Below are positions 1 through 64,000 of a stretch of 64,000 bases of DNA, piece after piece. This DNA comes from Thermomonas sp. (GTDB lineage: Bacteria; Pseudomonadota; Gammaproteobacteria; Xanthomonadales; Xanthomonadaceae), in assembly GCF_019104945.1 (NCBI RefSeq), contig NZ_JAHRWW010000005.1:1-64000 (forward strand). Direction: 5' to 3'. Numbering within the stretch: position 1 is the stretch's first letter; each line of letters starts with the position of its first letter. The translations under genes were made by a program, and so were the position numbers. Under the pieces are notes generated by a model. The model worked only from the letters and a program-made list of their open reading frames with translations, was not told the DNA's origin and ran no database searches.

Positions 1-170
1 TCTAAAACTCCGAAAACCACGAGCCCGAATCGACCCGCGTTACTGCCCACGGCAGCCGCTGCATTATCGATAAGGCAGTGAAGGCAATTTTCGTAAAATG
101 CCTCCACTGAAGGCGCGAAGAGTACTGTATTTACAGGACAAATGCAATATCGACATGCATGCGCCTAGGC

Positions 171-1313
171 CTATTCCTCTGGCTTTAGCACGAAGTCGGC
201 AAGCCACAAATCACCAGAAACCGTTTGCGCAGCGCCGCCTGACACTGGATTCAACAGGCGTAGCCATAACCCAGGGCAGTTTTCCGCTGGCACGGAAAAG
301 CTGAACGACGCCTCGCGCCAGCTAAAGCTTCCATCAATGGGCTCGCTGCGCCCGACGACACCAGCCCGCCCCGCGCAGGCCACTACCCATTGCAATCCCA
401 ACTCGCTGCGCAGGTTCTGTGCCTGCATTCGCATACTGATTTGGTACTTGCCGGGCATCAAGAATAACGGGTGTTCCAAGCCAGCCCCCGGCACGCGTCT
501 GCCTAAAAATTGCAGGCTAGCCGCACGCCCCGGGATCCCTTGCATAGGGACGAACAAGAGCAGCACGCCAGGCACGCGGCGCTGCCGCCAGTCAAAACCC
601 ACGCCGGACACTTCGGACTCAAATTGGCCGTTGTAAAGCGCGGCTAGGCGCCCATTTTCTTTCGCGGCTGTTCCTGCCCAACGTGCATAAGCATCGCCCC
701 AGCGACCTTGTGCCATCAAGCTATCCATCCAGCCCGCGTATTCTTGCTCACTTAATCCGCCCTGGTCTTGTAGGCTTTGCATCACCTGATCTGCCGCCAG
801 CGCATTCCCCGTTGTTGGGGCCCTCAGTGCCGCAAGGGTGCGCGCACGCCACGGCGGGTCGCTATTGAGCACACGCGCGAGTGCTGCAGCGAAACTAGGA
901 TCCACCGCCATTTGCACAAACGCAGGATTGATCTTGCTGGCTTGACTCGGCGCTAATCGCAGTAATTCATCCAATTGCACCAAGGCATCATCATAGGCGC
1001 CCTGCGCTAGATAATGCTGCGCAAGCCAAAGCCGCGTTGCTTGATCTCGCGGCGCGCGGCGCGCGGCAATTTTATATAGAGCGAGCGCCCGTGTTTTATC
1101 GCCCAGCACTTCACTTGCGCGCGCCAGCACAACAAACGCCTTGCCCTGCAGGGGTTCCGTAGAAAGCAATTCTAGTGCTGCGGCTTGCGCCTGTTTTGGA
1201 TCTGCGTCTGACAATGCCGGCGCAGCCTGCATCATGCCCACGATCCGCCAAGCAGCAAACAGAGCCAGCCCACTCATCAAGGTTAGCAGCGTGATGCGCG
1301 CCGTTTGCTTCAT
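171..1313 (-). CDS. TPR-repeat protein with N-terminal membrane anchor, probably in the EPS operon
   Basis: ORF track; hydrophobic N-terminus followed by TPR-like helices (LSTEPLQGKAFVVLARASEVLGDKTRALALYKIAARRAPRD); overlaps the upstream gene by 4 bp. Confidence 0.7.
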   Translation of the reverse strand: MKQTARITLLTLMSGLALFAAWRIVGMMQAAPALSDADPKQAQAAALELLSTEPLQGKAFVVLARASEVLGDKTRALALYKIAARRAPRDQATRLWLAQHYLAQGAYDDALVQLDELLRLAPSQASKINPAFVQMAVDPSFAAALARVLNSDPPWRARTLAALRAPTTGNALAADQVMQSLQDQGGLSEQEYAGWMDSLMAQGRWGDAYARWAGTAAKENGRLAALYNGQFESEVSGVGFDWRQRRVPGVLLLFVPMQGIPGRAASLQFLGRRVPGAGLEHPLFLMPGKYQISMRMQAQNLRSELGLQWVVACAGRAGVVGRSEPIDGSFSWREASFSFSVPAENCPGLWLRLLNPVSGGAAQTVSGDLWLADFVLKPEE

Positions 1314-2629
1314 TGCAATGGTTCCAAATTAAGGTCTGTCACAAGCCAAATTCCATCACGCCAGCGTAGCGTCGCTACCAAACGTCCACGCTCAGAAGCG
1401 CTCTTGCGCATCGCGTACCTTGCTGTTAGCTCAGCCGTTTCTGTTCCGATTCGCCATTGCGCGGGCTGCATGCGCACATTACCAGAGGCATGCCATTCCC
1501 CACGCAAGCGGTCTGCGCGGTTTTGCACAGCCGGGCTGTTCCATATTGGGGGCGAGAGCAGTTTCGGCGTTTGCAGGTAATTCAATAATTGACCACCCGC
1601 CTGCTGCGCCATCACAACCTGCTCCAAATCCGGTGAACGCACCGCTATTTGATCCACGGTGTGTGCTACGGGTGGGGCTTCAACAAGTGCTGGCTTTAAG
1701 GGTACTGCTGGAGAGGGGCCGGCCCTTTCAATTGTTTCACCTTTAGACGTGACCGCACCCCGCTCATTGAGATCATTTTCTGAGAAGACTGTGTGCACCG
1801 GTGGTTGGCTCACCACCGGGCTCGTCCGCCCATCTAATGGACGCAAAGAAGGCTCAACTGGCTTTATTCCTAGCTTTTCCCGCACTGCAGTAATGACATC
1901 CATTGATGACTGACGTGCATCTGCCTGCTGCATCTCTGCGCCTTGCGCATTCTTTATACGCAATGCAGAAAAACCAGACTCCGTCTCAGCGGCTGCATGC
2001 GCCACGTATTCTTGATGATCGCTTGGGCGCTGCAGCCCGTCATATACGCTAAGCAATAGTAGTACCGCGCAGAGTGTCAGCAGCACCAACACAGGCCATC
2101 TGCGTCGCCATGCGGGCAGCACGCCTTCTTCTTGTGCCTGCCACACCGGCTTGCGCCGCTGTAGATTAGGTGCAACGACATAGCCCGCACCTTGCAGATT
2201 GGCATCGTAAGCCCGGCGACGTTCAGGCGTGCGCAGTTGATTCCAAGCGTGGTTCACACGCGCGGCAAAAACAGCGTCGTCGTCGCTACGTAGCCGATCG
2301 GGATGCAGCCAAGCCTGCAGCACACGATGATGGGCTTTGATCTGCTCCGCCGCAGCATCTGGCGAAACACCTAAAACTCGATACGCATCTGCTTGCGGAT
2401 AAAACAATACTTCGCGCGCGTAAAAGCGCGCGGCCTCACAGATCCTTGCCTCTGGTTCAGCAAAACGCTGCTTTGCATCCGCCAACACATCTGGCATTAC
2501 ACCGGCTGCGATTCCAAGCAGTTCAGTGACACCTAATGGCAGTGGTCGAGCTTTCAACACATGGCGTTGCTCTGGCGCTTGTAACAGCGCCAGCGCCCAT
2601 TCCAGCGCGTTGCCATTCGCGCCCGTCAT
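1310..2629 (-). CDS. J-domain (DnaJ-like) protein with central TM helix and C-terminal IMS/DUF4101-like domain
   Basis: J-domain-like segment YRVLGVSPDAAAEQIKAHHRVLQAWLHPDRL (HPD motif), TM segment WPVLVLLTLCAVLLLLSV, C-terminal GEWHASGNVRMQPAQWRIG...VATLRWRDGIWLVTDLNL. Confidence 0.7.
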   Translation of the reverse strand: MTGANGNALEWALALLQAPEQRHVLKARPLPLGVTELLGIAAGVMPDVLADAKQRFAEPEARICEAARFYAREVLFYPQADAYRVLGVSPDAAAEQIKAHHRVLQAWLHPDRLRSDDDAVFAARVNHAWNQLRTPERRRAYDANLQGAGYVVAPNLQRRKPVWQAQEEGVLPAWRRRWPVLVLLTLCAVLLLLSVYDGLQRPSDHQEYVAHAAAETESGFSALRIKNAQGAEMQQADARQSSMDVITAVREKLGIKPVEPSLRPLDGRTSPVVSQPPVHTVFSENDLNERGAVTSKGETIERAGPSPAVPLKPALVEAPPVAHTVDQIAVRSPDLEQVVMAQQAGGQLLNYLQTPKLLSPPIWNSPAVQNRADRLRGEWHASGNVRMQPAQWRIGTETAELTARYAMRKSASERGRLVATLRWRDGIWLVTDLNLEPLQ

Positions 2630-2632
2630 GCC

Positions 2633-4936
2633 TTAACTCTTTGTCAGCTTTTTTGCATCATTACCGTAAGCGTAATACGAATACGAGCCGTAGCCATAAC
2701 CGTAGCCATATCCATAACCCGCCGTGCGTGAGTCGTATTTCGTCAGCAAGCAGCCCACAACACGCGCACGCGCCACCAGCAATCGTTTAAGCGCTACTTG
2801 AGCAGCACCAATCTTGGTTTTCGCACTATTAACGACAAGAATCGTTGCACTCACCGTGTTCGACAAAATAGGCGCATCGGCCAATCCTAGTACCGGTGGC
2901 CCGTCGATCACCACGTGATCAAAACGCTCAGTGCCAATAGTCAGCAGCGACACAAGCTTTGACCCAGAAAGAAGCTCCGCTGGGTTCGGTGGCAGCGGCC
3001 CAGCCAACACAACGCTTAGGCTTCCGTCATCAACTAAATGCGTGGCGTCTGCCAGTGTGCAGCCGCCGGCCAGCAGATTGCTAAGACCAAACTCGGCGCG
3101 CAGCCCCAGTGTTTTATGCAGTGACGGGTTGCGCAAATCGCCATCGATCAGCAACACGCGCTTACCTAGCTGCACAAGATTACGTGACAGTGCCAGCGCC
3201 GTGGTGGATTTGCCTTCACCGGGGCCACTACTGGTGACAAGCAGCGTCTTAGGCACACCATGATCGGTGGCAAATTGCAGCGCTGTGCGCACCGAACGAT
3301 ACGCTTCCGAGAATGACGACTTGGGGTCTTTCGCCAAGTCGGCCACATTTTCCTTCTGCCCAAGCTTCGGAATAATACCAAGCACAGCCAGTTTCAACTT
3401 CTGCTCGACGTCTTCCGGCGTCTTGATCGTGTCGTCCAAGAATTCCAGCAAGAACGCCAACAGCACACCCAGCATCGCACCCAGCAGCAAGCCAATGGCA
3501 AGATTCAGTGCAAGATTGGGCTTGAAGCGCCTTTTCGGCACTTCAGCACGATCGATGACCGAGATGTTGTTACTGCGCACATCGCCTGCAACACCTACCT
3601 CTTTGAAACGCTGCAGCAAGTTGTCATAGAGCTGGCGGTTGGTATCCACCTCACGCTTCAAAATATTGTATTGAATGCTGCGACCGTCCACATCCAGTGC
3701 TTCACTGCGCAGTGCGGCAATCTGTCCTTCCAGCATGCGTTCCTGTGAGGAAGCCGCGTCGTACTCTGCTTTAACCGAAGCCCGCACGTTGCCAACTTCT
3801 TGCGCCACTTGGCGATCCAGCTCGTCAATTTGCCCTTTGAGCTGCTGCATTTCCGGGTAATCCGGCTTGAACGTGCGCAATTTGAGCTGGTATTGCGCTT
3901 GCAGTTCACCACGGCTTTTTTGCAGCAAACGGATATTGGAGTTACCAATCATATCGGGCGGCATTGCCCCACTGGAGGCCTGTCGCCAACGTGCTTGCGC
4001 ACGAATCCGCTGATCTTGTGCTGCGGCCAGTGCGTTATTGAGCTGGGATAAATTTTGCACCGCCAGCGATTGATCCTTATCGCCAACGGTGACCAAGTTT
4101 TCCTGCTGAGCAAACTGCACCAGCTTGCGCTCGGATTCTTCCAGCTTCGCCTTGGTTAGCTTTAGCTGATCTTCAAGATAACCCTTGGCATACGAAGAAG
4201 CGCCGAACTTGCGCTCCAAGCCCGATGCAATAAACCCGTCTGCAATAGCATTGGCCACGCGCGCCGAGAACTGCGGCACAGGGCTATCAAAACTAACCTT
4301 GACCAGACGCGAGTTGCGCACCGGCTCAACGCTCAGATCGTTACCGATCAAGGTGGCCGCTTTACGCAGCTCATCGGCCGCATCGGCCTGCGCTTGCGCA
4401 GCATTTTGCTGCTTATCTTCTTTGGTTTGTGGACGCAGCAGCGTCAGCATTCGCCCGATCCATCCGGAGTCGAAATTTTGCTCAATCGCTGCCTGATCGA
4501 GATTCAATTCGTTGGCCACGCGCTCGGCCAGCGATCGGCTTTTAAGCAGCTCGTACTGCGTCTGCAGAAACTCAGGATCGCGCCCCTCCACCTCCCCTGG
4601 CTGTAGACCATCGACACGCACCACCTGCGTACCAGACTTGTCCAGCTGCAGCACGGTTGTCGCGCGGTAGATAGGTGTTGCCAGCAATGTCACCAGCAGT
4701 GCTATCGCTACCACCGCCGCAAGTACCGTTACGATCAGACGGCGCCGTTTTAGGAGGATGTGCCAGTACGCCAGCAGATCGATTTCATCATCGTCTCGTC
4801 GATCTTCCTGCAGCTGCAGCGCCAGCGCACCATCTTGGCGCACTTGGGCAAGCGCATAGTCTGGCTGCCGATCCGAACGCATCGGAAGCTGGCCGTTATC
4901 CCCTGAAGGGCCGGTGGGCAGTCGATCATCAGTCAT
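2633..4936 (-). CDS. Wzc-like polysaccharide co-polymerase / BY-family tyrosine autokinase
   Basis: Wzz-like N-terminal domain, Walker A SGPGEGKSTTALALSRNL, LLIDGDLRNPSLH, Tyr-rich tail YGYGYGYGYGSYSYYAYG. Confidence 0.92.
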   Translation of the reverse strand: MTDDRLPTGPSGDNGQLPMRSDRQPDYALAQVRQDGALALQLQEDRRDDDEIDLLAYWHILLKRRRLIVTVLAAVVAIALLVTLLATPIYRATTVLQLDKSGTQVVRVDGLQPGEVEGRDPEFLQTQYELLKSRSLAERVANELNLDQAAIEQNFDSGWIGRMLTLLRPQTKEDKQQNAAQAQADAADELRKAATLIGNDLSVEPVRNSRLVKVSFDSPVPQFSARVANAIADGFIASGLERKFGASSYAKGYLEDQLKLTKAKLEESERKLVQFAQQENLVTVGDKDQSLAVQNLSQLNNALAAAQDQRIRAQARWRQASSGAMPPDMIGNSNIRLLQKSRGELQAQYQLKLRTFKPDYPEMQQLKGQIDELDRQVAQEVGNVRASVKAEYDAASSQERMLEGQIAALRSEALDVDGRSIQYNILKREVDTNRQLYDNLLQRFKEVGVAGDVRSNNISVIDRAEVPKRRFKPNLALNLAIGLLLGAMLGVLLAFLLEFLDDTIKTPEDVEQKLKLAVLGIIPKLGQKENVADLAKDPKSSFSEAYRSVRTALQFATDHGVPKTLLVTSSGPGEGKSTTALALSRNLVQLGKRVLLIDGDLRNPSLHKTLGLRAEFGLSNLLAGGCTLADATHLVDDGSLSVVLAGPLPPNPAELLSGSKLVSLLTIGTERFDHVVIDGPPVLGLADAPILSNTVSATILVVNSAKTKIGAAQVALKRLLVARARVVGCLLTKYDSRTAGYGYGYGYGYGSYSYYAYGNDAKKLTKS

Positions 4937-4958
4937 TGCGTATCAATCCTTGAAACTC

Positions 4959-5678
4959 TTACATGAACCAGCGGAACACGCCAATCGCCGGCATACTTTC
5001 GATGAAACGACGGTAGGCCGACTTCGAGCCCGAGGTTTCGACAACGATGATGTCATCGCCATAGACCTGAGGGTCCGCTACAACGCCGCGACGCACTTCG
5101 CGCAGATCAAACACGGCGGCCATGCGTTTTCCACTCACCTGGCGCATCAAGATAATTCCACCGAGATCGGCGATCTGGTCGTTCAATCCTTCCGCCAAGG
5201 CGATGGCCTGAAGCAATGTCGTCTTGCCAGTAATGGGATAGATGCCTGGCTTTTTGACCGCACCTTCCAGCGTAATCCGCTGACTGGTGTACTCCTTGAC
5301 GAACACGCTCACCTGCGGATTTTGCAAGAAACCATCGGCATAGCGTTTGCCAAGATCGGCCTCTAGCTCCGGTATGGTCATCCCACCGGCCATCACAATG
5401 CCAATCAATGGCAACGAAATTTGCCCATTGGAATTGACCCGCACTTCTTTATCCAAATCCTCTACACCAAAGACGCTGATTTCCAGCAAATCTTGCGAGC
5501 CAATGCGGTAATCGGTACCACCTTTGTATGCACCTGATGCGGCTGTGGTATCCGGCGCAGGCATTTCATCGCCAGCCACCGCGTTGACCGGCATGCGCTT
5601 GGCACTGCCGCCACTCGCGCAGGCCGCCAATAAGGACAGCAACACGGTGATTAAGAAGAAACGCATCCAGTTGCGCAT
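4959..5678 (-). CDS. Wza-like polysaccharide export lipoprotein (Poly_export/SLBB)
   Basis: Lipobox-like LLAACASGG; YRIGSQDLLEISVFGVEDLDKEVRVNSNGQISLPLIG; SLBB-like ITLEGAVKKPGIYPI. Confidence 0.9.
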   Translation of the reverse strand: MRNWMRFFLITVLLSLLAACASGGSAKRMPVNAVAGDEMPAPDTTAASGAYKGGTDYRIGSQDLLEISVFGVEDLDKEVRVNSNGQISLPLIGIVMAGGMTIPELEADLGKRYADGFLQNPQVSVFVKEYTSQRITLEGAVKKPGIYPITGKTTLLQAIALAEGLNDQIADLGGIILMRQVSGKRMAAVFDLREVRRGVVADPQVYGDDIIVVETSGSKSAYRRFIESMPAIGVFRWFM

Positions 5679-5834
5679 CGCATTCTCTCCGATAGGACAG
5701 CGTATTATGCGTACAAAGCACTCCCATGCCTACCGCTAAGAGTTTGATTAAGCCAACTAATTTTCAAGCCACCTAAAAACTTTCGAAAAACCACTTGCCG
5801 AACTTCCGTATTCATGTAGAATACGCGCTCCTCC

Positions 5835-5909
5835 GGGCGGTTAGCTCAGCGGTAGAGCATTGCCTTCACACGGCAAGGGTCGCAGGTTCGAACCCTGCAC
5901 CGCCCACCA
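5835..5909 (+). tRNA. tRNA-Val (anticodon CAC), CCA encoded
   Basis: GGGCGGT/ACCGCCC acceptor stem; anticodon loop TTCACAC; T-arm GCAGGTTCGAACCCTGC. Confidence 0.95.
5862..5909 (+). repeat. att direct repeat, left copy (within intact tRNA-Val)
   Basis: GCCTTCACACGGCAAGGGTCGCAGGTTCGAACCCTGCACCGCCCACCA, identical to 11414-11461. Confidence 0.95.
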
Positions 5910-5917
5910 TACAAATC

Positions 5918-5938
5918 AACGGCTTAGGCCGTTTTTTT
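5918..5938 (+). terminator. Rho-independent terminator of tRNA-Val (left copy)
   Basis: AACGGC-TTAG-GCCGTT followed by a T run. Confidence 0.8.
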
Positions 5939-5951
5939 GTGCCTGTGATTT

Positions 5952-5978
5952 GCGAGTATGGAAAGAGTATGGAAAACC
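5952..5978 (+). repeat. 27-bp element-end repeat, left copy: two tandem GAGTATGGAAA units
   Basis: GCGAGTATGGAAAGAGTATGGAAAACC, identical to 11307-11333. Confidence 0.93.
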
Positions 5979-6006
5979 GGCTCCCGGTTTTCGTCTTCAT
6001 GCGCAC

Positions 6007-6030
6007 AAAAAACCCGGCACATGGCCGGGC
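6007..6030 (-). terminator. Terminator at the end of the element's leftward operon
   Basis: Minus strand GCCCGGCCATGTGCCGGGTTTTTT just downstream of the 6059 stop. Confidence 0.75.
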
Positions 6031-6058
6031 TTCATCTTGGCAGTGTCGGCAGGCGCGC

Positions 6059-6289
6059 TTACTCCCTTACCTCGCTCCAAAGTTCGCACGGCCCCACGCT
6101 CAGCGCCTCAGCGCGTTTCAGTAGCGCGTCCATCGACTCGCCCGGCAAACGACCTAGGCGCAAGCCATCGCCGCGCATGATGCCGACAGGCTCCACGCCT
6201 TGCGAGGCAATCAGGATGATGGACGGCACGGCCTGCCCCCGCTCGCGGTTGGCCTCCAAGCGTTCAATGCGCGTGCGCAGGGTGGTCAT
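6059..6289 (-). CDS. Small protein with N-terminal coiled-coil-like motif (hypothetical, element-borne)
   Basis: ORF with 4-bp overlap to the upstream gene; starts MTTLRTRIERLEANRER. Confidence 0.6.
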   Translation of the reverse strand: MTTLRTRIERLEANRERGQAVPSIILIASQGVEPVGIMRGDGLRLGRLPGESMDALLKRAEALSVGPCELWSEVRE

Positions 6290-6630
6290 GTGTTGCCCCC
6301 TTCAGCCCGGCGCTGCGCCTCGGCTTCAAACGCTGCAAACTCGCGCGGTGTCATCGGTTCGTACTCTTGCAAGAAATGCCATGCAGCCCGCTCCGCTGCG
6401 CTCAAGCCAGCCGGGGGCACGCCATCACGAAACCCAAGGTCTCGACACCAGCGCGCAGCTACCAGCCGCCCGCCCTTCACCTCGGGCACAGCCTGCCAGC
6501 CGTCACGGGTGGGCATGTTGTCAGCATTGGCAAGCTGGAACGTGAGTAATGCATCTCGGCTCGCCTGTCTCCAATCGCGCGGGCTTTTGCGCGCCTCCAG
6601 CCGCTCAACACGCGCGTGCAGGTTGTTCAT
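6286..6630 (-). CDS. Small protein with N-terminal coiled-coil-like motif (hypothetical, element-borne)
   Basis: ORF with 4-bp overlaps to both neighbours; starts MNNLHARVERLEARKSP. Confidence 0.65.
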   Translation of the reverse strand: MNNLHARVERLEARKSPRDWRQASRDALLTFQLANADNMPTRDGWQAVPEVKGGRLVAARWCRDLGFRDGVPPAGLSAAERAAWHFLQEYEPMTPREFAAFEAEAQRRAEGGNT

Positions 6631-7049
6631 GGTGCCACCTTGGTACTGGCCTCTAACGCCTCGATACGCGCCAACAGTTCGGACGTTTCCACTACGCGCG
6701 CCAAGGTGCCCACAGCGGCCACCAGTGCGGCGGCGGTGTCTGGTGCAAGGTCACCCTCAGCAACAGCCGCAAGCGCAGCCTCAGCGCGCGCTGTGAGTGT
6801 TCCAGCCGCAAGACTTGGCAACGATACCGGCGCGGCCTCAGATTTCAGTGCAGGCAATACGCGATCTAGTAGCGCCTTCGCGGCCTGCATGTCGCCATCC
6901 TTCGCGCGCTGAATCATGGCGGTGACGATCTCGCCAGCGTCGGCAGCAATGGCGCGGCGCAGCTCACCAGACAAGCCGGAACCCTTTGGACGGCCAGCGG
7001 GATTGCCAGACTGGCCGGGTTTGAATCGGTGCGGTTTCTTAGCGGTCAT
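6627..7049 (-). CDS. DUF5681-domain protein (phage/element-associated)
   Basis: N-terminal signature HRFKPGQSGNPAGRPKGS. Confidence 0.8.
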   Translation of the reverse strand: MTAKKPHRFKPGQSGNPAGRPKGSGLSGELRRAIAADAGEIVTAMIQRAKDGDMQAAKALLDRVLPALKSEAAPVSLPSLAAGTLTARAEAALAAVAEGDLAPDTAAALVAAVGTLARVVETSELLARIEALEASTKVAP

Positions 7050-9145
7050 CCTTGTTTGCCCTCTGATTGTTCAGGCGCTGCGCTCACTTTTGCGCCTACT
7101 TGTGCGCTCTCTTTTCCCCCTATAACCCCCGCGCTGAAGTCGCCGCAGTCGCCGCAACTATCAGCAGCCTGTGCGCTTAGTGCGGTAACTTGCACAGTCG
7201 CCGCAGTCGCCGCAGTCGCCGCAAGCCCGGCAAACTCTCGCCCTTTACTGGTGACATTCCAGCGCTCGCGGGGTTTGCGGTCTGCCCCTTGGTAGGTAAT
7301 GCGCTCGATATACTCGGCTCGCTCTGCCTCGCGCAGCAGCGTGAACACGTCGGCAGGCTTCCGGCTCTTGGGATAGGTTGGCTCACTGGCCAGCAGCTTG
7401 GCCGCATGGGTGCGGCTGGTGGTGGCGGTGGTGACGTGTTCGCCGCGTTCGGAAAACTCGGCAATCAGTGCCAGCAGCGCGCGCGTGTCCAGTTCTGCCA
7501 GTAGGCCAGAATCAGCAGCCACAGGGCCAGGTTGTGCATGGGACAACTGCGGCAAGCCATCCTCAGGCCAATCAAGGGACAACAGCGGGTGAACCTTCCC
7601 GAAGTTTGTTTTCTGGTGCGATAGCTTCAGCTCGCCCGATTCATCGCGCACCATGAACAACCGCGAACGCGCGCTGTTATGCCATGCCGTTGAGCCGCTA
7701 TAGCCTTCACCATTGGCCGCCTTGCCTGCCCGGCTGGTGTTCTTGTCCACATGCGCCAACAGCAACACAGCAGCATCATTGGCTTTTGCAATGCGCCCTA
7801 GTGAACGCATGAAAGCGCGCACCTGCCGCCGGTTGATTTCGTCGCCTCCGAACGTATCGCTGGCATTGTCCACAATCACCAGCCCAGCCCCTTCGGCCAT
7901 CGCCTCCAACCGGGTATAGGTCGGGGTCACGCTTCCCGCATCACGTGCGGTGGTGGTGAACAACTCCGGCGACTCGGTGCCGTCCACAATCACCAAATGC
8001 CCTTCAAGCTCTGCCGGTTCAATGAACCATTGCTTGCAGATCGTTTCTAGCCGGTGGCGAACAATTGCCCCATCATCTTCGAAGCTCGCAAACAGCACGC
8101 GGCAGCGTTCGGTTTCAATGCCGAATAGTTCCTGCCCGGTGGCTACGGCAACCGCGAGCATTAGCGCAATGGTGCTCTTACCAGTGCCACCATGCGCACC
8201 CAGCAGCGCCACCACGCCACGCGGCAGATAGTGGCCCCAGACGAAACGCGGCGGCTTGCTTGGATTGGTCAGCACGTCGCCAACCGATACCGGCAGCAGT
8301 AGCGGTTCCGCTTCCTCGCCCGTGTCCGGCTCACCTTCATGATTCGGTGACGCCATTCCAGCCGCGTAGGCGCTGGCGAGTGTGGCCACTATCTCGCCAT
8401 CCTCAAGCCCGGCAGCGCGCGCTGCACGGGTCAATACATGCTCACACTGGCCCCAATCCAGCCGCCCGGCAGCGGCCAGCCGGGCAAGCCCGTAGGCGGC
8501 GGCGTTGAGTTCGTCATTGCGCGCACCCTCAGCAGCACTTAGAACGGCACTTGTGGCACGTTCCAGCGCGCGCGTGGTGTAGGCGTCGGCAGTGCCGCCG
8601 GTGGCGCTTGTGGCGCGTTCTGCGGCCTCTGGTGCTGGCTTGGAAATAGCAGTAAGCAACCATTGCGGCGCGTCGGCAATCTCTGGCAATTCGCCCGTGT
8701 CGGGTTGCCAGTCATTCCAGTGCCAGTTCTTGCCGTCCAGTGTTGACGGTTCGGCGACGATGAAGCCGCCCGCCGCGCGCACGTCCAGCCCCGGCATAAT
8801 GCCTACGCGGTTGCCCAGCTTGACACCCTCGGGCTTCCTGAAAACGATATGACGCCCTCCACTTGGGGTTTCAGCGGTCAGCGTGGCCGGTAGTTCGCCA
8901 TACTTGGCCTCTAACCCCTCGAGCGTGTCCATACCATTGGCGCCATTCTTCACGTCAACATCCAGCACAAACAGGCCAGCGCCAAAGGTCAGCCCGATAT
9001 TGCCGCCGTGCATTGCGAACGCCTCCGGTGTTGTGCCAGTCTGCCAGCCCTTGCAGGCCGGGTGCTTGCTGTTTGACAGAATCGGCAGCGGGATAAAACC
9101 CGCCGCCTGATACATGGCCGCGTATGTCTGCAGGCTGGCGTTCAT
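7046..9145 (-). CDS. Primase-polymerase (N-term) / RepA-like AAA helicase replication protein
   Basis: PrimPol-like LFVLDVDVKNG and SGGRHIVF; Walker A LLGAHGGTGKSTIALMLA; Walker B LVIVDNASD. Confidence 0.88.
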   Translation of the reverse strand: MNASLQTYAAMYQAAGFIPLPILSNSKHPACKGWQTGTTPEAFAMHGGNIGLTFGAGLFVLDVDVKNGANGMDTLEGLEAKYGELPATLTAETPSGGRHIVFRKPEGVKLGNRVGIMPGLDVRAAGGFIVAEPSTLDGKNWHWNDWQPDTGELPEIADAPQWLLTAISKPAPEAAERATSATGGTADAYTTRALERATSAVLSAAEGARNDELNAAAYGLARLAAAGRLDWGQCEHVLTRAARAAGLEDGEIVATLASAYAAGMASPNHEGEPDTGEEAEPLLLPVSVGDVLTNPSKPPRFVWGHYLPRGVVALLGAHGGTGKSTIALMLAVAVATGQELFGIETERCRVLFASFEDDGAIVRHRLETICKQWFIEPAELEGHLVIVDGTESPELFTTTARDAGSVTPTYTRLEAMAEGAGLVIVDNASDTFGGDEINRRQVRAFMRSLGRIAKANDAAVLLLAHVDKNTSRAGKAANGEGYSGSTAWHNSARSRLFMVRDESGELKLSHQKTNFGKVHPLLSLDWPEDGLPQLSHAQPGPVAADSGLLAELDTRALLALIAEFSERGEHVTTATTSRTHAAKLLASEPTYPKSRKPADVFTLLREAERAEYIERITYQGADRKPRERWNVTSKGREFAGLAATAATAATVQVTALSAQAADSCGDCGDFSAGVIGGKESAQVGAKVSAAPEQSEGKQG

Positions 9146-9462
9146 TCTTCCGCCTCCCGTAGCAGCACATAGCGGCCAGCGTTGCGGTGCCAGTAGCCGT
9201 TATCGTCGGTGTAAGGCTCGCGTGCGGTCAGAATTACATGCCCTTGTGCGCGCAATTCCATAACGCGCGGCGCAGGGCAAAAAATCCCAAATTTGCGCAG
9301 CTCCGCCGTTGAACGTGGCGCTTCACGCAACAACGCCAGCACGCGGGCTTGTTGTGCCCCTGTGGCCGTTGATTTGCTATGCTTAGCAGCGTAGTAGCTT
9401 TGTGATTGCTCGACACTCAGCCCGGCGCCTACCGGGCTTTGTCGTTTCTGGATTGCGGCCAT
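9142..9462 (-). CDS. Winged-helix/HTH domain protein
   Basis: ARVLALLREAPRSTAELRKFGIFCPAPRVMELRAQGHVI; 4-bp overlap with the primase gene. Confidence 0.65.
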   Translation of the reverse strand: MAAIQKRQSPVGAGLSVEQSQSYYAAKHSKSTATGAQQARVLALLREAPRSTAELRKFGIFCPAPRVMELRAQGHVILTAREPYTDDNGYWHRNAGRYVLLREAEE

Positions 9463-9464
9463 GG

Positions 9465-9713
9465 TCAGGCCACCTTTGCGGCTTCAGCCGCCAGCCGTTC
9501 CGGCAAGGTGCGCAGACTGTCCAGATAGACATAGCGCCTCTGGCCAATGCGGAAAGTGTCTATCAGGCCAGCCTTGGCCAAATCAAAAGCAACAGATCGG
9601 CTAATGCCGTACTCACGGCAGGTTTCAACCATCGGTCGATAGGTAGGGGTTTGCGTGTTCATTTGCGCCTCATTGCGAGGCTTGCGGCAAGCAATCAGAT
9701 GGGCTTGGCGCAA
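9465..9713 (-). CDS. AlpA/excisionase-like small HTH protein
   Basis: YRPMVETCREYGISRSVAFDLAKAGLIDTFRIGQRRYVYLDSLRTL: MerR/AlpA-type HTH followed by a wing. Confidence 0.7.
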   Translation of the reverse strand: MRQAHLIACRKPRNEAQMNTQTPTYRPMVETCREYGISRSVAFDLAKAGLIDTFRIGQRRYVYLDSLRTLPERLAAEAAKVA

Positions 9714-10100
9714 GCAATTAGTGCCGCTTTCGCAGCATTGCTTGATCGCCAGCCGATCCCCGGCCTATTACGTAGCGGCTCGCGCAAGTACCGAGCCCCG
9801 GTACTGCACCATCATCGCTAACGGCTATCGTTCGAGTAGTAGTTCACCCATCCCGGGCTTACCCAATAGCCTGATCTATATCTACTCTTCCCGAGAAAAT
9901 GCAGTTCGGACTATCAGCTACTGAATTACGTCCCGCACAACGGCTAAGGACACGGGCAAATTATCTCCAATATCTTTCCATGTCAACACAACAAATATCC
10001 GCACCAGCGCCGCAGGGTAATGGCGTTTTCGCCCCGTCGGACTAGGTTCGGGTGTTCGGTTAGGCCGTCGCCTTCCTACGGGGTCACGGTGTCAGTGTTG

Positions 10101-11279
10101 CTACAGTGCTAGCCCGGCCAGCGCTTGCGCCGCTCGATTGCGTTGCAGGTGGCCGTAGTGCTTTTCAATCATCGCCACCGACGTTCCCGAGACTTGCGCC
10201 ACGGTCAGCAGGTCTAGCCCGCCCTGCACTAGGTCGGTAATCGTGGAATGGCGCAGCGTGTAGGCCACCACTTCAGCGGGCAGCTTCGCCTTTTTCGCCG
10301 CCGCCTTGATCGGGTCTTTCCACATGTACGCCTGCCACGCGGCACCATCGACACGGGCAAACAGCGGTGCCGCTGGCAGCTTGTACCTAGCCTGTGCTTT
10401 CAGCATCGCCAAGGTTTCACCCTCAACCAGAATGGCCCGCCCCTCGCCCGCCTTGTCGCGTTCGATAACCAGCTCCCCGCGCCGTGCGTCAAAGTCGCCC
10501 GCCTTCAGCCCCGCTAGTGCGCCCGGCCGCAACGGCAGCAGACAAAGCCCACGTGCGAACGCTCGCACATCTTCCGGCAGATGATCCAACAGCGCGCGCC
10601 GCTGCGCCTTGTCCAGATAGATATTGCGGCGTCCATCAGCCTTTTTCGTCGGACGCAGGGCCACCCGCCACGCTTGATCGTTCAAGGCGTCGCCATGATC
10701 CAGCGCTAGATTCAGCGCCGCCCGTAGTGGCACCATGTCGCGGTTCACGGTGCCCGCCGAACGCGGCCGATAGATCGGTTCCCCCTTCGGGTTCTTCGCC
10801 ACCAGCGCGGGCATGGCTTCCAACCGCTTCCGCCAGTTCTGCACCTGTACCCGCGTCAACTTGGCCACCTGCACCTTTGCAATGGCATCGTTATACACGG
10901 TGCGCGCAAATCTGCCTGCCGCTTCCGCGTTGCCCTCGGCGTAGCGCTCGCACGCCTGCCGAACGGTAATGCTCTCTTTTGAGCCACCGCCACTCAGGTG
11001 GTTAAACCATTCTTCGGCCTCGCGCTTGGCCGCATCGAAGCGCTTACTCGGCGCTAGCGTTCCGAAGTCGCCTAGAGTGCGGCTAGGCTTCGCGCCCGTG
11101 TCCACGTCATGGAAGCGTGCCAACCATGTGCCTTGCCCCGTGCCCACAGACGGCCGAAAGCCTAGATAGCGCCCAGACGATAGCGCTTGCCAATACGGCT
11201 CCTTGCTTGCACGCGGTTTCAACTTGTCGCGGCTATCAACCGTCTTAAGGTCAATCCCGCGCGCTTTCCGAAGGTTCAT
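10101..11279 (-). CDS. Tyrosine recombinase / phage-type integrase
   Basis: LCLLPLRPGALAGL, AYTLRHSTITDLVQGG, MIEKHYGHL catalytic motifs; start chosen at MNLRKARG because the longer ORF start (11375) would include the 27-bp repeat that is noncoding at the other end. Confidence 0.9.
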   Translation of the reverse strand: MNLRKARGIDLKTVDSRDKLKPRASKEPYWQALSSGRYLGFRPSVGTGQGTWLARFHDVDTGAKPSRTLGDFGTLAPSKRFDAAKREAEEWFNHLSGGGSKESITVRQACERYAEGNAEAAGRFARTVYNDAIAKVQVAKLTRVQVQNWRKRLEAMPALVAKNPKGEPIYRPRSAGTVNRDMVPLRAALNLALDHGDALNDQAWRVALRPTKKADGRRNIYLDKAQRRALLDHLPEDVRAFARGLCLLPLRPGALAGLKAGDFDARRGELVIERDKAGEGRAILVEGETLAMLKAQARYKLPAAPLFARVDGAAWQAYMWKDPIKAAAKKAKLPAEVVAYTLRHSTITDLVQGGLDLLTVAQVSGTSVAMIEKHYGHLQRNRAAQALAGLAL

Positions 11280-11306
11280 TGCGGCCTCTTTCACTACGCC
11301 TAAATG

Positions 11307-11333
11307 GCGAGTATGGAAAGAGTATGGAAAACC
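11307..11333 (+). repeat. 27-bp element-end repeat, right copy, upstream of integrase
   Basis: Identical to 5952-5978, same orientation. Confidence 0.93.
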
Positions 11334-11413
11334 ATAGGCGTCTGCAAGAGTCCACGGTGTAATTAAATCAATCACTTACATACAACACGGACGCCTAAAA
11401 ACCCAATTTTTAA

Positions 11414-11461
11414 GCCTTCACACGGCAAGGGTCGCAGGTTCGAACCCTGCACCGCCCACCA
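11414..11461 (+). repeat. att direct repeat, right copy (tRNA-Val 3' fragment)
   Basis: 48 bp identical to 5862-5909; lacks the tRNA 5' half. Confidence 0.95.
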
Positions 11462-11469
11462 AATAAATC

Positions 11470-11490
11470 AACGGCTTAGGCCGTTTTTTT
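11470..11490 (+). terminator. Second copy of the tRNA-Val terminator
   Basis: AACGGC-TTAG-GCCGTT plus T run, same as 5918-5938. Confidence 0.8.
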
Positions 11491-11542
11491 ATGCCTGATT
11501 TTTGGCTCGCGCAGCGCGCTTCGATACATTTTTCTGCGCAAA

Positions 11543-11573
11543 CAAAAACCCCAGCGCAAGGCCGGGGTTTTTG
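11543..11573 (-). terminator. Terminator (potentially bidirectional) of the rpsF-rpsR-rplI operon
   Basis: CAAAAACCCC...GGGGTTTTTG inverted repeat with T runs on both strands. Confidence 0.75.
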
Positions 11574-11612
11574 TTGCTCAGACGCGAATGCAGACGCATT
11601 CGCAGAAGGGCA

Positions 11613-12068
11613 TTAGGCGTGCTCAGGAACGATCACAACCTTGACGGTGGAGTTGACGTCCGCATGCAGGTGCACGTGCACTTCGAACTCACCCACGTTA
11701 CGCAGCGGGCCTTCGCCCATCACCACTTCCGACTTGTGGAACTCAACACCCAGCTGCTTGCTGAGGGCGGTGGCGATTTCGCGCGGGCCCACCGAACCAA
11801 ACAGCTTGCCTTCCGGCGAAGCATTGGCCGAGATGCTGATACTGACGTCAGCCAACTTCGCCAGACGGCCGTTCGCCGCAGACAGCGAGGCAGCGGCTTT
11901 GGCTTCGTACTCAGCGCGCTTGGCTTCAAACTCAGCCAAATTAGCAGCAGTGGCCGGAACGGCCTTGCCCTGCGGCACGAGGAAGTTACGGCCGTAGCCC
12001 GGCTTCACGTCAACGGTGTCGCCAAGACCACCGAGGTTGGTGACTTTTTGCAGAAGAATCAGTTTCAT
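11613..12068 (-). CDS. rplI: 50S ribosomal protein L9
   Basis: [36 protein letters not shown]. Confidence 0.98.
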
Positions 12069-12138
12069 TTTGGAACTCCGTATTCGTTAGCGGCACAGGG
12101 ATGCGCCGCAACGGTTGCTGTCCGAATGGACGGAAAAA

Positions 12139-12369
12139 TCAGACGTTGTGGTTGTCCGTGTACGGGATCAGAGCTAAGAAGCGCGCGCGCTTAACGGCGG
12201 CCTGCAGCTGGCGCTGGTACTTGGACTTGGTGCCAGTGATACGGCTCGGCACGATCTTGCCGGTTTCCGTGATGTACTGACGCAGGGTGTTGAGATCCTT
12301 GTAGTCGATCTCGGTCACGCCTTCGGCGGTGAATTTGCAGAACTTGCGACGACGGAAGAACTTAGACAT
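12139..12369 (-). CDS. rpsR: 30S ribosomal protein S18
   Basis: [44 protein letters not shown]. Confidence 0.98.
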
Positions 12370-12380
12370 GGTTGGGCTCC

Positions 12381-12812
12381 TCAGGCTGCGTCAAGATCGG
12401 CGGAATCAGAATCGGAATCAGAGTCGCCAGTGCCAACGGCATTGTCGCTCTCATCGTCACGGCGACGACGGTCGGGTTTATCACCCTTTTCGTCCTTGTT
12501 CTTCATGATCAAGGACTGCTCGGTCACGGCGTCGTCTCGACGCATCACCAAGTGACGCAGGATGGCGTCGTTGAAGCGGAAGGTTTCCACCAGCTCGTCG
12601 AGCACAGACTGCTCGGCCTCGATGTTCAGCAGCACGTAGTGCGCCTTGACCAAGTTCTGAATCGGGTAAGCCAACTGACGGCGCCCCCAATCTTCTAGGC
12701 GGTGAATTTTGCCGTTACCAGCTTCAATCGCGCTTTTATAGCGTTCGATCATGGCCGGAACCTGCTCGCTCTGATCCGGATGGACCAGGAACACGATTTC
12801 GTAATGACGCAT
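12381..12812 (-). CDS. rpsF: 30S ribosomal protein S6
   Basis: [25 protein letters not shown]...[18 protein letters not shown]. Confidence 0.98.
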
Positions 12813-12830
12813 TGTCGTTTCCTTATGGAT

Positions 12831-12858
12831 GGCAGCAGGCGGATGCCTGCCGGAAGCC
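12831..12858 (-). promoter_or_regulatory. Candidate S6:S18-binding leader hairpin of rpsF
   Basis: Minus strand GGC-TTCCG-GCAGGC-ATCC-GCCTGC-T-GCC: stem with asymmetric CCG-containing internal loop directly upstream of rpsF. Confidence 0.45.
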
Positions 12859-13067
12859 CTCGGCCACCTGTTTCAACACTGAAACCGGCGCGTTCGAGCA
12901 AGAACTCCCGCAACGGGGAGCCGCCCATTATGGCAAATCAATGAGTTGCGCGCAAACACTAGGCAACACCTGGCTACAACCTGCAATTTTTTGGTTCATT
13001 TCAGCCGCATTGCTCCGGTAAACTGCGAAGCTCTATTGGCAATTGCAGCATTTAGGACTCAACAACA

Positions 13068-14468
13068 ATGACGACGATGTCGGTGGCCCAGCTTTTAGCA
13101 GGACACGCCCCTGAGGGTGGCCAGGTTTCCGTACGTGGCTGGGTGCGCACCCGCCGCGATTCTAAAGCCGGGCTAAGTTTCGTCAATGTCAGCGACGGCT
13201 CCTGCTTTGCGCCTATCCAAGTGGTTGCAACCGATGCGCTGAACAATTACGAATCTGAGGTGAAGCACCTAACCACCGGTTGCTCGGTGATTGCCACCGG
13301 CACCTTGGTGAAGTCGCAAGGCCAAGGGCAGAGTTTTGAAGTACAGGCATCGCATATTGAAGTAGTGGGCTGGGTGGATGACCCGCTCACCTACCCCATG
13401 CAGCCCAAGCAGCATTCGCTGGAATACCTGCGCGAGTTCGCCCACCTACGCCCGCGCACTAATCTTTTTGGCGCGGTAACGCGCATTCGCCATTGCCTGG
13501 CGCAGGCGGTGCACCGCTTCTTCCACGAACGCGAGTTCTACTGGATCAGCACGCCGATCATCACCACCAGTGATGCCGAAGGTGCCGGTCAAATGTTCCG
13601 CGTCTCCACGCTGGACACCGCCAACCTGCCGCGCGACGGCAAGGGCAATGTGGACTTTTCCCGCGACTTTTTCGGCAAGGAAACCTTCCTCACCGTCTCC
13701 GGCCAGCTCAATGTCGAGGCCTATTGCCTGAGCCTGAGCAAGGTTTACACCTTCGGCCCCACCTTCCGCGCCGAAAATAGCAACACCACCCGCCATTTGG
13801 CCGAATTCTGGATGATCGAACCGGAGATCGCGTTTGCCGATCTCAACGACGATGCCAATCTTGCTGAAGAGTTTTTGAAGTACCTATTTAAGGCTGTTCT
13901 GAACGAGCGCGCCGACGATATGGCCTTCATTGCCGAACGCGTGCAAAAAGATGCCATTACACGCCTTGAAGCCTTCATCAACGCACCGTTTGAGCGCATT
14001 GATTATTCCGACGCTATTACTCTGCTGCAGAAGTCGGGCAAGAAGTTTGATTTCCCAGTGGAATGGGGGCTTGACCTACAAACCGAGCACGAGCGCTGGC
14101 TAACCGAAGAACACGTGGGCCGCCCGGTGGTGGTGATGAACTACCCGGAACAAATCAAAGCCTTCTATATGCGCATGAACGACGACGGCAAAACCGTGGC
14201 CGCGATGGATGTGCTGGCCCCCGGCATTGGTGAAATCATCGGCGGCAGCCAGCGCGAGGAACGCCTCGACGTACTCGATGCGCGTATGGCGCAGTTTGGT
14301 CTCGACCCGGCGCATTACAGCTGGTACCGCGACTTCCGTCGCTACGGCACGGTGCCGCACGCCGGCTTTGGCCTCGGCTTCGAGCGCTTGGTAGTGTATG
14401 TCTGCGGCCTAGCAAATATCCGCGACGCAATTGCCTACCCGCGCGCACCGGGCAGCGCTGAGTTCTAA
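13068..14468 (+). CDS. asnS: Asparaginyl-tRNA synthetase
   Basis: [25 protein letters not shown]...[22 protein letters not shown]...[27 protein letters not shown]. Confidence 0.97.
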
Positions 14469-14485
14469 CGCATTAAAGGGCTGCA

Positions 14486-14803
14486 ATGGATTCCGACTTA
14501 ATCCTATTTCTTGCACTAACCTGCTTTGCTATCGCTATTGCAGGCGCCACCGCCTTTTTGATTTTTTGGCCGCTGGCGCTTGTGCATATCCGCGACAAAC
14601 ATCCGCAGATCACCGCCGTATTAGGACAAGGTGCATTTCTCAAACCCACCGCGCTTTGGTGGTTATTGCGCGGCGGTTATCGCAGCAGCCCCGATCGTAA
14701 TTTATCTGGGCTTGCCACACCCGCACGCATCGCCCTGTCGGTCATTTTGTTCGGCATCGCGATGGGCGGGGTGTTATGGGTCATTGGCAGGGCAATGGAA
14801 TGA
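14486..14803 (+). CDS. Small membrane protein of unknown function
   Basis: Two or more hydrophobic segments; tightly downstream of asnS. Confidence 0.6.
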   Translation: MDSDLILFLALTCFAIAIAGATAFLIFWPLALVHIRDKHPQITAVLGQGAFLKPTALWWLLRGGYRSSPDRNLSGLATPARIALSVILFGIAMGGVLWVIGRAME

Positions 14804-15108
14804 ATCAATCAATCAACGATAGCTGGTGGCTCGCCAGCCTTGGCCGCACTCTTGTATGGGCGCGTTTGCGCGAGCGTGACGCAGGCACAGCCGAAGTCTT
14901 TGATAGCGACGGCAACACGCTGGCTTATGACAGCATGGATACTGCCCGCGCAGCGCTTATGGACGCTGAATTTGTGGAATACAGCGGCATCGATGAAGAA
15001 GATGCGCTTGCGCGTGGATTTTCGCTGCAGGAAGTTTCACCCCCTGCAGCCGCTAGCGATATCGAACTACGCGGCAAGATGATCCAACAGCTCGGTACGC
15101 GCGCCTAA
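14800..15108 (+). CDS. Conserved-type hypothetical protein
   Basis: ORF overlapping the upstream gene by 4 bp; probable start MNQSINDSWW. Confidence 0.6.
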   Translation: MNQSINDSWWLASLGRTLVWARLRERDAGTAEVFDSDGNTLAYDSMDTARAALMDAEFVEYSGIDEEDALARGFSLQEVSPPAAASDIELRGKMIQQLGTRA

Positions 15109-16766
15109 GGCGGATCGACGGAAGGCGGCGGGCGCACACTGCCGTTGTCTTCCTGTAATTCAGGCTTGAACGGAATATCCGGGGCTTTGCGCCCTGTTGC
15201 CGGCTGCTCGTTGACATCGGGATTGACCGGCATACAGCCGCCACCAAACTGCAGCAGCGACACAACGCAGTGCAGTTTGAGTTTCGTGCCAGGAATGGGG
15301 ATTGAAAGCTGTTTGATACCGCGCCGCACCCATTCTTGAAGCAGCGTCCCTTCAGGAATCCAATATTGGTCGAAGCGTGTGCCTTTGTATTCCAGCCCCG
15401 GCCGTTTCAACCATGTTCCAGAGCGATCAAGATCGACCACGTTATTTTTTGACCACTGATCTGGCAGGCGCGCGCTGCCATCGTCGTTAAATAACCCGGG
15501 TTTTCCATTTCCATGCGTACCCGCGCCATTACCTGTGCCGGCCACGTTGCGCTTTGAGGCACCCCAATCATCTGTTTTGGCCTGCCCCGGCCAGCCCCCG
15601 GCGGCGGGCTTCGCGCCCGGGCCTGCGCCAGTGCCCGCCTGTGTCACGCCGCGCCCATCCACCGCTGCAGCACGAGCACCCTGCCCGGTGTTTGTTTGTG
15701 CATGCCCCGCAGCAGCGGCCGTCGCTTGATCCCCCGCAGCATTGTCTTTACCGGTGGCTAGCGGCAGTTCACGCGCGGCTGTACGTAGCTGCGGCACTTT
15801 CGCCTCCGCCTGCGCAGCAGCCGTAGGTGCAGCCAGTGTTTTTACCTGCGTAGCCGCATTCGGCACGAACACCTCAATCGCCTGCGCCTGCTGCCTTAGT
15901 ACGGGTGTTTTGAGATTGGCTTCCGCCGTTTTCACCTGCAAGGTACGCACCGGCTGCGCGTGCAGCACTTCAATTTGCGTCGGCTGCTGCTTTGGCTGCG
16001 CGTCTTGCAACGTCGTAACAGGTGTTTTGATCGCCAGCTCCCGCGGCGGAGGTAGCTGGAAACTCTCGGGCTGCGGCTCTTTGACCTCAGTCACCTGCAA
16101 GGGCTGCGCAGCGGGAAGGGAAAGCTCCGGCGTTGGCTTACTTAGATCAATTGATGCCATCTCAGGGACGTGCACCGTTTCAGGCAAAGCCTCGGCCGTT
16201 TGCGCCTCAGGCGGCGATACTGACTTTACTGCCTCCGTATTAGGCACATTTGCAGTCGTGGCCGGGGCTGCTGAAGCCGTCGACGTGTTCGCTGCCTGCC
16301 CCGCATTAGCCAGTGCGCCGCCACCTTCTTCTGCATTGCCGCGCCCAATAAATTCAACCTGGACAACCTGCCCTTCTTCCTCCGGCGTCTGCTCCAGCGC
16401 CACAAAGCGCAGATACATCATCCACAGCAACAGCGCCGTGACGAGCAGATGGAACACGATATCCACGACCCCGACACCAATGCGCAGCACGCGCTCCTCA
16501 CGCGGGTCATGCGGCCGCGCAAGTGCACGCAGGTGAAAAAACGGGATGCCTAATTTCAGTGCTTTGCTTTGCGTATAGGTCAGCCGCTGCGCCAGCGCCC
16601 CTACCCATTCTTCAGCGCGGCCTCGCGCCGCTTGCGCACGTCGCTTCGACTGCCCTTGTGCAAACCACTGCGCCCAGCCCACGGGCAATTCACCAGCATC
16701 TTGCTGGCCACGTTTGCGCAAACGCCGCTGGTTGAGTGCGGCGATGACGTCATCAGCTGTCGTCAC
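15105..16766 (-). CDS. Large hypothetical protein with one TM helix and Ala/Gln/Thr-rich linker
   Basis: TM LVTALLLWMMYLRFV; long low-complexity segment; structured C-terminus. Confidence 0.6.
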   Translation of the reverse strand: MTTADDVIAALNQRRLRKRGQQDAGELPVGWAQWFAQGQSKRRAQAARGRAEEWVGALAQRLTYTQSKALKLGIPFFHLRALARPHDPREERVLRIGVGVVDIVFHLLVTALLLWMMYLRFVALEQTPEEEGQVVQVEFIGRGNAEEGGGALANAGQAANTSTASAAPATTANVPNTEAVKSVSPPEAQTAEALPETVHVPEMASIDLSKPTPELSLPAAQPLQVTEVKEPQPESFQLPPPRELAIKTPVTTLQDAQPKQQPTQIEVLHAQPVRTLQVKTAEANLKTPVLRQQAQAIEVFVPNAATQVKTLAAPTAAAQAEAKVPQLRTAARELPLATGKDNAAGDQATAAAAGHAQTNTGQGARAAAVDGRGVTQAGTGAGPGAKPAAGGWPGQAKTDDWGASKRNVAGTGNGAGTHGNGKPGLFNDDGSARLPDQWSKNNVVDLDRSGTWLKRPGLEYKGTRFDQYWIPEGTLLQEWVRRGIKQLSIPIPGTKLKLHCVVSLLQFGGGCMPVNPDVNEQPATGRKAPDIPFKPELQEDNGSVRPPPSVDPP

Positions 16767-16780
16767 GCGCGCGCCGTCCC

Positions 16781-17404
16781 TTAAGCGTTCTTGCTATAGG
16801 GCGAGGATCCGGCTTGCTTGCCAGACGACATAAACGGCGTGCTACCAGACGCATGGTCGGTGACATCACGCACGCCGGTGACCCCTGCTACTTTTTCCAG
16901 CAGCGTTTTCTCCACGCCTTGCTTTAGGGTGATATCCACCATGCTACAGCCGTGGCAGCCGCCGCCAAAATTCAGCAGCACCACACCTTCGGGAGTCACA
17001 TCACTCAGCGTGACATGGCCTTTGTGCATGGCGAGCTGCGGATTGATGTCGTTATCGATCACCCATTGCACACGTACCGGCAGCGGCTCGCCCGGCCCCG
17101 GCACCACGCCTTTAATTTTGGGTGCGCGAATTTGCAGCTGCCCGCCGGTGGCCTGCAGCTCATAATCAATCTCTGCATCTTCTAGGAAGGGCGCACTCGG
17201 CGCGTCAAGCCATAGCGTGAAGCCTTCGCAATCAATCGCCCATTCGTCGCCAGACAATTCATCCGGCTCGGAAAACTCCAGCCGCACGTCAGCGCGCGTT
17301 GTACCCGGATTCAACGCCGACAAACGCACCCCCAAACCGGGAATGGCCTCGCGCTGGATCAATTTACGGAAATGGGTTTTGGCGGTTTCAGAAATCCGGA
17401 TCAT
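16781..17404 (-). CDS. nfuA: Fe-S biogenesis protein NfuA
   Basis: A-type N-terminal domain plus Nfu motif [25 protein letters not shown]. Confidence 0.95.
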
Positions 17405-17473
17405 CTGGCTATTCTAACGAGCTGCGCAGGCGCATGCTTGCACCAAACGAAATTTCGCCTGAAGGAGCGCCCT

Positions 17474-17815
17474 ATGAATGATATGACCCCACTTGTCCAA
17501 GCGCACTGTATTCCGCGCAAAGGCCATGAACACCGACTCAGTGAGGCGCGAATTCGCGAACTTATGCCGCAAATTCAGGGCTGGGAGCTGGCTGAGAACG
17601 GGCATGTGCTCAGCAAAACGTTCACGTTCCCCGACTACTACCACACGATTTCATTCGTGAACGCCCTTGCCCATATCGCTAATCGCGAAGACCACCACCC
17701 TGACCTATCCGTACATTACGGGCGCTGCGTGGTGCACTTTTCCACCCACGATGTGGGCGGGCTAAGTGAGAACGATTTTATTTGCGCAGCGAAGGCGGAT
17801 CGCCTCAGCGAGTAA
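17474..17815 (+). CDS. phhB: Pterin-4a-carbinolamine dehydratase
   Basis: [53 protein letters not shown]. Confidence 0.93.
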
Positions 17816-17824
17816 GCACAATTA

Positions 17825-17936
17825 GCGAACCGGGTGTCCATAGGGTGAGCCGACTCTCGGTGACATGGATGTCACCGAGAAGCCTACACGGACGTATTTA
17901 CGGCGTGTCGGAGCACCCTATGGGCACCCGGTTCGC
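17825..17936. repeat. Structured inverted-repeat element (MITE/REP-like), three stems
   Basis: Outer arms 17825-17847/17914-17936 (23 bp, one G-T mismatch); inner perfect palindrome 17855-17880; third short hairpin 17886-17908. Confidence 0.8.
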
Positions 17937-17941
17937 GCGCA

Positions 17942-18907
17942 CTATGCCAACCGATCAAGCACCTCAATCAACTCCGGCACCAGCGGCGCATTGAGCGAAT
18001 ATGGGGTCTTGCCGTCATCCAGTGCAAACTCTAGCGTGGACGCGTGCAAAAACAGGCGCTTAAGGCCTACCTGCTCACGAAGCCGCTTGTTCGCGGCAAG
18101 ATCGCCATATTTATCGTCACCCGCCACCGGGTGGCCGATATGCTGGGCGTGCACACGAATTTGGTGGGTACGGCCTGTTTCGATATGGATCTCGCAATAG
18201 CTCTGTCCGCCGCGCCGTTCCAAGAGCTTGAAATGACTGGTCGAGGGCTTGCCCGCCTCATTTACCTGCACATGCCGCTCGCCGCCTTGGCGCAAGCCAA
18301 CATGCAGCGGCGCCTCCACACTCATCGTACCCGATGGCATACGTCCCACAAGCAGCGCTAAATAGCGCTTTTCGATGCCAGATCCATGATCTTCACGCAG
18401 TAATCGCTGAAGTTCCGATAGCGCCGAACGTTTTTTAGACAGCACCAGCAGCCCCGAAGTATCCCGATCCAAGCGATGCACCAGCTCTAAATTGTCGTTC
18501 GGGCGCAGCGCACGCATCGATTCGATCACGCCAAATGAAATCCCGCTACCGCCGTGGCTGGCAATTCCCGAAGGCTTATTGATAGCCAGCAAACGCGCAT
18601 CTTCAAAAACAATCGAAGCATCCAGCGCCGACAGTAGGCCTTTGGGCGGCAAACGTCCGGCATCTTGCGCCGATTCAATACGAACTGGCGGAATTCTCAC
18701 CTCATCTCCCGCTTCCAACTTACGCTCAGCTTTTGCCCGCCCACCGTTGACGCGCACCTGCCCGCTGCGCACCAGCTTATAAATCAGGCTGCGCGGCGCG
18801 CCCTTGAGTTGACCAAGCAAAAAGTTATCTAAACGCTGCCCAGCGCGATCTTCTGGTACCTGAACGGTGCGCGCACCTTGCTGAATGGGGGATGGTTGCT
18901 GTGTCAT
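17942..18907 (-). CDS. rluC: 23S rRNA pseudouridine synthase RluC
   Basis: S4-like domain then ELVHRLDRDTSGLLVLSKK; divergent from rne. Confidence 0.92.
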   Translation of the reverse strand: MTQQPSPIQQGARTVQVPEDRAGQRLDNFLLGQLKGAPRSLIYKLVRSGQVRVNGGRAKAERKLEAGDEVRIPPVRIESAQDAGRLPPKGLLSALDASIVFEDARLLAINKPSGIASHGGSGISFGVIESMRALRPNDNLELVHRLDRDTSGLLVLSKKRSALSELQRLLREDHGSGIEKRYLALLVGRMPSGTMSVEAPLHVGLRQGGERHVQVNEAGKPSTSHFKLLERRGGQSYCEIHIETGRTHQIRVHAQHIGHPVAGDDKYGDLAANKRLREQVGLKRLFLHASTLEFALDDGKTPYSLNAPLVPELIEVLDRLA

Positions 18908-19353
18908 TTCTGTCTGATCTGTTACACTCGGGGGGCAATGCAAAGGTTTGATTTCTCAGGAAGTACCGGGCAGTCACTTGCTCAATTGGCCGAAAGCCAG
19001 CCTTCCTGACGAGCCCCGCTGCAGTGTCGTTGCCACCACCCTCGGGGTGGACATGTTAACGGCTGCGCGGCAAGCCTGCCCATTGTCGGCTCACGCCGTG
19101 ACTTTACCCGTTGAACAACGCCCCGCGTGACAGCGCCTTGCCTCGAGCATTGGCGCTGGCCACCGGCCCAGCAACACTCAAATAAACAAGGAACAAGCGC
19201 TCCCGCGGCTCGCCGTGGTGTGGCAGCGCTGGAAAACGAGAGAGCTGCACAGCTCGCGCATGGCGCAGCTGCGCGCTTGCGGTATCCAGAGGCGAAAGCC
19301 CCATGGTGTTCCGCGCACGCCCTTACCGGTGGAGCGCATAAAGGAACTCAACA

Positions 19354-22245
19354 ATGAAGCGAATGCTCATCAACGCAACGCAGGCAGAAGAACTGCGCGT
19401 GGCCATTGTCGATGGTCAAAACCTGTACGACATCGATATTGAACAGCCCTCCAAAGACAACAAAAAATCCAATATCTACAAAGGCCGCATCACGCGTTTA
19501 GAGCCTTCGCTAGAGGCCGCTTTCGTGGAATACGGCGCAGGCCGTCATGGCTTTTTGCCGCTAAAAGAAATTTCCAAAGATTATTTCCAAGCAGGCACCG
19601 ACCACCACAAATCCACCATCAAAGAACTTTTGCGCGAAGGCCAAGAGGTGGTGGTGCAGGTAGATAAAGAAGAGCGCGGCAATAAGGGCGCAGCGCTCAC
19701 CACGTTCATCTCGCTGGCCGGCCGCTACATGGTGCTAATGCCGAACTCGCCAACCGCGGGTGGCGTTTCGCGTCGCATTGAAGGCGATGACCGCGCCGAG
19801 CTCAAGCGCGCGATGGACTCGCTCAACATTCCCGACGACATGGGCGTGATCATCCGCACCGCTGGCGTGGGCCGCGACGCGGAAGAGCTGCAGTGGGACC
19901 TCGACTACCTGCTTAGTATCTGGCGCGCGATTACCGATGTTGCGCTGACCAAGCCCGCACCGTTTTTGATCTATCAAGAAAGCCGCCTGATCGTGCGCGC
20001 CCTGCGCGACTACATGCGCAGCGACATCGGCGAAATCTTGGTGGACACCCCGGAGATGTACGCCGAAGCGTTGGAGTTTGTTGAGCAGGTGATGCCGCAC
20101 AACAAGCGCAAGCTCAAGCACTACACCGACGACACCCCACTGTTCAACCGCTTCCAGATCGAATCGCAGATCGAATCGGCCTATGAGCGTACCGTACGTC
20201 TGCCCTCCGGTGGCGCGCTGGTGATCGACCAGACCGAAGCGTTGACCGCGATCGACGTGAACTCGGCGCGCGCGACCAAAGGCGGCGATATTGAAGAAAC
20301 CGCGTTCAATACCAACTTAGAAGCCGCCGAAGAAGTAGCACGCCAACTGCGCCTGCGCGATCTTGGCGGGCTAGTGGTGATCGACTTTATCGACATGGCC
20401 AGCAACAAGCACCAGCGCGACGTTGAAAATCGCCTGCAAAACGCACTGAAGTACGACCGTGCGCGCGTGCAGATCGGCCGTATTTCGCGCTTCGGTTTGT
20501 TGGAAATGAGCCGCCAACGCCTGCGCAATAGCTTGGGCGAGGCCAGCCAAATCGTCTGCCCACGTTGCGAAGGCCACGGCCGCATGCGTTCGATCGAATC
20601 GCTGAGCCTATCGATCATTCGTGTCGCCGAAGAACACGCGATGAAGGACAACACCGGGCAAGTGCTGGTGCAGGCCCCGGTGGAAATCGCCAACTTCCTG
20701 CTCAACGAAAAGCGCGCCGCGCTGCGTGAAATCGAACAACGTCACAATGCGCCCATCGTGATCGTGGCGGATGAACAGCTGCATAGCCCGCACTATGAAG
20801 TAACGCGTATCCGCGAAAATGAGATGGGCGAAGAAACAGCGAAGCCCAGCTATCAGCGCGGCACGCCGCGCCGGTTGAATACGATTGCGCTCACCAAAGA
20901 GCAGTTGAACATTCCGCCGCCTGCCGTGACTAAGGTGACACCGGCCAACCCGGCACCGCTGCGCGAGCCCAAGCCGATGCCGCAGGAAACCACGCAAGAA
21001 GCTCCGGCCTTTACGCACCACGCGTCCCCCGCTCAGCCCTCCGGCGTGATCGGCTGGCTGCGCGGCCTGTTTGGTGCGGCTCCTGCTGCAACACCGGCAC
21101 CAGTAGCGCAACCGCGCGACGCTGGCAACGGACGCCGTGATGAGCGCGGCAACCGCCGAAACGACCGTAATAACCGCGACGCACGCCGCGATGACAACCG
21201 TCAGCGCAACGAGCAGCAGCAAAAACAAAAGCAAAAACAACAGCAGCAGCAATCGCAAAAGCAGGAGCGCCCAGAGAAGCAAGAAAAACAGGCGCAACAG
21301 CCCAAGCAAGATCGGCAGGCACAGCCCCAGCAAAAGCAGCAGCAAGAACGCCCTGCGCAGCAGCAAAAGCAGGCGCAGCCGCAGCGTAACGAACAGCCGC
21401 AGCGTCAAGAGCGCCCTGCGCAGCAGCCCAAACAAGAGCGTCAAGAGCGACAGGACAAGTCAGCACCGCAAAAGCAGGCCGCTGTACAACGCCCACAGAG
21501 CGAAGAGATTGCGCCAGTAACCGCGATTGTTGCTACCGCCGCTACAGCAGTGGTGGCTGCACCCATCGCGACGCCCGCACCTGCGCATGACGCTCCTGTT
21601 CAAGATACGCCGCAGGCGCAGCTCACGGCGCATGAAGAGCCGCACTTCATCGTTGACCCTGAAGTGGTGAGCGATGAGCCTTTAGCGCAGACTGACGACA
21701 CGCAGTCCACCGACAGCAACGGCAAGCGCCGTCGCGGCCGTCGCGGTGGGCGTCGTCGTCGTCGTAATGGCAACGAGACCACCGGGCTTGCCGATGACGC
21801 GCTCGAGCATGACGATGCATTGGACACAGTGCTAATTGCTGAATCCACGGCTACTCAGCCCGAGTTCGATTTTGATGACATCACGCCGTTGTCCATCACT
21901 TCAACAGCGCCCACCGCGCAGCCACAAACCGAATCACTCCCCCCAGTGGATAGTGCAACGGCCACCGCTGCTGTTGAAGTCAGTGCTCCAGCTCCAGCTC
22001 CAGCTCCAGCTCCAGCTCCGGCTCCGACTCCGGCCCCACAGGCCGCGGTCAAGCCACCGGTACAGCCGGTACGCGGCCTATTTGAAATGCCGGTCAGCCA
22101 CGGTATCAGCAAGCCGATCGTGCATATCGCCGCGCCTGCACCCGTTGCGCCAACACCGGCACCAACACCTACAGCTGAGGACCCAGAAGCCTCCGCACCG
22201 GCTTTTGAAGAAGAACCCGCCGCCAAGCCCAGCCACGACAGCTAA
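19354..22245 (+). CDS. rne: Ribonuclease E
   Basis: [52 protein letters not shown], Gln/Arg/Pro-rich C-terminal half. Confidence 0.97.
21985..22032 (+). repeat. Hexanucleotide microsatellite (GCTCCA/G)n coding Ala-Pro repeats in rne
   Basis: GCTCCA x5, GCTCCG x2, ACTCCG. Confidence 0.95.
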
Positions 22246-22260
22246 GGCTAAAGCACAGCA

Positions 22261-22290
22261 CGCCGCACCTGTTATGCAACAGGTGCGGCG
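22261..22290. terminator. Strong hairpin between convergent rne and response regulator
   Basis: CGCCGCACCTGTT-ATGC-AACAGGTGCGGCG, 13-bp perfect stem. Confidence 0.65.
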
Positions 22291-22305
22291 GTGCGATGAG
22301 TTTTG

Positions 22306-22959
22306 TTAGTGCATCGCCTGCGCGGGATCGATCAACCCATACTGCGTAGCTAGGCGCGCAAGTGCGATGTTGTCGTGAATACCGAGCTTGTCGAATAAAC
22401 GCGTTTTGTGCGTGTTGACCGTTTTGGCACTTAGACTCAGCTGCTTGGCAATCGCCTCTTGTCGCAGGCCTTTGTTCAGCAGCAGAGCGACCTCTAGCTC
22501 GCGCGGCGTTAGCGTATCAAATGGCGACTCGGCATTCCCCTGCAGCCTTGCAAGGGCAAGCCCTTGAGCAATCGTGCTGGATAAATACTTTTTCCCACGT
22601 GCCACGTCACGCACAGCCTGAATCAACTCTGCGGCGTCGCACGCTTTGCCCACATAGCCAAACGCACCGGCCTCCAGCAAGCGCCGTGGCATAGGGCCAT
22701 CTTCCAATACAGACACTGCTATCACGCGCGTATTGTGATCGCCGCGCACAATGCGCTCGGTCAGCTCCAGCCCGCTTAACCCCGGCAGGTGCAGATCACA
22801 GAGCACAACATCAGGAACGAGCTTACGAATTAAAGGCAGGGCCACTTCCGCGCTATCGGCTTCCCCTACGACCTCGATATCGCCTTCTGCCCCAAGGATC
22901 ATACGAAAGCCGGTGCGCACCAAGGCATGATCGTCGACGATAAACACTTTGATGCTCAT
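22306..22959 (-). CDS. GacA/UvrY-like LuxR-family response regulator
   Basis: REC domain VFIVDDHALVRTGFRMIL; SPFDTLTPRELEVALLLNKGLRQEAIAKQLSLSAKTVNTHKTRLFDKLGI. Confidence 0.9.
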   Translation of the reverse strand: MSIKVFIVDDHALVRTGFRMILGAEGDIEVVGEADSAEVALPLIRKLVPDVVLCDLHLPGLSGLELTERIVRGDHNTRVIAVSVLEDGPMPRRLLEAGAFGYVGKACDAAELIQAVRDVARGKKYLSSTIAQGLALARLQGNAESPFDTLTPRELEVALLLNKGLRQEAIAKQLSLSAKTVNTHKTRLFDKLGIHDNIALARLATQYGLIDPAQAMH

Positions 22960-23061
22960 TTCTTACTCCCCAAGAAACTGTGCACAAGGTACCGTTTGCC
23001 TGTGCGGGTTCCAAGCAGAGTTTGGCGCGGCAGTCATTCGGATAATTCCTAGTCTATGCTT

Positions 23062-26000
23062 TTAAGTAATAACGCCGCGGGTGGTCAGCAGGCGATCCAG
23101 CATGGATTTTAACGCGAGAGGGCGCAACGGCTTACTCAGCAATGGCAGCCCTGCTTCTTGCGCTGCACTGCGCACCGTTCCGGTTTGATCTGCGCTTAGC
23201 AGCATACAGGGCGGCGGCATGTAGCGCTCGCTCAGCCGTGTATAAAGCGCGATGCCATCATCACCATCGTCAAGATGATAATCAAATATCCATAGATCGA
23301 ACTGAGCCTGTCCTAGCGCAAGTTCGGCCCCCTGTTGCCCGTCGGCCACGGCCACCGCGCAGCCCCAGCCCCGCAAGAGAAGCGCTAAAGCGTCACGCGC
23401 CATGGCTTCGTTATCCACCACTAACACCCGCTTTCCTGAAAGCCCGCGCTGCGCCGCATACTGCACATCAGGTGCGCGGCTGCGCGGCACCGAAACGGCA
23501 AACATGCTGCCGCTGCCGAGTACGCTTTTCAGCTCTACGCTGGTTTCCAACAACTCGGTGATACGCTTGGCTATCGCAAGACCCAGCCCCAAACCTTGCC
23601 CGCTGCTCTCATCACCACGACGGAATTCTTCAAAGATCGCCGCTTGTTGCGATGCCTCGATACCTGGCCCGCTATCGTGAACTTCAATACGTAGTTGCTT
23701 CCCTGCGCGCCGTACACCCAGTAACACACTGCCCTGATGCGTATAGCGCAGCGCATTGGCCAAAAAATTCTGCAATACCCGCCGCAAGAGCTGCGGATCG
23801 CTACGCACCCATACACGCACCGGCACGTAACGCAGGCGCAGGCCGCGCTCTGCAGCAATCGCGCGAAACTGTTCCACTAATGGGTCAAGTACGTCGGCCA
23901 GTGGGAAGGCACGAATCTCCGGCACAAGCCCACCCGCCTCTAGGCGCGACATATCAAGCAATGTGCCTAAAAGATCGGTTGTTGCATCAAGCGCCGATGA
24001 AATTTGCCGCGCCAATTCTTTTTGCTCACCGCCACTACGCTGCTGTAACGCATCGGTGAGCAGATGCGCAGCGTGCAGCGGTTGCAAGAGATCGTGCCCA
24101 ATTGCTGCAAGAAAGCGGCTTTTGGCATCGTTAGCATGTTCGGCCTCACGCTTAGCCGCTTCCAATAGTGCGGTGCGCTCCACAACGCGTTGTTCCAGTG
24201 TTTCATTCACGCGCTTCAAACCAACTTCAGCCTGTCGAAACGCGGTCACATCGGTAAACGTCGCCACAAAACCGCCGCCCGGCATCGGGTTGCCGCGAAT
24301 CTCAACGATGCTACCGTCATTGAAAACACGTTCCGACAAATGCGGTGAACCCGTGCGCATATGCGCCAAGCGCCGTTCCAAGGCAGAACTATCTTTCTCT
24401 GGATCAATGCCCGCGATCTCACGCAGTGCCCATTTGGAGGCCTCAGCAATGGGCATGCCCACGCGCAGCATGCCCTTGGGATAGCCCAGCAATTCTTCAT
24501 AGCGCCGGTTCCACGCCACAAGATGCAGCTCAGCGTCCACCACGCTGATTCCCTGGCTCATGTTCTCCAGCGCTGCTTCCAACACGCGTTGATTGAAGCG
24601 CAGATCTTGAGAAGCTTCATCGAGAATCGTGGCAACGGTGTCGAAATCTGCACCGCGCTGCCCAGCTTCTTCAGAATCGCGCCGCGCGGCATCAAGCAAC
24701 AGGCGCGCCGAGGCGCTACCCAATACGGCGGCCAGCTCGTGCTCCAAACGCAATTCAAAACGTGCTGGAACCGGCCCTACCAAGGGCGCAAAATGAAGCA
24801 ATTCATCCACCCGCTGTGCAGGCAAAAAACGCCGTCCGGCGCTGCGCAGCCGCGCAAGATCGGCCCCACCCATTTCTCGCGACTGTGTGCCAACACCCAT
24901 GCCGCTTAGCAACAGCGTCACCGCCGTTCCCATAAACAGACTGACACCAACCGCGCGCCCTACCCGGCTCCATCCAGTCAAACCAAAGATCGCGTCAGGA
25001 GCCAACCAGCCTAGCTCCAATGGCCCCGATTGTAGCCATGCGGGCCCCGCACCATTGGCGCTTAACAACAGCGGCACCAGCATCACCCACGCCCACGCGA
25101 GAAACGCCGCAAGTACACCTATCGTGGCCGCAAACGGCGGTGTTTTGGGCCGCCATACGGCAAACCCCAACGCGGGTACCAAGGTAGCAAGCGCTGAAAA
25201 CGACACCGCACCAACGTCGGCCAGTGCTTCGCTTCCGCTTACCAAGCGCGCATAGGCCCAGCCAAGCAGCATGATGACCAAGATACCGCCACGCCGCAGC
25301 AGCAAGATATCGCCACGATGATCGTCTTCCCGTCCACCAGCCCACGCGCTGCGCAACAGGCCCGGCGCAAACCAGTGGTTGCCGATCATCAGGCTTAGGG
25401 TGAGCGTGCTGACGATCACCATACCCGTTGCTGCACTTAGCCCACCCAAAAACACCAGCAGCGCAATACCGCGCTGCCCTTCGACAAGCGGCAATGCCAG
25501 CGCAAACATATCGGTGGGCACATCATTACCCAGCAGCGCCGCTCCTGCACGCGCGAGCGGCAAGGTAGGTAGGGCAATTAGCAGGAGATAGAGTGGGAAC
25601 TGCCAGCGTGCTGTGCGCATATCGGCTTCATCGCGGCATTCCACAACGCCTACGTGAAATTGATGCGGCATGATAAACATCGCCATCGCGCCCAAGATTA
25701 CCAGCGGCATAAAGCCGCCTGCAGGCTGCGTGGAAACGGGTTCTATCTCAGGCAAACCGCTCAAACCAAGCCACACAAACGCGCCAAGTGCCAACATCGC
25801 CACCAGCTTGAAGAGTGACTCAAACGCCAGCGCCAGCACTAACCCACGGTTATGTTCTGCAGCACTGACACGTCGTGTACCAAATAAAATGGCAAATGCG
25901 GCCATCGCCAGCGCCACATAGAGAGAGCCATCGCGCCACAGTGGTGGTATATCTGCATCGGCCGCCGCCGCCCCCACGGTGACCGTAGCAAGGCTCATGG

Positions 26001-26430
26001 TGATCGCCTGCAACTGCAAGGCGATATAAGGAACAAGCCCAAGCACTGCAACCAAGGTCACCACGGCCGCAAGCCAAGCATTCTTCCCCAAGCGCGTGGC
26101 AATGAGGTCTGCTAGCGACGTGGCGTTACTTTCTCTGGCCAACCGCACCAGCCGCGCCATTAGCATCACGGCCAATGTGTAAAACAAAATAGCACCGACA
26201 AATGTGGGAGGAAGCGGCCAGCCATAACGCGCGGCTTGGGTCACCGTACCGTAGAACGTCCACGTTGTGCAGTGCACTGCCAGCGACAAAGCGTACACAT
26301 GCCGCCATTGTTTCGCCAAAACATTAGGGTGGCGTTCGGCATAGAGCGCCGTACCAAACAGCAAGCCCAGCCACAGCAGCGCAGCCGCAACGACTGCCGT
26401 AATGCTTAGCACGGCAGCCCCCTCAGCCAT
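23062..26430 (-). CDS. Hybrid sensor histidine kinase with N-terminal sodium/solute-symporter-like module (PutP/CbrA-like)
   Basis: ~13 TM N-terminus, PAS (EALLENMSQGISVVD-like), HisKA FLAAIGHDLLQPLHAAHLLTDAL, HATPase GQGLGLGLAIAKRI, C-terminal REC DLWIFDYHLDDGDDG. Confidence 0.9.
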   Translation of the reverse strand: MAEGAAVLSITAVVAAALLWLGLLFGTALYAERHPNVLAKQWRHVYALSLAVHCTTWTFYGTVTQAARYGWPLPPTFVGAILFYTLAVMLMARLVRLARESNATSLADLIATRLGKNAWLAAVVTLVAVLGLVPYIALQLQAITMSLATVTVGAAAADADIPPLWRDGSLYVALAMAAFAILFGTRRVSAAEHNRGLVLALAFESLFKLVAMLALGAFVWLGLSGLPEIEPVSTQPAGGFMPLVILGAMAMFIMPHQFHVGVVECRDEADMRTARWQFPLYLLLIALPTLPLARAGAALLGNDVPTDMFALALPLVEGQRGIALLVFLGGLSAATGMVIVSTLTLSLMIGNHWFAPGLLRSAWAGGREDDHRGDILLLRRGGILVIMLLGWAYARLVSGSEALADVGAVSFSALATLVPALGFAVWRPKTPPFAATIGVLAAFLAWAWVMLVPLLLSANGAGPAWLQSGPLELGWLAPDAIFGLTGWSRVGRAVGVSLFMGTAVTLLLSGMGVGTQSREMGGADLARLRSAGRRFLPAQRVDELLHFAPLVGPVPARFELRLEHELAAVLGSASARLLLDAARRDSEEAGQRGADFDTVATILDEASQDLRFNQRVLEAALENMSQGISVVDAELHLVAWNRRYEELLGYPKGMLRVGMPIAEASKWALREIAGIDPEKDSSALERRLAHMRTGSPHLSERVFNDGSIVEIRGNPMPGGGFVATFTDVTAFRQAEVGLKRVNETLEQRVVERTALLEAAKREAEHANDAKSRFLAAIGHDLLQPLHAAHLLTDALQQRSGGEQKELARQISSALDATTDLLGTLLDMSRLEAGGLVPEIRAFPLADVLDPLVEQFRAIAAERGLRLRYVPVRVWVRSDPQLLRRVLQNFLANALRYTHQGSVLLGVRRAGKQLRIEVHDSGPGIEASQQAAIFEEFRRGDESSGQGLGLGLAIAKRITELLETSVELKSVLGSGSMFAVSVPRSRAPDVQYAAQRGLSGKRVLVVDNEAMARDALALLLRGWGCAVAVADGQQGAELALGQAQFDLWIFDYHLDDGDDGIALYTRLSERYMPPPCMLLSADQTGTVRSAAQEAGLPLLSKPLRPLALKSMLDRLLTTRGVIT

Positions 26431-26482
26431 GGGGTTGTGAATTCAATATGCGCATCGTTGCTCATCTATGGCGAGCATAACG

Positions 26483-26508
26483 CGACGGCGGGCATTTGCC
26501 CGCCGTCG
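26483..26508. terminator. Hairpin downstream of the TonB receptor gene, terminator candidate without a clear U-tract
   Basis: CGACGGCGGGC-ATTT-GCCCGCCGTCG. Confidence 0.45.
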
Positions 26509-26534
26509 GATGACACTAACCACCATTTATTCGG

Positions 26535-28760
26535 TTAGAAGTTGTAGCGCACCGTGAAGCTGTATTGGCGCGGCGCCCCGTAGAACCCGGTGTAAACCCC
26601 CAGCGCACGATTGAGGTTGTAGCCCGTGGTCATGTATTCCTTGTCGGTCAAGTTGCTGCCCTGCAAGGAAACCGTCCACGACGGGTTGATATTCCAGATC
26701 ACTCCCGCGTTAAGCAGGCCATAGCTGTCTTGGGCAATCGGCGGGCGGCCACTCGGCGGAACTTCGGCGCGGATAATTTCAGTGGTGGCCACCACGCGGG
26801 ATTGGTAGCTATAACCAACACGTGCCGAGATGTCGCCATCACCCACCGGGGTGCGGTACTCGATATTGAATGCCCCCGAGTGTTTCGGCGCATTGGTGAA
26901 CTCCTGTTCGCTGGCGATATTAACGCCCGCATACATGAACTCATCGTACTTCGCATCCAGCCACGCCAAGTTACCGGTGAACGCCCAATGCATACCTGGG
27001 CGCCACTGGTATTCCAGCTCAAAGCCATTGACGGTGCCCGAACCCGCATTGGTGAAATCACCAAAGAAGGCGTCATCCGTACCGTCACCGTTACTGTCAT
27101 ACGCGGTAAAGACAGACAGCTGAATATCCTTGTACTTATTGTGGAACGCCGACATATTCAAGAACAGGGTCTGATCCAGCAGCCCCATCTTGGTGCCGAT
27201 TTCATAGCTGTCCACCTGTTCGTCGTTGAACGGATCCGCCGAACGCGGCACTGCGGTTGCCTGCGCGCGAATGTTGTAACCACCCGACTTAAAGCCGCGC
27301 GTAGCCAAGCCGTACATCAGAATATCCGGTGTCAATTGGTAGTCCAAAGACACCTTCGGAGAGACGTTAGTGAAGGAAATCTTCTTGTTGAAGTTGGCCG
27401 CTACCGAAATTGGTACGCTGAAGCTATCGTTGGCGTAGCCACGATTCAGCACGATCGCGTGCTTTTCTTCATTGGTGTAACGCGCACCTAGATCCAGCTT
27501 CCACTTCTCCGAAAGATCGAATGTCCAATCGGCATAACCTGCATAGCTCTTGGTGTACACCTCACCTTGAGTATCACCAAACAGTAGATTGAAGAAGTTG
27601 TTGAGCACTTGCCCGCCAGCGTAGCCGTCGAACATATAGAAGCCCATTACGCCGCGTGAGCGACCACCGCCATCGTACATGGCCTGAATTTCATTGGTGG
27701 TCTGCTTGTCGTTATAGAACGCTTTGACGTCTGCGATCTTAGCCACGGTGGTGTCGAAGTCGATATTGGTTTCCGTATCGGATTGGCGCTGGGCCAGCAC
27801 GTACTTGAACGTCCAGTTATCGGTTGCACGCCAATTTGCTGTAACAGAACCGCCGCTTAGTGTGGTTTCATTGACATTAGGCATGCCGTTGCGCACGTCA
27901 TAGCGGCTTGCAAGTGGCGGTGTTGCAGGCACAAACCGATTGGCTTCCAGCATCTTGGCGCCACGCACACCGGAGTTGTCTTCCACATGGTCGTAAGCAA
28001 ACTGCAGATCAAAACGATCGGTGACATAAGCCCCTAACGCCAAGCGATACGCCATGATGTCTTTATCACTTACTGGGTCGCCGGTATTGATGTTTTCGCC
28101 AAAGCCATCGTTCTTCAGGCGCGCTACCGAAACACGGCCGCGCAGGTATTCGCTACCGCCAAAACCACCGCCAACGGCGGCCTTGAAATCACGCTGGCCG
28201 AAGTTGCCAACCGTTACTGAGCCGGTGCCATTGAAGTCGGCACGCAGGCCTTTGGAAATATATTTAATTGCACCACCAATCGTGTTCTTTCCGTACAAAG
28301 TACCCTGCGGCCCGCGCAGCACTTCTACACGCTCCACATCAAAAACGTCCAGCAAGGCACCCTGCGGGCGTGCAATATAGACATCGTCCATATACAAACC
28401 CACACCCGGATCAACACCCCATAGTGGATCCGACTGCCCCACACCACGGATGTAGGCGGTAATCGTCGAGTTCGAGCCACGCGCCGCATAGATCGTCAGG
28501 TTCGGCACCTGCGCATCGAGGTCGGCCAAGTCTTCCACATTGAGCTTGTCCAAGGTGTCCGCAGTAAATGCGGTTACCGCAACCGGCACTTCCTGCAGTG
28601 TTTCTTCGCGCTTACGCGCAGTCACCACCACCGTGTCCATGGTTTTGGCCTTCTGCCCGCCCTTTGCCTGCGGAGCCTCCTGCGCCACTGCCGGCGCCCC
28701 CAATAGCAGCGACACGGTCAGCGCGCCGTAAATCGCCATGCTCAATTGCTTGCGTTTCAT
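26535..28760 (-). CDS. TonB-dependent receptor
   Basis: Signal peptide MKRKQLSMAIYGALTVSLLLGAPAVAQ; plug DVERVEVLRGPQGTLYGKNTIGGAI; C-terminal ...YSFTVRYNF. Confidence 0.93.
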   Translation of the reverse strand: MKRKQLSMAIYGALTVSLLLGAPAVAQEAPQAKGGQKAKTMDTVVVTARKREETLQEVPVAVTAFTADTLDKLNVEDLADLDAQVPNLTIYAARGSNSTITAYIRGVGQSDPLWGVDPGVGLYMDDVYIARPQGALLDVFDVERVEVLRGPQGTLYGKNTIGGAIKYISKGLRADFNGTGSVTVGNFGQRDFKAAVGGGFGGSEYLRGRVSVARLKNDGFGENINTGDPVSDKDIMAYRLALGAYVTDRFDLQFAYDHVEDNSGVRGAKMLEANRFVPATPPLASRYDVRNGMPNVNETTLSGGSVTANWRATDNWTFKYVLAQRQSDTETNIDFDTTVAKIADVKAFYNDKQTTNEIQAMYDGGGRSRGVMGFYMFDGYAGGQVLNNFFNLLFGDTQGEVYTKSYAGYADWTFDLSEKWKLDLGARYTNEEKHAIVLNRGYANDSFSVPISVAANFNKKISFTNVSPKVSLDYQLTPDILMYGLATRGFKSGGYNIRAQATAVPRSADPFNDEQVDSYEIGTKMGLLDQTLFLNMSAFHNKYKDIQLSVFTAYDSNGDGTDDAFFGDFTNAGSGTVNGFELEYQWRPGMHWAFTGNLAWLDAKYDEFMYAGVNIASEQEFTNAPKHSGAFNIEYRTPVGDGDISARVGYSYQSRVVATTEIIRAEVPPSGRPPIAQDSYGLLNAGVIWNINPSWTVSLQGSNLTDKEYMTTGYNLNRALGVYTGFYGAPRQYSFTVRYNF

Positions 28761-28829
28761 TAGTCCCCCTCCGGGCATACGGGCGGCACGATTACCACCA
28801 ATGAGCTGCACGTTAAGCGCAATTTACAA

Positions 28830-30317
28830 ATGATGGCATTGGACGTTCGGACAATGGGCCAAAGCGCCGAACCGCCTGACACTCACTCACCGGATTTGTC
28901 ATTGGGGACGAGGATGTCGTTTTTGATCGTTTTGGCTGCGCTGTGTTTTTTGATGCTCGTGGCCTATCGCGGCTACAGCGTCATCCTGTTTGCCCCCATT
29001 GCCGCATTGGGTGCGGTTTTATTCACCGACCCTCATCTCGTTGCCCCCATGTTCACCGGCTTGTTTATGGACAAGATGGTGGGCTTTTTGAAACTGTATT
29101 TTCCGGTGTTTTTGCTAGGTGCAATTTTCGGGAAAGTGATTGAAACATCGGGTTTTTCCAAAGCGATTGTGCAGGCCACCATTCGCATGGTGGGCGCACA
29201 GCGCGCGATGCTCTCGATCGTAGCGGTATGCGCCTTACTCACCTATGGCGGCGTGTCGCTGTTTGTCGTTGTGTTCGCGGTGTACCCCTTTGCGGCTGAG
29301 CTGTTTCGCCAAAGCAATATCCCCAAGCGCCTGATCCCCGGCACGATTGCGCTAGGCGCGTTTACCTTCACCATGGACGCACTGCCCGGCACGCCGCAAA
29401 TTCAGAACATCATCCCCACCACGTTCTTCGGCACCAACACCTGGGCCGCGCCGTGGCTAGGCACACTGGGGGGCGTCTTCATCCTCATCCTTGGCATGAG
29501 CTATTTGGAATGGCGGCGACGCGCTGCAGAGAAAGCTGGCGAAGGCTACGGCGACCCTTCCGTATTACTCAATGAACCTGCACCGTTTGCGGGCGACAAG
29601 CTCGCTAACCCACTTGTGGCCATTTTGCCACTCGTGCTGGTGGGCGTGATCAACAAGCTGCTGACCGTGTGGATTCCAACCATCTATGGCGATAGTGCCA
29701 GCTTCGTACCCGCCGTGATCGGTAGCCCCGCGCCGGTGGTACAAGAGGTATCGAAAGTCGCCGCAATCTGGGCGGTTGAGGGCGCGCTACTCGCGGGCAT
29801 TCTGTGCGTTCTGGCGTTTGCATGGAAACCTGTTTCAGCAAGTTTTGCCGAAGGCAGCAAATCGGCCATTTCCGGCGCGCTACTCGCGGGTATGAACACC
29901 GCTTCCGAATATGGTTTTGGCGCGGTGATTGCCGCCCTCCCAGGCTTCTTGGTGGTGGCCAATGCGCTCGGTTCTATTCCTAATCCGCTGGTGAATGAAG
30001 CCGTGACCGTTACCGCGCTTGCGGGCATTACCGGTTCGGCGTCTGGCGGCATGAGCATTGCGTTAGCGGCAATGGCCGACACCTTTATCGCCAATGCGCA
30101 TGCGGCAGGCATTCCCATGGAAGTGCTGCATCGCGTTGCTGCGATGGCCTCGGGTGGCATGGACACACTGCCGCACAACGGCGCCGTCATTACGCTATTG
30201 GCGGTCACAGGCTTGACCCACCGCCAAGCCTACAAAGACATCTTCGCGGTGACCTGCATCAAGACCTTGGCGGTGTTTGTCATCATCGGGCTGTTTTACG
30301 GTTTCGGCGTGGTCTAA
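28830..30317 (+). CDS. GntP-family permease (start may be 28914)
   Basis: MSFLIVLAALCFLMLVAYRGYSVILFAPIAALGAVLF; polytopic; MDTLPHNGAVITLLAVTGLTHRQAY. Confidence 0.85.
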   Translation: MMALDVRTMGQSAEPPDTHSPDLSLGTRMSFLIVLAALCFLMLVAYRGYSVILFAPIAALGAVLFTDPHLVAPMFTGLFMDKMVGFLKLYFPVFLLGAIFGKVIETSGFSKAIVQATIRMVGAQRAMLSIVAVCALLTYGGVSLFVVVFAVYPFAAELFRQSNIPKRLIPGTIALGAFTFTMDALPGTPQIQNIIPTTFFGTNTWAAPWLGTLGGVFILILGMSYLEWRRRAAEKAGEGYGDPSVLLNEPAPFAGDKLANPLVAILPLVLVGVINKLLTVWIPTIYGDSASFVPAVIGSPAPVVQEVSKVAAIWAVEGALLAGILCVLAFAWKPVSASFAEGSKSAISGALLAGMNTASEYGFGAVIAALPGFLVVANALGSIPNPLVNEAVTVTALAGITGSASGGMSIALAAMADTFIANAHAAGIPMEVLHRVAAMASGGMDTLPHNGAVITLLAVTGLTHRQAYKDIFAVTCIKTLAVFVIIGLFYGFGVV

Positions 30318-30335
30318 GGTCGCTAGAATTGTGGC

Positions 30336-31430
30336 GTGAACAACACGCCGCAACGCAAAATCATTCACGTGGATATGGACGCGTTTTACGCGTCCGTGGA
30401 ACAGCGCGACAACCCCAGTCTGCGCGGCCAGCCCGTGGTCGTGGCGTGGAAAGGTGCGCGCTCGGTGGTGTGTGCCGCGAGCTATGAGGCGCGTAAATTT
30501 GGTGTTCGCTCGGCCATGCCTGCGCTGCGTGCGGAGCGCCTATGCCCGCAGGCGGTTTTCGTTCCGCCGGATTTTGTACGCTACAAAGCGGTGTCACGTC
30601 AGGTGCACACCATCTTTTCACGCTATACCGATTTGATCGAGCCGCTCTCACTCGATGAAGCCTATCTCGACGTCACCACACCCAAGCGCGACTTAGGCAG
30701 CGCCACCGCCATTGCCGAGGAAATTCGCGCTGCGATCTTTGCAGAAACCCAACTCACCGCGTCGGCCGGTATTGCGCCAAACAAATACATCGCCAAAATC
30801 GCCAGCGATTGGAACAAACCCAACGGTCAATTTGTGGTGAAACCGCGGCAAGTGCAGGCCTTCCTTGCACAGTTGCCGGTAGGCAGACTGCCCGGTGTTG
30901 GCAAAGTGATGGAAGCCAAGCTCACTCAGCTGGGCATTCGCACCTGCACCGACCTGCGTAATGCAGGTGCAACGGTCTTGTTGGAACAGTTTGGCCGCTG
31001 GGGGCAACGCCTGTACGAGCTATCGCTCGGTATTGATCACCGCGAAGTGCAAACCGAACGCGCCACATTGCAAATTTCTAGCGAAGATACTTTCGCAACA
31101 GATTTATTGCTGGACGAACTAGAGCCCCCTATCCGCCGCTTGGCCAGCAGTACATGGGCCAGCTACGGCAAAGAGTGGCAGCGCCACCCTGGCCGCATTG
31201 CGCGCACCGTGGTTTTGAAGTTAAAGACGGCGGACTTTCGCACCCTCACCCGCAGCATTACCGGAGCAGAGCCGCCATCAAGTGAGGCCATGCTGGCGCA
31301 AATAGCTTGTGACCTACGCACGCGCGTCGAGCTTCCTAGAAGCACGCGCTATCGCTTAGTGGGCGTAGGTATCTCCGGCTTTACCGAATACGAAGACAGC
31401 CCGCTGCAGGAAGATTTGTTTTCGAGCTAA
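30336..31430 (+). CDS. dinB: DNA polymerase IV
   Basis: KIIHVDMDAFYASVEQRDNPSLRGQPVVV; SLDEAYLDVT. Confidence 0.96.
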   Translation: MNNTPQRKIIHVDMDAFYASVEQRDNPSLRGQPVVVAWKGARSVVCAASYEARKFGVRSAMPALRAERLCPQAVFVPPDFVRYKAVSRQVHTIFSRYTDLIEPLSLDEAYLDVTTPKRDLGSATAIAEEIRAAIFAETQLTASAGIAPNKYIAKIASDWNKPNGQFVVKPRQVQAFLAQLPVGRLPGVGKVMEAKLTQLGIRTCTDLRNAGATVLLEQFGRWGQRLYELSLGIDHREVQTERATLQISSEDTFATDLLLDELEPPIRRLASSTWASYGKEWQRHPGRIARTVVLKLKTADFRTLTRSITGAEPPSSEAMLAQIACDLRTRVELPRSTRYRLVGVGISGFTEYEDSPLQEDLFSS

Positions 31431-31471
31431 AAGCAAAATGGGCCAGACGTGAACGCCTAGCCCGTATTATT

Positions 31472-31545
31472 TGGAGGCCGAGACCGGAATCGAACCGACG
31501 TACACGGATTTGCAATCCGCTGCATAACCACTCTGCCACCCGGCC
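31472..31545 (-). tRNA. tRNA-Cys (GCA)
   Basis: Minus strand GGCCGGGTGGCAGAGTGGTTATGCAGCGGATTGCAAATCCG...CGGTTCGATTCCGGTCTCGGCCTCCA. Confidence 0.95.
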
Positions 31546-31613
31546 AGGTGACGCTTACAACACCGGAAGTATTCCGGATAAAACGAAGCCCCGCGGACGG
31601 GGCTTCGTGAATA

Positions 31614-31689
<76 letters not shown>

Positions 31690-31712
31690 GTTGAGCCCGG
31701 TATTCTACGGGA

Positions 31713-32297
31713 TCATTTTCTGTTGTCAACCACTTTTTCTTCGTTTTCTTGCAGTGAAGGCCAAGCCGCACGTACGTATTCGAAGCCAGACCACAACGTC
31801 AACAGAGCCGCTGCGGCAAGCAACCATTCTCCCACAATGAACACCGGAATGCCAAGTAGTGGATCGCGAAAAAGTAAAAAAGAAAGCGCAATCATCTGCA
31901 CCGTGGTTTTGATCTTGCCCACCATCGCCACCGCCACCTTGGCGCGTTGGCCCAGCTCTGCCATCCACTCGCGTAGCGCCGAAACTGCGATCTCGCGGCC
32001 AATGATCACACTGGCCCATAGCGCCATCCACACGGTGTGGTGGTGTTGCACGGTAATGATCAACGCCGTAGCCACCATCAGCTTATCGGCGACAGGGTCA
32101 AGGAACGCGCCAAAGCGTGAGTACAGATGGTAACGACGCGCGATCCAACCATCGAGCCAATCGGTGAGCGCGGCCACCACAAAAACCGAAGTTGCAGCGA
32201 CATTCGACCAGCGCCAGTTGATGTAGTACACCAGCACCAACACCGGGATCAGCGCGATGCGCGCCAAAGTTAACCATGTAGGAATCGTGAGCGTCAT
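31713..32297 (-). CDS. pgsA: CDP-diacylglycerol--glycerol-3-phosphate 3-phosphatidyltransferase
   Basis: MTLTIPTWLTLARIALIPVLVL; DWLDGWIARRYHLYSRFGAFLDPVADK. Confidence 0.95.
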   Translation of the reverse strand: MTLTIPTWLTLARIALIPVLVLVYYINWRWSNVAATSVFVVAALTDWLDGWIARRYHLYSRFGAFLDPVADKLMVATALIITVQHHHTVWMALWASVIIGREIAVSALREWMAELGQRAKVAVAMVGKIKTTVQMIALSFLLFRDPLLGIPVFIVGEWLLAAAALLTLWSGFEYVRAAWPSLQENEEKVVDNRK

Positions 32298-32306
32298 GCG
32301 AGCATT

Positions 32307-34172
32307 CTAATGGGCTGCTGGTGTGTCTGTGGTGATTTGTTCTAAGCCGTGCAAGCTATCCCACAGCCTCTGCGCCAACGCGCGGTTGATGCCTTCAACC
32401 CGCGCGATCTCATCAACACCCGCAGCCTTTAGCCCCTGCAAGCCGCCAAAGTGTTTAAGCAGCGCAGAGCGGCGGCGCGGGCCAATCCCCGTAATGTCTT
32501 CCAAGCGGCTGGTATTGCGTGTTTTTTGACGTTTACCGCGATGCCCTGTGATCGCGAACCGATGTGCCTCATCGCGCACCTGTTGCACCAGTTGTAGCGC
32601 AGGTGATGCCGCGCCCGGCTGAACTTCGCGCCCATCTGGAAGCAGCAACGTTTCTGCACCCGGCTTGCGCTCCGGCCCTTTGGCCACACCTACAAGCGCA
32701 ATGCCGGTTATACCCGCATCGGTAAGCACGTCACGCGCCTGCGCCACCTGTCCCGCGCCGCCGTCAATTAACAATACATCAGGAAGCACTGCATCCGGGT
32801 CGCCTTCTACCACTGGGCGAAAACGACGTTGCAGCGCCTGATGCATCGCTGCGTAATCGTCCCCCGGCTCAATACCAGTGATGTTGTAGCGTCGATACTG
32901 TTTGCGCACAGCGCCCTGCGCATCAAACACCACGCATGATGCCACGGTGGCCTCACCCATCGTATGGCTGATATCAAAACACTCGATACGCGCAGGCACA
33001 TCGCCAAGCTTAAGCAAGTCGCGCAGTGCTTCCGCACGCGCACGTTGCGCACTGCTGCTTGCAAGCTCTGTCGCAAGGCTCAGCTGCGCATTGCGCTGTA
33101 CGAGATCAAGATGCGCCGCACGTTCGCCGCGCACGTTGAACTTCAGCACCACCTTGCGGTGTGCGTGCTCGCTCAGTGCTTGCTCAATCAACTCGCGCTC
33201 TGGAATATCGCAACTGAGTACGATCTCACCCGGCGGAGGTTGCTCGGCGTAATACTGCGAAACAAAGGCCGCTAGCACGTCTTCGGCACTATCAATGCCA
33301 TTGGTTTTTGGAAAAAACGAGCGCGTGCCGAAGTTACGCCCATCGCGAAAGGCGAGCAGCATGACGCACGCGGCTGCGCCCTGCATGGCAACAGCGAGCA
33401 CATCGAGATCGGAACTGCGCCCATCCATCGTCTGTCGCGCTTGGGTTTTACGAATCCCTGCGATCAAATCACGCAGCCGCGCCGCTTCTTCAAAAGCCAA
33501 GGCATCGCTGGCGACCTGCATCGAAGCCGTCAGTTCGTCGGTAAGCTCACGGCTTCTGCCCTCCAAAAACAAACTGGCACGGCGCACTGATTCGGCGTAA
33601 TCCTGCGCATTGATAAGCCCGACGCAAGGCGCAGTACAACGCCCGATCTGATACTGCAAACAGGGCCGACTACGGTTATAGAACACGCTATCTTCGCAGC
33701 TACGCAGCTTAAATAGCTTGTGCATTAGGTTCAGTGTTTCGCGTACCGCCGTGGCACTTGGATACGGGCCAAAATAGCGCCCTGGAATGCTGCGTGGGCC
33801 ACGGTGGTAGGCCAAACGCGGCCAATCTTCCTTGGTTAGCAAAATATAGGGGTAGCTTTTATCATCGCGCAGCATCACGTTATAGCGAGGCTTAAGCGAT
33901 TTGATCAGCTGATTCTCCAGCAGCAGCGCATCGGCCTCACTATGGGTGACGGTGACTTCAATCCGCGCCACCTGCGCCAGCATCGCCATGATGCGCGCCA
34001 CTTTAGGTGTGGCGTTGAAATAGCTGCCTACACGATTGCGTAGCGCGCGTGCCTTGCCTACATAAAGCACATTGCCATCGCGATCCAGCATGCGATAAAC
34101 GCCCGGCGCCAGCGGCAATGCGGCGGCAAAGGCGCGCCCATCAAACACATCGTCGGCGCTGTGATTGCTCAT
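32307..34172 (-). CDS. uvrC: Excinuclease ABC subunit C
   Basis: PGVYRMLDRDGNVLYVGKARALRNRVGSYF; IECFDISHTMGEATVASCVVFD. Confidence 0.97.
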   Translation of the reverse strand: MSNHSADDVFDGRAFAAALPLAPGVYRMLDRDGNVLYVGKARALRNRVGSYFNATPKVARIMAMLAQVARIEVTVTHSEADALLLENQLIKSLKPRYNVMLRDDKSYPYILLTKEDWPRLAYHRGPRSIPGRYFGPYPSATAVRETLNLMHKLFKLRSCEDSVFYNRSRPCLQYQIGRCTAPCVGLINAQDYAESVRRASLFLEGRSRELTDELTASMQVASDALAFEEAARLRDLIAGIRKTQARQTMDGRSSDLDVLAVAMQGAAACVMLLAFRDGRNFGTRSFFPKTNGIDSAEDVLAAFVSQYYAEQPPPGEIVLSCDIPERELIEQALSEHAHRKVVLKFNVRGERAAHLDLVQRNAQLSLATELASSSAQRARAEALRDLLKLGDVPARIECFDISHTMGEATVASCVVFDAQGAVRKQYRRYNITGIEPGDDYAAMHQALQRRFRPVVEGDPDAVLPDVLLIDGGAGQVAQARDVLTDAGITGIALVGVAKGPERKPGAETLLLPDGREVQPGAASPALQLVQQVRDEAHRFAITGHRGKRQKTRNTSRLEDITGIGPRRRSALLKHFGGLQGLKAAGVDEIARVEGINRALAQRLWDSLHGLEQITTDTPAAH

Positions 34173-34181
34173 TTCATTGAG

Positions 34182-34661
34182 TTAAAGGCGCCCCTGTTGC
34201 ACGCGTTCAATGATTCCCTGCACAGAAGAATCAATCAATTTGAAAGCGTGCTCAAAATCACGCGTATTGCCGTAATACGGATCGGGCACGTCTTTTTTAC
34301 CCACACCACTCCATTCCAGCAACAGCTCTACTTCGGCCAATGACGTGCGCGGCTTGCGGATGCGCACTTCGTGCAAAATGGTGCGGTCAGCGCAAAGGAT
34401 GAGGTCAAACTCATCAAAATCTTCTAGCGCAACACGGCGCGCGCGCAGTGCAGTGATATCGACCCCGTGTTTTTTCGCACAGGCAATAGCGCGCTCATCC
34501 GGGGGATGCCCAACGTGCGAGCTGCCCGTTGCGGCGGAATCCACCTTCACGCGTTCGGTCAAATTCGCTTCTTGCAAACGCGCACGCAACACGCCTTCGG
34601 CCGTGGGCGAACGGCAAATATTGCCCATGCACACCATCAAAATTGAAAATAGTCTAGCCAT
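34182..34661 (-). CDS. Low-molecular-weight protein-tyrosine phosphatase
   Basis: [39 protein letters not shown]. Confidence 0.93.
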
Positions 34662-35433
34662 TGCTTTGCATCATCTCCTGATAAATACGTTCGGCACGCG
34701 CCAAGTCTTCGGGTGTATCCACGCCAGGCGGAAACGGTGATGGCGCAAGCTCCACCGCGATGCGCCAACCGGCCTCCAATGCGCGCAACTGCTCCAATGA
34801 CTCGGTTCGCTCTAGGTAGGCAGGCGACAGCGCAGAAAATGCTTTGAGCGATGCCACACGATAGCCGTAAATGCCGATATGCCGCAGCCACTGCCCCTGC
34901 GGCATGACGCTACGATCATGCGCAAACGCATCGCGCGGCCACGGTACCGGCGCGCGGCTGAAGTACAGCGCATCGCCACTTCCCGCGCGCACAACCTTGA
35001 CTGCATTTGGATCTAACAGTGTTTCAACATCGGTAATTGGTGCAGCGAGCGTTGCAATACCTGCGCCGCTTGTGGCAACCGTGCGCGCAACACAAGCAAT
35101 GCCATCGGCAGGCGCAAACGGCTCATCGCCCTGCACATTGACCACGATGGTGTCATCGCTCCAGCCCGCATGCGCCGCGCATTCGGCCAGCCGATCCGTT
35201 CCGGAGGTGTGCTCTGGTGACGTCATCGCCACCTGCACACCGCTGCCCTGCAGGGCTTCGGCGATACGAACGTCATCTGTGGCCACCCAAGCTTCCCGCG
35301 CGCCTGCGGCGAGCGCACGTCGAGCCACGTGGAGCACCATTGGCAAGCCACCGATTAGTGAAAGCGGCTTTCCCGGCAACCGTGTAGAGGCATAACGTGC
35401 GGGGATGGCAACGACAAAATCAGACGTGTTCAT
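34654..35433 (-). CDS. kdsB: 3-deoxy-manno-octulosonate cytidylyltransferase
   Basis: [40 protein letters not shown]. Confidence 0.96.
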
Positions 35434-35473
35434 AGGCTTATTATCGCCGCTTAAACTGCTCTCGGGGCGTTTA

Positions 35474-36481
35474 TCACGTGCTGCTAGCCAAACGCCCGAT
35501 CAACTCATCCCAAAACGCTTCTGGTAGCTGTGCGTCAATCGGAACCGAATACCAATTGGGCTGTGCGAATGAGGCACACTTCACTGCATCTTTTTCAGTC
35601 ATCAGCACAGGAAGGGGGCTGCCTAGATCAAAGTCTTCTGCTGCATACGCGTAGTGATCGGGAAAGGCATGCGGCACTACGCCTATTCCATGTTCGCGCA
35701 ACATTCCGAAAAAGCGCTCAGGCTCACCAATTCCCGCCACGGCATGAACGCGCTGATCGGCAAATTTTTGAAGCGACAGTTCGCGCCCACCGCTTAAGGC
35801 GCGCACGCGTCCAACGGCAAGGTGCATCGCCCATTCGCCGAGACCGGACGCCTTCGCTTCAACGGCCACGCCGCAGTTGACTACACGAAACGCACAATCT
35901 GCTGCACGCTCTAGCGGCTCACGCAGCGGCCCTGCCGGGAGCATGCGTCCGTTTCCATAGCGCCGCCTAACGTCTTGCACCTCAATTTCAATATCACGCG
36001 CGAGCCGATAGTGCTGCAGACCATCATCGCACACGATAACGTTGCAGCCTTGGCTCACTAATGCGCTCGCCGCTGCCACGCGGTCACGATCGACGCGCAC
36101 TTTAGCGCCCGTCATTGTGGCAATCAGCAGTGGCTCATCGCCTGTGTATATCGGGTCCATCCCCGCCTCGACCCAGCGCGCAGTTTTAGGCTCGGCGCGC
36201 CCATAGCCACGGCTTGCCACACCGGGAACAAAACCTGCTTTCTGTAAATGTTGCACAAGCGCAATGACAAGTGGCGTTTTACCGCTTCCTCCCGCCACCA
36301 AATTTCCCACCACTATCACCGGAACACCGGGATGATGTTGTTTGCACCAGCCACGCCGATACATCCAGCGGCGTAGCGCCACTACAGCGGCGTACACCGG
36401 GGCAATCAGCGCCGCCCAGAGCGGCGGAGCTGCACCGTTAAACCACCATGCGGGCGTCTGCGGTTGCTGCGGACGACTCAA
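35474..36481 (-). CDS. lpxK: Tetraacyldisaccharide 4'-kinase
   Basis: [40 protein letters not shown]. Confidence 0.96.
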
Positions 36482-38232
36482 CCTCCCTGCTCCCGAAACT
36501 GCACCGCATGTAGGCGTGCATACACGCCGCCTTGAGCAAGTAACTCAGCATGAGTGCCCTGCTCCACCAAACGCCCATCATCCAGCACGAGGATTTGATC
36601 GGCGTGCTCAATCGTCGAGAGACGGTGCGCCACAATCAGTGTGGTGCGGTCTGGAATCAAGTGCGCAAGCGCGTCTTGCACCAAACGCTCAGACGCGTTA
36701 TCGAGCGCTGCAGTAGCTTCGTCCAAAATCAAAATAGGCGCGTCTTTCAACATGGCACGCGCAATCGCAAGGCGCTGGCGCTGGCCGCCAGACAGTTTGC
36801 CGCCTTTTGCCCCAATCGGCGCCTGTAGGCCGCCCGGCATTTGCACTACAAATTCCTGCGCATTGGCCGCTAATACCGCTTGTTCAATGGCGTCCTGACT
36901 GGCACTGCGCAGCTCACCGTAGGCCACGTTCTCCGCAACGCTGCCGTTGAACAACATCACTTGCTGCCCCACCATGGCAATTTGCTTACGCAAGTCGGTT
37001 AAGCGGTAGTCTTCCAGCGGCGCTCCATCCAAAAGAATCTGCCCATCATCAAGCGGATAGAAGCGCGGAATTAGCTTCACCAAAGTGGACTTGCCGCTAC
37101 CAGAACGCCCTACCAGTGCCGTCACGGTACCTGGCTTTGCAATAAAACTAATGCCATCGAGCGCCGGAGCGTCGCGCCCTTCATAGCGCACGCGTACATT
37201 GCGAAACTCTAACGTGCCCTTCGCGCGGGCCAGCGGCAGCCTGCCGTTATCTATTTCTTCGTTGGCATCAAGCACCGAAAATAGGCGTTCGGCCGAAGCG
37301 ATACCACGCTGTAGCATGCCCTGCACATTGGTGAGCTGCTTAAGTGCGGGAATAATGGCCAGCATCGAGATCATGAGCTGCACAAAACCGCCCGCACTCA
37401 AGCGCCCTTCCAAGGCTTCACGCCCGGCAAAGAACAGCAGCAGCGCTAAACCTACCGCGCCAGTCAACTGCACAACTGCTGATGAAATGCCGCGCGTGCC
37501 TTCCACCTTCAAGCTCAGATTAAGGTTGTGATTGGCCAGCGCGGTATAGCGTTCCATTTCTACCGCGCGCGCGCCATACACTTTGACTTCCTGCTGGCTC
37601 GACAACGCCTGATCGGCCGCCAGCATCATCTCCGCTGAGGTTTCTTGCACCTTATGCCCGTAGCGGCGGTAGCGCCGCCCCACTTTATCCATCACCCATG
37701 CGATAAATGGGCCAAGTACCAACACGCCTAATGTGACACGCCAACTGGCATAGAGCATCACACCAAGCATCGCGATCACCTGCAGCGATTGCTGCAGCAT
37801 GACCTTCCCCGCATCAATCACTGCTTGCGCTACCTGATCGCTATCCGAACTTAAGCGCACCAGCATGGAGGGCACCGATTCGGTATCAAACACTTGCCCT
37901 GGTAGGCCTAGGTATTTATTCAGTGCATTGACGCGCATGTCGCGCGAAATGCCACGCGCCGCTTTCGCCATATAAATATCGGTGACATAGCCAGCCACGC
38001 CGCGCACCAAAAAAATTCCAACGATGGCTAATGGCAGTAGCAGCCCAAATTGCTGGTTTTTGGCAACAAAGGTTTCGTCCACCATGGGCTTGGTAAGGAG
38101 GCCAAATGCCCCTGCCGCCGCGCCTTCTAGTACAAGGCCAAGCAACGCGATCATCAGCACACTGCGGTACTGTGCGGCCAGCCCCAGTAAGCGCCGATAG
38201 ATTGGCCAAAGTGGCCCCGTGCTGTGCTTCAT
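36478..38232 (-). CDS. msbA: Lipid A export ABC transporter MsbA
   Basis: ABC exporter; [38 protein letters not shown]; adjacent to lpxK. Confidence 0.95.
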
Positions 38233-38663
38233 GAACGCCCCCCGGTGGCGCGCACCTGCGGCGCGGTCGCGTTGGCTACTTTCTTAAAGCCTAACTGCGC
38301 CAGAGCTTCATACGCGGTGACAACCGCCTGCCACGGTGTATTGGCATCTGCGCGAATCAATACAGTGCGCGAGCGATCCTCACCAGCCACACTTTGAAGC
38401 GCTTGTTTGAGCGACTCAACATCGGTGCGCAACACTTCTTGATTCCCCACAAAATACCGCCCCTGTGCATTGATCAAAATACTCAGCACTTGGGTTTGCG
38501 CCGCAGCCTCGCCATCTGCACGCGGCAGTTCAATTTTTAATACCGAACGTGCGTCAAATGTGGTGGTAACCACGAAAAAAATGAGCAGACACAGCACCAC
38601 GTCGATCAACGGAACAAGGTTGATCTCGGGGGTATCATCTTCACGAAAATCTCGGATCCGCAT
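38229..38663 (-). CDS. exbD: ExbD/TolR-family protein
   Basis: MRIRDFREDDTPEINLVPLIDVVLCLLIFFVVTTTF. Confidence 0.9.
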   Translation of the reverse strand: MRIRDFREDDTPEINLVPLIDVVLCLLIFFVVTTTFDARSVLKIELPRADGEAAAQTQVLSILINAQGRYFVGNQEVLRTDVESLKQALQSVAGEDRSRTVLIRADANTPWQAVVTAYEALAQLGFKKVANATAPQVRATGGRS

Positions 38664-38672
38664 GCGTGCGTA

Positions 38673-39305
38673 TCAATCCTGCTGTTTGCCAGAATGTTCC
38701 GGCAGTTCATCGAGCACATCTTGCAAACGCATCGCTTCGTGCTCCATCTCAACGATGTAGCTGGCGATGCGGCCACGAAAATAACGGTGAAACGCCAAGG
38801 CAGGAATGGCCACAATCATGCCGGTTGCGGTACACACGAGTGCTTTGCCGATCCCCCCGGCGAGCTGGTTCGCATCACCGATGCCGTGATCCAAAATCCC
38901 TAAGAACATTTGGATCATACCCACCACAGTACCAAACAGCCCCAGCAGCGGGCCAGCCGCGGCGATCGTGCCTAGAGAGTTGAGGTAACGCTCCATTCGA
39001 TGCACCAAGTGGCGCCCCACGTCTTCTACGCGCTCACGCACAATCTCGCGCCCGCGATGGCGCACGTCGAGCAGCGCAGCCAGCAGCGCGCCCAACGGTG
39101 AATTGGCGCGCAGTGATTCAATATGCGCCGACTCCAACGTTTTGCCGCGCGCCACCCATTCGCGCACCTCATCGCCTAACCCCGGCGGAAGGATGCGCTC
39201 ACGGCGCAGGCTCCAAAAACGCTCCACCACGATGGCCACCGCCGCTACAGTGAGCAGCAGCAGCGGGATCATGGGCCAGCCTCCGGCTTTGATCAATTCC
39301 AGCAC
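38673..39305 (-). CDS. exbB: ExbB/TolQ/MotA-family proton channel
   Basis: RYLNSLGTIAAAGPLLGLFGTVVGMIQMF. Confidence 0.9.
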   Translation of the reverse strand: MLELIKAGGWPMIPLLLLTVAAVAIVVERFWSLRRERILPPGLGDEVREWVARGKTLESAHIESLRANSPLGALLAALLDVRHRGREIVRERVEDVGRHLVHRMERYLNSLGTIAAAGPLLGLFGTVVGMIQMFLGILDHGIGDANQLAGGIGKALVCTATGMIVAIPALAFHRYFRGRIASYIVEMEHEAMRLQDVLDELPEHSGKQQD

Positions 39306-39323
39306 TTGTCACACCTCCGGCCC

Positions 39324-41696
39324 TCATGGCCGACTTATCTCCGGTGCGTAGCATAGCCCAGACGCCCGCCCAAGCCTGCGTATTGCATCCCATAGCCTTG
39401 TTTGAAAGACCCTCTGCTCACGCAATTGCAGCCCATTTCCCCCAATCCAGACCCGCAACGCACCGCTGCGCTGGGTATCCACCACTTCAGCCCCGGAGGC
39501 GCACCAGCGTTGCACCACTTGGGGGCGTGGGTGTTTGAATCGATTATCAGCCCCCGACGACACCAGTGCCAGCCGTGCCCCTACAGCCGTTACAAACTCA
39601 GCAGAGGACGAGCCTAGGCTGCCATGGTGGCCAACGACCACCACGTCGCTACGCAGCGCCGCCGGAGCCTCATTCAGCAATTTGCGTTCGACATAATGCC
39701 CGGCATCCCCCGGTAACAGAGCGCTACCGTGGCGTGTTTCCACACGCAAAACGCAGCTCGCTTCATTGCCGAGGTAAGGAAAACCCGCATTGGGATGCAA
39801 GAACTCAAACATGACGCCGTCCCACTCCCAGCGTTTTCCTGCTTCGCAGGTGTCCGTTCCTGGCGATGGGCTGCCTTCCGGAGCAAAAACACGGGGCATT
39901 GGGAACGCCACTGCAACCGACGCTCGCCCTCCGGCGTGATCCATATCGCCATGGCTGACAACGCCCGCATCGAGCCGCGTGACCCCTAATGCATGCAGCG
40001 CAGGCACAACGCTGCGTTCGCCGGCGTCGTAGCCATCCGGTACGGCAGGCCCCATGTCATATAGCAGCGAATGCCGCGCCGTGCGCACCAGCACCGACAG
40101 GCCTTGGCCGACGTCCAGCACCACCAGTTCCACCTCACCTTGCTTCGGCAATCCCCGCGCTGGATAGAGCAGCGGCAACCACAGCAGCAGCGCCAGCGCC
40201 CGCCCCGGAGCCCCTAGCGGCAATAACAACCAAAAAGCGCCAAGAACCGCCAGCGGCAGCGCGTACCACGGCGCTTCCGGCAGCCACAGTAAAGCCAAGG
40301 AGCTATCGGCCAACCAACTCAGAAGCGGCCAAGTTAAATCAAAGCACCACGCCGCCAGCTGCAAACAGGGGGTTCCGAGCCCCGGCAATAGCGCTTCGCC
40401 CAGCACGCCTAATAAGCTCAGCGGAACGACCACAAGGCTCCACCACGGCACCGCCAACAAATTCGCCACTGGCCCAACCGCCGAAGCCTGACCAAACAAC
40501 AGCACAGTGAGCGGCAGCAGCCCCAGCGTGGCCACAGCTTGGGTCGCCATAAGCCCACCTGCCATGTGCTTCAAACTTTTACCCGCCACATCGGGCTGGC
40601 ACCACAGCAGCCACGCCACACCCGCAAAACTTAGCCAAAACCCTGCGCCTAAAATCGCTAATGGATCCATTAGCAGCAGAACGATACAGGCCACCGCCAG
40701 CAAGTCTTCCATCCGCTGATAGCGCCTTGCCGCGCGCGCAAGCACTAAGGCCGCAATCATCACCGCCGTGCGCAGCGTGGGGACTTCCATGCCCGTCAGC
40801 GCGGCATAGCCAAAACCACCTAACAACGCTCCAGCACCCGCCGCAAAGGGGCGCGGCAATACCAAGCAAAGCGACGGCCACAGCCACCAAGCACTCGCCA
40901 AGAACAGCGCACAAAAGCCCGCGACAAGGCCCACGTGTGAGCCAGAAATCGCGATTAAATGGGTCAGCCCTGCAGCGCGCAAACGCGTCCAATCGTGTTG
41001 ATCCAAAAACCGCGTATCACCGAGCGCCAGCGCACGCACATAACGCGATGATGCACGCGGCACGCGCTCTGCAATATGCTCGCTCATCCCCTCGCGCCAA
41101 GCGTTTAACCCACGCGGCGCTTCCAACAAAACAGATTGCTGAGGCTTAAGCACAGCACCGACGGCCGCAATGCGCGCGGCGAAGGCAAATTTTTCTGCGT
41201 CGCTTCCGCCGGGGTTGCGCAAACCACGTGGCGCGCGCAGACGTACTTGCAGGCTCCAACGGCTTCCTGCTTTCAGCCTCGCCCTCGGCTGCGGAGCGTT
41301 TTCATACCAGCTCAGCCGCAGTGTTTGGCCGCGAAGCTCAGCGAGTTCGCTGGGTGCATCATCTACAACAAAATCAAAGCGTGTGCGCCGTGGTTCATGC
41401 ACCGGCAGGCTGCTAATTACACCATGCACTCGCTGCGACTTATTTTGCAGCGCCAATGGCAGTTGACTCTGCAATACAGCGCTAGCGCTGATGCCGGCGA
41501 ACGCCACACCGAGCAGTAAAACGCCGAGCAACCGCCCCCAGCGGGAACGCAGCGCAAGCCCAGCACCAGCCAGTGCAGCACCCAATAACATGAGCCTTGG
41601 TGGAAGCTCCGGTAATAACAGGCACGCGGTGACACCGGCCAATAGTGCTACGGCGCAGGCGGGAGAAAAAAGGGGGAAACGAGAAGCGGCCTCCAT
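39324..41696 (-). CDS. comEC: DNA internalization-related competence protein ComEC/Rec2
   Basis: Competence domain ALALGDTRFLDQHDWTRLRAAGLTHLIAISGSHVGL; metallo-beta-lactamase VVSHGDMDHAGG. Confidence 0.94.
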   Translation of the reverse strand: MEAASRFPLFSPACAVALLAGVTACLLLPELPPRLMLLGAALAGAGLALRSRWGRLLGVLLLGVAFAGISASAVLQSQLPLALQNKSQRVHGVISSLPVHEPRRTRFDFVVDDAPSELAELRGQTLRLSWYENAPQPRARLKAGSRWSLQVRLRAPRGLRNPGGSDAEKFAFAARIAAVGAVLKPQQSVLLEAPRGLNAWREGMSEHIAERVPRASSRYVRALALGDTRFLDQHDWTRLRAAGLTHLIAISGSHVGLVAGFCALFLASAWWLWPSLCLVLPRPFAAGAGALLGGFGYAALTGMEVPTLRTAVMIAALVLARAARRYQRMEDLLAVACIVLLLMDPLAILGAGFWLSFAGVAWLLWCQPDVAGKSLKHMAGGLMATQAVATLGLLPLTVLLFGQASAVGPVANLLAVPWWSLVVVPLSLLGVLGEALLPGLGTPCLQLAAWCFDLTWPLLSWLADSSLALLWLPEAPWYALPLAVLGAFWLLLPLGAPGRALALLLWLPLLYPARGLPKQGEVELVVLDVGQGLSVLVRTARHSLLYDMGPAVPDGYDAGERSVVPALHALGVTRLDAGVVSHGDMDHAGGRASVAVAFPMPRVFAPEGSPSPGTDTCEAGKRWEWDGVMFEFLHPNAGFPYLGNEASCVLRVETRHGSALLPGDAGHYVERKLLNEAPAALRSDVVVVGHHGSLGSSSAEFVTAVGARLALVSSGADNRFKHPRPQVVQRWCASGAEVVDTQRSGALRVWIGGNGLQLREQRVFQTRLWDAIRRLGRASGLCYAPEISRP

Positions 41697-41784
41697 CGAG
41701 GCAGCATCTCAGTATCACACTTGACGCACGATCAGCCGATTAAGCATCGGCGGGTCAGAAATTGCTGATCTGGCCGTTCAAGAC

Positions 41785-42477
41785 CTAAATTTCATCAGCA
41801 CTCAGCGCGTACAAACGCCCTTCACGAAGCTCCAGCACGCGATCGAGCTTGCGCGCCAAGTGGCGGTCATGCGTTACCAGCACAAGGCTCGTGCTCTGCG
41901 AGCGATTAAGCTCCAGCATCTGCGCAAACACCGTGGCAGCGGTTTTCTCATCCAAATTGCCGGTAGGCTCATCGCCAAGCACGCAGGCTGGAGTATTTAC
42001 CAACGCCCGCGCCACTGCAGCGCGCTGCCGCTCACCGCCGGAGAGCTCGCCGGGCTTGTGCATCAGGCGATGACCAAGACCCACCGACTCCAACAACGCT
42101 TGCGCGCGCTTTGCAGCCTCTTGGGTGGCACAGCCTGCCAACAGCACCGGCATCATCACGTTTTCCAGCGCGGTGAACTCGGGTAGTAGATGGTGAAACT
42201 GATACACAAACCCCAACGCACGGTTACGCAGACGGCCGCGCTCCGCATCTGAGAGTGCACTCATCTGCTGCCCGGCCACAAAGACCTCGCCCGACGTAGG
42301 CACATCTAAGCCGCCCAGCAGGTGTAAGAGTGTGCTCTTGCCCGCGCCCGAGGCCCCCAAGATGGCAACAGTTTCACCCGCCTGCACGGCAAAATCCAAA
42401 CCGTCAAATACCGGCGTATGCAGGCTGCCTTCGGCATAGACCTTGCCGAGCTTTTCTGCGCGAATCACTTCACTCAT
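41785..42477 (-). CDS. lolD: Lipoprotein-releasing ABC transporter ATP-binding protein
   Basis: [43 protein letters not shown]. Confidence 0.95.
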
Positions 42478-43714
42478 AGCGCAGTGCCTCCGCTGGAGCC
42501 GTGCGCGCCGCGCGCCAAGCAGGATACAAGGTTGCGACAAAGGCCATGAGCAATGCCACCACGCTGATAATCAGCACATCGGAAGCCTGTAAATCTGTTG
42601 GCAGCCCAGTGATGTAATACACATCTTCTGGCAACAACTGCACGCCAAATATCTTTTCGATGGCTTGCAAAATATTGTCTAAGTTTAAGGTCAAGGCGAT
42701 GCCACCAATCACGCCGGACACAGTGCCAATAATGCCGATCAGGCTACCTTGCACCATAAACACCTGCATCACCTGCATCGGCGTAAGCCCTAATGTGCGC
42801 AAGATTGCAATATCCGCCTGTTTATCCGTCACCAGCATTACCTGCGATGACACGAGGTTGAATGCCCCCATCGCAATGATCAGCGAAAGCAAAATCGCCA
42901 TCACTGTTTTCTCCATTTTCAGGGCGCGGAACAAGTTGGCGTTGTCCTGCGCCCAATCGCTCACTAGGTACGGGCCCTTCAACTTTTCTGCCAGCGTGCG
43001 CCCCACGGCGCTAGCCTGATCCATATCGCGCAGCGCCAAACGCACGCCGGTGACGCCGCTCCCCATGCGCAGCACGCGCTGCAGGTCGGCCATGTGCACC
43101 ACCGCCAGCCCCTTGTCGTATTCGTTATACCCCACTTCAAAAATACCGCTCACTTTGAAGCGTTTCATGGTTTGCACGCCACCCAACGGCGTACTGCGAA
43201 ACTCGGCCAAGGTCACGATGACATCGTCGCCCACACCAACCCCCAGCCACAGTGCCAACTCACGCCCAAGGACGATATTGAAACTACCCGACTCCAGTTG
43301 GCTCAGCTTGCCTTGCACCATTTTGTTCGGCAGCACCGACACCTTGCCTTCTTCGTCAGGTAGCACACCGCGCACCATGGCTGGCTGATTATTGGCCCCT
43401 GAAATAAGCGCTTCTTTTTCGATATAAGGCGCCGCGCCAATGACACGCGCATCTTGCATGGCAAGCTTCACCGCGTGTGGCCAGTCTTGCAGCGGCTCGC
43501 CGTACCCACTCACGGTGACATGCGCGGCCATGCTCAGCATGCGGTCACGGATTTCTTTCTGAAACCCGCTCATCACCGCCAGCGTAGTAATCAAAGCGGT
43601 GACACCCAGCGCGATACCAAGAATCGAGGCCAGTGAAATAAATGAGATAAAACCATTGCGACGCTTGGCGCGCAGATAGCGCAGGCCAATCGCCACCGGG
43701 ACAGGTTTGAACAT
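42470..43714 (-). CDS. lolC: Lipoprotein-releasing permease LolC/LolE
   Basis: [54 protein letters not shown]. Confidence 0.92.
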
Positions 43715-43738
43715 GGGTCTAGATGCTATTGGGACGCG

Positions 43739-44206
43739 CTATCTTGCCACTGTTCTTGTATCGGTGAGCAGATCACGCTGCATTATGGCCAGCCGCAATT
43801 CACGCTGCATCTCATGATTGAGCGTGTCGGGCCAATACACCAGCCGCTGCAGCCTACCGTTTTGCGCCCTCCAGCTAAGGAAAGCGAGCGGCCCGCGCCA
43901 ACGCACCTGCAGCCCCATAATGGGCTGGCCATCAAGACGTATTGCCGCGCTCCCTATTGGAATATCAAACGCGTGGATCGCGCTATTGCGGTACTGCCAC
44001 GCGCCACGTACACCGCAGGCAAAAGCCGCACTGGCAAGCACAGCGGCGGCAGCCTGTGAAAGATCGGAGACCCATAACGCAAAAGGCGCCAGCAGTGCCA
44101 GCGCCCAAAGCATGAACTCACACCATCGCGAAGGCCACCATTCAAGGTGGCAAGGTGCGAATGCGTTCGACGAGTGCGGCAACGTCTGCATTGTCGGGAA
44201 CCTCAT
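43739..44206 (-). CDS. YgfX/CptA-like membrane protein (start may be 44191)
   Basis: Two TM segments; [31 protein letters not shown]; directly downstream of sdhE. Confidence 0.65.
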
Positions 44207-44393
44207 GGCCGATAAACCAGCGCCAGAGTCTGTCGTCTTCTGAGTCTAAAAGCGCTAAGAAAACATCCCGTTCCTGCGTCGTACTTTGCCGCCATGCGCG
44301 ATCTAGCCAGCGTTCTAACAGCTGATCTAGCTCCCGCATACCCCGCCGACAGCGCCAGCGGAGTTTTTTGAGCAGAACGTCTTCGTCCATCAC
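44142..44393 (-). CDS. sdhE: FAD assembly factor SdhE
   Basis: [22 protein letters not shown]; follows sdhB. Confidence 0.9.
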
Positions 44394-45175
44394 ATCTTGC
44401 GCAGTAGCATCAACTTCTTGATTTCCGCAATCGCCTTGGCAGGGTTCAACCCCTTCGGACAGGTGCGGGCGCAGTTCATGATGGTGTGGCAGCGGTACAG
44501 CTTGAACGGATCTTCGAGCTCATCCAAACGCGCGCCGGTGTCTTCATCACGGCTGTCCACGATCCAACGGTAGGCCTGCAGCAGCACCGCCGGGCCAAGA
44601 TAGCGGTCGCCGTTCCACCAGTAGCTGGGGCAGGACGTGGAGCAGCAGGCGCATAGGATGCACTCGTACAGGCCGTCAAGCTTTTTGCGATCTTCCGGCG
44701 ACTGCAGGCGCTCACGGTCGGTGGGGGCCGGGGACTGGGTGCGAATCCACGGGCGAATACTGGCGTACTGCGCATAGAAATGCGTCAGGTCCGGCACCAG
44801 ATCTTTCACCACCGGCATATGCGGCAGCGGGTGGATCTTTACATCGCCCTTCTGCACTTTTTCAATGGCGCAGATGCAAGCCAGTGTGTTGGTGCCATCG
44901 ATATTCATCGCGCACGAACCGCAGATCCCTTCACGGCAGGAACGGCGGAAGGTCAGCGTGGGATCAACTTCATTTTTGATCTTGATCAGCGCGTCCAGCA
45001 CCATCGGCCCACACTTGTCCATGTCCACCTCGAAGGTGTCCATGCGCGGGTTTGCATCGTCGTCTGGCGACCAACGATAGATATGGAAGGTGCGCTTGTG
45101 CTTGGCGTCTGCCGCGGCAGGCCAGTGTTTGCCCTTCTGAATTTGGGAATTCTTCGGGAGTGAAAATTCTGCCAT
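44390..45175 (-). CDS. sdhB: Succinate dehydrogenase iron-sulfur subunit
   Basis: [35 protein letters not shown]. Confidence 0.97.
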
Positions 45176-45193
45176 TGTCTTGATCTCCCCCGA

Positions 45194-46987
45194 TTAGTAA
45201 ACGCGCTTCTTCGGCGGCACAACCTCGACCTCATCGGTCAGGGTGTACATATGCACCGGACGATAGTCGAAGCTGGTTTTACCGGCTTCATCCACCTTCA
45301 CCAACGTATGCTTCATCCAGTGGGCGTCATCGCGTTCCGGGAAGTCTTCACGTGCGTGGGCACCGCGGCTTTCGGTGCGCTGTTCTGCCGAATACATGGT
45401 CGCCACGGCTTGATCGAGCAGGTTGGCGAGCTCCATCGTTTCGATGAGGTCGGAGTTCCACACCATCGAACGATCGGACACCTTCACATGTTCGAACGAG
45501 GCATGCACCTGGTCGATCTTGGTACAACCTTCCTTCAAGGTCTCGCCGGTACGGAACACCGCTGCATCGGCTTGCATGGTGCGCTGCATATCCAAGCGAA
45601 TCTGTGCGGTGGGCCGATCGCCATTGGCATTGCGCAGGCGATCGAAACGATCCAGTGCCTTGTCCAGCACGTCGCTGGGCAGGTCTTTATGCGCGGCGTT
45701 CGGCTGAATGGTTTCTGCCGCACGGTTCGCTACGGCGCGGCCGAAGATCACTAGGTCGAGCAGCGAGTTGGAACCAAGGCGGTTGCCGCCGTGCACCGAA
45801 ACGCAGGCGGCCTCACCGATGGAGTACAGACCTTGCACGATGCTGTCGTTGTCATCGCCCTTCTTCTGCACCACTTCACCGTGGTAGTTGGTGGGGATGC
45901 CGCCCATGTTGTAGTGCACGGTGGGCAGGATCGGAATGGGTTCTTTGGTAACGTCCACGCCAGCAAAGATGCGCGCCGACTCGGCGATCCCCGGCAGGCG
46001 CTCGTGGATCACTTCCGGGCCTAAGTGCATTAGGTTCAAGAAGGCGTGATCTTTGTGCTCGCCCACGCCACGACCTTCGCGAATTTCGATGGTAATGGCG
46101 CGGCTCACCACGTCGCGTGAGGCCAAGTCCTTTGCGCTGGGCGCATAGCGCTCCATGAAACGCTCGCCCTGCGAGTTGGTGAGGTAGCCACCTTCACCGC
46201 GTACGCCTTCGGTAATCAGGCAACCTGCGCCATAAATGCCGGTGGGGTGGAATTGCACGAATTCCATATCCTGCAACGCAAGACCCGCACGCAGCGCCAT
46301 ACCACCACCGTCGCCGGTGCAGGTATGCGCCGAGGTGGCGCTGAAGTAAGCACGGCCATAGCCGCCGGTGGCCAAGACCACACCTTGTGCGCGGAAGAAG
46401 TGCAGCGTGCCTTCGTTCATATCCAACGCCAGCACGCCACGGCAGACGCCGTCGGCATCCATGATGAGATCGATGGCGAAGTACTCGATAAAGAAGGTCG
46501 CGTGGTGTGCCAGCGCCTGCTGATACAGCGTGTGCAGCATCGCATGGCCGGTACGGTCGGCGGCGGCACAGGTGCGCTGCGCGGTGCCCTTGCCGTAATG
46601 GGTGGTCATGCCGCCAAATGGACGCTGGTAGATATGCCCGTCTTCGGTACGCGAGAACGGCACGCCGTAATGCTCAAGCTCGATCACAGCAGCCGGTGCA
46701 TTTTTGGTCATATATTCGATGGCGTCTTGATCGCCCAACCAATCGCCACCTTTGACCGTGTCATAGAAGTGGAAGCGCCAGTTGTCTTCGCCCATATTGC
46801 CCAGCGCGGCCGCGATCCCGCCCTGCGCCGCCACGGTGTGGCTGCGCGTGGGGAACACTTTGCTGATGCAGGCGGTTTTCAGGCCTTTCTCGGCCAAGCC
46901 AAAAGTGGCACGCAGCCCAGCGCCACCGGCGCCCACCACGAGCATGTCGAATTTATGTTCTTGAATCTTGTAGGCAGACATCGTCAA
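45194..46987 (-). CDS. sdhA: Succinate dehydrogenase flavoprotein subunit
   Basis: [36 protein letters not shown]. Confidence 0.97.
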
Positions 46988-47383
46988 TCAGCTCCCGAGC
47001 GCGATGCGCAGCACCGCCAACACGCTGGCGATGGCCGCCAGAGCGCAAATAAGAATGGTGGCCACTTGCAGCACGGCGGAATTCAGCGGCTTATGCACAT
47101 AGTCTTCAATCACCACTTGCAGGCCGAGCTTGGCATGCCAGAACATGGCGACTAAGAACAGCATCAGCACCGCTGCATTGATGGGATCGGCAACGAATGC
47201 GCGCATATAGGCATATTCAGACGTACCCAGCGTGAGCAGGCTTACCAAGAGCCACAGCCCCGTTAGCGCAACGATCACAGCGGTAACGCGCTGCCAAATA
47301 AAATGGTTCGTGCCGTCTTTGGCCGAGCCCCAGTTGCGTGCACGCTTCAGCGGTGTGCGCATATCGTTTGCATTCCAGCTCAT
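46988..47383 (-). CDS. sdhD: Succinate dehydrogenase membrane anchor subunit
   Basis: Three TM segments; between sdhC and sdhA; 4-bp overlap with sdhC. Confidence 0.88.
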   Translation of the reverse strand: MSWNANDMRTPLKRARNWGSAKDGTNHFIWQRVTAVIVALTGLWLLVSLLTLGTSEYAYMRAFVADPINAAVLMLFLVAMFWHAKLGLQVVIEDYVHKPLNSAVLQVATILICALAAIASVLAVLRIALGS

Positions 47384-47790
47384 ACTTGCCCCCAATGCAG
47401 CAACACCACGGCCCAGATGATGATCGTCAGCACGATGCTGCCGAAAATCGAAATTAGGCTGCTGCGCACAAAATCAGGGATGGCAAAGCCAAGACCACCG
47501 TCTTGGATCAGGTGACGCACGCCATTGATCAAGTGGTACGACAGTGCCCAGACAAACCCTAAGACAACGATTTGCCCCAAAAATGAGCCCGCCGCCGCCG
47601 TAAAGACGGCCCAACGCTCGGGGCCGCTGGCCAGTGCAAGCAGGCCGCACACAAGGCCTAATGCCCCTACCGAAAGAGCGATACCGGTGGCACGATGAAT
47701 AATGGAGGTCGTCATCTGCGCCTGCCATTTATAAATCTGCATGTGCGGTGACAGTGGGCGTTCGCGAACGCGCGGTTCAGAGGCAGCCAT
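47380..47790 (-). CDS. sdhC: Succinate dehydrogenase cytochrome b556 subunit
   Basis: RERPLSPHMQIYKWQAQMTTSIIHRATGIAL; YHLINGVRHLIQDGG. Confidence 0.94.
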   Translation of the reverse strand: MAASEPRVRERPLSPHMQIYKWQAQMTTSIIHRATGIALSVGALGLVCGLLALASGPERWAVFTAAAGSFLGQIVVLGFVWALSYHLINGVRHLIQDGGLGFAIPDFVRSSLISIFGSIVLTIIIWAVVLLHWGQV

Positions 47791-47838
47791 AATCGGTGCG
47801 TTCTCCGGAGCTAGGCGGCTTGCGCCGCGTGAAAAAAA

Positions 47839-48015
47839 TTAAAAATCGATGCAACGACCGTTCTTTTCCCAATCACCGTAGCGTGTTGGATCCGGCCCTT
47901 CGCGCCCGCCATACTCCTGCGCGGGTGTTAGGGTGGGGGTCGGCTGCGGTGGCACCGCTGGCTGCACATCAGGTTCGGCAGTCGAAACGGGCGTACGGTG
48001 GCTGGTTTCGTTCAT
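47839..48015 (-). CDS. SdhAF4-family (DUF1674) succinate dehydrogenase assembly factor, 58 aa
   Basis: Manual translation: MNETSHRTPVSTAEPDVQPAVPPQPTPTLTPAQEYGGREGPDPTRYGDWEKNGRCIDF; signature GPDPTRYGDWEKNGRCIDF; immediately upstream of sdhC; not in the ORF track. Confidence 0.9.
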   Translation of the reverse strand: MNETSHRTPVSTAEPDVQPAVPPQPTPTLTPAQEYGGREGPDPTRYGDWEKNGRCIDF

Positions 48016-48083
48016 AGCGCGGTAAGTTTACGTCTCCAACCCCGCATAGGACAAGCCAAAATGCTGTCCGGTAAGGCGAACGA

Positions 48084-51000
48084 TTGTCGTTTAGTAGAGT
48101 AATGCGACGCTCACGCCACCAATACCGCCGTTTCTGCCTGTGCGCTCTGTATGCACTTCTCACCTGCCTTTGCTTGCTGGGCATGCTTAACCAGCCTACA
48201 CAGGCCGCACCTACAGATGAGCCCCCCGCACGCATCCGGGTGGTCAGCGATAACAACTATCCCCCGTATCTATTTTTAGATGCCAATGGCAAGCCGCAAG
48301 GTTATGAAGTGGATATGTGGCGGCTGTTTGAAAAATACACCGGCACCCAAATAGAACTGATCCCCACAACGTGGGCTAACGCGCAAAAAACCCTGTTAGA
48401 AGGGAACGCGGACGTTATCGACATGATCTTTCTTACGCCTAAGCGCGAGAAGCTCTACGATTTCAGCGCCCCTTTTACCACGGTACAAATAAGCATCTAT
48501 GCGGATCGCAACCTTCCCGCCATCCGTGACACGCACGCATTACGTGATCTACCCGTTGGTGTTGAAGCGGGCGATGCCTGCGTGGAAAAGCTGGAATCAC
48601 AAGGCATCACCCGGCAGAAAACCTACCCTGGGTATCAGCAAATTATCGACGCCACGCTTCACGGGGAAGTCCGTATTTTCTGTATGGATGAAGGGCCAGC
48701 CACTTATTATCTGTACCGTAATGAGGCGTTAGATAAATTTCCGCGCGCCTTTCCCCTTTACAAAGACCAATTCCGTCGCGCTGTGCGTAAAGGTGATACG
48801 CGCATGTTGGCCATGATCGAACACGGCATGGCGCAAATCCCCCCCGAAGAGATAGCTCTTGTCAAAGCGCGCTGGCTAGAACGCCCGTTTGTCTTTGCCC
48901 CGTGGATGCGTATGACAGGCATTGCGTTAGGGATTGGCCTAGGCATCGTATTGATCCTCACACTCTGGCTTTGGGTGCTAAAGCGCAGCGTACAAAGCAA
49001 AACCGCTGAACTTATCGAGGAACAAAACAAGCTGCGCGGCCTGCTCAATGCCAGCCCAGACGCCATGTGGCTTAAGGATAAAAACGGCATTTATCTAGAA
49101 GGCAATGCACGCGTCTTTGAAATTTTGCACCTGCGTCAGCGGCCGCTTACGGGCCTAAGCGATAATGATTTATTCAGCGCCGATGCCGCCGTGCATGCCA
49201 GACAGCAAGACATCGAAGTCATGCAATCGGGCAAGCAAACAACATTCACCTTTCCTGTGGATAGCCCTACTGGGGTGCGTCAACTGGAAACGATCAAAGT
49301 TCCCCTCTATGCCCCTGGTGGAGCCCTGATTGGTGTTTTAGGCGCCGCGCGCGATGTGACCGAGCGCCTGCAAAATGAAGCCCAGCTAAGGCTCTGGGCG
49401 CATGCGTTCCAACATGCGGCCTTTGGGATGGTGCTATTCAACGTGCGCACACATTGCATCGCGATGGTCAATCCGACATTTGCCGAAGAGCGCGGCTACA
49501 CCTGCCAAGAAATGGTGGGGCTTAGCGTTGATGCACTCTACCCTGCAGACATCCGTGAAGAGCGCGCAAAAGCACGCACCCAGATCGATCAAGCACCCCA
49601 CACACTTATTGAGACCGAGCACATTACTCGCGATGGCCGCCGCTTTCCGGTGCAGTTGGATATTTCAATCTCCAGAGATATTTATGGGGCCCCACAATTT
49701 GCCATTGCACTTGCTCAAGACATCAGCGCCCGGATTCAAGCCGAGCGCGAGCTACGGCTTGCGGCCGTGGCGTTCCAGACTCAAGAAGCGATGCTGGTCT
49801 TGGATACGCAAGGCCACATCCAGCGCATCAATGCCGCCTTCACCACACTAACTGGGTTTGCCGACACTGAGACCGTTGGCAAAAAACCTTCCATGCTTGA
49901 ACCGCAAGGCCCGGAATACAGCTTTTACAGGCGTGTTTGGGAGCAAGTTCAAGACGCCGGGGCTTGGCAAGGAGAATTTTGGATTTCCGACAAACGCCGC
50001 CAACTCAAATTGATTCGCGCAGAAATTACTCCGGTTGCCGACGACAGCGGCCGCGTGGCGCACTATGTCTGCGCCATGACCGACCTCACCGGCGAGCACG
50101 AAGCTCACGCGCGCGCCGAGCATATGGCCCGCTTCGACCCGCTCACCGACCTTCCCAACCGCAGCTTTTTGATCGAAAAACTACAGGGCACACTCAGCGA
50201 TCCGCAGGTGAGTGCCGGCGCCCTACTTCTATTTGACGTTGATAATTTTAAACGGATCAACGACTTACGCGGCCACGCCATTGGCGACCGGCTGCTGGCC
50301 TATATCACCCAGCGTCTGCATGGGCTGCTCGGTGAAGAAGACACATTAAGCCGGTTTAGTGGCGGCACGTTTGCCCTGCTGCTGTCCTGCAAGTTAGAAG
50401 CCCCCTCCCCTGTCCGCGAACACGCCCCCGCCATTGCCGAACGCATTCGCCGCATGCTGCGTGAACCGTTCTGGCTGGGCAATACCGCCTCGGCCACGGT
50501 AAGTGTCAGCATCGGCTGGACCGAGCTACGCTACGGCCATGCAACTGCCGAGATCGCACTGAAAGAGGCTGAGCTGGCGATGTACACCGCCAAGAAAGAT
50601 GGACGCGACTGCATCCGCGCCTTCGAGCCCGCCATGCTTGCCGCCTTGGAGCGCAAAGAAACATTGGCCGATGACTTGCTTGACGCCGTTACCCACGACG
50701 ACGGCGGGCTTGAGCTCTATCTGCAACCGCAAATCAACCTGCAAGGGCAGACCATTGGCGCAGAGGCGTTATTGCGCTTTACCCGGCCCAATGGCGAGAG
50801 GGTGCCCCCTGATGCATTTATTCCCTTGGCTGAAGACAACGGCCTCATCCTTCCTATTGGTGACTGGGTATTGCAACGCGCCTGCGAGCGCCTTGCGGCG
50901 TGGGCCAAGCAACCACTAACGCGCGATTTAGTCTTGGCCATCAATGTCAGCGCCAAACAATTCACCCAACCCAGTTTTGTGGAAGACGTGCACCAAGCGC

Positions 51001-51437
51001 TACTGCGCAGCGGTGCCCACCCACAACTACTGAAGCTTGAAATCACAGAATCCATGATTTTGGGTGACGTTGCGGAAGTGGCCAGACGCCTTACTCAACT
51101 CCGCGCACTTGGTATCAGCATTTCGCTTGATGATTTCGGCACCGGCTATTCTTCACTGGCCTACCTGTCACGCTTACCACTTGACCAACTCAAGATTGAT
51201 AAAAGCTTTGTCATGCGCCTGCCCGCAGACAGCAACGACGCCACCGTGGCGCAAACCATTATCGCCATGGGCCACGGTCTAGGCCTAGATGTGATCGCCG
51301 AAGGGGTGGAAACGCAGGCACAGCGCGATTTCCTGATCGCACACGGCTGCCATGCCTTCCAAGGCTATTTATTCTCACGCCCGCTGCCGTTACTGGAATT
51401 TGAAGCCTGGCTACAAGAATCAAGTTTCGAGAAATGA
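48084..51437 (+). CDS. Periplasmic solute-binding domain - PAS - degenerate GGDEF - EAL protein
   Basis: SBP_bac_3 YPPYLFLDANGKPQGYEVDMWRLFEKYTG; PAS repeats; SGGTF in place of GGDEF; EAL motifs AEALLRF, LDDFGTGYSSLAYL, AEGVET. Confidence 0.93.
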   Translation: MSFSRVMRRSRHQYRRFCLCALYALLTCLCLLGMLNQPTQAAPTDEPPARIRVVSDNNYPPYLFLDANGKPQGYEVDMWRLFEKYTGTQIELIPTTWANAQKTLLEGNADVIDMIFLTPKREKLYDFSAPFTTVQISIYADRNLPAIRDTHALRDLPVGVEAGDACVEKLESQGITRQKTYPGYQQIIDATLHGEVRIFCMDEGPATYYLYRNEALDKFPRAFPLYKDQFRRAVRKGDTRMLAMIEHGMAQIPPEEIALVKARWLERPFVFAPWMRMTGIALGIGLGIVLILTLWLWVLKRSVQSKTAELIEEQNKLRGLLNASPDAMWLKDKNGIYLEGNARVFEILHLRQRPLTGLSDNDLFSADAAVHARQQDIEVMQSGKQTTFTFPVDSPTGVRQLETIKVPLYAPGGALIGVLGAARDVTERLQNEAQLRLWAHAFQHAAFGMVLFNVRTHCIAMVNPTFAEERGYTCQEMVGLSVDALYPADIREERAKARTQIDQAPHTLIETEHITRDGRRFPVQLDISISRDIYGAPQFAIALAQDISARIQAERELRLAAVAFQTQEAMLVLDTQGHIQRINAAFTTLTGFADTETVGKKPSMLEPQGPEYSFYRRVWEQVQDAGAWQGEFWISDKRRQLKLIRAEITPVADDSGRVAHYVCAMTDLTGEHEAHARAEHMARFDPLTDLPNRSFLIEKLQGTLSDPQVSAGALLLFDVDNFKRINDLRGHAIGDRLLAYITQRLHGLLGEEDTLSRFSGGTFALLLSCKLEAPSPVREHAPAIAERIRRMLREPFWLGNTASATVSVSIGWTELRYGHATAEIALKEAELAMYTAKKDGRDCIRAFEPAMLAALERKETLADDLLDAVTHDDGGLELYLQPQINLQGQTIGAEALLRFTRPNGERVPPDAFIPLAEDNGLILPIGDWVLQRACERLAAWAKQPLTRDLVLAINVSAKQFTQPSFVEDVHQALLRSGAHPQLLKLEITESMILGDVAEVARRLTQLRALGISISLDDFGTGYSSLAYLSRLPLDQLKIDKSFVMRLPADSNDATVAQTIIAMGHGLGLDVIAEGVETQAQRDFLIAHGCHAFQGYLFSRPLPLLEFEAWLQESSFEK

Positions 51438-51554
51438 GCATTGCGTTTCGTTTTACACCACTCGCTTAATGAAAAATCGTGATAAGTTAAAACAGCTTGG
51501 GCCAAAAGCGCTTACTTAAGTACGGAGTGGTTCGCTCATTTTCAAGGAGGCAAC

Positions 51555-54512
51555 ATGCGCGGCATGCTGTGGGCACGTTTCTGGCTGATGCTCAGCCTGC
51601 TGCCTATCGCTACGCCCGCTGTACTTGCCGCACCTGCTGCATCGCCACCCATCACGCATTTGCGCGTTGTTGCGGACACCAACTACCCACCCTATATGTT
51701 TGTGGATGCCAGTGGCCGGTTACAAGGGTATGAAGCCGACGTCTGGAAGCTATTTGAGAAACACACCGGCATCCAAGTTGAAATTGCGCGCATGGACTGG
51801 AAAAGTGCCCAACGCACAATGCTGGACGGCAAAGTCGACGTGATCGACGTCATCTACCGCACGCCCATTCGCGATACGCAATACGATTTTTCCGAACCCT
51901 ACGCCACCTTGCCGGTAGCGATCTATGTCGATAAACGCATCACCGGCATCCACGACACGCAAAGCCTGATCGGCTTTCCGATCACCACCGAAGACGGCGA
52001 TGCCTGCGAGGAAAAACTCATACAGCAGGGGCTAGAGCCTACGGGCGGTTATCGCGACTACCAGTCACTTATTAAAGATGCAGCAGACGGCAAGGTGCAC
52101 ATCTTCTGCATGGACGAAAGCCCGGCCAATTATTTTCTCTATCGCGCGGGCATACTCGATAAATTTTATCGAGCCGTGGTTATCTATGAAGGCCAACTGC
52201 ATTGGGCCGTGCGCAAAGGCGATGCGGCTATGCTTGCGCTGGTACAGCAGGGCATGGCAAAAATCACCCCCGCCGAACGCAAAGCACTGCGCGAAAAATG
52301 GTTGGATCGCCCGTTTGTTATCACACCGTATCTGCGCTTCATCGGTATTGGTGGCGGCATTGTGCTTGGGCTATTTGCATTGATGAGCCTATGGCTTTGG
52401 CTGCTGCGGCGTAGCGTGGACAAGCGCACGCAAGAACTACAGTTCACCCACAACAAACTACTCACCGCCTTCAACGCCAGCCCCGATGCGATGTGGGTCA
52501 AAGACCGGAACGGCGTATATCTGGAATGCAATCAACGCATCTTTACTATCCTAGGTTTAGAGCCTAAAGCGCTGTTGGGTCACGATGATAGCCAGCTATT
52601 TCCACCGGAAGTGGCCAAAGCAGTTCGCGCCTACGACCAAGAGGTGATGCGCAGCGGCAAATCGCATACCAACCCAATGGTTGTGACTGTTGACGGCAAA
52701 GAGCGGCGGCTCGATTGCATCCACGTCCCCCTGTTTGGCCAAGACGGCACGCCGCAAGGCATCTTTGGCACCGCACGCGATGTCACCGATCTACTGAAAA
52801 GCGAAGAGCAGCTTCGGCTTGCCGCCGTGGCCTTTGAAACACAGGTGGCGCTGGCTATTTTGGCGTTTGATGGCACGACGGAGCGCGTCAATACCACCTT
52901 CATCACACTCACCGGCTATACCGCCGATGAGGTTGTTGGGATCAAGCTCAGCATGCTCAAGGCACAGGAGTTTGACGCCGCTTTCTATCAAAATATCTGG
53001 GAGAAAGCGCAAAAAGACGGCCACTGGGCGGGCCAATACTGGATTTCAACCAAGCATCATCAACTGCGTCTCGTGCATGCGGAAATTTCGGGGGTGCCCG
53101 ACGAGCAAGGCGGCATTGGCCATTTTGTATTGGCGATGACCGATTTAACCGAAGAGCACGAAGCCCACGCACGCGCCAACCACATGGCGCAGTTTGATCC
53201 TATTACCGATCTTCCCAATCGTAGTTCGCTCCACGAAAAATTGGGCCAGGCTCTGGCCGACCCAACGCTCACGCGTGGCGCACTCTTGCTAATCGGCATT
53301 GACCATTTCAAACGTGTCAATGACCTGCGCGGGCACGCCCTTGGCGATCGGTTACTTGCACTCTTGGGGCAGCGCCTGCATTTACTTTTTGACGACCAAG
53401 TGGTGCTGAGCCGGCTAGGTGGTGATGCATTTGCCGTTCTGATCACTTGCAACCACGACAGCCAAACCTCGTGTGAAGATCACGCCTCCAGCACTTCCGA
53501 GCGCATCCGTCAGGCGCTACTAGAGCCTTTCTGGCTGGGTAACGACACATCAGTGACCATCACCGTCAGTATCGGCTGGACGCGCCTGCACGGTGGTGAA
53601 AACGCCGCTGACCAAGTATTGAAAGAAGCCGAATTGGCGATGTATTCGGCCAAAGCCGATGGCCGCAACTGTGTGCGTCAGTTTGAACCTGCCGCCTTGG
53701 CCGCACTTGAGCGCCAAGAAGCATTGGCCAACGATTTGCTCAACGTGCTGTCGGGCGATACCGAAGGTTTAGACCTTTATTTCCAGCTTCAAGTGAATCA
53801 GCAAGACCAGACCCTTGGCGCCGAAGCGCTGCTGCGCTGGTCGCGCCCCAATGGCGAGCGCATTCCTCCCGATGTATTTATTCCCATTGCAGAAGACAGT
53901 GGCCTAATTCTTCCCTTGGGCGATTGGGTGCTGCAGCGTGCCTGTGAGCGCCTTGCCAGCTGGGCCAGCCAAGCACTGACTCGCGACTTGGTACTTGCCA
54001 TCAATGTGAGTGCAAAGCAATTTGCCCAGCCCGGGTTTGTTGAAGATGTGCGCCAAGCACTCCGGCGCAGCGGTGCCAACGCACAACGGCTGAAGCTGGA
54101 AATCACCGAATCCATGATTCTTGGCGACATCGATACAATTATTCAGCGATTGGCACAACTGCGCGCACTTGGCATCACGATTTCGTTGGATGATTTCGGT
54201 ACGGGTTATTCTTCGTTGGCCTATCTGTCGCGCCTGCCACTTGACCAGCTGAAGATCGACAAGAGCTTTATCATGCGCCTCCCCGAAGACGACAACGACG
54301 CCACGGTGGCGCAGACCGTGATCGGTATGGGGCGCGGGCTTGGTCTTGAGGTCATCGCGGAAGGCGTGGAAACACAGGCACAACGCGACTTCCTTACCCA
54401 GCACGGCTGCCATGCGTTTCAAGGCTATTTCTTCTCACGTCCGCTGCCCCTCATGGAATTTGAAGTGCTGCTTTATGAGCGCCAATCAGCGCAGCCCACC
54501 TTGACTGCCTAA
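51555..54512 (+). CDS. Paralogous solute-binding - PAS - degenerate GGDEF - EAL protein
   Basis: SBP_bac_3 YPPYMFVDASGRLQGYEADVWKLFEKHTG; GGDAF in place of GGDEF; intact EAL motifs. Confidence 0.93.
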   Translation: MRGMLWARFWLMLSLLPIATPAVLAAPAASPPITHLRVVADTNYPPYMFVDASGRLQGYEADVWKLFEKHTGIQVEIARMDWKSAQRTMLDGKVDVIDVIYRTPIRDTQYDFSEPYATLPVAIYVDKRITGIHDTQSLIGFPITTEDGDACEEKLIQQGLEPTGGYRDYQSLIKDAADGKVHIFCMDESPANYFLYRAGILDKFYRAVVIYEGQLHWAVRKGDAAMLALVQQGMAKITPAERKALREKWLDRPFVITPYLRFIGIGGGIVLGLFALMSLWLWLLRRSVDKRTQELQFTHNKLLTAFNASPDAMWVKDRNGVYLECNQRIFTILGLEPKALLGHDDSQLFPPEVAKAVRAYDQEVMRSGKSHTNPMVVTVDGKERRLDCIHVPLFGQDGTPQGIFGTARDVTDLLKSEEQLRLAAVAFETQVALAILAFDGTTERVNTTFITLTGYTADEVVGIKLSMLKAQEFDAAFYQNIWEKAQKDGHWAGQYWISTKHHQLRLVHAEISGVPDEQGGIGHFVLAMTDLTEEHEAHARANHMAQFDPITDLPNRSSLHEKLGQALADPTLTRGALLLIGIDHFKRVNDLRGHALGDRLLALLGQRLHLLFDDQVVLSRLGGDAFAVLITCNHDSQTSCEDHASSTSERIRQALLEPFWLGNDTSVTITVSIGWTRLHGGENAADQVLKEAELAMYSAKADGRNCVRQFEPAALAALERQEALANDLLNVLSGDTEGLDLYFQLQVNQQDQTLGAEALLRWSRPNGERIPPDVFIPIAEDSGLILPLGDWVLQRACERLASWASQALTRDLVLAINVSAKQFAQPGFVEDVRQALRRSGANAQRLKLEITESMILGDIDTIIQRLAQLRALGITISLDDFGTGYSSLAYLSRLPLDQLKIDKSFIMRLPEDDNDATVAQTVIGMGRGLGLEVIAEGVETQAQRDFLTQHGCHAFQGYFFSRPLPLMEFEVLLYERQSAQPTLTA

Positions 54513-54581
54513 CTCACTGCGCACGGTCGCATTTACCGCTATCTTAGGCAGACAACATACGCCGCTGTATCGAGGGGTTGC

Positions 54582-56189
54582 ATGACGGCATTTGATTCTG
54601 ACGTTCTTGTCATTGGCGGGGGGCTGGCCGGTATCGTCACCGCACTGGAATGCCTACGCGGTGGCAGGCGCGTGACATTAGTGGACCGGGACACCCCCGA
54701 GCGCTTCGGCGGATTGGCGCGCTGGGCCTTTGGTGGCATGGCTCTGGTGGGCACGCCGCTACAGGCCAAGCGCAAGATTCCCGACACGCCCGAACGGGCG
54801 CTAGCCGATTGGGTTCGTTTTGGAGAGCTCGATCCCGACGACCATTTCCCGCTGCAGTGGGCGCGCTATTACGTTGAGCACAGCATAAGTGAAGTCTATG
54901 ACTGGCTCACCGCGCACGGCATTGGCTTTATGCCCGCAGTGAACTGGGTAGAACGTGGCCTGCACGGCGACGGCAACAGCCTGCCGCGCTACCATATTGT
55001 TTGGGGCACCGCGCACGCGCTGACGCTGCGCCTTATTGCCGCCTTACACGAGGCGGGCCGCAGCGGCCGCCTAACACTTTTGCACCAGCACCGCGTTACC
55101 GGGCTGGAATATGGCCACAATGGCGTAACTGGCGCAACGGTACTAGACGAAGCCAACAACCGTGAAGTGCAGCTGCATGCCGAATGCGTTGTACTGGCGA
55201 TGGGGGGCTTAAACGGAAGCCATGCCGAAACCGTACGCAACTGGCCGCTGGATCAGGCGCGCCCGCACACCATGCTCAACGGCGCCCACCCCTTTGCCGA
55301 TGGCAAACTGCACCACCTCGCCGCGGGGCTTGGGGCGCAAATTACCCATGCGGGTGATATGTGGAATTACGCGGCGGGCTTCCCCCACCCGAAGCCCCAC
55401 TTCCGCGGCCATGGACTGTCTGCAATTCCCTGCAAGTCGGCCCTTTGGCTTAACCATCGGGGCGAGCGTATCGGGCCGGAACCGTTGGTCACCGGCTTTG
55501 ACACCCACTGGCTTTGCCAACGCGTGGCCGAACAAGAACGGCCGTGGACGTGGCATCTGCTGAACTGGCGTATCGCGCTCAAGGAATTCGCCATCTCCGG
55601 CGCCGAGCACAACCCGCGCATTCGCGATAAACAGTTTTTGCATTTCCTCAAAGACACCTTGTTGGGCAACCAGCGCTTGGTGCAGCAAATGCAGCAGGAG
55701 GTGCCACAGTTTCTTGTGGCAGAGACGCTGCGCGAACTGGCGGAAAAAATGAACGCGCTCACCGGCCAACAAGACGTGAGCCCAGCCACACTGCAAGCCA
55801 CAGCCGATGCATTCGACGCGAATTTCTCCAACGGCTTGCACTTGCATAACGATGCGCAAATTCGCAGCATCTTGCACGCGCGGCAGTGGGGATCAGACCG
55901 GCTACGTACCTGCGCCCCCAAACCATTGCAAGCACCGGGCAGTGGCCCGTTTATCGCCATCCAAATGCAGCTCATTACCCGCAAAAGTTTGGGTGGGCTG
56001 CAAACCGACCTACAAAGCCGCGTCTTGGACGGCAATACCGCTCCCATTCCCGGCCTGTATTGCGTGGGTGAAGCGGCAGGCTTTGGTGGCGGTGGAGCCA
56101 GCGGCAAGCGCTCGTTGGAAGGCACATTCTTGCCCGGCTGCATCCTAACCGCGCGTGCGGCGGCGCGCTCGATTACTACAGGAAACTAG
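54582..56189 (+). CDS. FAD-dependent dehydrogenase (fumarate reductase/ketosteroid dehydrogenase-like)
   Basis: N-terminal VLVIGGGLAGIVTALECLRGGRRVTLVDRD; C-terminal IPGLYCVGEAAGFGGGGASGKRSLEGTFLPGCILTARAAAR. Confidence 0.88.
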   Translation: MTAFDSDVLVIGGGLAGIVTALECLRGGRRVTLVDRDTPERFGGLARWAFGGMALVGTPLQAKRKIPDTPERALADWVRFGELDPDDHFPLQWARYYVEHSISEVYDWLTAHGIGFMPAVNWVERGLHGDGNSLPRYHIVWGTAHALTLRLIAALHEAGRSGRLTLLHQHRVTGLEYGHNGVTGATVLDEANNREVQLHAECVVLAMGGLNGSHAETVRNWPLDQARPHTMLNGAHPFADGKLHHLAAGLGAQITHAGDMWNYAAGFPHPKPHFRGHGLSAIPCKSALWLNHRGERIGPEPLVTGFDTHWLCQRVAEQERPWTWHLLNWRIALKEFAISGAEHNPRIRDKQFLHFLKDTLLGNQRLVQQMQQEVPQFLVAETLRELAEKMNALTGQQDVSPATLQATADAFDANFSNGLHLHNDAQIRSILHARQWGSDRLRTCAPKPLQAPGSGPFIAIQMQLITRKSLGGLQTDLQSRVLDGNTAPIPGLYCVGEAAGFGGGGASGKRSLEGTFLPGCILTARAAARSITTGN

Positions 56190-56192
56190 CGA

Positions 56193-57851
56193 ATGAATGG
56201 CGCACAAGCCCTAATGAAAACGCTGGCCGATGCGGGCGTAGAAGTGTGTTTTTCTAACCCCGGCACCAGTGAAATGCATTTCGTTGCGGCACTTGACTCT
56301 GAGCCGCGTATGCGCGCCGTATTGACCCTGTTTGAGGGCGTGGCCACCGGCGCGGCCGATGGCTACGCACGCATGGCAGGCAAGCCCGCCACCACGTTAC
56401 TGCACCTGGGCTGCGGGCTTGGCAATGGTCTTGCCAACCTGCATAACGCGCGCAAAGGAAAAGTGCCTGTACTTAATATCGTGGGTGATCACGCCACTTA
56501 CCATGTGCAGTACAACGCGCAGTTGCAGTCGGATATTGAAACCGTTGCCCGCAATGTTTCACCCGGCTTCGTGCGTACATCGCAAAGCACCCAAGCGCTG
56601 TGCCAAGACGCCATCGATGCACTCGCCGCGGCGCGCAGCTATCCGCACCAAGTAGCCACATTGATTCTGCCCGCCGATGTGTCTTGGGGCGAAGGTGGCA
56701 CGCCCTGCCCGCCGCACCCCATTACACCGCCGCAAGCAGCGGATGAGGCCACGCTCACAGCGCTTGCCAGCCTGATCCGCAGTGGTGCGAAGGTTGCTTT
56801 TTTGCTCGGCGGGCAGGCGCTCTATGAGCCCGCACTTATGGCCGCAGGCAAACTTGCGGCGCGTTATGGCACTAAGCTGTTTAGCGAAGTGTTCCCAACC
56901 CGCCTGCAACGCGGCGCGGGCCTACCCGTGGTGGAGCGCATCGCCTATTTAGCAGAAATGGCGACGCTCCAGCTCAGTGGAATCGAGCACCTTATTTTGG
57001 TGGATGCTAAATCGCCGGTATCGTTCTTCGCCTATCCCGGCAAACGCAGCGACCTAGTGCCCGATGGCTGCCATGTGCATACGCTTGCCACACCCGAACA
57101 AGACGCGCTACGCAGTCTTCAGCAACTTGTCACGAAACTTGAAGCCGACTCGACCACACCCACACTACAACCTGCCAAACGCCCATCGCGCCCACGCGGC
57201 AAGCTCAGCGCCGCCAAAGTATGCAAAGCGGTTGGGTATTTACTTCCGCACGATGCCGTCGTGATTGACGAAGCCATCACTTCCGGCTTGATGCTCGGCG
57301 TGATGACCCAAGGCGGGCCACGTCACGACCTCATCACACTCACTGGCGGCGCGATCGGCCAAGGCCTGCCGAATGCCGTAGGCGCAGCCATCGCCTGCCC
57401 GCAGCGCCCAGTCATTGCGCTCATTGGCGACGGCACTGCCATGTACACCATTCAAGCCCTGTGGACGATGGCACGCGAGCAGCTCAATGTCACCGCGATT
57501 ATTTTCAATAATGCGAGCTATTCGGTCCTAAATGTGGAGCTAGATCGCGTAGGAGCAGAAGCTCAGGTCGGCCCGAAAGCGAAATCGCAACTCGACCTGC
57601 GCGGCCCGGTGATCAATTTTGCCGAACTCGCGCAGGGCATGGGGGTGAGTGCGCGGCGCGCGGCCACGGCGGAAGCCTTTTGTCTTGCGCTGGAGCACGC
57701 ACTGACTTCACCCGGGCCGCATTTGATCGAAGCGCTAGTGCCAGAATCGCTAGGCCCCGGCAAGCGCCGCGTGCTGCCGTGGCTGCTGCGCTCGCTGCCC
57801 AACTTACCTAAACCGTTAGCAATAGCGCTCAAGCGCAAGCTAGCTCCATAG
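56193..57851 (+). CDS. TPP-dependent enzyme, acetolactate synthase large-subunit-like
   Basis: VEVCFSNPGTSEMHFVAAL; TPP motif LIGDGTAMYTIQALWTMAREQLNVTAIIFNNASY. Confidence 0.9.
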   Translation: MNGAQALMKTLADAGVEVCFSNPGTSEMHFVAALDSEPRMRAVLTLFEGVATGAADGYARMAGKPATTLLHLGCGLGNGLANLHNARKGKVPVLNIVGDHATYHVQYNAQLQSDIETVARNVSPGFVRTSQSTQALCQDAIDALAAARSYPHQVATLILPADVSWGEGGTPCPPHPITPPQAADEATLTALASLIRSGAKVAFLLGGQALYEPALMAAGKLAARYGTKLFSEVFPTRLQRGAGLPVVERIAYLAEMATLQLSGIEHLILVDAKSPVSFFAYPGKRSDLVPDGCHVHTLATPEQDALRSLQQLVTKLEADSTTPTLQPAKRPSRPRGKLSAAKVCKAVGYLLPHDAVVIDEAITSGLMLGVMTQGGPRHDLITLTGGAIGQGLPNAVGAAIACPQRPVIALIGDGTAMYTIQALWTMAREQLNVTAIIFNNASYSVLNVELDRVGAEAQVGPKAKSQLDLRGPVINFAELAQGMGVSARRAATAEAFCLALEHALTSPGPHLIEALVPESLGPGKRRVLPWLLRSLPNLPKPLAIALKRKLAP

Positions 57852-57854
57852 CCT

Positions 57855-58751
57855 TTAATTCAGCAGCACGAACACCGTGACGAGTACCAACTGCGCAACG
57901 GGGTAAAAGCTCGCACGATCGAATAACCGCGCCGCCAAACGGCCGTCAAGGGTGCGGAACAAACGAACGCCCGGCACCAGCAACAGCAATACGCCAATGG
58001 CGAGGTTAGCGATCTGATAAGGCATCCCCAATTGAAGTGGCGACATCGCAGGCAGCCAATAGCTCAGCACCAAGGTTGCAATGATGGCGAGCAGCATCAC
58101 GGTTCCAGAAACGCGCGGCCCGAAGGTCACAGGAATTGTTTTTGCCCCCACACGCTTATCTTCTTCCACATCGTTCCAGTCGGCCGGTACATTTTGCCCA
58201 CCAATCTCCCATGCCATCAGCCACGCCACCATCAGCGCCAAGAGCAATGGGTCAGGGCGTTGCACCACGGTGAGCACCGCCGCCACTGGGCCGAGCGATT
58301 TCACCAAACCACTGACTACCACGCGCCAATAGGTCACTTTAAGCAACATGCAATAACCGGCTTCCAGCACCGGCGCGGCCAGCACCACCAGCACTAGCAG
58401 CGGGTTCAACCAATACGCGCCCACAAGCGCCACCGCATACCAGCAGGCAAACCACACAATGCCGCTGCGCAGACTCAGCTTGCCCTGTGCGATGGGATAG
58501 CGCAGATCCGAAGCCTCTACCGAATAGCCGGGGTTGATCCCCTGTCCCGCAAATTTCTCGCGATCAACTTTCACCCCCAGTAGATCGTTCAGCGCATAGA
58601 TCGCGGTATAGCCCGCCCCTGCGGTGATCAGCGCCACCAGTAGCACCTTCCACTCTGGAAAATGCCCCAGCCACAGCAGCGCCGCAAACCCGGCCATGGC
58701 GATATCCAGCACGCCGTGGGTCGAACGTGAGAGAGCGAGAAATTTGCGCAT
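57855..58751 (-). CDS. UbiA-family membrane prenyltransferase
   Basis: YALNDLLGVKVDREKF and DWNDVEEDKRVGAKTIPVTFG Asp-rich motifs; multiple TM segments. Confidence 0.9.
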   Translation of the reverse strand: MRKFLALSRSTHGVLDIAMAGFAALLWLGHFPEWKVLLVALITAGAGYTAIYALNDLLGVKVDREKFAGQGINPGYSVEASDLRYPIAQGKLSLRSGIVWFACWYAVALVGAYWLNPLLVLVVLAAPVLEAGYCMLLKVTYWRVVVSGLVKSLGPVAAVLTVVQRPDPLLLALMVAWLMAWEIGGQNVPADWNDVEEDKRVGAKTIPVTFGPRVSGTVMLLAIIATLVLSYWLPAMSPLQLGMPYQIANLAIGVLLLLVPGVRLFRTLDGRLAARLFDRASFYPVAQLVLVTVFVLLN

Positions 58752-58753
58752 GC

Positions 58754-59464
58754 TCAGGCCTTTTTAACGAAGCTCATCATGTAGTTCACATCTTCCTTGC
58801 CTTTCGCCACTTTGAACGACTTAAACAGCGGGTTGTACATCAGGCTGGCACTACGAAGATGAGTGAGGCCACTTTGCTGCGACCACGCTTTCATTTCATC
58901 AGGGCGGATCAGTTTGGCGTACTCATGCGTGCCCTTGGGCAGAATGCGCAAGATGTATTCACCGCCAAAAATGGCAAACAGCCACGCTTTGAAATTGCGG
59001 TTGATGGTGGAGAAAATCACATGTCCACCGGGCTTGAGCAGGCGCGTGCAGGCGTCAATCACCGCCGCTGGGTCCGGCACATGCTCCAGCATTTCAAGGC
59101 AGGTCACCACGTCAAAGGTGCCCGCTTCCAGCAGCACCAATTCCTCAACTGTTTGGATGCGGTAGTCGATATTCAAGCCGCTTTTTAATGCGTGTTGCTT
59201 GGCTACTTCCAAGGTCAATTCTGACTGATCAATACCCACGACATTCGCCCCGGCTTTGGCTAGGGTTTCAGTCAAAATACCGCCACCGCAGCCCACGTCC
59301 ACCACGCGTTTACCGCGCACATCGGCATGATCGAAGGTGAACTGGCTGCGCAAAGGATTGATGACGTGCAGCATACCCATCTTGCCGTTTGGATCCCACC
59401 ACAGCTGGGCAACACGGTCGAATTTACTTACTTCTTGACTATCAACGTTCGAAGGCGTGCTCAT
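58754..59464 (-). CDS. ubiG: UbiG-family O-methyltransferase
   Basis: KFDRVAQLWWDPNGKMGMLHVINPLR, VVDVGCGGGILTETLAKAGANVVGID, MLEHVPDPAAVIDAC, FSTINRNFKAWLFAIFGGEYILRILPKGTHEYAK. Confidence 0.82.
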   Translation of the reverse strand: MSTPSNVDSQEVSKFDRVAQLWWDPNGKMGMLHVINPLRSQFTFDHADVRGKRVVDVGCGGGILTETLAKAGANVVGIDQSELTLEVAKQHALKSGLNIDYRIQTVEELVLLEAGTFDVVTCLEMLEHVPDPAAVIDACTRLLKPGGHVIFSTINRNFKAWLFAIFGGEYILRILPKGTHEYAKLIRPDEMKAWSQQSGLTHLRSASLMYNPLFKSFKVAKGKEDVNYMMSFVKKA

Positions 59465-60587
59465 TGTGTGGTGCTATCCATGTAGGTAATTGTGAAAGCG
59501 CAGCGTTCAAATCGCTGCGGCTAATATCGTTGAGGAAGATGCAGCGCCCCATGCCCTGCGGCATCGGCACGCGCTGCTGGCCATTGCGGTGCTTGACGCG
59601 ATCCTGCAGCGCATCCCACATCAGCTGCGCATCCAACACGCTGTAATCCAGCTGAATTTCCAGCGTGCGCACCAGCGCGAACACGCGCGCGGTATCCGCT
59701 TCGCTCAGTAAATTGCGGTGGTAAGCAATGAGCACCGAGACCAGGATATCCAGCAACACTGCCTCGCCGTGCAGCAGGTGGTGCTCGTGGCGAGTTTCAA
59801 GACCGTAGCTAAAGGTATGGCCAAAATCGACCCGGCGCGCCAGCTCTTCTTCGTGTAGATTCGGTGCAAGCTCGGCCAACATGCCACCAATTGCAGCGTC
59901 TAAAATTGCTTCGCCTTCAGCGCTGCTAAAACAGTTGGCAATCGACTGCGCGCCCTGCTCTTCCAATAAGCGCAGCAGCGGTGCGTCACGGATGATCGCC
60001 AGCTTGATAATTTCGCAAACACCATTAAGCAGGTGGCGTTTGGGGAGCGTGGGTAAAAAGCTGCGATCCAGCAATACCGCGCGCGGTGGTTCAAACGCAC
60101 CGAGGCGGTTTTTATTACCGTTGAAATTGATGCCGGCCTTGATGCCCAGCGCCGCGTCGATATAGCCCATCAAGGTGGTGGGTACTTTGATATGCGGCAC
60201 GCCGCGCCGATAGCTGGCCGCAAGAAAACCCACTACATCGGTGAGCACGCCACCGCCAATGGCGATGATCGGCTCATCGCGGCGGTGGATAGGAAATGCG
60301 TCGAGCTTGCGTGCCAAGTCCTGATAGATCTCGATCGTTTTATTTTCTTCCCCGCCGGGAAATACAACGATCTTGGCTTCAATACCGCGCTGCTGAAAAT
60401 ACGCCTCAATGCGATCGCCGTGTAGGCGCATCACATTGCCGTCCACCACCACAAAGCGCCGCCCCTGCGGCCAGCCAAAGCTCATCAGTGTGTCGTTTTC
60501 CGGAGCAAATAGATCCGGTGTTTTCACCACGTCATAGGCAATCGGGCGATTGACGCGCACCTGCCAGCGAGTTTCCGCTTGCGTCAT
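59442..60587 (-). CDS. Sugar-phosphate cyclase superfamily; EEVS-like rather than canonical AroB
   Basis: IIAIGGGVLTDVVGFLAASYRRGVPHIKVPTTLMGYIDAALGIKAGINFNGNKNRLGAFEPPRAVLLDRSFLPTL; RVDFGHTFSYGLE; LLHGEAVLLDI. Confidence 0.85.
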   Translation of the reverse strand: MTQAETRWQVRVNRPIAYDVVKTPDLFAPENDTLMSFGWPQGRRFVVVDGNVMRLHGDRIEAYFQQRGIEAKIVVFPGGEENKTIEIYQDLARKLDAFPIHRRDEPIIAIGGGVLTDVVGFLAASYRRGVPHIKVPTTLMGYIDAALGIKAGINFNGNKNRLGAFEPPRAVLLDRSFLPTLPKRHLLNGVCEIIKLAIIRDAPLLRLLEEQGAQSIANCFSSAEGEAILDAAIGGMLAELAPNLHEEELARRVDFGHTFSYGLETRHEHHLLHGEAVLLDILVSVLIAYHRNLLSEADTARVFALVRTLEIQLDYSVLDAQLMWDALQDRVKHRNGQQRVPMPQGMGRCIFLNDISRSDLNAALSQLPTWIAPHNEHAFER

Positions 60588-61066
60588 GCGGCGTCCAGCC
60601 AGTGATCACGGTGGTCTAAAACCTCGCGGGCAATGGCTTGCGCAGCGCCAAGGCTATGGTTTTGCCAACGCCCGCACTGCTCCACATTCGCATACGGCAC
60701 CGCTTTGGCATCCAGCATGCTTTCTAAAATACGTTCCAACGCGGTGCAGACCACGTCCACCCGGCCTTCATTCTGAAACACCAGATAGAAGCCCGTTTGG
60801 CAGCCCATGATGCCCACCGAAATAAACTGCTCCGGCAGCAGGCGCGAAAAGCCTTCTAGCAAAAAGTGTTCGACCGAGTGCAGCTCGGTATCGGTCATGT
60901 ACTCATCGGCATTGGGATGGCGCACGCGCAGATCAACGCAAAAAATCGCGTCACCGTGTGCGCCAAGGCGGCCCGAGCGCAATTTGATGCTAGGGGCCTT
61001 GAGGCGGCGATGATCCATCTCGCCCACTAGATCGAGATTCCAGCCCAGTGCTTTGATATCCGGCAT
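60584..61066 (-). CDS. Divergent LuxS-family (S-ribosylhomocysteine lyase-like) metalloenzyme
   Basis: MDHRRLKAPSIKL, VDLRV, HSVEH (metal ligands), IMGCQTGFYLVF (catalytic Cys), VEQCG (third ligand). Confidence 0.82.
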   Translation of the reverse strand: MPDIKALGWNLDLVGEMDHRRLKAPSIKLRSGRLGAHGDAIFCVDLRVRHPNADEYMTDTELHSVEHFLLEGFSRLLPEQFISVGIMGCQTGFYLVFQNEGRVDVVCTALERILESMLDAKAVPYANVEQCGRWQNHSLGAAQAIAREVLDHRDHWLDAA

Positions 61067-61075
61067 GATGGCTCC

Positions 61076-62323
61076 TTAAGGGGTTGCAAGAAACGGCATG
61101 AGATGGCGATAACTGTCGTCCAGCGCCTTCTGCCAGCCTTCTACGTGGTGATACAGCTCGATCGAGCCGTAGCCGCTAAATCCGTTCTCAGTGAGTGCTT
61201 TGAAACTTGCGGCAAAATCCAGCGTGCCTTCCCCTGGGATTTCGTGAAAGTGCACGATACCGGTCAAGGTATTGGCCACCATCTTGTCCACCAGCGGCGC
61301 GCGCTTGGCACCACGCAGATAGCCTGCAATGGGGCGCGCACGTTCCAGCACGTCATAGCTCAGCCCCGGCATGGAAATGAGATAGGTGAAAATTTCATCG
61401 TCCCGCGGCGAGCTACCTGCATACAGGCTGCGGTAGTCGATCAGTTGCAAATCTTGCTGCACATTCGCCTGCTGCAGCAACGCATCGACCCGCTGCCTGC
61501 GTGTAAGCGATAACGTGCCTTCGTAAAAATAAATCGGGTGCTTGCGATCCAGCAGCAAAAACTCTGCGTTATCCGGAAAATGCACCAGTACGCTGGCAAA
61601 GCCGAGGTCTGGCGCAAGTTCGGGGTGGTCTTGCACAATTTTCAGGTTATAGCCTTCACGCGCATCGGAGATATGTAAATACTTCGCGTGCGGTGCCGCT
61701 TGGGCCAAAGCGTCAACGTAATTGTGTTCAGAACAATATGCGTGGCAGATGTCGATATGCAGTTTGAACTTGGGTGAATCCACCAACCGCATCAGCTCAA
61801 GCCCCTGCGCCATGGTTTCGATATACATGCCCGGCTCGGGTTCGATGAGCAATGTAATGTCTTCATCGTCGCGGATTTCGCGCAGGCATTCGTGGATCGA
61901 ATCCACTAACAATTCACTAGGGTTTACCTCGGGGTGCGCCACATGGTCATCGCGCACGAAACCGCTGCCGAAGGTGACAAGATTCGTTCCCAACTGGCGC
62001 GCAACATGGATCCCACGCTTTACAAGATCGATCCTGCGCTTGCGCCCAGCTTTTTCCAGCGCCATCAGTGACGGCTCATGCGGGCGGTGTGGATCAAAGA
62101 AATGCGAGGCCGTAGCCACGCAGGCGGCGTTTACTCGCCGCGCATCAAGGCGCTTTTTGACTTCCGCTAAATAAGCGTCGTCGATATTGAACGGGTTGAA
62201 CTGGTCGCGGTGGAAGGAAATCTCTACCCCGGCATAGCCCGCCCGATCGACCGCATCGATGGCGTCTAAAAAATCAAGATTGGTCAACCCGAAGGTGCTG
62301 TAGCTGAGCTGGATCGCGCCCAT
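61076..62323 (-). CDS. TIM-barrel sugar-phosphate isomerase/epimerase-like protein (xylose isomerase / AP endonuclease 2 fold)
   Basis: IQLSYSTFGLTNLDFLDAIDAVDRAGYAGVEISFH; LLIEPEPGMYIE; KFKLHIDICHAYC; IPGEGTLDFAASFKALTENGFSGYGSIEL. Confidence 0.82.
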   Translation of the reverse strand: MGAIQLSYSTFGLTNLDFLDAIDAVDRAGYAGVEISFHRDQFNPFNIDDAYLAEVKKRLDARRVNAACVATASHFFDPHRPHEPSLMALEKAGRKRRIDLVKRGIHVARQLGTNLVTFGSGFVRDDHVAHPEVNPSELLVDSIHECLREIRDDEDITLLIEPEPGMYIETMAQGLELMRLVDSPKFKLHIDICHAYCSEHNYVDALAQAAPHAKYLHISDAREGYNLKIVQDHPELAPDLGFASVLVHFPDNAEFLLLDRKHPIYFYEGTLSLTRRQRVDALLQQANVQQDLQLIDYRSLYAGSSPRDDEIFTYLISMPGLSYDVLERARPIAGYLRGAKRAPLVDKMVANTLTGIVHFHEIPGEGTLDFAASFKALTENGFSGYGSIELYHHVEGWQKALDDSYRHLMPFLATP

Positions 62324-62400
62324 GGCCAGTTCCGAAAAAAACTTGCCATTTTATACCCCGCCCCAGCGCCGCATTATCTGATACAGATCAAGTCCTGTAC

Positions 62401-62428
62401 GGGGGCGCATCGCTACGCCCCCTTTTTT
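62401..62428 (+). terminator. Intrinsic-terminator-like hairpin oriented rightward (antisense to both flanking genes)
   Basis: GGGGGCG-CATCGCTA-CGCCCCC-TTTTTT. Confidence 0.6.
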
Positions 62429-62430
62429 CC

Positions 62431-64000
62431 TCATTTCACAAGCTTTTGTGCCGCCAGAACGATGTCCTCATCCTTCGGAATCACCAGAAACGCCGCGCCG
62501 GCCAGCGGAGTGTAGGTATCGGCACCGCAGACCCGTTGCAGCGGCTTGCCACCAAAGCCTGCCTCGGTGATCGCGGTGATCACGCCCTCGCCGATGCCGG
62601 CGCTGAAGCGGCCTTCGTCCACCACCAAGATGCGCGCGCACTCGCCCGCATGTTTGGCGATCGCGGCGTGGTTCAGCGGCACCAGCCAGCGCAGGTCAAC
62701 CACCCGCACCTGCCAGCCGTGCTGCTTTTCGATCTCGCGCGCGGCGCGCAGCGACATCGGCATGCCGTTGCCGTAGCTGAAGATCACGCAGTCTTTTGCA
62801 TCCGCGTTGTAGACGCGCTCTTCGCCCAGCACCAACGCCTGGTCCGGCGCCGGGTACTCGGTGAGCCAGCCGCCATCGCCGGCCTCGTACAGGTCCTTGG
62901 TCATGTACAAGGCGATGGGTTCGAGGAAGGCGCAGACACGGCCATCGACCTTGGCCAAGGCCGCCAGCGTGCGCAACATCATCGCCGCATCATCACCGCG
63001 CGAAGGGCAGCCCACCACGAGGCCGGGGATGTCGCGCAGCGCCGTCACCGAGTTGTCGTTGTGGAAATGTCCGCCGAAGCCGCGCTGGTAGCCCAGCCCC
63101 GCGATGCGCACCAGCATGGGGTTTTGGTACTGGTTATTGCTGAAGAACTGCAGCGAGCAGGCCTCGCCGCGGATCTGGTCGATCGCGTTGTGCAGATAGG
63201 CCAGGTACTGGATCTCCGGCACCGGCAGCATGCCCATGGTGCCAAAGCCCTGCGCCATGCCAAGGATGGTGGTTTCATCAAGCAGACTGTTGAACACGCG
63301 GCGCGGACCGAAGGCCTTGTGCAGGCCCTTGGTCACCGTGTACACGCCGCCCTTCTGCGCCACGTCCTCGCCGAACAGCAGGGTTTCCGGATACTTGGCG
63401 AACAGGTCGTGAAGGGCTTGGTTGATCTGGATCGCTAGATGCTTCGGCACCTGCTTCTCCGGCAGCTTGTCCTCGCTGCCAAACGCCTTGATGCGGGCTT
63501 CGTGCGCAGGCATGCGCGCGGCCTCGGCCGCCACTTTGTCCGGCGTGTACGGTGCCAGCGGGCGCATCACTTCTTTCAGCGTTTCGATACGCGGGCGCTG
63601 GTCAGCGTCTTCGGCGGCGGCGAAACATTTCGTGCGGGTCGCTTCGTACAGGGCGAGGATTTCGTCCTTCGACATCAGCCCCGATTCCAGCGCGATTGCC
63701 GCCGAACGCAGCAGTGGGTCGGCCGCTTCCACCGCGCACAGTTCTTCAATGCTGCGCCATTCGATCTCGAAATCGGTACCGGCGTGACCCATGATCCGGT
63801 TGGTGCGCAGGTGCAGGAAGGTCGGGCGGCGGGTCTTGCGGCAATGCTCCACCGCACGCAGCACGTCGGTATAGCCCGCCGCCAGGTCCAGGCCATCTGC
63901 GAAGAAATAGTCGAGGTCGGGGCGGTTCTGGAAGTTCTCCGCGATCCAACCGGTCGGCGTTTTCACCGAGATGCCGATGCCGTTGTCCTCGCAGACATAC
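62431..64000 (-). CDS. Fused E1 alpha/beta thiamine-dependent 2-oxoacid dehydrogenase, truncated by the window edge
   Basis: In-frame reading to the edge gives YVCEDNGIGISVKTPTGW (E1-alpha TPP motif); C-terminal E1-beta YPETLLFGEDVAQKGGVYTVTKGLHKAFG. Confidence 0.9.
   Translation of the reverse strand, partial: YVCEDNGIGISVKTPTGWIAENFQNRPDLDYFFADGLDLAAGYTDVLRAVEHCRKTRRPTFLHLRTNRIMGHAGTDFEIEWRSIEELCAVEAADPLLRSAAIALESGLMSKDEILALYEATRTKCFAAAEDADQRPRIETLKEVMRPLAPYTPDKVAAEAARMPAHEARIKAFGSEDKLPEKQVPKHLAIQINQALHDLFAKYPETLLFGEDVAQKGGVYTVTKGLHKAFGPRRVFNSLLDETTILGMAQGFGTMGMLPVPEIQYLAYLHNAIDQIRGEACSLQFFSNNQYQNPMLVRIAGLGYQRGFGGHFHNDNSVTALRDIPGLVVGCPSRGDDAAMMLRTLAALAKVDGRVCAFLEPIALYMTKDLYEAGDGGWLTEYPAPDQALVLGEERVYNADAKDCVIFSYGNGMPMSLRAAREIEKQHGWQVRVVDLRWLVPLNHAAIAKHAGECARILVVDEGRFSAGIGEGVITAITEAGFGGKPLQRVCGADTYTPLAGAAFLVIPKDEDIVLAAQKLVK

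Follow-up and report, generated by a model that had tools for sequence, protein, structure and literature searches.

No ring precursor of ubiquinone other than 4-hydroxybenzoate is known, and its known bacterial producers are essentially all Pseudomonadota. In the canonical pathway (UbiCA, UbiD/X, UbiG, UbiE and UbiH/I/F; in its O2-independent form, UbiT/U/V), UbiG performs both O-methylations. The futalosine menaquinone and methyl-plastoquinone pathways are independent respiratory quinone routes that were discovered late. Enzymes of the 2-epi-5-epi-valiolone synthase (EEVS) type have otherwise been known from secondary metabolism. The S-ribosylhomocysteine lyase LuxS, whose substrate is provided by the MTA/SAH nucleosidase Pfs/MtnN, converts CH2-S-homocysteine to the CH3 of DPD. 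In E. coli, ubiA, ubiE and ubiG are needed under all conditions (PMC6747719). In 2026, a survey that covered 26,264 genomes found many lineages, including Chloroflexota, seemingly without a quinone pathway, and suggested that undiscovered quinones may exist (PMC13386864).

Here we describe a five-gene operon, located at positions 57855-62323 on the minus strand of a 64,000-nucleotide stretch of Thermomonas DNA (the window), whose likely role is the oxygen-free synthesis of ubiquinone (coenzyme Q) or a near relative of it from a seven-carbon sugar, apparently by a route not described before. In some bacteria it appears to have replaced the normal ubiquinone pathway altogether. It thus represents a concrete, directly testable candidate for the missing-quinone-pathway gap. 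The operon is real: all five ORFs lie where an initial annotation, made from the letters alone, had placed them, and the intergenic spacings (+9, -4, -23 and +2 bp from gene 1 to gene 5) and the gene families (Table 1), assigned here with Pfam and NCBIfam, agree with it throughout.

Table 1. Genes and candidate promoter elements of the operon in the window.
Feature	Coordinates	Strand	Details
Gene 1, xylose-isomerase-like TIM barrel protein	61076-62323	-	415 aa; AP_endonuc_2 5e-36
Gene 2, LuxS-like metalloenzyme	60584-61066	-	160 aa; LuxS 5e-30
Gene 3, sugar phosphate cyclase, predicted 2-epi-5-epi-valiolone synthase	59442-60587	-	381 aa; DHQ_synthase 3e-35
Gene 4, UbiG-family O-methyltransferase	58754-59464	-	236 aa; TIGR01983 259 bits
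Gene 5, UbiA-superfamily membrane prenyltransferase, divergent	57855-58751	-	298 aa; UbiA 1.5e-27
FNR/ANR-type box TTGATctgtATCAg	62378..62391	-	upstream of gene 1; 9/10 specified bases
Possible -10 element TATAAA	62350..62355	-	consensus match only

Scanning of named genomes with the LuxS-like family recovered 75 loci, and barring truncations at contig ends, all 75 have the genes for the TIM barrel protein, LuxS-like protein, EEVS-type cyclase, UbiG and UbiA-like protein in this order on one strand. The hosts belong to four phyla (Pseudomonadota, Chloroflexota, Mycobacterium and one Eremiobacterota MAG), most operon-bearing genomes being MAGs. Within the genus the operon has a patchy distribution, occurring in 7 of 25 genomes, with identical order and strand in the six genomes other than that of the window. 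The grouping is far beyond chance, and the proposal of a single conserved operon, which had been made dependent on conservation in relatives, is thereby borne out. A polyprenyl diphosphate synthase gene adjoins the operon in HdN1, Comamonas and Mycobacterium; a plasmid search with the UbiA-like protein as query gave no match. The operon also seems to be undescribed, as had been supposed, since our literature search for a pathway of this kind found no paper on such a route.

Judged by its sequence, the cyclase is of the EEVS type and not an AroB, as the initial annotation had it. Its best solved relative is ValA, an EEVS (4p53, 314 bits), and the operon cyclases group with the sedoheptulose-7-phosphate cyclases (EEVS/DDGS) with 99/99 support, apart from AroB and EboD. 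At the three columns that we take to be the EEVS fingerprint and metal ligands (Leu267, Asp281 and His360 in ValA numbering, reportedly after Kean 2014, and located here from computed columns), they have L in 72 and both D and H in all of 73 proteins, whereas DDGS has E, A and T. Activity on sedoheptulose-7-phosphate is predicted. The operon cyclases score 149-237 bits with the aroB model, below its cut-off of 305, and a separate true AroB was found in all 13 carrier genomes tested, so the possibility that the cyclase is the sole AroB was rejected. Among the EEVS pathways (validamycin, acarbose and gadusol), gadusol synthesis likewise combines an EEVS with an O-methyltransferase (PMC4426668). 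The operon differs from these pathways in having no kinase, aminotransferase or MT-Ox, and in containing a membrane prenyltransferase and a UbiG, with a proposed aromatisation to a quinol.

The methyltransferase exceeds the TIGR01983 cut-off (259 versus 103 bits), has UbiG itself as its best solved relative (4kdc, 261 bits), is 43-48% identical to canonical UbiG and retains nearly all residues invariant there; the operon proteins, those of Mycobacterium and Chloroflexota included, form a separate clade with 100/99 support, and on this sequence evidence it is a true UbiG-family clade. The prenyltransferase belongs to another branch than canonical UbiA: it scores 34 bits with the canonical model TIGR01474 (cut-off 275), and its family has the conserved motifs NDxxGxxxDxxK and DWNDxxxD in place of the canonical NDxxDxxxD.

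The LuxS-like protein shares with LuxS the fold family and, at about 27-36% identity, the catalytic apparatus: the HxxEH and Cys metal ligands and the equivalents of the acid/base residues Glu57 and Cys84 are invariant in 74 of 74 family members. In the same alignment the residues around the substrate tail (F7, R65, D78, S80 and P81) are replaced, R65 mostly by Q and D78 by S or G, while F7 is absent. Arg65, Asp78 and Phe7 are kept by 7-8 of 8 canonical LuxS proteins, in which the first two bind the substrate and Phe7 lies in the active site (PMC2656534). By these residue patterns, the enzyme would retain catalysis but lack the contacts to the substrate tail. The family is a group of its own, whose members at the loci found are all at least 51% identical to the protein of the window, and in the loci recovered it is confined to this operon.

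The role of the operon is indicated by gene losses in sister genomes of the genus and elsewhere, which we surveyed for UbiG, UbiA, UbiH/I/F, UbiE, MenD, MqnC and NuoD. Canonical UbiG is missing in five of the seven operon genomes of the genus and in none of its 18 operon-free genomes (Fisher 4e-4), the five probably forming one clade and the losses probably representing one event. In the same five Thermomonas-type genomes the UbiA score falls to 153-180 bits from the usual 350-365 or so, and the NDxxDxxxD motif is gone; these degenerate UbiA proteins have a conserved new motif in common and may still do something. The five genomes have no UbiH/I/F hydroxylase and no UbiE, the absence of the latter having been predicted before it was tested. 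Neither MenD nor MqnC was found in them, and a Men or futalosine menaquinone as the replacement quinone was rejected on this ground. At the same time NuoD is intact, that is, complex I is retained. The complete genome of HdN1 has no UbiA, no hydroxylases and only the UbiG of the operon; it keeps ubiE, which lies directly beside hisE with no ubiJ-ubiB between. Our literature search found no quinone data for HdN1, nor for any operon-only organism. Many other carriers (G000, G018, Rhodanobacter and Comamonas) also keep the canonical genes, so that the operon is redundant there, and the Mycobacterium carriers also have MenD. The initial annotation had envisaged that UbiG might be the sole ubiquinone methylase with no link to its neighbours; the former is literally true in six genomes, but the rest of the testable canonical pathway is largely missing there, which strengthens the link. 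Since the operon is associated with loss of the canonical pathway, its UbiG is not incidental but key, and the most probable product is a respiratory quinone of the ubiquinone type rather than some unspecified cyclitol or prenyl metabolite.

Taken together, these data make it fairly probable that the operon encodes an alternative pathway, dependent on neither O2 nor 4-hydroxybenzoate, that leads to the ubiquinone head group or to that of a very similar benzoquinone. From the observed gene content, conservation, residue patterns and gene losses we infer each reaction and the product, with somewhat better than even confidence in the chemistry and the exact product. The cyclase would convert sedoheptulose-7-phosphate to 2-epi-5-epi-valiolone (EEV, C7H12O6), from which the TIM barrel and LuxS-like enzymes would remove two waters in a redox-neutral manner. 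One water would come from the tertiary C5 hydroxyl. The other would leave once the carbonyl had moved along the ring in a LuxS-type shift, by beta-elimination of the exocyclic CH2 hydroxyl, leaving a methyl, in parallel to the formation of the methyl of DPD by LuxS. The TIM barrel protein, whose AlphaFold model (pLDDT 90) has UlaE, ketose-3-epimerases, AsbF, IolI and IolE as its nearest folds, is the putative keto-cyclitol dehydratase/isomerase, and the LuxS-like enzyme the putative carbonyl-shifting eliminase turning CH2OH into CH3. Their product would be 5-methylbenzene-1,2,3,4-tetrol (C7H8O4), in which the oxygens and the methyl are placed exactly as in the ring of ubiquinone. The UbiA-like enzyme would then prenylate C6, the sole free ring position, and the UbiG homologue would methylate the C2 and C3 hydroxyls, like the two methylations of canonical UbiG, to give ubiquinol. 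A retained CH2OH or a single O-methylation would yield a different quinone.

Compared with the canonical pathway, the ring would thus be derived via EEVS from a C7 sugar instead of chorismate/4-hydroxybenzoate, for an identical or nearly identical product. Both have a UbiG-family O-methyltransferase and a UbiA-superfamily prenyltransferase, but the operon contains LuxS-like and TIM barrel enzymes and no hydroxylases, decarboxylase or C-methyltransferase. UbiC, UbiD/X, UbiE and all hydroxylases would be unnecessary because the ring oxygens and the methyl would come from the sugar; the UbiE of HdN1 is retained though the model has no need for it. The enzymes and ring precursors of the futalosine and methyl-plastoquinone routes are unrelated to those of the operon. 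A C7 ring that is built, methylated and prenylated, with a LuxS homologue acting by isomerisation or beta-elimination, was already part of the initial annotation, and this logic fits the evidence; what it missed was the link to ubiquinone. The fullest version of our proposal, to which we give slightly less than even odds, is a second, unrelated route to authentic ubiquinone that requires neither O2 nor the shikimate pathway. Sedoheptulose-7-phosphate would supply ring, four oxygens and methyl alike, by way of a C7 cyclitol and with the help of a repurposed LuxS, and the route would have reached Chloroflexota and Mycobacterium and, in some Gammaproteobacteria, have taken the place of the canonical pathway entirely. 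If true, sugar could be turned into an aromatic ring in a new way that involves neither oxygen nor the shikimate pathway, and the LuxS fold would be capable of a chemistry new to it. Coenzyme Q could be produced with a compact cassette, and genome-based quinone prediction would change.

A different ubiquinone-like redox lipid, e.g. with the hydroxymethyl kept or only one methoxy, which takes the place of ubiquinone where the operon is the only route and is made alongside it in other carriers, would be in keeping with the same canonical gene losses. It would also suit the divergence of the UbiA-like enzyme, which has no NDxxD motif, and the steps of the TIM barrel and LuxS-like enzymes, which are not exactly assignable; and ubiquinone production is not known from Chloroflexota or Mycobacterium (PMC13386864). 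We nevertheless regard it as rather unlikely: complex I is kept in a genus whose other members have canonical ubiquinone genes, removal of two waters from EEV gives the ubiquinone pattern with no extra assumptions, and the methyltransferase is a close UbiG, an enzyme doing both O-methylations in the known pathways.

Less probable still is a product that plays no part in respiration, namely a secondary metabolite of the C7-cyclitol or phenolic type that is prenylated and methylated; the loss of quinone genes in a few carriers would then be coincidental, or these bacteria would scavenge quinones. The usual occurrence of EEVS enzymes in secondary metabolism, the carriers with both pathways and the patchiness within the genus speak for it, but the joint loss of UbiA, UbiG and the hydroxylases is restricted to carriers and has occurred in two distinct lineages that keep complex I, one of them represented by a complete genome, and the fixed five-gene core across four phyla is unlike the variable clusters of secondary metabolism.

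The initial annotation had also pointed to the ebo/edb clusters, which, like the operon, encode a TIM barrel protein and a UbiA-like protein together with a sugar phosphate cyclase (PMC5133447). A divergent ebo-type cluster for metabolite export, with LuxS-like and UbiG proteins in place of EboA/B/F, is already largely refuted and highly improbable, as model tests with a positive control assign these genes to other families. The TIM barrel protein gave no match to the EboE model NF035939 at E 0.01, whereas the EboE of Deinococcus scored 466 bits; the cyclase scored 215 bits with PRK06203 (cut-off 333), against 585 bits for an EboD control. The prenyltransferase did not match the EboC model NF035940, a weaker test because even the EboC of Deinococcus reached no more than 96 bits. 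EboA/EboG, TatD (EboB) and EboF are absent from the five-gene core, and none was recognised as a recurring neighbour among the clustered ORFs.

A role of the LuxS homologue as a normal S-ribosylhomocysteine lyase, recycling the S-adenosylhomocysteine that the adjacent methyltransferase releases, suggested by the identity to LuxS and the intact catalytic residues, is equally improbable and unsupported, as the substrate contacts are replaced and the nucleosidase is above cut-off in only 3 of 13 carriers, the window genome not among them.

A nirS neighbour of the operon in Chloroflexota prompted the idea of a link to denitrification (PMC8756737). NirS was found in none of the seven carriers of the genus versus 4 of 18 non-carriers, and the link is thus unsupported within the genus.

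In the genomes with both routes, the ubiquinone-type pathway proposed here probably serves anoxic conditions, in accordance with the FNR-type box upstream of gene 1, while in the others it would be the last remaining quinone pathway. Such control resembles the anoxic role of the O2-independent canonical pathway. Boxes with at least nine matching bases occur upstream of the operon in 5 of 58 loci versus 6 of 341 interior control windows (Fisher p 0.013), a modest enrichment. The centre of the candidate -10 element in the window is 32 bp from that of the box, which is the spacing of class II FNR promoters.

The five minus-strand reading frames claimed by the initial annotation were confirmed, with spacings of +9, -4, -23 and +2 bp, and family scans assigned them to AP_endonuc_2 (the TIM barrel protein), LuxS, DHQ_synthase (the cyclase), the UbiG-type methyltransferases and UbiA. 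The grouping is conserved: of the 25 genomes of the genus, 7 encode the LuxS-like protein, compared with 0 of 75 other genomes of the family and order, and all seven carriers (genomes with the operon) have the five genes in the same order and on the same strand. An E1-type dehydrogenase gene lies upstream of the operon in the window, on the same strand.

Features in the window and at loci compared with it
Feature	Position	Strand	Remark
five-gene operon	57855-62323	-	TIM barrel, LuxS-like, cyclase, UbiG, UbiA-like
PRK12834-type FAD-binding dehydrogenase and PRK07586-type TPP enzyme	54582-57851	+	two-gene unit downstream, convergent with operon
FNR-type box TTGATctgtATCAg	62391-62378	-	upstream of operon; one base off FNR consensus
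TATAAA	32 bp beyond FNR-type box, centre to centre	-	possible -10 element; spaced as in class II FNR promoters
strong AT skew (0.27-0.28)	20000-22000 and 40000-42000		background low
residual UbiA genes (G006, G011, G016, G019, G021)	L110, L111, L112, L109:8275-9099, L113		
HdN1 ubiE (L115)	record position 2889000-2898000		

E. coli cannot make ubiquinone, aerobically or anaerobically, unless it has ubiA, ubiE and ubiG (PMC6747719). A second, canonical ubiG, a possibility raised by the initial annotation, accompanies the operon copy in carriers G000 and G018, but not in G006, G011, G016, G019 and G021 (the operon-only Thermomonas-type genomes), where the operon copy is the sole UbiG; the 18 non-carriers of the genus have one canonical UbiG each. 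Across the genus, UbiG loss is associated with the operon (Fisher p 4e-4, the five losers being probably one clade). Exactly these five carriers have UbiA scores of 153-180 bits versus about 350-365 elsewhere in the genus; the 80%-complete non-carrier G014 had no UbiA match. Their low-scoring UbiA has lost the NDxxDxxxD motif and, where checked, occupies the ancestral site beside bioB/bioF or comF-like genes. All five genomes (four rated 99% complete, the fifth 95%) lack the UbiH/I/F hydroxylases, MenD and MqnC but retain complex I, with a full NuoD score. Similarly, in the complete genome of gamma proteobacterium HdN1 the operon UbiG is the sole UbiG, UbiA, the hydroxylases, MenD and MqnC are missing, and NuoD is found twice. 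These genomes therefore encode a quinone-dependent respiratory complex without a known quinone pathway, but with the operon. In three Chloroflexota carriers (G106, G107, G108) complex I homologues are present and MenD and MqnC were over the cut-off in 0/3, and the operon may be their sole quinone pathway.

The residual UbiA proteins of the five operon-only Thermomonas-type genomes share a new motif, IDxYFGAxxDAxxGRIARFPP. Its conservation among them indicates that the protein is subject to selection, possibly for a new role.

The product of 2-epi-5-epi-valiolone synthase (EEVS), EEV (C7H12O6), has oxygen at ring C1 to C4, a hydroxymethyl and a hydroxyl at C5, and CH2 at C6. In the ubiquinone ring, C1 to C4 also bear oxygen, C5 carries the methyl group and C6 the prenyl chain. 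Removing two waters from EEV leaves C7H8O4, which matches 5-methylbenzene-1,2,3,4-tetrol in formula, and the change is redox-neutral. LuxS chemistry comprises carbonyl shifts by enolisation and then beta-elimination at a terminal CH2, which becomes CH3, as in DPD, and UbiG performs both O-methylations in the known ubiquinone pathway. We propose a route to a ubiquinone-type quinone in which EEV would lose two waters to give the tetrol with no oxidation or reduction, a LuxS-type carbonyl shift and beta-elimination would turn the hydroxymethyl into the ring methyl, and the operon UbiG would, by analogy, carry out both O-methylations. With the reaction assignments that we infer, this route employs all operon genes and accounts for each loss found among the canonical genes tested. 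The steps may run in another order, the TIM barrel and LuxS-like proteins may have each other's role, and a compound closely related to ubiquinone might be made instead.

From the head-group arithmetic of the proposed route, UbiE was expected to be dispensable, a prediction made before the UbiE search. UbiE proved absent from the five operon-only Thermomonas-type genomes, from four further proteobacterial carriers (G110, G111, G112, G123) and from one Chloroflexota carrier (G107). HdN1 keeps ubiE beside DUF971/hslU, directly followed by hisE and tat genes, with ubiJ and ubiB missing from this site and no space for them between ubiE and hisE; the proposed route gives no account of this retention.

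The EEVS-like cyclase claimed initially has ValA, an EEVS, as its best solved relative, and falls among the sedoheptulose-7-phosphate cyclases, separate from both AroB and EboD. At the EEVS fingerprint columns, which we take to be Leu267, Asp281 and His360 of ValA, the operon cyclases have L in 72/73, D in 73/73 and H in 73/73 (DDGS has E, A and T), so that EEVS activity is predicted from sequence. With 259 bits (cut-off 103), the methyltransferase is a genuine member of the UbiG family. It shares 43-48% identity with canonical UbiG and retains almost all of the invariant residues, yet the operon copies form their own clade (support 100/99). The UbiA-like protein is divergent, NDxxG replacing NDxxD. 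For the TIM barrel (structure model pLDDT 90), the nearest folds are UlaE, ketose-3-epimerases, IolI, IolE and AsbF, a 3-dehydroshikimate dehydratase; all act beside the carbonyl of a sugar or keto-cyclitol.

In the LuxS-like proteins H54, E57, H58, C84 and C126 (metal ligands and acid/base residues), as well as H11 and R39, are invariant (74/74), whereas F7, R65 and D78, and also S80, P81 and A61, which are linked to substrate binding and (near-)invariant in canonical LuxS, are replaced; roles of Glu57, Arg65 and Asp78 in canonical LuxS have been described (PMC2656534). This pattern is the one expected if the chemistry is unchanged but the substrate differs. Most carriers tested lack the nucleosidase that would provide S-ribosylhomocysteine.

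Membership in the ebo clusters, considered earlier, was rejected: the curated EboE model misses the window TIM barrel (a Deinococcus EboE control scored 466 bits), the cyclase is not EboD-like, and the operon, unlike ebo clusters, has no EboA/G, EboB or EboF. That the cyclase is the sole AroB was ruled out by a separate true AroB in 13/13 carriers tested.

A single search of named genomes with a 7-sequence LuxS-like alignment yielded 75 distinct loci, each at least 51% identical to the window LuxS-like protein, and the five-gene order is constant in them, contig ends excepted. They belong to Xanthomonadales (Thermomonas, Rhodanobacter, Dokdonella), Burkholderiales (Comamonas, Castellaniella), HdN1, many Anaerolineae, one Eremiobacterota MAG and three Mycobacterium species (simulans, szulgai, angelicum). 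Because the Mycobacterium methyltransferases are nested within Chloroflexota in the tree, the operon has been exchanged between phyla. The five genes are named without comment in the appendix neighbour table of a paper on a Chloroflexi nitrite reductase (PMC8756737), and our literature search found no published discussion of them.

Matches of 9 or 10 of 10 to the FNR box were found in 5/58 operon upstream regions versus 6/341 interior windows (p 0.013). None was found at the operon-only Thermomonas loci, consistent with a constitutive need. At nine loci (L025, L028, L029, L030, L034, L039, L044, L066, L081) genes for CRP/FNR-family regulators lie no more than a few kb from the operon, and the regulator sequences that were read contain an FNR-like cysteine cluster. 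In HdN1, Comamonas and Mycobacterium, polyprenyl diphosphate synthase genes adjoin the operon. In M. szulgai, M. simulans and M. angelicum (L057, L063, L079) a three-gene ABC transporter/lipocalin (CrtC-like) set is directly followed by the operon and then by the polyprenyl synthase gene, a site that presumably corresponds to Rv0986-Rv0988/grcC2 in M. tuberculosis, where none of the five genes is present.
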